Origin: a virus
Reading direction: 5' to 3' (one strand)
IMG/VR virus record: IMGVR_UViG_3300025769_000507
Span: 1 to 31,318 of that record
Length of the DNA: 31,318 nt
The first letter of the stretch is position 1. Every line of letters begins with the position of its first letter. The position numbers were made by a program, and so were the translations under genes. The notes beneath the pieces were generated by a model. It searched no databases, was not told where the DNA came from, and saw only the letters and a program-made list of their open reading frames with translations. Below are positions 1-31,318 of the stretch, one piece after another.

Positions 1-1373
1 TCATCAATCTGTAATAATGCAGGACTAGCTAACTCTATTTCTTCTATCTGCTCTTCCTGATCAGGCTCTTCAGTTTGTTCTTCTACTTCTTGTACTTGTT
101 GATCTTCATCTTTACCAACTTCAACCACTGAATTAGATCTTATGTAATATTCGTCTTCTTCACTTGTAGGAAGTCCAACTGCTCTTCTTGCGTCGGCTAC
201 TGTAGCCCAACCACCCTGAACAGCACTATTCATACGAACATAAATCTGATCTGTGTCCTGTTGTAAAGCTCTAATATCTTTTAGATCATAAGTACAAGTT
301 AAGTTCTCTGCATTGATAAAGTCTGTTTTAAGTAATTGATTTTCAAATTCCTGTGCTACTTGTCGCCATAAAGGGATCAAAGTATTCTCTGTAAATGTTT
401 CTCTAAGTTCTTTAGCATTAGAAAAAGTAGATCGATCTAAACCAATTTTAAGTCCTGCTAGGATCGCAGGTACACCAAGTACAGCGCTGATCCTGCTTTC
501 AGGTACATTTCTTAAAGTTCCTATATCTAGATCTTTAGGACTAAAAGATAAAGTTTCTACTGACATAGATCCTGATAAGATCAATGGCGATCCTTTTTGT
601 GATCCACCAACCTTACGCATGTAAGTTCTTTGGATCTGATCAGCGTCTTCTTCAGATAGCATATATTCATCTTTAGGACTTATGATTACAGAAGGAACAC
701 CCATGTTAGCAAGCAAAGCAGTTCCTAACTGTCCTGCGCTCTCATCGCCGTAAATCTCTCTTAAAACTGTTTTAAGTGGTGCAAAACCTTTCTTATGATC
801 GTCAGGATCAATACCATTTCTAATATGAATAATATCTTCGATCTTAAACATAACTTTTTTATTCTTGATCTCGTATTCATATCCCGTAATTAATTCTTCA
901 TTAGTTCCTACAGGTGTTACATATTGGGGGATCAATGGGTGTAGTCCTACTACTTGTCCTGCGTTGTTCTTTTGTTTCATTAAGTATGCGTCGCCTGTTA
1001 CATGGATCGAAGTCATCATGTAGCTAGATAAAACATCGCCCGTCATGTATTGATTAGGCTTTTTCATTAAAACTTCTAATGGGTGGTTAGGGACATACTC
1101 TTGATCGCCGTCTTCTGTATATTTATTAACAACTAATCTTCCTTCTGAAAAGGATCTAGATAAAACACCCAAACAAGCAGTAACAGCCGAATTACTAGCG
1201 CCGTTACCTAGAGTGTTAACATCGAATAATCCTGCTTGTGAATTATATCCCTGTATGTAACTCGATGAAGTTACAGGGTAATCATCAGAAAAGAAGTTGT
1301 ATCTTTTTCTATTATCTACTTTTGTTGCTCTGCCGAAGATTATGTCTGATAACCTTCTTCTTTCTTCAGCCAA
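1..1373 (-). CDS. Portal protein, HK97-like, C-terminus cut by window edge
   Basis: Forms the dodecameric ring at the capsid vertex through which DNA is packaged and to which the tail attaches. The frame is open from 1373 to base 1 (about 457 codons). Family-like landmarks are the N-terminal arm, an NSAVTACLGVLSRSF segment, NHPLEVLMKKPNQYMT, HVTGDAYLMKQ, a GLHPLIP turn, and IIHIRNG before the stem. The visible C-terminus is Glu/Gln-rich and acidic. No ATG lies between the upstream in-frame stop (1404-1406) and the conserved region. I chose TTG at 1373 because AAGAAAGG sits 7 bases upstream. It follows terminase large subunit, the usual order. The identification is firm; the missing end should be short because HK97-type portals are usually about 400-500 residues. 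Confidence 0.93.
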   Translation of the reverse strand, partial: MAEERRRLSDIIFGRATKVDNRKRYNFFSDDYPVTSSSYIQGYNSQAGLFDVNTLGNGASNSAVTACLGVLSRSFSEGRLVVNKYTEDGDQEYVPNHPLEVLMKKPNQYMTGDVLSSYMMTSIHVTGDAYLMKQKNNAGQVVGLHPLIPQYVTPVGTNEELITGYEYEIKNKKVMFKIEDIIHIRNGIDPDDHKKGFAPLKTVLREIYGDESAGQLGTALLANMGVPSVIISPKDEYMLSEEDADQIQRTYMRKVGGSQKGSPLILSGSMSVETLSFSPKDLDIGTLRNVPESRISAVLGVPAILAGLKIGLDRSTFSNAKELRETFTENTLIPLWRQVAQEFENQLLKTDFINAENLTCTYDLKDIRALQQDTDQIYVRMNSAVQGGWATVADARRAVGLPTSEEDEYYIRSNSVVEVGKDEDQQVQEVEEQTEEPDQEEQIEEIELASPALLQID

Positions 1374-1488
1374 TTTAAAACCTTTCTTATGGATCAAAGC
1401 GCATTAGGAACGCACCCAATAAACTAACGCGCCTGATCCAATTCGTGTCAGTTATTGTTCCCTACCATAATACATAAATTTTTCAAAG

Positions 1489-2757
1489 TTAATAAGCCCT
1501 AAGACTTTTTTTCAACTGCGTTTCTAATACGGCATAAGCAAGCGCGTCAACTATGTCATCGTGTTCGCCTTCAGGAAACTGTAACATTTCTCTTTCTAGA
1601 TCATCGTACCACATAGCACCTGATCTGAAGTATATTTGTCCGCCTTCCATTTTCGCTGATAGTGGTAAAGCTCTATTGATCTTGTCCCGATCTGCTCTAA
1701 GTTCTTTTACTGTTAGCCCTTCTCTTCTTGCTATTTGGATCAAAGCTAACTGATAGCCAACTCTTTCTATTCCTACATACTGAAGATCATGTTCCCTAAC
1801 TTTATCTTTTATGATCGGAATAATATCGGGTGCCTGAATACGATCTCTAACTAGATCCATAACTAATAAATTATTTTTAGGTGTTCTTCCTACAATAGCC
1901 ATGACGGTATAGTCAGCCTGTTCTTTTGTCGATGTTGCTAGATCAACTGTTGCATATTTATACAATTCATCTTCGTAAAGCTCTTCGTCATTTAGTTTGA
2001 TCTTAGTTCTTGTGATCAGATAACCGTCTTTATCATATTCCTGTACTTCTTCTGATCTATATCTTTTAAACCAACTATTCTGAAAGATACCACCTGAAAA
2101 CTCTACAAACTGCGCTAGATACTCTTGGCTAAATAAATAAGATCCTATTTCTTCTTTAGCACTATCTAGCTCTTCTTGGCTGATCAATGGGTTTACAGAA
2201 GTAGGAAAGTTCCACCTTTCCCAATCATCTCGCTCGCCTGCAACATTATAGATCTCTTCAAAGTGATTAAAACCTTTTGGCGTTGATATAAACAAAGCAC
2301 CACCCCTGCTAATAGATAACATAGGACGCACGATCTCTGCCCATACATTAGGTTTCATAAAAGCGTATTCGTCTAATACAGCGAAGTCTAAGCCTGATCC
2401 ACGCATACGATCAGGATTATCAGCAGATCTAATAGATACTGATCCGCCTGTAGTTGTTATGATTGTCTTTTCACTCTCTCTAACTTCTACGCCATATTCG
2501 ATCCCAATGTTTTTTAGATCCTTCCAACCTTCTAAACCCATAGCGTAAGTAGGTGCAATCCAAAAAGCACGACCACCACGCCAAGCCTTTTCTAAGCATA
2601 ACCATACGCCTAATCTTGTTTTTCCTACTCTACGACCACCGCAGACGACTTTATAGCGTGCATTAGATCTAGCTACTTGGACTTGATGATCATACAATTT
2701 AGGCATATTTATTACGAAATGTTCTTTTACATCTTGATCATGTAGCTCTGTTTCCAT
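1489..2757 (-). CDS. terL: Terminase large subunit (ATPase and nuclease)
   Basis: Packaging motor that pumps phage DNA into the prohead and cuts it. The 422 residues show Walker A GGRRVGKT at 40-47, Walker B LDFAVLDE at 123-130 with catalytic Glu130, and the coupling motif FISTPKG near 157-163. The RNase H-like nuclease domain has acidic residues in YATVDLA (Asp272), GIERVG (Glu331) and HDDIVDALAY (Asp400/401). Length is normal. ATG follows directly after the TAA of the preceding zinc-ribbon gene, with AAAAAAGGAAAA as ribosome binding site inside that gene's end. No truncation or missing catalytic residue is seen. Confidence 0.97.
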   Translation of the reverse strand: METELHDQDVKEHFVINMPKLYDHQVQVARSNARYKVVCGGRRVGKTRLGVWLCLEKAWRGGRAFWIAPTYAMGLEGWKDLKNIGIEYGVEVRESEKTIITTTGGSVSIRSADNPDRMRGSGLDFAVLDEYAFMKPNVWAEIVRPMLSISRGGALFISTPKGFNHFEEIYNVAGERDDWERWNFPTSVNPLISQEELDSAKEEIGSYLFSQEYLAQFVEFSGGIFQNSWFKRYRSEEVQEYDKDGYLITRTKIKLNDEELYEDELYKYATVDLATSTKEQADYTVMAIVGRTPKNNLLVMDLVRDRIQAPDIIPIIKDKVREHDLQYVGIERVGYQLALIQIARREGLTVKELRADRDKINRALPLSAKMEGGQIYFRSGAMWYDDLEREMLQFPEGEHDDIVDALAYAVLETQLKKSLRAY

Positions 2758-2916
2758 TTATTTTCCTTTTTTATAGTCGGAATTTTCGGAATTTCTCAAA
2801 CATCTTTTACATAATCCTAGATCTTGTTCGTCCCAAAAAGGCTGAAGACACTCTTCACAATAAGTAGTTTCTATCTCATTATCTAAATCATCTAAGATAG
2901 GATCATCAGTAAACAT
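2758..2916 (-). CDS. 52-aa zinc-ribbon microprotein between the terminase subunits
   Basis: A 52-residue acidic protein not previously obvious because of its size. It starts with a TAATG overlap on the terminase small-subunit stop and ends with TAA immediately before the terminase large-subunit ATG, so it sits coupled between the two. It has two Cys pairs, CEEC at 20-23 and CKRC at 36-39, spaced as in a zinc ribbon, preceded by an Asp/Glu-rich N-terminus. A role in packaging or an HNH-like leftover is conceivable but there is no HNH signature. Function unknown. Confidence 0.75.
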   Translation of the reverse strand: MFTDDPILDDLDNEIETTYCEECLQPFWDEQDLGLCKRCLRNSENSDYKKGK

Positions 2917-3389
2917 TATTCTTCTTCTTTAACTTCTTCAAACTCTGTATCGTAATCGTCTATTTCTTCTTCTTCTAGCTCTTCAGGATCTCTATCTATT
3001 AAGGATCCGTCAGACCAATTTAGATCTATTACTTTAGGTTTATTTATTTCCCCCGAAATTTCTACTTTATCCCGTTTTCCGAACTTATCAGGGTGTTTTC
3101 TCTCTAAAAACCATGCGTCTGCTGTCCATGCGCCTTCTTGTCCTGCTTTTTCTATCCTACTTAGCTTTCTAAGTATGCTTTCGCTTTCTGCGATTGCTAG
3201 ATCTTCAAATAAAGATTTATAAGGCTCGATGTCTTGTTCTGCATATTCCCGCCATTTTCTATAGGATCTAGAAGAGATCCCTGCATAAGCGCAGGCGTGT
3301 TCAATGAAAGATCCCATTTTAACGGCGTCTAGTAGCCTAGTTCTTACGCCTTCATCTAGTAGCTTGTAAGGTTTATTGTTATTACTCAT
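2916..3389 (-). CDS. terS: Terminase small subunit
   Basis: Recognises phage DNA and hands it to the large subunit. The 157-residue product has an N-terminal helix-turn-helix around residues 15-50 (the GSFIEHACAYAGISSRSYRKW stretch begins here), then helical WTADAWFLERKHPDKFGKRD at about 88-107, which is typical of phage small terminases. The C-terminal tail is very acidic. It lies directly upstream of the large subunit, separated only by the 52-aa gene. No clear Shine-Dalgarno sequence precedes the ATG. A terminator and a TATAAT lie just upstream, so this is the first gene of the packaging and head operon. Confidence 0.85.
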   Translation of the reverse strand: MSNNNKPYKLLDEGVRTRLLDAVKMGSFIEHACAYAGISSRSYRKWREYAEQDIEPYKSLFEDLAIAESESILRKLSRIEKAGQEGAWTADAWFLERKHPDKFGKRDKVEISGEINKPKVIDLNWSDGSLIDRDPEELEEEEIDDYDTEFEEVKEEE

Positions 3390-3394
3390 GCGCT

Positions 3395-3417
3395 CTTAAT
3401 CATACTAGCATTATACG
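3395..3417 (-). promoter_or_regulatory. Possible late promoter -10 before terminase small subunit
   Basis: On the minus strand a perfect TATAAT (3415-3410) lies about 20 bases upstream of the terminase small-subunit ATG and directly after the terminator T-tract. The -35 position (about 3438-3433) is poor (GCAACT), so strength or activator need is uncertain. The position, after a terminator and before the packaging genes, is what makes it plausible. Confidence 0.4.
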
Positions 3418-3450
3418 GAAAAACCGCCTAGCAGTTGCCTGTCAGGCGGT
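3418..3450 (-). terminator. Rho-independent terminator ending the early operon
   Basis: Minus-strand stem ACCGCCT (3450-3444) pairs with AGGCGGT (3429-3423) and is followed by TTTTT. The loop contains a second small palindrome GCCTGTCAGGC. It lies between the last small early gene and terminase small subunit and so would separate early from late transcription. Confidence 0.8.
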
Positions 3451-3489
3451 AAATCCGTTTAGTTACTAAGGTTTAAAGGGGTTAAAACC

Positions 3490-3735
3490 TTAGAGGGCAA
3501 TTAAACTAAGTTGATCTCTTTCAGTATAGTCTTTCTTAGTCAGTTTATACATAAACAATTTATGATCATGTTGATCACACTTTATACCTTCGATCTCATG
3601 ACCTTTAGACCTTAGATCTGATATTCTCTGCGCGTAATCCTTCACAAATAGTTCTCTAAAGAAGATTGAGCTACAAACAAAAGTCCCTTCGTTTCTTTTA
3701 AGGACATCATAGATCCTATCTTTATCAGCTTTCAT
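3490..3735 (-). CDS. Small winged-helix DNA-binding protein (HTH_39-like)
   Basis: An 81-residue protein with the pattern of the phage HTH_39 family: an N-terminal helix, then a region with AQRISDLRSKGHEIEGIKCD at about 34-53 that resembles the recognition helix and wing of these domains, then a strand ending FMYKLT. It likely binds DNA and could be a regulator or replication helper. A TTG at 3750 is possible, but ATG at 3735 has a GAGAG site 8 bases upstream, so I prefer it. It overlaps the end of the upstream 51-aa gene. It is the last gene before the terminator. Confidence 0.65.
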   Translation of the reverse strand: MKADKDRIYDVLKRNEGTFVCSSIFFRELFVKDYAQRISDLRSKGHEIEGIKCDQHDHKLFMYKLTKKDYTERDQLSLIAL

Positions 3736-3880
3736 CGCTAAAACTCTCAACTCTTTCTAGTTTAAATTGTGATCCATTTTCTAACTTTGTCTTTTCTTGT
3801 AGGATCTCTAGTGCTTTATCCATTGATCCTGCGACTATTGTCTTTTCGTGCATGATCGTAAATACATATTTCATAACCAT
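3725..3880 (-). CDS. 51-aa hypothetical protein
   Basis: Short protein beginning MVMKYVFTIMHEKTIVAGSM and ending in an acidic ESFSDES tail. It starts in a TAATG overlap with the preceding gene and its 3' end overlaps the next gene by 11 bases, the usual coupling of this operon. The pattern of a beta strand, then helix DKALEILQEKTKLENG, then strand suggests a small alpha-beta fold. No recognised family. Confidence 0.6.
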   Translation of the reverse strand: MVMKYVFTIMHEKTIVAGSMDKALEILQEKTKLENGSQFKLERVESFSDES

Positions 3881-4176
3881 TAAATTTCCCCTTTAACTTT
3901 TTCTAATTTTTCTTTGACTTCTTCTTTATATTTATTAACTATTTCTTTGGGTATGTTTTGATATGAATAATTATTATTTTTTTTAACAGCTAATATTTTT
4001 GCTATTTGCGTTAAAGTTAACTCTTTATCCATTTCAGTAAATACTTTTTTTTCCATGTTTTTAAATTTAGCTATTGTTTCTTTAACTTCATTTTCAAAGT
4101 CAACTAAATTATCATAAGTTATAATCCAATCTATTGGAATTAACTTATATTCTTTGTAATTTACAGTATCAGCCAT
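3880..4176 (-). CDS. 98-aa hypothetical protein, Lys/Asn-rich
   Basis: Helical, lysine-rich protein. The middle segment ELTLTQIAKILAVKKNNNYSYQNIPKEI (begins about residue 51) looks like a degenerate helix-turn-helix. The C-terminal helix KEEVKEKLEKVKGEI is amphipathic; its KGEI end is encoded by the ribosome binding site of the next gene. TAATG overlaps on both sides. Unlike neighbours it has no GATC in about 300 bases and is richer in AT, which may indicate a separate origin. Function unknown. Confidence 0.7.
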   Translation of the reverse strand: MADTVNYKEYKLIPIDWIITYDNLVDFENEVKETIAKFKNMEKKVFTEMDKELTLTQIAKILAVKKNNNYSYQNIPKEIVNKYKEEVKEKLEKVKGEI

Positions 4177-4301
4177 TATCGATCTTCCCTTTTTAATTGA
4201 TAAAGCATGTCTATTGCTTTGTCATACTCTCTGTTATCTACTTGATTTTTTATTCTTTTCTTAGCGATCTCTATAAGATCTTTCTTATAATTGTTTTTCA
4301 T
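4176..4301 (-). CDS. 41-aa hypothetical protein
   Basis: A 41-residue, very basic, fully helical-looking protein (begins MKNNYKKDLIEIAKKR, ends QLKREDR). TAATG overlaps join it to the genes on both sides, which is the main support for it being expressed. It could be a DNA- or protein-binding accessory peptide. No family recognised. Confidence 0.6.
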   Translation of the reverse strand: MKNNYKKDLIEIAKKRIKNQVDNREYDKAIDMLYQLKREDR

Positions 4302-4567
4302 TACTCTTCTTCCCCTTTTACTTTATCGATCGGCATTGTTGACCAACCTGTCATTAACATTATTTCTATTGTTTCTAATGGTATCGGAACAGGATATTCC
4401 GCATTAGTCCAAGCTAACAACATAGGCTCGTCCCCAATAAATCCGAATTGAGCTTTACAATCTGTTACGCCGTCCTGAACTATAACTGTCCAACTCATTA
4501 GATTAGGATTAGCATATAGCTTTCTTTTCTTTGGATCAGGACTATCAGGCTCTAATAAATGTACCAT
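4301..4567 (-). CDS. 88-aa hypothetical protein
   Basis: Starts MVHLLEPDSPDPKKRK, followed by a beta-rich part with SWTVIVQDGVTDCKAQFGFIG and PMLLAWTNAEYPVPIPLETIE, then an acidic KGEEE end encoded by the next gene's ribosome binding site. The composition suggests a small soluble beta-sheet protein. TAATG coupling on both sides. No recognised family. Confidence 0.7.
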   Translation of the reverse strand: MVHLLEPDSPDPKKRKLYANPNLMSWTVIVQDGVTDCKAQFGFIGDEPMLLAWTNAEYPVPIPLETIEIMLMTGWSTMPIDKVKGEEE

Positions 4568-4794
4568 TACAGATCCACTTCCTTTAGATCTACAAACTTA
4601 CCTTCTTTTATCGCTAGCTTTCCTTTATAAACACGATCAAGATTATTTCTAAACTTGATCCAAGATCTTTGATCTATCTTGTATTGTTTTCTTTCTTCAT
4701 AGCGATCTATTTTCTTTTCAATCCAAAGACCAAAGTCCCAAAAGAACTTAACAGCCATGATCGATATAAATAAAGATCCGATTATTTCTTCCAT
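4567..4794 (-). CDS. 75-aa membrane-anchored hypothetical protein
   Basis: The N-terminal part (IIGSLFISIMAVKFFWDFGLW, residues 4-24) is a likely membrane segment, followed by a strongly basic cytoplasmic helix with KKIDRYEERKQYKIDQRSW. This layout, one membrane anchor and a charged tail, is common in small early phage proteins that act at the host membrane. TAATG overlaps with both neighbours. Function unknown. Confidence 0.65.
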   Translation of the reverse strand: MEEIIGSLFISIMAVKFFWDFGLWIEKKIDRYEERKQYKIDQRSWIKFRNNLDRVYKGKLAIKEGKFVDLKEVDL

Positions 4795-5003
4795 TATTCC
4801 CCCTTATTGTAATTAGTATGACTATCAACGATCGTTAATATTGTGTCATACAGTTTGTTTACTGTGTCTTCATGTGTATCAGGAAGGAACTCTTCTAAAG
4901 TATTTTTAATGTCGTGTTCTATTCCTAATTCATTTTCTTCAAAGTTATCAAAAAAGTTTTTAGCTCTTTGTAACATCAATTCTTCTTTTTGTTCTTGATC
5001 CAT
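4794..5003 (-). CDS. 69-aa acidic hypothetical protein
   Basis: Acidic helical protein (MDQEQKEELMLQRAKNFFDN at the start, then DTVNKLYDTILTIVDSH). The start carries the leader GGGGAATATAAAATG that is repeated before the next two upstream genes. Ends in NKGE, encoded by the following ribosome binding site, with a TAATG overlap. No recognised family; an anti-host or DNA-mimic role would be speculation. Confidence 0.7.
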   Translation of the reverse strand: MDQEQKEELMLQRAKNFFDNFEENELGIEHDIKNTLEEFLPDTHEDTVNKLYDTILTIVDSHTNYNKGE

Positions 5004-5004
5004 T

Positions 5005-5187
5005 TTATATTCCCCTTATTCCGTTTTCTCTAAGATGTTTTTTACAACCTTCTAAATCAGATATAACTCTGATTGGGTTATCATCTTGATCTACTTCTAC
5101 TTTCCAATAAACTAGATTATCTTTAGTACAAGTTTCATCTTTATCAACGCAACTTAGACCGTTATTAACTATCCACATTGTTTTCAT
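5005..5187 (-). CDS. 60-aa hypothetical protein
   Basis: Small beta-rich protein with WIVNNGLSCVDKDETCTKDN, then YWKVEVDQDDNPIRVISDLE, then a helix to GIRGI. Three cysteines (13, 20 and 48) are present but not in a zinc pattern. It uses the repeated GGGGAATATAAAATG start leader, and its own RGI terminus is encoded by the same leader of the next gene. Function unknown. Confidence 0.65.
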   Translation of the reverse strand: MKTMWIVNNGLSCVDKDETCTKDNLVYWKVEVDQDDNPIRVISDLEGCKKHLRENGIRGI

Positions 5188-5188
5188 T

Positions 5189-5374
5189 TTATATTCCCCC
5201 TTTTATTTTCTTAATTTCTTTTTTTAATTGTATTTTTTTAATGTATATTTCATCTAGTTTGTTAAATTGATTTTCAGATAATTTATGTCCTTTATCTTCA
5301 TTAAAGCAACCTAGAACATCAAGTCTTTTAGTTTCTAGATCAGCTAATTCGTTTTCTAATTTATATAAATCCAT
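5189..5374 (-). CDS. 61-aa coiled-coil hypothetical protein
   Basis: Almost entirely charged helix: LYKLENELADLETKRLDVLG, a short turn with DKGHKLSENQ, then KLDEIYIKKIQLKKEIKKIK, consistent with an antiparallel helical hairpin. First of three genes in a row that share the GGGGAATATAAAATG start leader; its terminal GGI is encoded by that leader. Function unknown. Confidence 0.65.
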   Translation of the reverse strand: MDLYKLENELADLETKRLDVLGCFNEDKGHKLSENQFNKLDEIYIKKIQLKKEIKKIKGGI

Positions 5375-5400
5375 TTTATATTCCCCTTTCTTAAGGCTGT

Positions 5401-5661
5401 CTAGTTGACAGCCTTTCCTAATACATTGTCAAAGTGATCCCAAGTCTTGACCATTTTTGTATAGTACTTAACTTCGATCATATCTCTTACTCTTTGATCT
5501 GAATAATCTAATGATCCTTCAGCTTGGTGTCTTGCGACGATTTCTTTAACTAATGCTTTTTCTGCGTCTGTTCCAAATATTGAAACTACAGCCAAAGCGT
5601 TTTCGCTGTGAAGATTAAGATCTTCATTTCTTTTGTATTCTTCTCTAGTTATTACTTGCAT
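5401..5661 (-). CDS. 86-aa hypothetical protein, first gene behind promoter P4
   Basis: Starts MQVITREEYKRNEDLNLHSE and continues as a mostly helical protein with YYTKMVKTWDHFDNVLG near the end. A TTG at 5676 would add five residues but that stretch is the ribosome binding site itself (AAAGGAAACGAA), so ATG at 5661 is the start. It is the first gene after a palindrome-bearing promoter and leads the string of small early genes down to 3490. No family recognised. Confidence 0.72.
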   Translation of the reverse strand: MQVITREEYKRNEDLNLHSENALAVVSIFGTDAEKALVKEIVARHQAEGSLDYSDQRVRDMIEVKYYTKMVKTWDHFDNVLGKAVN

Positions 5662-5691
5662 TTCGTTTCCTTTCAATATGCTTATATATAT

Positions 5692-5720
5692 AAATTTAAT
5701 CGCTGATTAAAGTAATTCAA
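5692..5720 (-). promoter_or_regulatory. Promoter P4 with palindromic operator
   Basis: Minus strand: TTGAAT at 5720-5715, then a perfect 17-base palindrome TTTAATC-AGC-GATTAAA (5711-5695), then the leader ending AAAGGAAACGAAATG at 5661. The -10 itself is weak. The same arrangement recurs at 8127, 8873 and 26866, which is the main evidence that it is a regulated promoter rather than chance. Confidence 0.65.
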
Positions 5721-5742
5721 GTATTTTCGATGTTTTTTTTCT

Positions 5743-5758
5743 CAATGTTTATAGGCTT
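5743..5758 (-). repeat. 16-bp repeat, copy 1, upstream of promoter P4
   Basis: The 16 bases AAGCCTATAAACATTG (minus strand) are identical to those at 26943-26928. Both copies lie shortly upstream of a palindrome-bearing promoter (P4 here, P1 there). It may be an activator site or an alternative -10 (TATAAA). Confidence 0.6.
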
Positions 5759-5820
5759 TTAGAGAATATTTTGAAAATAATTGCAAAAATTATCACAAAA
5801 ATTGCTACAGAAACGATCAT
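5749..5820 (-). CDS. Possible 23-aa membrane microprotein
   Basis: Starts in an ATGA overlap with the preceding gene and encodes a hydrophobic peptide (VSVAIFVIIFAIIF) with a basic end KIFSKSL. Its last codons and stop fall in the 16-bp repeat. The overlap and the single membrane segment support it, but a run this short and AT-rich can be open by chance. Confidence 0.35.
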   Translation of the reverse strand: MIVSVAIFVIIFAIIFKIFSKSL

Positions 5821-6116
5821 AAGTAGATCTTATATCCGTTCACTAAGGATCCTAAAAACGCCAAAAGATCTTCCGCGTCAGGCAGTAAGAGTATTCCGAT
5901 TTCGTTATTCATGTTGACGCACATCACTTCAAATTCATCTAAGTTGTTCAACTGAATAAAGTAGCGATCACTATCGTAATCAAATAGAAAACCGCCCTGA
6001 CTATCTTCTGTTGGTGGGATCTCTTGCGGATCCATAACAACAAGCGCAGGAAATTTACCGATATAAAATTTTATCGACATATAACCGAAGTTAAGATCTT
6101 CTAACATTAAATACAT
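5817..6116 (-). CDS. 99-aa hypothetical protein
   Basis: Beta-rich acidic protein. It contains KFYIGKFPALVVMDPQEIPP, then GGFLFDYDSDRYFIQLNNLD, then the NNEIGILLLPDAEDLLAFLG segment. It follows the replication-initiator-like gene with a 1-base gap and ends in an ATGA overlap with a possible microprotein. No family recognised. Its position suggests the end of the replication operon. Confidence 0.7.
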   Translation of the reverse strand: MYLMLEDLNFGYMSIKFYIGKFPALVVMDPQEIPPTEDSQGGFLFDYDSDRYFIQLNNLDEFEVMCVNMNNEIGILLLPDAEDLLAFLGSLVNGYKIYL

Positions 6117-6117
6117 T

Positions 6118-6849
6118 TTACTTACTTTTTTCTTCTTTACAGATATTACAAAAGAAGATCACATCTAGATCAATCCATTGATGACCGTCGATCTTGCAAT
6201 CTCTTTTCTTGATCGTTGGATCTTTCATTGTTTCTAACAATGACCAATTTTTTTCTAAAGCGTATGGCGTTAGTGTTATATCTTTCCATTTCTGTTTATA
6301 GATATTTATCTTCTCTAAAACTTCGTCAGGTGTAGCGCCGATCTCATCTAAGGACTTGGCTACTTTGTTAAACCCGCCGACTTCTGTTTTTGTTTTAGGT
6401 GTATATAAATGCTCGGACAAAGTTAGATAGATCTTAGATCTATTCTTTTTATCTTTCTCAATATATTGACTTTGGTTATTCTTCTTTGGTTTGTAGTCCA
6501 CATCTGAACTGCCCCCCGTGTCAGATATGACCTGCCCCCCTAGTTCATTTTTGAACGCAGGATTTAACTTCAATATATAAAGATTAGATGTCTGTCCTTT
6601 TTCTTCGACATATCTTTCTTTAACTTCGATAGCACCGATCAGCCTAAGTTCTTTTAATCCACGCTTAACAGAAGAAGGGGACTTGTTACATTTCTTTCCA
6701 ATCGTAGCGATCGAAGGATAACAAGTTCCATTTTCTTTATCAGCAAATCTATAAAGAGCTGAATAAACTCTTAACGCGTTGTCTGAAACATTAGAACTGA
6801 TCAACCACTCAGGTATGATACTAAAATAAAATTCACTAACTATCTGCAT
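6118..6849 (-). CDS. Replication initiator-like protein with winged helix and zinc ribbon
   Basis: Likely binds the phage origin to start replication with host machinery. Residues about 20-78 form an HTH_36-type winged helix: DNALRVYSALYRFADKENG, CYPSIATIGKKC, then SPSSVKRGLKELRLIGAIEV. A polar linker follows, then a helical C-terminal domain and a terminal zinc motif with Cys218, His223, Cys234 and Cys237. The order Rad52-like protein then this gene resembles phage recombination/replication modules. No helicase loader or polymerase is next to it. It could be a transcription factor instead. Ribosome binding site AGAAAGGGGAAC precedes ATG. Confidence 0.65.
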   Translation of the reverse strand: MQIVSEFYFSIIPEWLISSNVSDNALRVYSALYRFADKENGTCYPSIATIGKKCNKSPSSVKRGLKELRLIGAIEVKERYVEEKGQTSNLYILKLNPAFKNELGGQVISDTGGSSDVDYKPKKNNQSQYIEKDKKNRSKIYLTLSEHLYTPKTKTEVGGFNKVAKSLDEIGATPDEVLEKINIYKQKWKDITLTPYALEKNWSLLETMKDPTIKKRDCKIDGHQWIDLDVIFFCNICKEEKSK

Positions 6850-6876
6850 AGTTCCCCTTTCTTAGTTAGAACTATA

Positions 6877-7482
6877 CTACTTGTTAGAACTTACGCCGTC
6901 TTCTAAAATCTTGACAGCTTTATCCATATCCTTTTGATCAATAATTTTTTCTAGATCTACTTTTACTTTTTCGACAACAGGATCTTTTGGCTTAGGTTTT
7001 GGCTTTGGTTTAGTTTTATTGGCGATCAGTTTATCGTCTTCTAAATAACTAGATAGCCAAGCAGAACTGTCATAAAGCTCTATTCCTATCCCTAAGCGCA
7101 TACCACAGCGCTTTACAGCGTCCGAGATACACTCTTTGGCTCTTTCCCCATTGTTAGCAGGTTTACGCCCTTCTACTTCAAAAGGCTTATCGCACATACC
7201 TACTTCAGTTACAGATCTGAAATGACCGTCAATAGTTCCTTCTACTGTGTATTCAACACCTGTAAGGATCTTGCGTCTTCTTCCTTCTAGATCTTCGTAA
7301 TCATCATAAATAAATGATCCTGCTTTTAACTGAACATCAGGGATCAGCGCGATTAGTCGTTGAGTAACTTGCGTGTGATCAACATAATCGATCCCGTCTT
7401 TCTTATAAGATACAGGCAGTTTCTTTACAACTGCTTTATTCCAAGCCTTACTTAGCTTTATTTGATCTGATCTTTTTCCCAT
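6877..7482 (-). CDS. Rad52/Sak-like single-strand annealing protein
   Basis: Probable recombinase that anneals complementary single strands during phage replication. The 201 residues contain the family-like signature VDHTQVTQRLIALIP (about 34-48), strands GVEYTVEGTIDG, and the helix CISDAVKRCGMRLGIGIELY (118-137), which matches the SDAxKR...GIG pattern of Rad52-type phage annealing proteins. A KPKPKPKPK linker at about 158-166 leads to a C-terminal helical tail, as in proteins that bind host SSB or partners. Good ribosome binding site AGAAAGGAAA. No partner exonuclease is seen nearby, though the metallophosphoesterase at 9511 could serve. Confidence 0.72.
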   Translation of the reverse strand: MGKRSDQIKLSKAWNKAVVKKLPVSYKKDGIDYVDHTQVTQRLIALIPDVQLKAGSFIYDDYEDLEGRRRKILTGVEYTVEGTIDGHFRSVTEVGMCDKPFEVEGRKPANNGERAKECISDAVKRCGMRLGIGIELYDSSAWLSSYLEDDKLIANKTKPKPKPKPKDPVVEKVKVDLEKIIDQKDMDKAVKILEDGVSSNK

Positions 7483-7485
7483 TGT

Positions 7486-7686
7486 TTATATTTCCTTTCT
7501 TCTGCGATCTTTAAAACCTTCTTCGTTTAAGAAAGTTACGATCTTATCTTTATCCCATAAGGGACATGCTTTGATCACTTTATCGGGATCAGGTAACTTC
7601 CCCCAATATTTTAAACTAGCGACCTTCTTACGATCTAAGCCCGCTAGATCCGCGATCTCTGCAATACTTATTGGATCTATTTTCAT
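7486..7686 (-). CDS. Small HTH protein (MerR/excisionase-like)
   Basis: A 66-residue protein with SIAEIADLAGLDRKKVASLK (7-26), a clear helix-turn-helix, then YWGKLPDPDKVIKACPLWDK, the wing-like turn seen in MerR/AlpA/excisionase-type domains. No integrase is present in the window, so a regulator or replication accessory is more likely than an excisionase. It is preceded by a strong RNA-type inverted repeat (7702-7759) that may control it. A candidate to bind the repeated palindromic operators. Confidence 0.7.
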   Translation of the reverse strand: MKIDPISIAEIADLAGLDRKKVASLKYWGKLPDPDKVIKACPLWDKDKIVTFLNEEGFKDRRRKEI

Positions 7687-7701
7687 CTTATACCTTTCTA
7701 A

Positions 7702-7759
7702 TGCTTAAAGGGGGGCTGTTTAGGTGCGTTTCTGAAAGGAAACTACCCCCCGATAAGCA
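7702..7759 (-). promoter_or_regulatory. Structured intercistronic leader of the HTH gene
   Basis: Two 14-base arms, TGCTTATCGGGGGG and CCCCCCTTTAAGCA on the minus strand, pair except for a 2-base internal mismatch. Inside lies a smaller GTTTC-CTTTCA-GAAAC hairpin whose CCTTTC could pair with the downstream ribosome binding site GAAAGG (7698-7693). It fills the gap between the two genes and has no T-tract, so it looks like a translational control element, not a terminator. Confidence 0.55.
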
Positions 7760-7761
7760 AT

Positions 7762-8076
7762 CTAGCAATCTTCTTCGCTCATGATCTCATGAACATACTC
7801 GTCATCAAATTCAGATTTATTCATGATCCTTACTATCTGCGGGACGCCCTGTTTCTTTCCTTCTTCTCTTTGGAACTTTAGGCGCCACTTATCAAAAACT
7901 TCCATTGGGTTTTTATAACCGAAACAATTTAGATCAGCCATACCGATACACCTTAACTCTAGATCATCAGCAGGATCAAAAGTCTTGATCCCTTCTCTGT
8001 AATTGTTTTCGTATTCATAGACACCGAAAAGAAATCTGATAACTTCTTTCCCTTCTTGTCTTACTTGTATGATCAT
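7762..8076 (-). CDS. 104-aa hypothetical protein, first gene behind promoter P2
   Basis: Starts MIIQVRQEGKEVIRFLFGVY, a beta-rich N-terminus, then a helical part with NPMEVFDKWRLKFQREEGKK and an acidic end EIMSEEDC. Its leader GAAAGGAAACGAAATG is shared with the genes starting at 5661 and 8822. It stands between promoter P2 and the structured leader of the HTH gene, so it opens the replication operon. No family recognised. Confidence 0.72.
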   Translation of the reverse strand: MIIQVRQEGKEVIRFLFGVYEYENNYREGIKTFDPADDLELRCIGMADLNCFGYKNPMEVFDKWRLKFQREEGKKQGVPQIVRIMNKSEFDDEYVHEIMSEEDC

Positions 8077-8098
8077 TTCGTTTCCTTTCTTTTTACTT

Positions 8099-8127
8099 AG
8101 CTTAATCGTAGATTAATTTTATGACAA
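8099..8127 (-). promoter_or_regulatory. Promoter P2 with palindromic operator
   Basis: Minus strand: TTGTCA at 8127-8122, 5 bases, then a perfect 15-base palindrome TTAATC-TAC-GATTAA (8116-8102), overlapping the -10 position (TAAGCT, weak). ATG of the 104-aa gene is 25 bases beyond the palindrome. Architecture matches P1, P3 and P4. Confidence 0.7.
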
Positions 8128-8466
8128 CTACTTCCAATAATTATTAAAGTATTCTATTCCGCAATCAATACAGCAGACTTTTAAACTTTTTAGGTTGGGA
8201 AGTCCGTCATCAGATCCACTTACTAATAAAAGTGGATAAGAATAAAAGTTGTAACAAAGATCATGATCACAAACTTTATTAGTTTCATGATCTATTTCTG
8301 TTACAAAAGTTGGTTTTGTATATTTTTTTCTATTTGGTAATCGACCAAAAATTATTCTATATTCTTTGTGATCTTCGATCCAATTACCATAAAGACTTAT
8401 AGAAATATCTTTAGGATCATCATTTGATAAATCTGCTATATCCTTAATAATTTTATTTCTATTCAT
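8128..8466 (-). CDS. 112-aa hypothetical protein with C-terminal CCxxC
   Basis: Polar protein with KEYRIIFGRLPNRKKYTKPT in the middle and a cysteine/histidine set: CDHDLC near residues 65-70 and CCIDCG near 97-102, which could bind one zinc ion. Preceded by a TAATTAAAGATG junction with the 53-aa gene, so translation is probably coupled. It ends at the P2 promoter. No recognised family. Confidence 0.65.
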   Translation of the reverse strand: MNRNKIIKDIADLSNDDPKDISISLYGNWIEDHKEYRIIFGRLPNRKKYTKPTFVTEIDHETNKVCDHDLCYNFYSYPLLLVSGSDDGLPNLKSLKVCCIDCGIEYFNNYWK

Positions 8467-8472
8467 CTTTAA

Positions 8473-8634
8473 TTAAATACCTTTTATAATAAGATCATAT
8501 AAAGCTAATTGATCTGCTTTATATTCCCTGTTTATGTACGAGAATAACCCCGCTAATCGCGGGGTTATTTCTTTTATGATCCCTTTACCTAACAAGTGTC
8601 CAATTCGTTTTGTACTTGGGATCAATTCTTTCAT
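8473..8634 (-). CDS. 53-aa hypothetical protein carrying an internal palindrome
   Basis: Begins MKELIPSTKRIGHLLGKGII and ends YDLIIKGI. The start is an ATGA overlap with the upstream gene and has a GGGGAAATATT ribosome binding site. Codons about 22-31 contain a perfect 11-bp inverted repeat (8543-8569). Unless noted, that repeat would be taken for a terminator in an empty gap, but the frame runs through it. Helical and basic; no family recognised. Confidence 0.65.
   Translation of the reverse strand: MKELIPSTKRIGHLLGKGIIKEITPRLAGLFSYINREYKADQLALYDLIIKGI
8543..8569. repeat. Perfect 11-bp inverted repeat inside a small gene
   Basis: AATAACCCCGC and GCGGGGTTATT are separated by 5 bases (TAATC). 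It would form a very stable GC-core hairpin. On the plus strand it is followed by TTTCTTTTATG, on the minus strand by CTCG, so any termination would work better against the gene direction. It lies within codons of the 53-aa gene. Confidence 0.8.
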
Positions 8635-8822
8635 AATATTTCCCCTTTATGATTAAGACCGTATAAGTCTTGTTGAGATTTTAAAGGTAATCTTCTACAG
8701 GTAACGCACCTGTAATATTTCTTAGAAAAAAATTCATAAGTTTCATACGAATAGTATTGATTTACAAATTTTTCTAATTTACCTGTACAGGCTATACCTT
8801 TTATAGATCTTAAACATTTCAT
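8631..8822 (-). CDS. 63-aa zinc-finger-like protein, first gene behind promoter P3
   Basis: Basic protein with Cys3 and Cys12 in the N-terminus and CVTC at 41-44, a likely single zinc site, and aromatic NQYYSYETYEFFSKKYYRC between them. An upstream ATG at 8837 lies in the same frame, but the five codons in between are the ribosome binding site AAAGGAAACGAA, so 8822 is preferred. Ends in an ATGA overlap with the 53-aa gene. Function unknown. Confidence 0.65.
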   Translation of the reverse strand: MKCLRSIKGIACTGKLEKFVNQYYSYETYEFFSKKYYRCVTCRRLPLKSQQDLYGLNHKGEIL

Positions 8823-8844
8823 TTCGTTTCCTTTCATACCTATT

Positions 8845-8873
8845 AGATTAACCTAAGATTAAAAAGGTTACAA
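8845..8873 (-). promoter_or_regulatory. Promoter P3 with palindromic operator
   Basis: Minus strand: TTGTAA at 8873-8868, 5 bases, then TTAATC-TTA-GGTTAA (8862-8848), with TAATCT in the -10 position at a 17-base spacing. ATG of the 63-aa gene is 25 bases further on, the same distance as in P2. Confidence 0.68.
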
Positions 8874-8891
8874 GTTATTTAAAGTAATTAT

Positions 8892-9332
8892 TTATAAGTT
8901 TTTAAGATCCCAACAGGATCTAGAAGGGTACCAATGATACCAACCATGTCCGTATCTATTTACAGTATCGTTTTTGATCAGCCAACTTGCAACAGCGACA
9001 GACACTCTAACATCAGTTCTCTCGCTTGTGATCTTTAGTTTTGGTGCTAACCAATCCCACCAAGTACGATTGTTAAATTGTAGGATCCCTAGATCGTTGG
9101 ATCCGTCTTTGTTTTCGTTATATGCTGTAGGTTTTCCGCTACTTTCACAAAAAGCGATCCGCAGGATCTTCCCTAGATCTTCAGGATCTTCAAAGTATTC
9201 ATGGAATAGATCTACATAATCTTCCATGTGATAGATCATTTCATTATGTTTTCTGCAATCCCAATAGAAATTCAAGCTGTCAGGTGTTATTGGGGACGCT
9301 AACGCACAAGCTATAAGAACTTCAGCAATCAA
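8892..9332 (-). CDS. Exported lysozyme/transglycosylase-like enzyme
   Basis: Probable peptidoglycan-degrading enzyme for lysis. The catalytic Glu lies in ILRIAFCESSGKPTAYN (Glu63), followed by SNDLGILQFNNRTWWDWLAP, the lysozyme-like/SLT fold signature. A C-terminal GHGWYHWYPSRSCW follows. The TTG start at 9332 gives an N-terminus LIAEVLIACALASPITPD that resembles a signal peptide, so the protein may be exported by the host. No good ribosome binding site precedes TTG; translation may be coupled to the 48-aa gene 6 bases upstream. An internal ATG at residue 32 is the alternative. Confidence 0.75.
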   Translation of the reverse strand: MIAEVLIACALASPITPDSLNFYWDCRKHNEMIYHMEDYVDLFHEYFEDPEDLGKILRIAFCESSGKPTAYNENKDGSNDLGILQFNNRTWWDWLAPKLKITSERTDVRVSVAVASWLIKNDTVNRYGHGWYHWYPSRSCWDLKNL

Positions 9333-9338
9333 ACTGTT

Positions 9339-9485
9339 CTACTTGCTAGCTAATGCAGGATCTAGATCATTTATCCTAGTAATTCCGACCTTTAGATCTT
9401 CTGTGATCCAATTTCCCTGATCGTCATTATATATGATCTTTGTCTTGATCCCGTCGTTTTCTAAGCCAAAAAATGTTTTCGCCAT
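9339..9485 (-). CDS. 48-aa hypothetical protein before the lysozyme
   Basis: Begins MAKTFFGLENDGIKTKIIYN, then QGNWITEDLKVGITRINDLD and ends ALASK. The stop is only 6 bases from the lysozyme TTG. No Shine-Dalgarno sequence precedes the ATG; an AATC-TAA-GATT palindrome (9497-9507) lies just upstream, related to the operators. Possibly leaderless. Function unknown. Confidence 0.6.
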   Translation of the reverse strand: MAKTFFGLENDGIKTKIIYNDDQGNWITEDLKVGITRINDLDPALASK

Positions 9486-9510
9486 ATAATAATTATAATC
9501 TAAGATTTAT

Positions 9511-10587
9511 TTATTTTTCCAAATTTATTAAATATTCAGAAGTTACGCCTGATCCGTCTTTTCCAAACAATAAGAACTGACATGGACGCCCCATGCTTGC
9601 TAATTGTTCTTGTGCAAAAGTGTTATAACTCTCTGTAGATCCGTTAACCCATACCCTAGTGTCGTTAATATACATCGTTGTAGGCGTGTGATAGTGTCCA
9701 CAAACAGCATAATCAAAGTCTTCCATAAGTCCGTTAGACGCCAAAGCCTTCCAACCTAAAATCTTTTTATTATAACCATACCAAGCGATCCCACCAAAAC
9801 CCCTGATCTGATCCCCATGAAATAAGAAAAAGCGTAGTTTTTCGCCTAGTTCAGCTACGGTGTACCAATTTCTTTCGCCTTCCCCGTCAGGACTATTGAA
9901 GGTTATTCTTTTCTGATCCTTATAAGCAAGCTCTAAGATCTTATAAAGCATGCGATCAGCGTTAGTTTCAGGGTTATAAGATCTTCTAGATTTACCACCC
10001 AAAGCACCATGATTACCTATAACTAAATGACAATCTACTTCTTCAAACTCTGCTAGTAACTTATCTAAAAAACCGATCATAATTCTTGGTGCGTCGATTG
10101 TTACTTGTCTATATAAAGAACTATCGATCAAGTGTTCTTGACCTGCGAAAATCAACTCGCCTTCTACAATGTCGCCTAGCACTAAAACAGCTACTTTCTT
10201 TACAGGAAAAGACTTACGCTTGATCCTAGCGATGTTTATGATCTTATCTGCGTACCTTAATACTCTTTCTTCTGCTATTTCTGTATTGTAATCAGGTGTA
10301 ACTTTGGCTAATTGTATGTCAGAAAGTAAGGCTATTGCTACTTCTTCCTGTCCTTTTCTACGATCTCTAGGCGGAACTTTAACTTTAGGGATCTCTATTA
10401 GGCTTAAATTGTCTTTGACAGCTTGATAAACAGCGTTAACTAGATCCTGTTTCTTGTGTTTAGCGTTCTCTAAGGACTTTAAAACTCTTCTGTTAGTTGC
10501 TTTTAGTTCTTTATTTTCTCTTTCTAGTTTCTCTACATGTTCTTCCTGAAACTGATCAATCGTCTTTTTTGTTTTTTTCTTTGTCAT
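9511..10587 (-). CDS. Metallophosphoesterase with N-terminal coiled coil
   Basis: Calcineurin-like phosphoesterase, probably a nuclease or phosphatase acting on nucleic acid. After a basic N-terminus and coiled coil (about 12-45) come all five metal motifs: LLSDIQL (Asp90), GDIVEGE (138-144), GNHG (191-194), HGD (257-259) and GHYH (297-300). ATG at 10587 is preferred over TTG at 10608; it overlaps the preceding gene by 32 bases. Sits among lysis genes, yet the fold suits DNA processing such as the SbcD/Mre11 group; it could partner the Rad52-like protein. Substrate cannot be told from sequence. Confidence 0.85.
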   Translation of the reverse strand: MTKKKTKKTIDQFQEEHVEKLERENKELKATNRRVLKSLENAKHKKQDLVNAVYQAVKDNLSLIEIPKVKVPPRDRRKGQEEVAIALLSDIQLAKVTPDYNTEIAEERVLRYADKIINIARIKRKSFPVKKVAVLVLGDIVEGELIFAGQEHLIDSSLYRQVTIDAPRIMIGFLDKLLAEFEEVDCHLVIGNHGALGGKSRRSYNPETNADRMLYKILELAYKDQKRITFNSPDGEGERNWYTVAELGEKLRFFLFHGDQIRGFGGIAWYGYNKKILGWKALASNGLMEDFDYAVCGHYHTPTTMYINDTRVWVNGSTESYNTFAQEQLASMGRPCQFLLFGKDGSGVTSEYLINLEK

Positions 10588-10816
10588 ACTGCGTAAAATA
10601 CCTTTCAATAGAGTTTCTTGATATAGTCCACCCGCAACCGTCTTCAGCAGTTAACCAATCTATTATGGCTTGTCTTCTGTAGCCATTGTCATAATGTTCT
10701 AATGCTTTATTCCACTCTTTAAAAGTTTTTTCGCTTTTTAGATAGTATTTAGTATTAGATTGATGTATCAAGCTACTAGGATTTTCTTTAATAAATTCGT
10801 CAAAAGATTTAGACAC
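10556..10816 (-). CDS. 86-aa helix-turn-helix-like protein
   Basis: Starts at GTG with AGAAGGG 5 bases upstream. The C-terminal half, GYRRQAIIDWLTAEDGCGWT then ISRNSIERYFTQYDKEK, looks like a helix-turn-helix with recognition helix, similar to small phage DNA-binding or terminase-like domains. Its 3' end overlaps the phosphoesterase start, so the two may act together. Preceded by a variant of the palindromic operator at 10834-10848. Confidence 0.6.
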   Translation of the reverse strand: MSKSFDEFIKENPSSLIHQSNTKYYLKSEKTFKEWNKALEHYDNGYRRQAIIDWLTAEDGCGWTISRNSIERYFTQYDKEKNKKDD

Positions 10817-10833
10817 GCTAGCCCTTCTGTTGT

Positions 10834-10848
10834 TTAATCGTAGTTTAA
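10834..10848. promoter_or_regulatory. Variant palindromic operator
   Basis: Minus-strand TTAAAC-TAC-GATTAA differs by one base from a perfect copy of the P1-P4 palindrome. It lies 18 bases before the GTG of the 86-aa gene. No TTG-type -35 is at the expected place, so it may be a regulator site without the same promoter. Confidence 0.4.
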
Positions 10849-10899
10849 TAGAAAGGTGCGTAGATCCTAGTATTTATATAAGATATTATTACGAGATTG

Positions 10900-11082
10900 T
10901 TACATTAAAACTGTTATCAAAGTTGCAATAGATATACCCGCTATGATCCAACCGTAGATCTCTTGTCTTGTTGGGCGTGTAGCTAGATCCTTTTGGATCT
11001 GATCTAACTTTTCAAATAGCTTTTCTATATCTTTCATCACTTTATTGATCATCTCTTTTTGTGTATATCCGTTATCCGACAT
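10900..11082 (-). CDS. XhlA/holin-like membrane protein
   Basis: A 60-residue protein: a charged helix or coiled coil (QKEMINKVMKDIEKLFEKLD), then TRPTRQEIYG and a C-terminal membrane segment WIIAGISIATLITVLM. This one-anchor layout matches XhlA-type lysis accessory proteins that assist holins. ATG at 11082 is preferred to 11097 because the upstream 29-aa reading frame ends there with an 11-base overlap. It lies between other small membrane proteins and the lysozyme. Confidence 0.62.
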   Translation of the reverse strand: MSDNGYTQKEMINKVMKDIEKLFEKLDQIQKDLATRPTRQEIYGWIIAGISIATLITVLM

Positions 11083-11161
11083 GACTAAAATATCCATGCT
11101 TACAGTTACATAAAGTAATATATGTACCGTTTTCGTTTACATAAGTTTTACAAGATGTCAT
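11072..11161 (-). CDS. Possible 29-aa Cys-containing peptide
   Basis: Begins MTSCKTYVNENGTYITLCNC and ends GYFSHVG, with three Cys and two His that could hold a metal. It fills the gap between two small membrane-protein genes and overlaps the next gene by 11 bases. No strong ribosome binding site. Uncertain, but the compact packing of the region favours it. Confidence 0.35.
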   Translation of the reverse strand: MTSCKTYVNENGTYITLCNCKHGYFSHVG

Positions 11162-11291
11162 CTTTATCGATCCAATCCCACTCTTTAAATTTAGCGATGT
11201 TTCTTTCTATCTTATCAATTTTAAAGATCATAAAAAGCATTATCTTAAAAATAAAATAAATAGATACAACACCCATAAAAAAATTTTCCAT
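11148..11291 (-). CDS. 47-aa single-span membrane protein
   Basis: N-terminal hydrophobic segment FFMGVVSIYFIFKIMLFMIF (4-23) followed by a charged helix with KIDKIERNIAKFKEWDW. An AGAAAGTGAG site precedes the ATG. One of several small membrane proteins stacked in the lysis region; it could be a holin, antiholin or spanin-like helper. Gram type of the host cannot be read from it. Confidence 0.55.
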   Translation of the reverse strand: MENFFMGVVSIYFIFKIMLFMIFKIDKIERNIAKFKEWDWIDKDDIL

Positions 11292-11299
11292 TGTTATTC

Positions 11300-11557
11300 T
11301 CACTTTCTAAAATTTATTGTTAGCAACCATACGACTAATGATCCTAGTATGGCTAGTCCAATTATTGATCTAGAACTTCCTGTCATGCTAAACCAAGCAA
11401 TAAAAAATCCTAAGATCGTAAATGTTTGGATCACAAGTTCCCTAGTTATTTTTTTCAACCAAGATCCAAGCCATTTAAAAACTTTTATTATATTTATTTT
11501 AGGTACCTTTATCTTAGGTAACTTAGGTGCGTTTAATTTAGGTAAATTAAACTTCAT
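11300..11557 (-). CDS. 85-aa two-span membrane protein, holin candidate
   Basis: Basic N-terminus with a KLxAPKLPKIKVPKI repeat-like stretch, an amphipathic helix KVFKWLGSWLKKI, then two membrane segments (about 44-58 and 64-80) and a basic end NFRK. The size, charge and two spans fit a class II-like holin. Its ATG overlaps the stop of the 751-aa surface protein (TAATG). No named family recognised. Confidence 0.62.
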   Translation of the reverse strand: MKFNLPKLNAPKLPKIKVPKINIIKVFKWLGSWLKKITRELVIQTFTILGFFIAWFSMTGSSRSIIGLAILGSLVVWLLTINFRK

Positions 11558-13812
11558 TAAAAATTCCTTCTAAAAGGGATCGCACTTGCACTAATGATCT
11601 GACTAGCAATAATAACAGGGATCGTAGTTTCCCTAGCTTTAGCCTTCTGATCTTCCGTCATGTCCGATCCGATTTCTCTAATGTTTATTTCAGATAAATC
11701 TACATCAATAATAGCACCGATCGGATCTGCTATAAACTCTTCTACTTGAATTTCTACGACAACATCAGCAACGGTAAAATTCTCTACATCTTTATTATCT
11801 TCTGAAGTTGCTCTCTCTACATATTCTTCAACAGCTTTACTTATATTCTCGTCTTTTTCGGCGCTCTCTGCTAGGATCTCTAGATCTTCTGCACCCTGTA
11901 CGCCTAATACTTCAGCTACAACTTCTTTTTCTTCTGTAGATAATGTTTCAACAGTTTTAACTTCGGTAACTTTATTTACTACAGCTTGGACTACTTTCTG
12001 TGTTTGTTTATCTGCAACTGCTAAAGATTGTACTTCTACAGTTGAAACCTGTTCTAAGACTTCGATCTGCTCTTCTTGATCAAGAGTTTCTACAAATTCT
12101 TCGATCTGTTCTTCTAATTCTTCTTCATATTCTTCTAATTCTTCTTCTGATAGATCTTCTAATTGTTCTTGATCAAGTACTTCTACTACTTCTTCTAGAT
12201 CAATAATCTCTTGAATTACTTCTTCAACTACAGCTACTACAAGTTCTACTTCTTCTTCTGTTAAATCTTCTATTTCTTTTTCTTTTATTTCTTCAAATTC
12301 TTCTTTTGTGATTTCTTCAGGAAGGATCTCTTGTAATATTTCTTCTTCTATCTCTTCTATTTCTTCTTCTAATTCAATAATTTTTTCTTCGATCTCTTCT
12401 TCGATTTCTATAATTTCTTCTTCTATTTCTATGATCTCTTCTTCTTCAGGCTCAATTATGATCACAATTTCATTAAATTCGTCTTCTTCTATTACAAATT
12501 CTTCTAAATCTAATTCATTTAACTCTTCAATTACTTTAATAATCTCTTCTTTTTCTTCATCAGATAGATCTAATTCAGGATCAAACTCAACTTCTATGAT
12601 CTCTTCTTCTATTATTTCTAGATCTTTTAGATCTTCTTCAGCTTTAAGATCTATTTCTTCGATCTCTTCATCAGTAAGATCTTCAATTATTATGATCTCT
12701 TCTTCTATAATTTCTTCTTCTATGATCTCTTCTTCTATGATCTCAATGTCTTCTAATTCTTCTTCTATGATCTCAAAACAATCGCCCCTTTCTATTTGTG
12801 CGTCTGTCATATAACAGCCGTACTCTTCTTCGTTTTTCTTTCTTTCTTGATCTCTTTGCGCGTCGCCCTGCTCTATTTGTTCTTCAGTATATTCAACTTC
12901 TTCATCGCCGATCATAACAGTAACTTTTTCAGGCTCGGGCGGTGGTGGTGGTGGTGGGGGTGGCGGGGCTATCGTAGTCGTCGTAGTTGTCGGCGGAATA
13001 GTAGTAGTAGTCGTCGATGTAGTCGTAGTTGGCGGGATCGTCGTAGTAGTCGTAGATGTAGTAGTTGTACTCGTAGTCGTCGTCGTAGATGTAGTAGTCG
13101 TAGTTTCAGGCGGTAAAGTAGTCGTTGTCGTGGTGCTAGTTGTTGTTGTCGTACTAGATGTACTTGTAGTACTGCTAGTAGTACTACTTGTAGTCGATGA
13201 AGTAGTTGTTGAAGTAGTTGTAGTAGTCGTTCCATTATCATAAGTATAATAAATATTATCTATTAAGTACCAATCCCCGTTAGTATCACTTGCACCGTCT
13301 ATAACAATTTCTGTTATATAAGTATCTTGAACAGTTAGAGTTAATGTGTTTTGTACATAGTTACTATCTACGACATTAGTAGTCATAGTAAAAGTAGCTG
13401 AAGATCCATTATCATAATAGACCGTGCCTGATCCTGAAGTTTCCCTAGCACCATAAACAAAGCCTACTTCTGTTATTTGTTTCTGATCAGAACTAGGAAA
13501 AGCGATCGTAAGATCGTCTGTACTTGATCTAATTCCTAGCTGATAACGATCAGATCCAAAGTAATTAGATCCAAAACAATCAAGATCTTCTATATAGATC
13601 CCCCCTGTATTCTGTGTATCTGCACAAGATCCACTATTGATCGCAGTTACAGCAGTATCAGAAGATCCATAAAGGACATCTATATCCTGATTTATTTGAT
13701 GATTATTAAAATTTTCTGTTGTTGTTACTTCTTCAGCAAGTAAAACGGGTACAGGAATTACTAAAAATACGACAAGAAGTAATCTAACAAGTGTATTAAA
13801 CCGATAGATCAC
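11557..13812 (-). CDS. 751-aa secreted surface protein with Thr-rich stalk and Glu/Ile-rich region
   Basis: Signal peptide at 1-26 (LLLVVFLVIPVPVLLAEE), then a beta-rich domain at about 27-192 with two Cys (63, 79) and an ending WYLIDNIYY reminiscent of carbohydrate-binding jelly rolls. Residues 194-281 are nearly all Thr/Ser with LPP and IPP breaks, 283-292 are Pro. After a short DxQxxxGD-containing part with Cys333 and Cys345 comes a very acidic Glu/Ile/Leu-rich region to about 610, then a mixed C-terminal domain ending in a hydrophobic TTIPVIIASQIISASAIP and RRNF. It looks exported to the host surface or placed on the virion. It sits among holin genes, not with tail genes. No family recognised; Thr/Pro stalks are typical of actinobacterial secreted proteins. 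Confidence 0.8.
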   Translation of the reverse strand: MIYRFNTLVRLLLVVFLVIPVPVLLAEEVTTTENFNNHQINQDIDVLYGSSDTAVTAINSGSCADTQNTGGIYIEDLDCFGSNYFGSDRYQLGIRSSTDDLTIAFPSSDQKQITEVGFVYGARETSGSGTVYYDNGSSATFTMTTNVVDSNYVQNTLTLTVQDTYITEIVIDGASDTNGDWYLIDNIYYTYDNGTTTTTTSTTTSSTTSSTTSSTTSTSSTTTTTSTTTTTTLPPETTTTTSTTTTTSTTTTSTTTTTIPPTTTTSTTTTTIPPTTTTTTIAPPPPPPPPPPEPEKVTVMIGDEEVEYTEEQIEQGDAQRDQERKKNEEEYGCYMTDAQIERGDCFEIIEEELEDIEIIEEEIIEEEIIEEEIIIIEDLTDEEIEEIDLKAEEDLKDLEIIEEEIIEVEFDPELDLSDEEKEEIIKVIEELNELDLEEFVIEEDEFNEIVIIIEPEEEEIIEIEEEIIEIEEEIEEKIIELEEEIEEIEEEILQEILPEEITKEEFEEIKEKEIEDLTEEEVELVVAVVEEVIQEIIDLEEVVEVLDQEQLEDLSEEELEEYEEELEEQIEEFVETLDQEEQIEVLEQVSTVEVQSLAVADKQTQKVVQAVVNKVTEVKTVETLSTEEKEVVAEVLGVQGAEDLEILAESAEKDENISKAVEEYVERATSEDNKDVENFTVADVVVEIQVEEFIADPIGAIIDVDLSEINIREIGSDMTEDQKAKARETTIPVIIASQIISASAIPFRRNF

Positions 13813-13831
13813 TCAAATTCTTTTTAAAGAA

Positions 13832-14050
13832 TTATGCGTCGAAAGTTGTTGCAGGCTTATACTGCTCTAACGCATGCTGAAGAACTGTCAATGTTGATGT
13901 AGCGAAGGACACCATTAACACTTGTAATAGATCCGCGTCAATAATTCCTGTCTGTGCTGACAAATAAACACCTATTGCAGATTGTAATCCTGTTCGTAAA
14001 GCCTTTACGATCATAAATTTCCAATATGCTTTCCAATTTTTCTTAGCCAT
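13832..14050 (-). CDS. Holin, r1t-like
   Basis: A 72-residue protein with basic N-terminus MAKKNWKAYWKFMIVKALRT, a first hydrophobic helix GLQSAIGVYLSAQTGI, then DADLLQVLMVSFATSTLTVL as second span, and a polar end. The layout and residues resemble the r1t/actinophage holin family. It would form membrane lesions to release or activate the lysozyme. TAATG overlap with the zinc-ribbon gene upstream. Confidence 0.7.
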   Translation of the reverse strand: MAKKNWKAYWKFMIVKALRTGLQSAIGVYLSAQTGIIDADLLQVLMVSFATSTLTVLQHALEQYKPATTFDA

Positions 14051-14172
14051 TATTCTTCTTCTACCTTTCCGAATTGCCTTTTATTGAAGTGAATACACTT
14101 TTTATTAAGACACTTCCAAGCACCTTTAACATAAACTAAAGATATATTACATCTTGGGCAGTTGATACCCAT
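14050..14172 (-). CDS. 40-aa zinc-ribbon microprotein
   Basis: MGINCPRCNISLVYVKGAWK begins the protein; CPRC at 5-8 and CLNKKC at 21-26 make a classical zinc-ribbon, here with the second pair spaced CxxxxC. Coupled by TAATG to the holin gene. Similar minimal ribbons are common in phages. Function unknown. Confidence 0.7.
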   Translation of the reverse strand: MGINCPRCNISLVYVKGAWKCLNKKCIHFNKRQFGKVEEE

Positions 14173-14186
14173 AGTATTTAACCTTT

Positions 14187-14777
14187 CTAGGTTATGTTCT
14201 TTCCTTCTAGTTTAGCATTAAGGATCCTGATCAATCCTTTAATCTCTGATAAATCGTCTTTTATATTGTTTGGGTGGATCATATCAGGTGGACTAGCGTT
14301 AGTTACTTCTGATCCTAAGTTTATTTTAGTGATCTCTAATGTAACTTTTTCGCCACGATCTAAAGCGTCTGCGACTTTTGGATAAAAGTTTGTATATGCT
14401 AGCTTACTATTTCCTATAAATCCGTCTTTAGAAACATCTAGATCCTGTTGAGTAGATCCCACTAGAACGCAACCTGCCGTATTTTCGTCAGTATTCCCTA
14501 AGTGAAAAAGCACCCATTTAAAGTTCGGGATCTGTTTTATTTCGAGCATACCGCGTCCCTTATGGATCGTAGGATATTTCTTTGTATAACGATTGAAAAA
14601 GCCACCTTCATTACGATATTCAATAGGATAAGTACCTTCAGGAATACATGTTTCGCCTGCTATTTTAATATCTCTATATTCGTCTTCTAATACATAGCAC
14701 TCGAATACACCGTCCACAAATAACATACCATTGACAGCGTCTTTTCCAAATTGAGTTCTAATTAGTTGTAGTTTCAC
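14187..14777 (-). CDS. DUF5675 family protein
   Basis: Residues 1-135 follow the DUF5675 pattern: MKLQLIRTQFGKDAVNGMLF, VLEDEYRDIKIAGETCIPEG, then FKWVLFHLGNTDENTAGCVLVG. The HxGN...GC arrangement resembles the His/Cys site of L,D-transpeptidase-like folds, so action on peptidoglycan is possible but unproven. A helical C-terminal tail of about 50 residues (KDDLSEIKGLIRILNAKLEG) is added. It overlaps the previous gene's stop by one base and opens the host-exit block. Confidence 0.78.
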   Translation of the reverse strand: MKLQLIRTQFGKDAVNGMLFVDGVFECYVLEDEYRDIKIAGETCIPEGTYPIEYRNEGGFFNRYTKKYPTIHKGRGMLEIKQIPNFKWVLFHLGNTDENTAGCVLVGSTQQDLDVSKDGFIGNSKLAYTNFYPKVADALDRGEKVTLEITKINLGSEVTNASPPDMIHPNNIKDDLSEIKGLIRILNAKLEGKNIT

Positions 14778-15097
14778 TATTCAGGTTTTGGATTATCTGC
14801 TTTGACTTGATCTATATGATCTTTAAAAGTAGTAGTATCGTTCTTCTGATCCCAATAGATCATGTCTAATTGATCGCCGATTGATCCGTACTCTGCTTGT
14901 CTAGCTATTTTATAGCCATTTTCTTGCTGATCATAATCACTATTAGCCTTATCTATAACAGCCTGATCGTATTCACTTTCAGTGAACTCTCTTCGCTCGT
15001 TATTAACTTGCGCCCACATACCGTCGCCACCGTTAGCGGTTTTCATAGCGTCGATCTCTGTCTGCGCTTGTGCTGTTAGTTCTTCTAATGTAGCCAT
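14777..15097 (-). CDS. Tail fibre-associated protein, chaperone-like
   Basis: A 106-residue helical protein whose C-terminal RQAEYGSIGDQLDMIYWDQK...DHIDQVKADNPKPE is the hallmark of a small protein family found next to tail fibre genes in many marine phages. The N-terminus is helical and acidic (MATLEELTAQAQTEIDAMKT). Likely a virion component or fibre assembly factor. It follows the six-gene array and returns to high GATC content, unlike the array. Confidence 0.7.
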   Translation of the reverse strand: MATLEELTAQAQTEIDAMKTANGGDGMWAQVNNERREFTESEYDQAVIDKANSDYDQQENGYKIARQAEYGSIGDQLDMIYWDQKNDTTTFKDHIDQVKADNPKPE

Positions 15098-15134
15098 ACT
15101 TATTCCTTCCTATCTTACTATATATTTCTTATAC

Positions 15135-15662
15135 TTACTTCTTTAAACCATATAATGTAAATGTTCCACTAGCTATGTTTCCACTAGACATAAAATAATT
15201 TACTCCATTATGAGTTTCTGCTACTGTATAAACCCAACCACCCTGTCCACCTAGTAAGACACCACCAAAATAACTACTAAAAACAATTTCATCAGTAGCG
15301 AAACTATATTCACTTGAATTATTGAAGTTAAACAAATATTGAACACCCTGTAATGTTTCCTCTGTATCTGTTCCCATAGCTAATTGTGTATTTACAAAAA
15401 CTTCAGTTTGATTAGTAGCACTATTATCATTAAAAGGATTATTAGACCTTAATGTTTTTTTAGCATAATCGTAATTAGAAGTTGATTGTGCAGTTCCACT
15501 AGCAGTTACTCTAACCTTTAAACTTTGTGTATCTGTATCGCCCTGCACATCACTTAACCTAACCATATACACATCATAAGTGCTATCAATACCTGTTAAA
15601 GTTACACTTGCTACTGCTGATGTAACTATTTCTTCTTGTATTTTTATTAAGCTACCACTCAT
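15135..15662 (-). CDS. Distal tail paralog B2
   Basis: Beta-rich 175-residue protein, last of six tandem paralogs. It matches B1 (16819) in ASVTLTGIxxxxDVYM, the NFNNSSEYSF segment, GGQGGWVYTVAE and the final SGTFTLYGLKK. Glycine, serine and asparagine content and beta pattern suggest a receptor-binding or fibre subunit on the tail tip. Preceded by a 3-base gap after C2. No GATC in the gene. Catalytic residues not apparent. Confidence 0.75.
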   Translation of the reverse strand: MSGSLIKIQEEIVTSAVASVTLTGIDSTYDVYMVRLSDVQGDTDTQSLKVRVTASGTAQSTSNYDYAKKTLRSNNPFNDNSATNQTEVFVNTQLAMGTDTEETLQGVQYLFNFNNSSEYSFATDEIVFSSYFGGVLLGGQGGWVYTVAETHNGVNYFMSSGNIASGTFTLYGLKK

Positions 15663-15665
15663 AAT

Positions 15666-16184
15666 TCATTTAACTCCATATACTGTTAGTTTTCCGTCAA
15701 AAAGTTGAATATTTCCATTATCAAAAATATTTAAACCTGTTATTTGTTCAGCAACTTTATAAACACCACAATATTTTAAACTTCTTAGTGGTCCTGTTAT
15801 GTCATAGTAAGTTGCATATTGATTGAGCATAAAAGTGTACTTTGAACTGTCATAAGGATTTATAACATACATAACACTTCCACTACCACCATTACCAATA
15901 CCCTCTCCTAATGTTTCTACCCAAGATGTATCACTAGTATTTTTCTTTTCTTGAAATGTAGTATCTGACCTCATTATTACACCTGCATATTCATAATTAG
16001 ATGTTGAAACTACACCACCTGAATTAATAACTCTTGTGTTTATAACTTGTCTGTTGCTACTGTGTTGTAAACCTGTGATTGTTATTTTATAAACATCATA
16101 TTTATCGCTAAATATATCAGTAATATTAAATGAGTTTGCACTATCTAAAGTTTGAGATTTTATAAATTCTAAATTAGTAGCCAT
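15666..16184 (-). CDS. Distal tail paralog C2
   Basis: A 172-residue beta-rich protein, counterpart of C1 (17325): both share NxxNITDxFxDxxDxY near the N-terminus, RVINSxG, TSNYxYA, MYxxNPxxSSxYTF and the terminal YGxxV/K. Coupled by TAATG to A2. Likely a tail-tip or fibre subunit; no GATC present in its 519 bases. Confidence 0.75.
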   Translation of the reverse strand: MATNLEFIKSQTLDSANSFNITDIFSDKYDVYKITITGLQHSSNRQVINTRVINSGGVVSTSNYEYAGVIMRSDTTFQEKKNTSDTSWVETLGEGIGNGGSGSVMYVINPYDSSKYTFMLNQYATYYDITGPLRSLKYCGVYKVAEQITGLNIFDNGNIQLFDGKLTVYGVK

Positions 16185-16816
16185 TATGAATATTCCTTTA
16201 TGCCGTATAGAGATATAGAGCCACTTGTAATATTCCCACTTTGCATTAAAATTTTAATTCCTGTAACTTGACTTTTTTGTGGTAACATACCTGCTCCAAA
16301 ATTCATATTTCCATTAGGTGTAGCATTCATTGTCATTGAGTGAAAAGTTAAAAAACTGTATTTTGTACTGTCTGTTAAATTATAAAAATATGTATAACCA
16401 TTTGCAGTTTCATTAGTAGCATTACCTAAATTCATTAAAGTATAAATTCTAGTGTTACTTGTACTTCTACTTTCCCCAAAACTTCCTGCAACATTTCCAT
16501 ATTGATAAGCATATTGATAAACACTTGCAGTTTCTTCTACACCACTTTCAAAAAATCTAACATTTGTTAAAACATTATTATTTGCAGAGTGGATATCATT
16601 AAAAGTCATAAAATGAACATTGTAAGTTCCTAAGTTTGTAAAATCAACACTTGCAACATTACTAACAATTTGAGTTTCAATTAATTCTAATTGTCCATAG
16701 TTAGTATATTTATCTGCTCTTGTTAGATCATAAATATCAGTAGGTGTAAAGATACCTTTATTATTTCCAAAACTTTGTTCTGGGCTTTCTGGTATATATC
16801 CAAATTCATTACTCAT
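16184..16816 (-). CDS. Distal tail paralog A2
   Basis: A 210-residue protein. It pairs with A1 (17852) by an added N-terminal segment, NKGIFTPTDIYDLTRADKY, and by FFESGVEETASVYQYAY, GSFG and GAGMLPQKSQVTGI. The extra N-terminus, absent in B and C types, may attach the trio to the tail. One GATC only. Gap of 2 bases after B1, which is the junction between the two trios. Confidence 0.75.
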   Translation of the reverse strand: MSNEFGYIPESPEQSFGNNKGIFTPTDIYDLTRADKYTNYGQLELIETQIVSNVASVDFTNLGTYNVHFMTFNDIHSANNNVLTNVRFFESGVEETASVYQYAYQYGNVAGSFGESRSTSNTRIYTLMNLGNATNETANGYTYFYNLTDSTKYSFLTFHSMTMNATPNGNMNFGAGMLPQKSQVTGIKILMQSGNITSGSISLYGIKEYS

Positions 16817-16818
16817 AA

Positions 16819-17325
16819 TTACACCACCTTATACAATGTAAATGTACCACTAAGCAGATTTGTACCTGTACCCTCAAAAAAATGTAATCCGTCACTTGCA
16901 CTTGCAACTGTATGAACTATACCACCTTGACTTCCTATATTGTTAGTAGCATAATCCACAACAACTTCCTCTAATGTCATAAAACTATATTCTGAACTTG
17001 AATTAAAGTTATAACAATAAAGTATAAAATTTGCACCTTCACCTGTTCCTGTACCTAAAAATTGTGAACTATAAAAAGTAAGATTTACCTGTGCATTATT
17101 TGCGAAAGAAGTGTTTGCTTTTAAATTTTTAGTACCAAAATCATAGTTAGCAGTTACATCAGCACTACCACTTTTTGTAATTCTTAATCCCCATTGTTTT
17201 ATATCTGTTTCAACTCTTAAATTATTTACTGCACACATATAAACATCATCAGTATTTATGCCTGTCAAAGTAACACTTGCAGTTGCACTAGATATTGTTT
17301 CTGTTGCTACTTGTACTAAACTCAT
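16819..17325 (-). CDS. Distal tail paralog B1
   Basis: A 168-residue beta-rich protein: SSATASVTLTGINTDDVYMC, ANYDFGTKNLKANTSF, YNFNSSSEYSFMTLEEVV, GSQGGIVHTVA and LSGTFTLYKVV. Counterpart of B2 (15135). TAATG overlap with C1. No GATC in the gene. Function as receptor-binding or fibre subunit is inferred from position and repeat nature. Confidence 0.75.
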   Translation of the reverse strand: MSLVQVATETISSATASVTLTGINTDDVYMCAVNNLRVETDIKQWGLRITKSGSADVTANYDFGTKNLKANTSFANNAQVNLTFYSSQFLGTGTGEGANFILYCYNFNSSSEYSFMTLEEVVVDYATNNIGSQGGIVHTVASASDGLHFFEGTGTNLLSGTFTLYKVV

Positions 17326-17855
17326 TAGCTATCAACTCTCAATCCGTAAGTTCTAAATTTTCCACTATCCATATTTCCTGTTTTTGCAGAAAATTGAATA
17401 CCTGTAATACTTGTAGTACTTTTTTGCACACCAATACTTTTCCAAGTATATGATTGAGGTGTTGATGTTCTGTAAGACATAGTCTGTGAAATATAAAAAG
17501 TATAAGATGATGAATTTGTTGGATTGAATATATACATAGTCATTTCCCCTGTATCATTTGTACCTGTACCAATAAAACTAATACTTTCCCACTCTGTCCT
17601 GCTTGTTAATCTTTCCTCTGCAACACTAGAACTACTTGGAATATATAAACTTGCATAATCATAGTTAGAAGTTATTTCACTACCACTACTGTTAATTACT
17701 CTACCAAATAAATAATCCCCACTACTAGAAGTCATAGCTATGTCTGTTGCCTCTATAACATATATATCAAAATCATCTGTAAATACATCTGTTATATTTA
17801 AAGTATTTATTGTTGAAGTAACTTCAGTTTCATTTACTAATCTCAAAACACTCAT
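17325..17855 (-). CDS. Distal tail paralog C1
   Basis: A 176-residue Ser/Thr-rich beta protein. NTLNITDVFTDDFDIYVIEA, GRVINSSGSEITSNYDYA and MYIFNPTNSSSYTFYISQ match C2 (15666). Starts in an ATGA overlap with A1. No GATC. Likely tail-tip component. Confidence 0.75.
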   Translation of the reverse strand: MSVLRLVNETEVTSTINTLNITDVFTDDFDIYVIEATDIAMTSSSGDYLFGRVINSSGSEITSNYDYASLYIPSSSSVAEERLTSRTEWESISFIGTGTNDTGEMTMYIFNPTNSSSYTFYISQTMSYRTSTPQSYTWKSIGVQKSTTSITGIQFSAKTGNMDSGKFRTYGLRVDS

Positions 17856-18469
17856 TTTTGATTAACCCCAAATAATTTAAATTCCCCTAATATTTGACCT
17901 GTTGAAAAAGTACTTCTTAACCTAAAGCCGTCAACTGCGCTAGCTTGTGGTAAAACCCCACCGCCAAATCTCATAGCATAAGTAGTTCCAAATTGTCCTG
18001 TTCCTATAAATGTAACATAAGTATATTTTGATGAATTTGTTGGGCAATAAATGTAACAGTATGAATTGCTTGAATTAGCAGTTGTGCTGTCTGTATCTGC
18101 GCCAACATGTATCCAAGCAGAAGTAGTAGTCTGACCATTACCAAAACTACCACTTGCCCTTCCACTTTGTAGCCCATAATTATACACCCCTGAACTTTCC
18201 AAAACCCCACTTTCGTAAAACTGAATACCTGTTGTGTATCCTACTTGATCTGATTGTACATTTTTTGTTTCTAAATAATAAACATCATATCTATCAGTAA
18301 AAACTTCAGTAAAATCTATTGCACTTGTCATAGATGAAACTGTTGTAGATGTTATAAATTCTAAGCTACCACCCCAACTACCGTCTTTAGTTAGTTGTAA
18401 TATTTCGCTAGGTGTATATAAACCTGTATTCTTTTTTACATCATTTGGTTGCGTACCTATATAGGACAT
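17852..18469 (-). CDS. Distal tail paralog A1
   Basis: First of six tandem paralogs, 205 residues. N-terminal NTGLYTPSEILQLTKDG matches A2; the shared core continues with FYESGVLESSGVYNYG, SGSFG, NSSKYTYVTF and GGGVLPQASAVDGF. It ends in FKLFGVN, the family's closing strand. One GATC. Likely fibre or receptor-binding subunit; it follows two more general tail structural proteins. Confidence 0.75.
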   Translation of the reverse strand: MSYIGTQPNDVKKNTGLYTPSEILQLTKDGSWGGSLEFITSTTVSSMTSAIDFTEVFTDRYDVYYLETKNVQSDQVGYTTGIQFYESGVLESSGVYNYGLQSGRASGSFGNGQTTTSAWIHVGADTDSTTANSSNSYCYIYCPTNSSKYTYVTFIGTGQFGTTYAMRFGGGVLPQASAVDGFRLRSTFSTGQILGEFKLFGVNQK

Positions 18470-18481
18470 AAGTTGATCCTA

Positions 18482-18808
18482 TTAAGTTTGTCTTAGAAAT
18501 GATACATTGTATTCGGCGCTAGACGCTGAAGAGCATAAACCCTGCAACTTATCGCCTGTTTCTAATGTGATCTTGGTTGGTATTTCTATGGTTGTGCCGA
18601 ACGGAAGTGATACATTATTTAAAATGTGTCTTAGTGTTCCGCCTGATTTAGTTACTGATAGATCAATAGTTACATCTGCACTACTTGAATTAACATTAGA
18701 AACTAAAATACCAATTACTGTTTCAGTTGTAGAGCTAGGAACTGCGTCAACAATATCGCCTGCTGAAGTTCCTAATACGCCCTGTACGCTGTGTAAAGTG
18801 TCCGCCAT
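18482..18808 (-). CDS. Virion structural beta-sandwich protein
   Basis: A 108-residue protein with ETVIGILVSNVNSSSADVTI, SVTKSGGTLRHILNNVSLPF, then a GTTIEIPTKITLETGDKLQG strand pair. This pattern (LVSN...DV...P...I...L..GD.L) recurs in small phage virion proteins near neck or tail-fibre genes. It lies between the fibre N-terminal-like protein and the paralog array. Normal GATC content returns here. Confidence 0.65.
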   Translation of the reverse strand: MADTLHSVQGVLGTSAGDIVDAVPSSTTETVIGILVSNVNSSSADVTIDLSVTKSGGTLRHILNNVSLPFGTTIEIPTKITLETGDKLQGLCSSASSAEYNVSFLRQT

Positions 18809-18822
18809 ATTCTATTCCTTTC

Positions 18823-19299
18823 CTAGCTTAAAGCTAATACTAATCCTAAACTTACGCCACCTGCTAGGTTAGCTATATCCCCCGCAGTTGTTTTCTTTAA
18901 ACTATTACTATCATCAGCGTCGCCGATCAGAACAATATCTGCGCTAGCTACTGTAGCTGAAGTCGCTGAATTAGGGGCAATAGCTAAAGTTGAACTGAAA
19001 GCGCCACTTGTAGCACTAGTTCCGCCCGAAAGTCCTGAAGTGCCTGCTGTTGTAATAGTTACACCTGTAATATCGCCTTCGCCTATAAAACTAGCCCAAG
19101 CAGATCCATTGTAAAATTGAAGTGTGTTACTGTCTTTTAGAAAACAAAACATACCTTCTGCGTCATTAGTTCCTAATGCACTATCTCTAGCTGTTGCGTC
19201 TGCGTAAACCTGAATAACTTGATCTTGTATAAATGTTTGAAACTCTGTAGCACTAATTAAATCGCCTGTGCTATAACTTTTCCAACCTGCACCCGCCAT
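18823..19299 (-). CDS. Minor tail / fibre attachment-like protein
   Basis: A 158-residue protein. The N-terminal GWKSYSTGDLISATEFQTFI then QDQVIQVYADATARDSALG...EGMFCFLKDSNTLQFYNGSAW is common in phage tail fibres and minor tail proteins, where it binds the baseplate. The rest is Ser/Thr/Gly/Ala-rich, like a fibre shaft. Short for a full fibre, so it may be an adaptor for the paralog array downstream. Confidence 0.65.
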   Translation of the reverse strand: MAGAGWKSYSTGDLISATEFQTFIQDQVIQVYADATARDSALGTNDAEGMFCFLKDSNTLQFYNGSAWASFIGEGDITGVTITTAGTSGLSGGTSATSGAFSSTLAIAPNSATSATVASADIVLIGDADDSNSLKKTTAGDIANLAGGVSLGLVLALS

Positions 19300-19322
19300 A
19301 TTATATAAACCTTTCTATAACT

Positions 19323-20585
19323 CTAACTATAAGCGAAACGAGTACCTTCGCCAAGTTTAGCTGTTCCTAATATCCAAGCCGAAGATCCCGCAGGACTAAG
19401 AGTAGCAGACCAAGACCAAGATTGCGACGATCCATTTACGGTATGCTGTATGCTTTCGATCAATAATTCGTCTTCTATTGTTGTACCGCTAGGATCTTGG
19501 ATCTTAACTTTTATACGATCCCCGAACTCACGATCTAAAACCTGTGTCCATAAACCCGTGTTATCTCTAGGATTTACTGTTAATTTATCAACTCTAACTA
19601 TTGGAAGTGAAGTTTCTGCTATTTTCTGTTCTATGATCGATAAAACATCACTATCAGAAACATTGATCGTACTTTTTGTAGATCCTTTAGCTGTAAATCT
19701 AAGAACGCTATCAGCGTCTGAAATATATTGCGTTGATCCGTTTTCTCTTGTCCACTCATAAACATTGATTATCTCATTATCATCAAGAGATAAACTGACA
19801 TCAGTATAGGGAAGATCAGTACCCGTATTACTAAAAGTACCCTGAACATTTACAGCTTTAGTATTAGATAACCTATAATCACGATTTCTAAAAGTAGCTT
19901 TTCCGTCTGCACTAATAAAGAATTGTGCGTTTTCTGCTACTTCTACTTCTCGTAAAGCTGAAAGAATATTATCTGATAACTGTTGTGATTGAACATTGAC
20001 CGTACCTGTTAAAACATCTCTTCTATTACTAGGAAAACCTACTGCATTTAGGATCCTAGTAACACGATCAGAAGATAATTCTGTAAGATCTTCATAACCT
20101 AATCTAGTTGATTGTCCTAATTCACTAAATCCACCACGACCGATACGCCAAGATCTACTGTCTAAAACACCTGATTGAAAGATTTTAAATGCGTCAGTTG
20201 CTCTAAAAGTTACGACGCTATCCTGTCCCTGTGCAGTAAAAACTACAGGAATTGTATCTAAAAATCCTTCAAATAAAACATAAGTACTTGAACTATAAGT
20301 AGCGCTGATCCTAACTCTTTTAAGTGGCTGTATTTTAGATCTAGAATTAGCGCTGTCATAATAATAAGTAGTCTGACTAGGATTAAACCTATTATCTGTA
20401 TTTGAAAGCAATATTTGTGCTGATCCTGCACCAAACTGACCTAGTTCATTTACTCTTCCCCTGTTAGTTGTAAACTGTCTTACATATTGACTTACATCTG
20501 TAAAGGATTGACTTTCATCAAAAGGATCACTATCAAATCCGATTTCTACGGTTATATCGACATTACTATCAAAAGCTACTGACAT
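19323..20585 (-). CDS. Hub-like minor tail protein
   Basis: A 420-residue tail protein immediately after the tape measure, where siphophages encode distal tail and hub proteins. The N-terminal part has a VSQYVRQFTTNRGRVNELGQ segment and ILLSNTDNRFNPSQ, seen in actinophage and marine phage minor tail proteins. It continues with beta-rich domains and ends in a SxSWSATLSPAG strand. It overlaps the tape measure stop by one base. Exact homology (Dit versus Tal) cannot be told. Confidence 0.72.
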   Translation of the reverse strand: MSVAFDSNVDITVEIGFDSDPFDESQSFTDVSQYVRQFTTNRGRVNELGQFGAGSAQILLSNTDNRFNPSQTTYYYDSANSRSKIQPLKRVRISATYSSSTYVLFEGFLDTIPVVFTAQGQDSVVTFRATDAFKIFQSGVLDSRSWRIGRGGFSELGQSTRLGYEDLTELSSDRVTRILNAVGFPSNRRDVLTGTVNVQSQQLSDNILSALREVEVAENAQFFISADGKATFRNRDYRLSNTKAVNVQGTFSNTGTDLPYTDVSLSLDDNEIINVYEWTRENGSTQYISDADSVLRFTAKGSTKSTINVSDSDVLSIIEQKIAETSLPIVRVDKLTVNPRDNTGLWTQVLDREFGDRIKVKIQDPSGTTIEDELLIESIQHTVNGSSQSWSWSATLSPAGSSAWILGTAKLGEGTRFAYS

Positions 20586-23017
20586 TAGACAATCGAAAGT
20601 CCGCGCTGTTGTGCTTTTGTTATTGCAGTAGCAACAGCATTTTCTACATCTTGTTCAGTTCCAAGTACTGCACCTGTTGTAACATTAATACTTACTGATC
20701 CGCTAGTTGCTAACATAGATCCTGCAAAACCACCTACACCGCCACTACTTACAAAAGGTGTTTCGTCTTTTAATGCACCTGTAGGATCGAAGGCTTTTTG
20801 AGCGGGAACAGTACCACCTGTAGTTCCAAGATCTACGGGTTTTCCTGATAAAGCAAATATTTCGCCAAATTTATTCATAACACGATCTAGATCGCCTGTA
20901 ACTTTGTCAGCCATAAGTCCTACTAATTGTTCAAAAGTTCCTAAAGCGCTTGCGTCTGCTAATGCTTTATCTAGTTCAGCTTTAGCAATCGCCATTTCTA
21001 ATAAGTTTTCTGTACTGTCGTCAGTTGCTTTAGCTAATTCTTCTTTAGCAGTTCTATAATCATCAGTAGCTTTTTCAACTGCTTTTGTAGCTCTTTCGAC
21101 ATCTTCCTGCGCTCTGATCAGATCTTGTTCTGCTTGCTCTTCTTCTCTAGTAGCTGAAGTGCTAGCTAATGTTATTTCTTCTAGTCTTCTTTTAGCTAGT
21201 TCTAGTTCTTTATTCTGTAGCGTAGATCTTTCTTCTATATCTGATAATCTTTGTACCGCGTCAGCTTGTCTTAGGATCGCGATTTCTTCTTCTAATGTAA
21301 CTTGTTTACTTAGTTCTTTTTGTCTATTTAATTCCTGTTCAGCTAACTCAACTGCTTTAATTGCTTTTTCTTGATCAGTTTGGGCGTCTTCTAAACTATC
21401 TAATCTATCTTGTTCTTCTGTTTCTAGATCTATGATGTTTTGTTTTATATCTTCGATCTTTTGATATGCTTTAAGCACTTTGTTTAATGCGCTTAAACCT
21501 TTTTCGTTTCTTAATGCAACTAATTCTTCTTCTGCGTCGTTTAGATCTTCTGTAACTTCTGTAGCTGTTTCTATTGTGTGATTTAATCTATCTTGTTCTA
21601 TTTCGTATCTATGAGCATTGTTGATCTGATCTCTTTGGATCGCGTTAGCTCTTTCTATTTCAGAAGAAAGATAAGAAGTATTACTTGCGTAATTTTCTAA
21701 AAGATTGGCGTTTTGTTGTGATCTTAGGATCTCTTCTAATCTTTCTTGTTGCTCTACAAAGTTAACTACAGGGGATCCACCACCCATAGCACCTGCGAAA
21801 GCACCACTTAACATCGCTATTGCTTGTGCTTGTTCTTCAATACTCTTTACAGGTGCGTCGCCTTTAAGTCTTAAAATTACTTCATCTAGAAATCTATTAC
21901 CTAATCCGATTGCGTCTTCTAATGCAGGTGCAAACTTATCAGCTAGTATTAATCCTATTTCTGCAAACTTGTCGCCTGCTAGTCCAACTTGTTGTGATAA
22001 AGATGTGATCTGTTTATCTGCAACTTCTTGAGTTGTTCCCCCGCTATCTCTAAGAGCGCTTTCATATTCTCTGATCTTATCTGTTGATCCTGATAAGATC
22101 TTAACCGCGTCAGCCACACCACGATTAAGACCTAACTGATCTAATGTACTTGCTTTAAGTTCATCGGACATAGGTTTAAGTACACGATCAAGCTCTTCAA
22201 CTATGTCAGCAACATTTCTCATATTGCCTTCAGCGTCAAACATTTCTAGTCCAAGTTTCCTAAACTCTTCCCCGTTCTTCGCTGTAGCTCTTGGGATATC
22301 TCTTAAAACCTGATTTAACTTTTCGCCACCTTCGGCACCCTTAACGCCTGCGTCTGCAAAAACAGCAAGAACAGCGACGCCTTCTTCAATATCTTTATTA
22401 ACAACTTTTAACGCGGATCCTGCTTTAGATGTAAGAGCCTCAGAAAATTGCTGAACACTTGCGTTAGCTAAGGTGTTAGCTTTGACTAATACATCAGTTA
22501 CCCTAGTTAAGTTCTCTAAGTTTTGTTGTGCGTCATTAACAGTAAGACCTAATGCGGATTGTGCGTCAGTAGCCAAGTCAGTAGCAGTAGCCATATCGAA
22601 CATACCTGCTTGGGCAAACTTAGCAACTTGGGGAAGTGCTTGGATCTGTTGTTCTGCGTCTAAACCTGCGGACGCTAAGAAGAAAAAGCTCTCTGCTGAT
22701 TGTTCTGCTGAAAAGGAAGTACTGATCGCAACTTCTCTCGCAGTTTGTTCCATACGGCGTTGCTGATCTTCAGTAGCACTCATGATCGCTAATGATTGTG
22801 TCATAGCGTCGTCGAACGCCATAAATTGTCTAGTTGCGCTCGATAGAGCTTTCGCCATAGCTACTGCGCCTGCAACAGCAGTAACGCCCATAGCTTTTCC
22901 GAATTTACCTAACCCCTTAGAAGATTTATCGCCCGACTTACCGATCCCGTCTAATTGTCTTTTAGCTAGATCAGCACCCTTAGTTATTATGTTTAAAACT
23001 ATATTTGATACAGCCAT
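20585..23017 (-). CDS. Tail tape measure protein
   Basis: Sets tail length and passes through the tail tube. The 810 residues include the PhageMin_Tail core: FMAFDDAMTQSLAIMSATED (residues 66-85), AREVAISTSFSAEQSAESFF, LASAGLDAEQQIQALPQVAK, then LNQVLRDIPRATAKNGEEF. About 490-690 is long coiled coil. The C-terminus has GGVGGFAGSML and ends in IVVxxA-like polar sequence. Length suggests a tail of roughly 100-130 nm by the usual 0.15 nm per residue. Follows the frameshift chaperone with TAA directly before ATG. Confidence 0.93.
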   Translation of the reverse strand: MAVSNIVLNIITKGADLAKRQLDGIGKSGDKSSKGLGKFGKAMGVTAVAGAVAMAKALSSATRQFMAFDDAMTQSLAIMSATEDQQRRMEQTAREVAISTSFSAEQSAESFFFLASAGLDAEQQIQALPQVAKFAQAGMFDMATATDLATDAQSALGLTVNDAQQNLENLTRVTDVLVKANTLANASVQQFSEALTSKAGSALKVVNKDIEEGVAVLAVFADAGVKGAEGGEKLNQVLRDIPRATAKNGEEFRKLGLEMFDAEGNMRNVADIVEELDRVLKPMSDELKASTLDQLGLNRGVADAVKILSGSTDKIREYESALRDSGGTTQEVADKQITSLSQQVGLAGDKFAEIGLILADKFAPALEDAIGLGNRFLDEVILRLKGDAPVKSIEEQAQAIAMLSGAFAGAMGGGSPVVNFVEQQERLEEILRSQQNANLLENYASNTSYLSSEIERANAIQRDQINNAHRYEIEQDRLNHTIETATEVTEDLNDAEEELVALRNEKGLSALNKVLKAYQKIEDIKQNIIDLETEEQDRLDSLEDAQTDQEKAIKAVELAEQELNRQKELSKQVTLEEEIAILRQADAVQRLSDIEERSTLQNKELELAKRRLEEITLASTSATREEEQAEQDLIRAQEDVERATKAVEKATDDYRTAKEELAKATDDSTENLLEMAIAKAELDKALADASALGTFEQLVGLMADKVTGDLDRVMNKFGEIFALSGKPVDLGTTGGTVPAQKAFDPTGALKDETPFVSSGGVGGFAGSMLATSGSVSINVTTGAVLGTEQDVENAVATAITKAQQRGLSIV

Positions 23018-23239
23018 TTATCGTCTGTTCCTTTTCTTCTTCATTTCTGCGTCTGCGAGTGCTTGGGCTTTATCGCGGGCTTTCTTTTCCCATAAATAGA
23101 AATAAGCCCACTCATTAAATTCCTTAGCACTCATCTTACTATGCAACTCGCCTACCGTCATGCTTAGATCACGGGCTAAACGAAAAGAAAAGGCTAGATC
23201 GGTATCTAGATCAAAACTGATCGGCGTCTTCCGCCGTAC
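23018..23239 (-). CDS. Frameshift extension of the tail assembly chaperone
   Basis: A frame +1 (or -2) from the chaperone gene is open from within the G-run at 23243-23239 to the TAA just before the tape measure ATG. It encodes about 73 residues including ISFDLDTDLAFSFRLARDLS and MTVGELHSKMSAKEFNEWAY, the hallmark of the second, frameshifted half of siphophage tail chaperones (lambda GT type). It has no good independent start near its beginning. The fused product would be about 177-178 residues. Confidence 0.8.
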   Translation of the reverse strand, partial: VRRKTPISFDLDTDLAFSFRLARDLSMTVGELHSKMSAKEFNEWAYFYLWEKKARDKAQALADAEMKKKRNRR

Positions 23240-23552
23240 CCCCTAAGCCATTTAAATTGTTGATTTCTACAAAGATCTGATCGACTATCTTGCTATCTTT
23301 CTCGTAAAGACTATCTATTAGATCATCATCTAATTCAGGATCTACTACGCACTCTTTTAAAAGATGTATTTGATATTCAAAAGCGTCTAATTCAGTATCT
23401 TTGAGCAATCGACCAAGTTTAACAGCCATACCTTTTGACATACCTTTAATCTTGATCGAAAAGCCCCACTCATCAATATTTATTATTTTTTCAGGCACAT
23501 CAGGAAGACCTAAGATGTCTTCTCGACTTAGCCTTTTAAGATTTTCACTCAT
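23211..23552 (-). CDS. Tail assembly chaperone, short form
   Basis: A 113-residue protein: SREDILGLPDVPEKIINIDE, WGFSIKIKGMSKGMAVKLGR, then LLKECVVDPELDDDLIDSLY and FVEINNLNGLGG. This is the usual N-terminal half of siphophage tail chaperones, acting with the frameshifted long form to bring tail tube protein to the tape measure. Placed between tail tube and tape measure genes. Ends at TGA (23211) shortly after the predicted slip site. Confidence 0.82.
   Translation of the reverse strand: MSENLKRLSREDILGLPDVPEKIINIDEWGFSIKIKGMSKGMAVKLGRLLKDTELDAFEYQIHLLKECVVDPELDDDLIDSLYEKDSKIVDQIFVEINNLNGLGGTAEDADQF
23238..23244 (-). promoter_or_regulatory. Predicted frameshift slip site
   Basis: Minus-strand A-GGGGG-T. 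The zero frame reads TTA GGG GGT ACG. A +1 shift on GGG or a -2 shift of the GGT tRNA onto GGG both enter the extension frame at GTA. Which one is used cannot be decided from sequence. Confidence 0.6.
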
Positions 23553-23572
23553 TGTGCGTCCTATCTATTTAT

Positions 23573-23983
23573 TTAGTGTGTACCTCTAGTAACCGCGTCA
23601 GAAACTTGTAGATCTGCTGAATAAGCAACCACATCGCCGACAGGGCTAGAAATAGCATAGTTTGTTAATATTGTTTCGCCTGTGTATTTAACTTTTCCTG
23701 ATCCTGTTCCTTCAGGGGAATATTCAAAACTTAATGTAGCAGATTGTCCTAATACAGCGCCGAATATTGCGTCTGCTGTACTATCCCAAAGACCGCCTAA
23801 TGAAATAGTCGCGTCTTTCAATCCAACAATATAAGTTTTATTGTCCTTCCCAAGTACTGTTGTTTCTGCAACATCAGCAGTTTCAGGAAAGTCCACATTA
23901 TTTACATAAGCCGATATATCTGTAAGTGATCCACCTGAGTTATCAAGTTTAAATACACTATCTTTTCCATGAACAAAAGCCAT
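23573..23983 (-). CDS. Tail tube protein 2 (short paralog)
   Basis: A 136-residue protein paralogous to the gene upstream: MAFVHGKDSVFKLDNSGGSL, AYVNNVDFPETADVAETTVL, GKDNKTYIVGLKDATISLGG, and NYAISSPVGDVVAYSADLQV. It lacks the C-terminal domain of its partner, so it is a minimal tube domain. Either both build the tube or one is a specialised end or decoration form. AAGAAAGGA precedes the start by about 12 bases. Confidence 0.8.
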   Translation of the reverse strand: MAFVHGKDSVFKLDNSGGSLTDISAYVNNVDFPETADVAETTVLGKDNKTYIVGLKDATISLGGLWDSTADAIFGAVLGQSATLSFEYSPEGTGSGKVKYTGETILTNYAISSPVGDVVAYSADLQVSDAVTRGTH

Positions 23984-24002
23984 TTTTTATCTATATCCTT
24001 TC

Positions 24003-24713
24003 TTAATTGTTTCTTCCAAAGCCAATTATAACAGCGAAACTTGGTGTAGATCCGCCTACTGTATATTCGACTTTTAGATATCTATTTACTGTAGTACCTT
24101 TCGCAACCGCTTTAACTTCGCTAGTTGCTGAAGTTGCTTGGGTAAATGTTACTAGATCAGCGTAAGTACTGTTATCAGCACTATGAGTGATCTTAGCGTC
24201 TAAAGTTGGGCTAGTTCCACTAGCAGAAGTAACGATAATAAAAGCGCCACCCCCGTTAGCTGTACTTGCTGAATTATCTCTAGCTGTTCCTGATCCTGTA
24301 GCTGTAACAGTTGCATTTTCAAGAACAGTACCATTAAAGATACCTTCATCAGATTGAAAGTCAGCACTAAAAGCAACGATATCGCCTACAGGACTTGAAA
24401 TCCCATAATTAGTAAAGTTACCTTTTCCAAAACTTACACTATCAGTAGCGTCAACACCGTCAATCCCCATGACTAATTCTTGACCACCTGTGCCGAGATT
24501 AGTTGCAATAGGACTATCTGCTGTAGCGTCGAAAAATCCTGCAACTGTTATAGTGCCGTCTTTTCCGCCTGCTATGTATGTTTTAGCTGATTTTCCAAAA
24601 GTTGTACTTTCTGCGATGTCTGCTGATCTTGTAGCGTCAGCATTGTTTAAATAGCTAGAAAGATCGGTGCTGTTCAAAAATACTTTAGTGTCCTTACCGT
24701 GTTTAAACGCCAT
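24003..24713 (-). CDS. Tail tube protein 1 (long paralog with C-terminal domain)
   Basis: Residues 1-128 form the tube domain (MAFKHGKDTKVFLNSTDLSS, SADIAESTTFGKSAKTYIAG, NYGISSPVGDIVAFSADFQS). Residues about 130-236 are an added Ser/Thr/Ala-rich beta domain (LDAKITHSADNSTYADLVTF ... YLKVEYTVGGSTPSFAVIIG), as in Ig-like decorations on tail tubes. It starts in a TAATG overlap with a 15-residue Cys-rich microgene. Confidence 0.8.
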   Translation of the reverse strand: MAFKHGKDTKVFLNSTDLSSYLNNADATRSADIAESTTFGKSAKTYIAGGKDGTITVAGFFDATADSPIATNLGTGGQELVMGIDGVDATDSVSFGKGNFTNYGISSPVGDIVAFSADFQSDEGIFNGTVLENATVTATGSGTARDNSASTANGGGAFIIVTSASGTSPTLDAKITHSADNSTYADLVTFTQATSATSEVKAVAKGTTVNRYLKVEYTVGGSTPSFAVIIGFGRNN

Positions 24714-24760
24714 TACTGACCGCCTTTACAAGTGTCGGGACAACTTCCACAACAATTCAT
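24713..24760 (-). CDS. 15-aa Cys-rich micropeptide
   Basis: MNCCGSCPDTCKGGQ with four cysteines (CCxxCxxxC). Exact TAATG overlaps on both sides join it to the 28-aa gene and to tail tube protein 1. It may be a real metal- or disulfide-holding peptide, or serve mainly to keep ribosomes moving to the tail tube start. The overlaps are the only support besides its composition. Confidence 0.5.
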   Translation of the reverse strand: MNCCGSCPDTCKGGQ

Positions 24761-24846
24761 TATTTCTTCCTTCTTCCTGATCCTGATCTTCGTCTTCTTC
24801 TTCTAGTTCCTGATCCTGATCCTGATCCGTATCTTCCGTAACCCAT
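24760..24846 (-). CDS. 28-aa Arg/Gly/Ser-rich micropeptide
   Basis: Begins MGYGRYGSGSGSGTRRRRRR and ends SGSGRRKK, so about a third is Arg. Gly-Ser pairs are encoded by GGATCA repeats, which adds a GATC cluster. It joins the 15-aa gene by TAATG. Could bind nucleic acid, RNA or the acidic tail surface. No family recognised. Confidence 0.55.
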   Translation of the reverse strand: MGYGRYGSGSGSGTRRRRRRSGSGRRKK

Positions 24847-24850
24847 TATA

Positions 24851-25024
24851 TTATTCTTCTTCCTTATTATTCAACTCTTGCATTTTTTGTTCTTGATATT
24901 CTTTAGCATTTACTTTGATAACAAGTCCCTGATCTAATAACCACTTAGCAGGTTTTTTATCAATGCTTTCGCCTGCTTGGATCTCTTTATCTTTAATTTT
25001 TAAATTTACTGTAGCTATATACAT
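24851..25024 (-). CDS. 57-aa hypothetical tail-region protein
   Basis: Begins MYIATVNLKIKDKEIQAGES, then IDKKPAKWLLDQGLVIKVN and an acidic helix to KEEE. The fold pattern (strand, loop, helix WLLDQG, strand) resembles small head-tail joining or FluMu-like domains that bind DNA ends or capsid, but this is a guess. AGGATAG precedes the ATG. Sits between the tail terminator and the micropeptides. Confidence 0.65.
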   Translation of the reverse strand: MYIATVNLKIKDKEIQAGESIDKKPAKWLLDQGLVIKVNAKEYQEQKMQELNNKEEE

Positions 25025-25028
25025 ACTT

Positions 25029-25439
25029 CTATCCTATCACTTCTACTACAAATTCCACGCCAAGTAAGTCAGTATTATTTAACTCGAAGGCGCCGTAATC
25101 TCTTACTTCTGTAACTCTAACAGAAGACGCGACACCACCCAAAGTTAGATCGCTTTCTATTGCAGACTTCATAGAGTTGGATCCTGAAGTCTTGATAAAC
25201 TGATCTAAAGTTTCTTGGCTGTCCTGACCGTCAACATTAGCGACATAAAGCCTTACAGGGATCAAGTATTTATCTGATCCCCTAGCCATAGTAGTATCAT
25301 ATTCTAAGGTATCAAGCACCCCAACTATTGCTATAGGTGGCTCGGCTCGGTGGGGGACATAAGCGTAAACATCAACGATCGTGATGTTATTCGATATGTT
25401 CGTTGCTATTCCTGATCTGATCTGTGTCAAAGTCGCCAT
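25029..25439 (-). CDS. Tail terminator / tail completion protein
   Basis: A 136-residue protein that likely caps the tail tube and joins it to the head. MATLTQIRSGIATNISNNIT, then IAIVGVLDTLEYDTTMARGS and YLIPVRLYVANVDGQDSQET, then SDLTLGGVASSVRVTEVRDY and a final VEFVVEVIG strand match the usual size and pattern of siphophage tail terminators. A GTG at 25481 would add 14 residues but has no ribosome binding site, so ATG at 25439 is preferred; it overlaps the upstream gene by 53 bases. Confidence 0.75.
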   Translation of the reverse strand: MATLTQIRSGIATNISNNITIVDVYAYVPHRAEPPIAIVGVLDTLEYDTTMARGSDKYLIPVRLYVANVDGQDSQETLDQFIKTSGSNSMKSAIESDLTLGGVASSVRVTEVRDYGAFELNNTDLLGVEFVVEVIG

Positions 25440-25647
25440 GACTTGATAATAGCATAGATCTAGGATCCTTAACAGGCTCACGCAGATAAGTATTATTTTC
25501 TAAGTCTGCGCCTGAAGGAAATCCTTCATTGATACTGTCGTATCTATATCGAGTGTTCACATCTTTTTTGATCCATGACTTTAGATCTTCGGACAATCCG
25601 CCCTGAAGGAAAGTCTGAAGATCTAATAGTCTGCGTTTCAATTCCAT
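25387..25647 (-). CDS. 86-aa hypothetical protein overlapping the tail terminator
   Basis: Begins MELKRRLLDLQTFLQGGLSE and contains WIKKDVNTRYRYDSINEGFP. The last 53 bases overlap the tail terminator in another frame, a long overlap for this genome. Last gene of the inserted small-gene block. No family recognised; the conserved-looking N-terminal half makes it likely real. Confidence 0.6.
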   Translation of the reverse strand: MELKRRLLDLQTFLQGGLSEDLKSWIKKDVNTRYRYDSINEGFPSGADLENNTYLREPVKDPRSMLLSSHGDFDTDQIRNSNEHIE

Positions 25648-25651
25648 AATA

Positions 25652-25924
25652 TTATTCTACTTCTTGAAATTCTAGTGTGATATTAGGCATTAAGGTTAAT
25701 TGTAGTAAACCTGTTTTGTCTGATACTTCAAGATAGTAATCCTGTTTGATAGTTGGCGTTAGCTTACCTTCTTTCAGGATCTCTTCTTGTAGCTGATCTT
25801 GTTCTTTTACAGCTAGTTCTAGATCATCTCTTATGATCTTGTGTACCTGATCTAACTTACCTTTCTCAACATCATAAGTTCCAACAACGCTTATGGATCC
25901 TATGACTTTGTAATTTTCTGACAT
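25652..25924 (-). CDS. 90-aa hypothetical protein
   Basis: Beta strand YKVIGSISVVGTYDVEKGKL, then a long charged helix VHKIIRDDLELAVKEQDQLQ EEI, then strands QDYYLEVSDKTGLLQLTLMP. Resembles a small alpha-beta domain. The start uses GGGGAACGATATAAATG, which also encodes the end of the 43-aa gene. No family recognised. Confidence 0.65.
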   Translation of the reverse strand: MSENYKVIGSISVVGTYDVEKGKLDQVHKIIRDDLELAVKEQDQLQEEILKEGKLTPTIKQDYYLEVSDKTGLLQLTLMPNITLEFQEVE

Positions 25925-26056
25925 TTATATCGTTCCCCTTTCTTTCATGTCTTTTATTAATTTTTCATTGAAGTCGGGTGCTTGGCTATCTAAAAACCAA
26001 TCGCCTTCTTCAACGAACTTATCGTATTCTTCCTTACTCATAGTTTCTTTATCCAT
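25925..26056 (-). CDS. 43-aa acidic hypothetical protein
   Basis: Begins MDKETMSKEEYDKFVEEGDW and ends in KERGTI, encoded by the ribosome binding site of the next gene. The start uses GGGGAACTATAAATG after the 44-aa gene's stop. Short helical protein; no family recognised. Support is the repeated junction pattern and coding-like composition. Confidence 0.55.
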   Translation of the reverse strand: MDKETMSKEEYDKFVEEGDWFLDSQAPDFNEKLIKDMKERGTI

Positions 26057-26191
26057 TTATAGTTCCCCTTTCAAGTTTGGATAATTTAGATCTATCTCTT
26101 TAAGATCTAAAGTTTGTCTGATCTGATCGATCTGATCATGACTTGTAATGTCATGAGCGATGATCTGCTTTATATTTTCTATTGGTGTCAT
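26057..26191 (-). CDS. 44-aa hypothetical protein
   Basis: Begins MTPIENIKQIIAHDITSHDQ and ends NYPNLKGEL. Amphipathic helices. AGAAAGGGAAT precedes the ATG. It has several GATC sites within 30 bases (about 26110-26140). Lies just after a hairpin (26212-26232). No family recognised. Confidence 0.55.
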   Translation of the reverse strand: MTPIENIKQIIAHDITSHDQIDQIRQTLDLKEIDLNYPNLKGEL

Positions 26192-26211
26192 ATTCCCTTT
26201 CTGTTTTCTTT

Positions 26212-26240
26212 GGCGGGGGGATCAGCCCCGCCATTTTTTT
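26212..26240 (+). terminator. Terminator-like hairpin pointing along the plus strand
   Basis: GGCGGGG (26212-26218), 7-base loop GGATCAG, CCCCGCC (26226-26232), then ATTTTTTT. The T-tract is only on the plus side. All genes here run on the minus strand, so it faces against them. It could stop antisense transcripts or serve as an mRNA hairpin in the minus transcript. Confidence 0.6.
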
Positions 26241-26245
26241 ATGAT

Positions 26246-26608
26246 CTACAGTTTGTACGGCACGGATCTTACGACAACCCTTTCGGCTGACGGAAGATCT
26301 AGTGAGTTGTAAAATACTGTTTGACAACCGTTCCCGTGATCTGCGAAACGCTTTACGCTACACGGTTTACAAGTTGTAATACGAAGTCTTGTTTTTGTAG
26401 TAAAAACAGAAACTTCGCAAGTAGATTTAGTTTCGCCACTAGGACAATGAGTTTTACGCTCACGCTTAGCAGGAACTTCAGCAGGTATAGTCAACGCCTG
26501 TCGCATAGCTCTAGGAATTGTACTGCTGAAACTACAAGTACAAGATCTACAATGTACCCCCACAACACCCCCTTTCAAAGTGTTAGATTTAGAAGTTGTT
26601 ATTGTCAT
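26246..26608 (-). CDS. 120-aa basic Cys-rich protein
   Basis: Basic protein with many cysteines: HCRSCTCSF near 19-27, HCPSG near 53-57, STC near 61-63, TTCKPCSVKRFADHGNGC at about 76-93. The CxxC pairs suggest one or two zinc sites. Starts in a TAATG overlap with the coiled-coil gene. A plus-strand frame (26321-26692) is open over most of it but lacks this context. Could be a nucleic-acid-binding protein. Unknown family. Confidence 0.62.
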   Translation of the reverse strand: MTITTSKSNTLKGGVVGVHCRSCTCSFSSTIPRAMRQALTIPAEVPAKRERKTHCPSGETKSTCEVSVFTTKTRLRITTCKPCSVKRFADHGNGCQTVFYNSLDLPSAERVVVRSVPYKL

Positions 26609-26805
26609 TACTTAGATAGTCTTTCTATTTGCATGTACAGCACATCTCTTTCGTTAGAAAGATTGTTTAGGTGCTTAAATAAATTCTTATAAAGATCTGA
26701 ATTTTCTTGCCCCTTACTTCTAAGATACATCATACCTTCGATAGCGTGCTTTGCGTCGTTCTCTTTGCTTTGATATTCTTTTTCTAGTTTTTGTAATTCG
26801 TTCAT
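26608..26805 (-). CDS. 65-aa coiled-coil protein, first gene behind promoter P1
   Basis: Almost all helix: MNELQKLEKEYQSKENDAKH, then YLRSKGQENSDLYKNLFKHL and NERDVLYMQIERLSK, a likely helical hairpin or dimer. Leader TGAAAGGAAACAAAAATG is nearly identical to that of the other three P-class genes. First gene of the block inserted between neck and tail genes. Function unknown. Confidence 0.68.
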   Translation of the reverse strand: MNELQKLEKEYQSKENDAKHAIEGMMYLRSKGQENSDLYKNLFKHLNNLSNERDVLYMQIERLSK

Positions 26806-26837
26806 TTTTGTTTCCTTTCAATTTGTTCTTATACTTA

Positions 26838-26866
26838 ATTTAACCATAGATTAAAAAGAAAGTCAA
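26838..26866 (-). promoter_or_regulatory. Promoter P1 with palindromic operator
   Basis: Minus strand: TTGACT at 26866-26861, 17 bases, then TTAAAT at 26843-26838. The palindrome TTTAATC-TAT-GGTTAAA (26855-26839) covers the spacer and -10. ATG follows 33 bases beyond the palindrome. This is the best sigma70-like match of the four related promoters. Confidence 0.72.
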
Positions 26867-26894
26867 CAACCATTTTTTTTAATATTCCTGATTT

Positions 26895-26943
26895 AGCCTA
26901 TATTTACAGTTTTTTAAATAATAACCCCAATGTTTATAGGCTT
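26895..26943. repeat. 16-bp repeat, copy 2, with an inverted partner
   Basis: Minus-strand AAGCCTATAAACATTG at 26943-26928 is identical to 5758-5743. On the plus strand AGCCTATA at 26895-26902 faces TATAGGCT at 26935-26942, an 8-bp inverted repeat with a 32-base AT-rich centre. It lies upstream of promoter P1 in the largest gap of the window (26806-26973), which otherwise shows only AT-rich sequence. Confidence 0.55.
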
Positions 26944-26973
26944 AAAAGAGTGGGAAAAAAAAATTTTATTTTT

Positions 26974-27507
26974 TTAATTTATTTTCTTAAATTGTTTCTC
27001 AATATCGTTCGCTAGATCCACTAAGAGTGCTTTTCTTTCTGTCTTGGTATCTCTTTCAGCGATCAGTAAATAAGGTACAAGCGGTGTTCCTTTTTCTGCT
27101 ATTGATCTAGCAACTACGAAAGCTAAGTTTGGATCGCCCAACTTTCTTTCTGCCCACCCACGAAGTTTCCTTACAGGTGGGAAGTGCGGTTTAGATCTAG
27201 TAAATGGCTCGGATAGTTTTAGCTTTCCTGATCTCTTTGGATCGCCATGAACAAAAGGGGACTTCGGGCTGTCTGATCTAACTTGGATCCGTTGCGGTAA
27301 TCTTCCTTTAGTTTTGATCTGTGTTGATCTAATAGATCTTTTAAGTGCGCCTGTGTCTTCAGGTGCTACTTCTTGCGCTCTGTTCTTGATCAGATAAGCG
27401 GAAGTACGCATATAAGACCTGATCGGTTTATTAGATAAGTTTCCTAGATCAACTTTCTTTTTTACTTTGTTTAATCCTGTTACTTTAAATTGTTGACTAA
27501 AAGCCAT
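26974..27507 (-). CDS. HK97 gp10-like neck/tail-joining protein
   Basis: A 177-residue protein with the family pattern: FKVTGLNKVKKKVDLGNLSN, RTSAYLIKNRAQEVAPEDTG, ALKRSIRSTQI, and a proline-rich KPHFPPVRKLRGWAERKLG. Helps complete the head-tail interface. Lies next to the connector, before the inserted small-gene block. Ends in an AT-rich run with TTTTTTTTT about 20 bases downstream. Confidence 0.8.
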   Translation of the reverse strand: MAFSQQFKVTGLNKVKKKVDLGNLSNKPIRSYMRTSAYLIKNRAQEVAPEDTGALKRSIRSTQIKTKGRLPQRIQVRSDSPKSPFVHGDPKRSGKLKLSEPFTRSKPHFPPVRKLRGWAERKLGDPNLAFVVARSIAEKGTPLVPYLLIAERDTKTERKALLVDLANDIEKQFKKIN

Positions 27508-27510
27508 GAT

Positions 27511-28128
27511 CTAAAGTCGATGTCTGATATAAGGTTTTATTAAAGTCTTTGCGTCAGGATCCATTTTTTGAAACAACTCTCTTTCGCCTGTTTCTGAAGA
27601 TCCGTAAGTTGAGAAAGGGCTGTCTTTTCTTTTCCATAATCTAGATGATTGTAATAAACATGCTTGCTTGATCGCGTCAGGTACAGCATTAAATCCCCAT
27701 TTAGCCGTGATCTTAATATTTCTAACAATATCAGGATCAAACCTTTCTGAAGATCGTCGATCAAATATTACTAATGTTTGGAAGGGAATATCATTATCGC
27801 CGTCTAGATCTACTACATCTAACGGCTTTAAGTAAAAGTCTGTATCGAGTGTTATTGTTTTATCGTAGGATCCGTCGTCTGTTGTATCTAACTGCACGAT
27901 TAATCCTGTTGTTGTAGCTATATCAGGAACATCTAAGATAAAAGGATTATTAGGCGTAAAGTATTTTATTTGCACGCTCTCACTTATAAAAAATACTCTG
28001 CCTGTAATCTGATCTATTAATCTAGAGCTAGCGTTAATAGCATTAGTTAAGTTTGTATCTTGTGATGATCCTGAAAGCCCAATCATTGTTTTTAGATCGC
28101 TAGTAGAACAATATTGCGCGTGCGACAT
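27511..28128 (-). CDS. Head-tail connector protein (gp6-like)
   Basis: A 205-residue adaptor that binds beneath the portal. SHAQYCSTSDLKTMIGLSGS, then LTNAINASSRLIDQITGRVF and a beta-rich centre, then AVPDAIKQACLLQSSRLWKR, the usual C-terminal helix of gp6-like connectors. Located between capsid and gp10-like genes as expected. Confidence 0.78.
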   Translation of the reverse strand: MSHAQYCSTSDLKTMIGLSGSSQDTNLTNAINASSRLIDQITGRVFFISESVQIKYFTPNNPFILDVPDIATTTGLIVQLDTTDDGSYDKTITLDTDFYLKPLDVVDLDGDNDIPFQTLVIFDRRSSERFDPDIVRNIKITAKWGFNAVPDAIKQACLLQSSRLWKRKDSPFSTYGSSETGERELFQKMDPDAKTLIKPYIRHRL

Positions 28129-28133
28129 TAGTC

Positions 28134-28331
28134 CTACTTAGCTTTATTTTCGGCAGGTGCCTTCGCTTTCGCTTTGGCTTTATCTAATCCCCACTCTTTA
28201 GCTTGTAGATCAGATATTTCATCGCCTTTCTTACCAAGTAATTTACCTTTAGCCCAACCTTTTGGAAGACCGTCAGTACCTTCGGCGACTTTACCTTCAT
28301 CATTTATCCATAAATCTTTTTTTAGTTTCAT
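28134..28331 (-). CDS. 65-aa protein after the major capsid gene
   Basis: Begins MKLKKDLWINDEGKVAEGTD and contains GLPKGWAKGKLLGKKGDEIS, then an Ala/Lys-rich tail. AAAGAAAAGGAAAA gives a good site for ATG at 28331; the upstream frame to 28394 lacks one. Small proteins with this pattern commonly follow capsid genes in siphophages, possibly head-tail joining or decoration. Function not proven. Confidence 0.68.
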   Translation of the reverse strand: MKLKKDLWINDEGKVAEGTDGLPKGWAKGKLLGKKGDEISDLQAKEWGLDKAKAKAKAPAENKAK

Positions 28332-28361
28332 TGTTTTCCTTTTCTTTGTTTGATCCGCACC

Positions 28362-28386
28362 CGCCCCGTAAGACGAGTGCGACATC
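28362..28386 (-). other. Hairpin after the capsid gene
   Basis: Minus strand GCACTCG and CGGGTGC can pair with one T-G pair, enclosing about 10 bases. No T-tract follows, so read-through is expected; it might protect capsid mRNA ends. Confidence 0.35.
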
Positions 28387-28406
28387 AAAACCATTTTAAC
28401 TATCTA

Positions 28407-29660
28407 TTAAAAGTTAGTTATTGAACAGAAAGCAGTAGCCCTATAAATAGGGAAACCTAATCTCATGCTAGCTTTCATCATGACTTTATCTTTTGTGAAG
28501 AAGTCATCATGGCTATCAGACATAGATACTTCAATACCCTGTCTTGAAACTATGTGAACTGCTTGTCCGCCACCGAAAGCACCAACTAACGCTGTTCCTG
28601 CTGAAATAGCTGTTGTTGGAACTACAGGTACACCCCATATACTTGCTTGCGGTGCGCCGTTCATCATACCTGCGCCCACGAATAGTGGTTGTAATGCGCC
28701 TGAAGTTGTTACGGCGTTTACTTCTGTTACTACATCGTACCAATCAGAAGGGTGCATAAGAATTGCGTCAGGCTCTATAAAGGCGTCCTTTCGGATTTCT
28801 GTAATTGCCTGATAAATTTGTCCAATTCTCTTCAAGTTTCCTGAAAAAGATGAATAATCAAAAGTATTAATTCCTGATTTGTTTAAGATACCACGAATTA
28901 TTGGCGCTGATCCTGATCCCCCGATTAATACATCGGACAATCTAAGTTCAAGCATTGTTCTTAGTCTGCTATCTAAGTAGCCCTGTACTGCTGATACATC
29001 AGCAAGCAGTTCTTCTGTAACAGGTATAGAAACACCAAATTTTCTGATCTCTTCTGTTCTTTCTGTGAAAGCTAAAGCACTTTCGCCGAAAGCTGATCCT
29101 TCTGCTACTTCTGCACCATTGTTAGTGAAAGTAGTTTCTTCTAGATACTTGTATTGATATTGATCTGTATTGATTACATCAAAGAGATCGATAACAGCAC
29201 TATTGTTTCTTGTAGCTGTAGGGACGATTAGATCATCTCTAACTACTGAAGGTGGATAGTTGCTTTCAGTTAAAAGAGTTTTAGTTTCAGCTAAAGGCGA
29301 CCAATTAATTTCAGATTTAATTCCTTTTGCGCCGTCTTTGACATACGCTTGAAATGCTTTGCTCTCGTACAATGCTTGTCCAAGTGTTCTAGGCATTTCT
29401 TTTGCAGGAACTTCGTTGAATACAGGTGCAGTAACTTCTACAGCTTTTCCTTCTTCAACATCATTTTCTAATTGCGCTTTTTTAGTTTCAAAAACTTCCA
29501 TTTCTCTTACTTCTTTAGCCAATGCGTCAATAGCGTCATTTCTTTGGATCCACTCTTCGCGTGTTTCAGCGTCAACTGATCCATTTTCCATGTCTTTAAC
29601 ATCTGCTAAGGCTTTTTCTCTAAGATCTTGAAGTTCTTGCTTTTTTTCTTTTAAGCTCAT
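28407..29660 (-). CDS. Major capsid protein, HK97 fold
   Basis: A 417-residue capsid. Residues 1-90 form a charged coiled-coil delta domain (KEKKQELQDLREKALADVKD), likely removed by the protease. The rest shows HK97 capsid features: SVVRDDLIVPTATRNNSAVI, KYLEETTFTNNGAEVAEGSA, FGVSIPVTEELLADVSAVQG, GGSGSAPIIRGILN, AILMHPSDWYDVV and a final MRLGFPIYRATAFC. GATC is rarer in its 3' half than in most genes, as in other highly expressed structural genes here. Confidence 0.93.
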   Translation of the reverse strand: MSLKEKKQELQDLREKALADVKDMENGSVDAETREEWIQRNDAIDALAKEVREMEVFETKKAQLENDVEEGKAVEVTAPVFNEVPAKEMPRTLGQALYESKAFQAYVKDGAKGIKSEINWSPLAETKTLLTESNYPPSVVRDDLIVPTATRNNSAVIDLFDVINTDQYQYKYLEETTFTNNGAEVAEGSAFGESALAFTERTEEIRKFGVSIPVTEELLADVSAVQGYLDSRLRTMLELRLSDVLIGGSGSAPIIRGILNKSGINTFDYSSFSGNLKRIGQIYQAITEIRKDAFIEPDAILMHPSDWYDVVTEVNAVTTSGALQPLFVGAGMMNGAPQASIWGVPVVPTTAISAGTALVGAFGGGQAVHIVSRQGIEVSMSDSHDDFFTKDKVMMKASMRLGFPIYRATAFCSITNF

Positions 29661-29670
29661 TTTCTTCCTT

Positions 29671-30441
29671 TTATATATCGGCTGTTTCAGTTAAAACAGC
29701 CATTGTTCTTAGAAATAAGTCTTGATCTTCTTCAGTATTCTTGATCATGTTTTCATCTTTCACGCCTGCGTCTAATAGATCATTAAGATCTACATAAGCG
29801 TCGTGTAAGTCTTCTACAAGATCCTGAATAGCTGTAGATGATTTCTCGCTTAGTTTCTTTCCTTTTTCTAGGCGTAAAGAAGTAAGTTCTTGCGCCCTGT
29901 TGATTACTGATTTCAAAGTGTTACGCACCTCTTCAATTTCTTCAGTAAATCTTTTACCTTCTGTCTTTTGTTCTTTGACAGCTAGGGTATGGGTATTCTG
30001 ATTAGCACCAACTAGGACAGGGCTAACTTCCCATACTTTTAAACTTTTTAGATAACGGACTTCTACTTCTTCTGATCCGTCTTTGGTAAACATACCATTT
30101 TCACTATCTAACACTTCATATCCGAACGACCATTGTTGTAAATCGCCCATAGCTTTGACAGTTTCATAAGCGTCTTTTCCGCGTTGGGTGTCCATAATAA
30201 ATTGACCTTTGAAAACTGCTTGTCCTTCTTCTTCTACGATTTCGCCACGACCAATGACATCTTTCCAATCATGTCCCCAAACCATAGCCACGCCTTTTTC
30301 GCCGTAACCTGATTTAATAGAGTTTGGAAGAACGACATCGCCGTCGCTGTCCACTTCGTTAAATACTGAAAATACTGCTTTAACAGATCCTTTCTCGCCT
30401 TCGTCTGTTAGAAGAGATATATTTTTAAATTGTCTTTCCAT
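29671..30441 (-). CDS. Prohead protease with C-terminal coiled coil
   Basis: Caudovirales HK97-type protease that trims capsid delta domains. Residues 18-150 hold the domain: GSVKAVFSVFNEVDSDGDVV, MVWGHDWKDVIGRGE with catalytic His57, LQQWSFGYEV with nucleophile Ser105, and LKVWEVSPVLVGAN. A further 100 residues of charged helix (EEIEEVRNTLKSVINRAQEL onward) form a scaffold-like tail. Located directly before the capsid gene. Confidence 0.9.
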   Translation of the reverse strand: MERQFKNISLLTDEGEKGSVKAVFSVFNEVDSDGDVVLPNSIKSGYGEKGVAMVWGHDWKDVIGRGEIVEEEGQAVFKGQFIMDTQRGKDAYETVKAMGDLQQWSFGYEVLDSENGMFTKDGSEEVEVRYLKSLKVWEVSPVLVGANQNTHTLAVKEQKTEGKRFTEEIEEVRNTLKSVINRAQELTSLRLEKGKKLSEKSSTAIQDLVEDLHDAYVDLNDLLDAGVKDENMIKNTEEDQDLFLRTMAVLTETADI

Positions 30442-30442
30442 T

Positions 30443-31318
30443 TCAAGCCTTCCTAGTAATTCGCTTATTATGATAAATAGTAGTACACCTACAATTCACA
30501 ATCAATTCAATGGGTGCGCCGAATTTACTATCTGCGGGATAGTCCATTTTATAGCCTAGCACATTAAATTGTTTTGACATAGGAACTCTCTGATTATCAA
30601 CAACTCTATGGCTGTCCCTGACTTTCCCGTCCCTTCTTGTTAGCCAAGATTTTTCTAATGCTAGTCCTGTTTTCTTTGCGCCTTCTTCTTGTCCCCATTG
30701 TGATAAAGCTAGTCCTTCTGTTCTAGCGATCCTAGTTGCGTCGCCTAACATACGCTTAGTTAAACTTTCTGATAGTTCGTTAGCTATGTAATCATCTAGA
30801 TCAGTTCCCCTAAGTCCAAGCGCTCTACCTGCGTCCATACCTTTTCTAAGTGATCTGTTTACAATAGCTTTTCTAGATTTAGACATTTCAGGAAACAAAG
30901 TATCTAAGCGATCATTTACAAAAGCAATAGCGTCTGAATTTCTTGTAAGGTTTTCTATAGGGATCTGAACGCCCCTAGCTGATCTAAGCGGATAAAATCC
31001 TTCTGTGATCACTTCTCTAGTTGGCTTTCTTCTTCTTTGTCTTGCGATCGCCTGTTCCTGATCTGCTGTAAATTGTGTCTTTACATTTTCAGGAAGTAGA
31101 GTTACAAACTGATAGAAGTAATAATCTGTCATCATAGAAAGATATAGATCATAAATATCAGCTTTCCAATTCTTAGTATTCTGATCTATTAAGAAATCAA
31201 TGACACCGATCATACCTGCTTGACGAGCTGTATTGTCTTTAATGTAATTTAAAATATCTTTTCTTTGGCGATCTAGTAACTTGTAATACTCTACAGCTAA
31301 CGCATAATCCCAATTCTT
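30443..31318 (-). CDS. MuF-like head morphogenesis protein, N-terminus cut by window edge
   Basis: Minor head protein bound near the portal. The C-terminal half carries the MuF pattern: ARTEGLALSQWGQ, SWLTRRDGKVRDSHRVVDNQ, YPADSKFGAPIELIVNCRCT. The frame is open past ATG at 31213 up to the window edge and adds coding-like sequence (NWDYALAVEYYKLLDRQR), so the true start lies outside and ATG 31213 is internal. No ATG, GTG or TTG occurs in those 35 codons. Confidence 0.85.
   Translation of the reverse strand, partial: KNWDYALAVEYYKLLDRQRKDILNYIKDNTARQAGMIGVIDFLIDQNTKNWKADIYDLYLSMMTDYYFYQFVTLLPENVKTQFTADQEQAIARQRRRKPTREVITEGFYPLRSARGVQIPIENLTRNSDAIAFVNDRLDTLFPEMSKSRKAIVNRSLRKGMDAGRALGLRGTDLDDYIANELSESLTKRMLGDATRIARTEGLALSQWGQEEGAKKTGLALEKSWLTRRDGKVRDSHRVVDNQRVPMSKQFNVLGYKMDYPADSKFGAPIELIVNCRCTTIYHNKRITRKA

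Follow-up and report, generated by a model that had tools for sequence, protein, structure and literature searches.

The receptor-binding tips of phages are usually homotrimers of a single gene product, and the genes for receptor-binding proteins are usually located in the tail-tip region. In phages with two such proteins, such as those of the Klebsiella KP32 type or those with the branched tailspikes of CBA120, the adhesins are docked by distinct conserved N-terminal segments and have exchangeable distal parts, each adhesin being a homotrimer encoded by one gene. In the mycobacteriophage Mysterious, three consecutive beta-sandwich proteins (gp35, gp36 and gp37) make up a 1:1:1 baseplate complex at the tail tip, a heterotrimer that has an N-terminal arm, and these heterotrimers assemble with six-fold symmetry (PMC13252515). 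In the virophage DSLV2, three consecutive related tail proteins, which fall into position-specific clades, were reported to form a 1:1:1 heterotrimer that binds cell-surface LPS (PMC12724248). Here we describe an array of six related genes in a marine phage, and compare it with these systems.

Genome context

The window analysed here is the entire record of a marine bacterial virus (31,318 bases), and its gene order is that of a tailed phage, including terminase, capsid, prohead protease, tail tube proteins and tape measure. The array is found in the order tape measure, a 420-aa protein, u158, u108, the six genes, d106, a DUF5675 protein and a holin-like protein. The tail length tape measure protein (20585-23017, minus strand) matches Pfam PhageMin_Tail (6.5e-31) and PHROG 1533, and because of this protein we place the array in the tail region; judging by the gene order it is situated at the tail-tip genes. 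The adjoining 420-aa protein (19323-20585, minus strand) belongs to PHROG 5313, of unknown function, and is called a hub by position only. Between this tail protein and the array there is the ORF u158 (18823-19299, minus strand), and directly upstream of slot 1 the small protein u108 (18482-18808, minus strand), a marker of the two-slot architecture, which is possibly an adaptor. The gene after the last B, d106 (14777-15097, minus strand), matches PHROGs 9114 and 1787 (function unknown) and is a putative assembly helper.

Elsewhere in the window, the adjacent tail tube proteins at 24003-24713 and 23573-23983 are also paralogous, with 43% identity over 135 aa, the second being about 100 aa shorter than the first. 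Two adjacent 256-aa genes at 29671-31213 were likewise compared, and are not paralogs. A 751-aa protein (11557-13812), which has a weak DUF2252 match only, has relatives near such arrays. The product of 6877-7482 gives a weak Rad52-like match (17.2 bits, under the Pfam cut-off), and if it is a real annealing recombinase it could favour gene exchange in the array.

The six genes and their classes

Six minus-strand ORFs, separated by overlaps or gaps of 1-4 nt, occupy positions 15135-18469. Slot 1 comprises A1 (205 aa, 17852-18469), with a putative docking tag and a beta-sandwich head, and its tagless partners C1 (176 aa, 17325-17855), which overlaps A1 by 4 nt, and B1 (168 aa, 16819-17325), which overlaps C1 by 1 nt. 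Slot 2 comprises A2 (210 aa, 16184-16816), with a tag and head of its own, and the tagless partners C2 (172 aa, 15666-16184), assigned from its ORF, pairing and tree class, and B2 (175 aa, 15135-15662), with an all-beta head.

All 15 pairs among the six proteins are significantly similar in phmmer comparisons, in agreement with the first-pass annotation of this DNA, which had described the genes as paralogs. The best partners are reciprocal and lie three places apart (A1-A2 ~5e-31, C1-C2 ~2e-27, B1-B2 ~1e-36), the remaining pairs giving ~1e-9 to 1e-19. In a tree of 81 relatives from IMG/VR, classes A, C and B have 27 rows each, with bootstrap/SH-aLRT values of 100/99, 100/99 and 100/95, respectively, and in a 165-row tree all proteins (165/165) fall in the correct class, the class-specific sequences of B and C never crossing. 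Best partners and tree classes thus agree with the proposed pairing of positions 1-4, 2-5 and 3-6, and the gene order and the A/B/C names given in that annotation hold. It had suggested an all-against-all comparison and a tree, naming a grouping of neighbours as the contrary outcome; in both analyses A1 joins A2, B1 joins B2 and C1 joins C2, and neighbours do not group. The listed motifs were found as well; strictly, A1 has GLYTP and A2 has GIFTP at "GxFTP". Each tree class contains members from slot 1, slot 2, lone triplets and triplets with a Gly-rich partner.

Scans of the six proteins against Pfam and PHROG gave no functional name, and the phage tail collar family PF07484 had no match in any of them at E values up to 1. 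The AlphaFold2 models are all-beta, with a mean pLDDT of 95.0 for B2 and of 91.5 for A2, the latter having a helix at residues 25-33, within the tag. Foldseek searches against BFVD returned many viral proteins whose annotations are tail fibre, Stf-repeat or collagen-repeat, and those against the PDB gave weak matches (TM 0.39 for the best hit and up to 0.42 overall), with a cyanophage tailspike first and galectins among the next; PDB sequences searched with profiles yielded no meaningful match.

Arrays in related viruses

The main set of relatives was collected in three scans of viral contigs, in which some loci are overlapping pieces of one contig. Except for the pelagiphages the relatives are metagenomic, and single loci may be chimeric assemblies, but the pattern recurs across many. 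Position-specific profiles read complete arrays as 123456 or 456. Six-gene arrays were complete in 63 cases, of which 39 are distinct. A count restricted to deduplicated loci that are flanked at either end gave 31 ACBACB arrays, 24 ACB arrays (which take in some loci with a Gly-rich adhesin in the first slot), four loci whose sole hits were of tag type, to Gly-rich proteins, three pelagiphages with a run of three genes each, and a gene present as a single copy in phage Lederberg. As around 60 arrays read ACBACB or lone ACB, and almost nothing else, the unit is three genes. In the same set, u108 lies directly upstream in 31/31 ACBACB and 0/24 ACB arrays, a position test in which three loci with a Gly-rich protein plus a triplet, and u108 further upstream, can enter the ACB count; d106 lies downstream in 31/31 ACBACB, 24/24 ACB and 0/4 Gly-rich-only loci. 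Gene junctions are also conserved among the 39 distinct arrays, with a 4-nt A1-C1 overlap in 37 and a 1-nt C1-B1 overlap in 36, the B1-A2 boundary being mostly a gap of 0-2 nt.

Three odd arrays were found once each, ACBAB (L135), ABACB (L168) and BACB (L096). The second C of L135 is present in the profile list, below the score cut-off. L168 (8001-10525) is missing C1, some of its genes are truncated, and its B2 ORF continues into other sequence, the array being either degenerate or misassembled. In L096 a distant B-like protein of 215 aa (4645-5292) lies upstream of the triplet and is separated from it. A host scan of genome contigs gave one locus only, in a Maricaulis MAG contig with two triplets (L197), too little to assign a host.

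Slot-specific tags and Gly-rich replacements

The A proteins have an N-terminal extension of ~36-41 aa that is absent from B and C. This tag is slot-specific, reading YIGTQPN... in slot 1 and SNEFGYIPESP... in slot 2; in the window these are MSYIGTQPNDVKKNTGLYTPSEILQLTKDGSWGGSL... of A1 (18362-18469, minus strand) and MSNEFGYIPESPEQSFGNNKGIFTPTDIYDL... of A2 (16694-16816, minus strand), respectively. Lone triplets have a third, shorter A tag, MPLGAARFGLLGG or similar. A scan with the tag region revealed other phages that have a Gly-rich domain (PF21722) joined to a slot-1-type tag and followed by a slot-2 triplet, or alternatively in which the slot-1-tagged Gly-rich protein is followed by a second one with a slot-2-type tag, and no triplet. 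A signature related to the tag of A2, SNEYGY[IV]..SPTQ, is present on Gly-rich adhesins of other phages. Gly-rich adhesins replace one triplet in L179, L181, L183 and L185-L189, and both triplets in L180, L182, L184, L190 and L191.

The Gly-rich adhesins are unrelated to the triplet proteins, yet carry the same kinds of slot-1 and slot-2 tags. This sharing of tags with single-gene replacements is the strongest evidence that one triplet likely corresponds to one adhesin, with A as its likely anchor, and that there are two docking slots. The behaviour of the triplet as one unit is supported by the array counts, by replacement with a single-gene adhesin, and by distance covariation (see below).

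In two loci (L090, 3510-4463, and L037, 3224-4159) a Gly-rich protein lies between two triplets, a hint of a third slot, and the Maricaulis MAG contig has a similar-sized gap between its triplets (L197, 1686-2896). A small gene encoding MAHYAF... follows the Gly-rich adhesins (L181, 2902-3279; L179, 3880-4287; L186, 979-1386; and similar), much as d106 follows the triplets, so that a separate helper may belong to each type of adhesin.

Gene exchange and covariation

Between distinct arrays, single genes can be near-identical while the remaining genes are mostly 30-60% identical. Examples are genes 2 and 5 of L129 and L138 (94% and 98% identity), gene 6 of L008 and L129 (95%), and A2 of the window and L003 (87%). 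The DNA profiles of the arrays show conserved ends and divergent middles, and the slot-specific ends of B and C are mostly kept. A first tree separated the A heads by slot, but this separation was lost once the tags were removed, the heads from either slot and from lone triplets then intermixing; A1 of L173 and the lone A of L043 have almost identical heads behind different tags. Judging from these sequences, phages exchange single genes, as well as A heads while the tags in front of them stay fixed, and exchange occurs even from one slot to the other. As single genes are swapped between phages whose remaining genes are mostly less than 60% identical, the variable cores cannot be what the subunit interfaces rely on.

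These observations bear on the earlier proposal that three already different genes were copied as one block. A, B and C did diverge before the slots existed, every class mixing slots, so that the proposal is right for the classes; as the two slots are mixed in the tree of A heads without tags, and genes have been swapped, a single block copy inherited intact, in unbroken descent, is not supported.

In distance correlations calculated from core columns only, each of the six within-triplet values (0.34-0.46) is higher than any of the nine between triplets (0.04-0.30), and among the ten possible splits 123|456 ranks first. Covariation within triplets is partly confounded by linkage, yet 3-4 (0.30), a pair of neighbours on either side of the triplet boundary, stays below the non-adjacent pairs 1-3 (0.45) and 4-6 (0.34).

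Three-gene runs in pelagiphages

In a tblastn search of a phage collection, A1 and B1 had no match and C1 matched HTVC019P only. The cultured pelagiphages HTVC010P (L194, 3318-5276; AGE60300-302), HTVC019P (L193, 5605-7440; AGE60622-624) and HTVC034P (L195, 3403-5232; QPZ53471-469) each have three family members, no more and no fewer, side by side near tail genes; the records call them "hypothetical protein", and there is one set per phage. The HTVC019P proteins match the array family with 61-68 bits in a profile search. All three proteins of the pelagiphages have N-terminal extensions of ~22 aa, so that the restriction of the tag to A is not general. In the tree the pelagiphage proteins form a separate clade, next to which the single-copy Lederberg gene is placed. 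A single triplication common to the pelagiphages and A/B/C was considered and discarded, as AU tests reject all nine groupings of a pelagiphage position with A, B or C (p at most 1.2e-4), which indicates that triplication probably happened twice. A second, independent triplication in the pelagiphages is probably the simplest reading of the sequences, though their triplets could instead have arisen through gene conversion.

Proposed model and alternatives

In our view, the best explanation, and a probable one, is that the array encodes two putative A:B:C heterotrimeric receptor-binding heads. Each A-C-B triplet would form one head, most likely a 1:1:1 heterotrimer of homologous beta-sandwich subunits, in which A would serve as the anchor, fixing the trimer to the tail tip at one of two docking places, since only A bears an N-terminal tag and this tag is slot-specific. 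C and B would attach through A, and mixing of the two trimers would be prevented by the edges of these two proteins, which are slot-specific at both the N- and the C-terminus. The variable cores would carry the receptor-binding loops, and would be exchanged between phages gene by gene, sometimes between slots, via recombination at the conserved edges. We infer the stoichiometry, the docking partner and the avoidance of cross-assembly as parts of the model, together with receptor binding, to which the tail-gene context, the variable cores and the Gly-rich replacement point. The array counts, the covariation and the apparently repeated triplication speak indirectly for the mixed trimer, and Mysterious provides a precedent. 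Counting against the model are the swaps of single genes inside a triplet, the extensions on all three pelagiphage proteins, the share of linkage in the covariation, gene conversion as another possible source of the pelagiphage triplets, and the weak PDB matches. The first-pass annotation had predicted a heterotrimer or three-part tip in two versions, which could widen host range, and the model largely follows it.

The genes could instead each encode their own homotrimer, with A3, C3 and B3 stacked or side by side and A3 at the base. Other viruses do have homologous folds in single-chain form, in some cases with annotated collagen-repeat or Stf-type stalks, which are normally homotrimeric, the Lederberg homologue is single-copy, and the genes are individually exchangeable. 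Such an arrangement does not account for array sizes of three or six, nor for two apparently independent triplications, the tagless B and C would require an attachment partner, and A, C and B are jointly replaced by one single-gene adhesin; we therefore regard it as rather unlikely. The same replacement also bears on the proposal that all six proteins build one pseudo-six-fold baseplate ring or collar rather than two adhesins, which would suit the fixed order of six similar subunits common among relatives and the six-fold assembly of the Mysterious heterotrimers (PMC13252515). A Gly-rich adhesin can replace one triplet, 24 loci have one triplet only, and the covariation splits 123|456, all of which make a ring very improbable. 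Little more probable, and still improbable, is an array that serves as a library of alternative adhesins, one used or assembled at a time and the others kept for diversification. Variable cores, conserved edges and frequent exchange would be expected of a library, but the tag is found on A only, the class-specific sequences of B and C never cross (165/165 rows), and the gene order is fixed, the genes overlapping as one operon.

Returning to the two heterotrimeric heads, we would give an even chance to the complete picture of a two-socket tip with one predicted heterotrimeric adhesin per socket, the subunits separately exchangeable and one of them plugged, so that recognition would be recombinable at up to six independent positions with the sockets unchanged. 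If this is true, a triplet of diverged paralogs would act as one exchangeable adhesin with slot-specific plugs, allowing combinatorial change of host recognition, which would be reshuffled like interchangeable parts. It would also explain the unannotated three-gene run of cultured HTVC010P, and show how a presumed homotrimer has turned into a heterotrimer in nature more than once, a prediction that is testable in cultured pelagiphages.

Comparison with known systems

Acadian, which we take to be a relative of Mysterious from the same cluster B5, has gp35-37 as three consecutive genes of ~205 aa each, with 4-nt overlaps. These proteins gave no significant match to the family or class profiles of the array, and homology of the array to Mysterious-type gp35-37, tested on these Acadian proteins, was not found. 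The array resembles Mysterious in having three consecutive genes and beta-sandwich subunits, and in the proposed model also a 1:1:1 complex, anchored by an N-terminal segment, at the tail tip. In contrast to the array, Mysterious has one set only, and a slot-specific tag or replacement by another adhesin is not described in the available part of that report (PMC13252515). With both DSLV2 and Mysterious the array shares a run of three paralogous genes whose sequences fall into classes by position, whereas DSLV2 differs in having proteins of the tail collar PF07484 family, in a virophage capsid fibre, and one set (PMC12724248). The pelagiphage HTVC runs belong to the same protein family as the array and have three adjacent copies, but differ in clade, extensions and the single set.

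The literature that we searched on heterotrimeric tail fibres, shuffled marine tail arrays and Pan3 does not describe the array. Heterotrimeric tail proteins of three paralogs are already known, and two slot-tagged copies with gene-wise exchange are, within the reach of these searches, new. With respect to the adhesins of the KP32 and CBA120 type, the difference is that each adhesin of the array is seemingly built by three genes.
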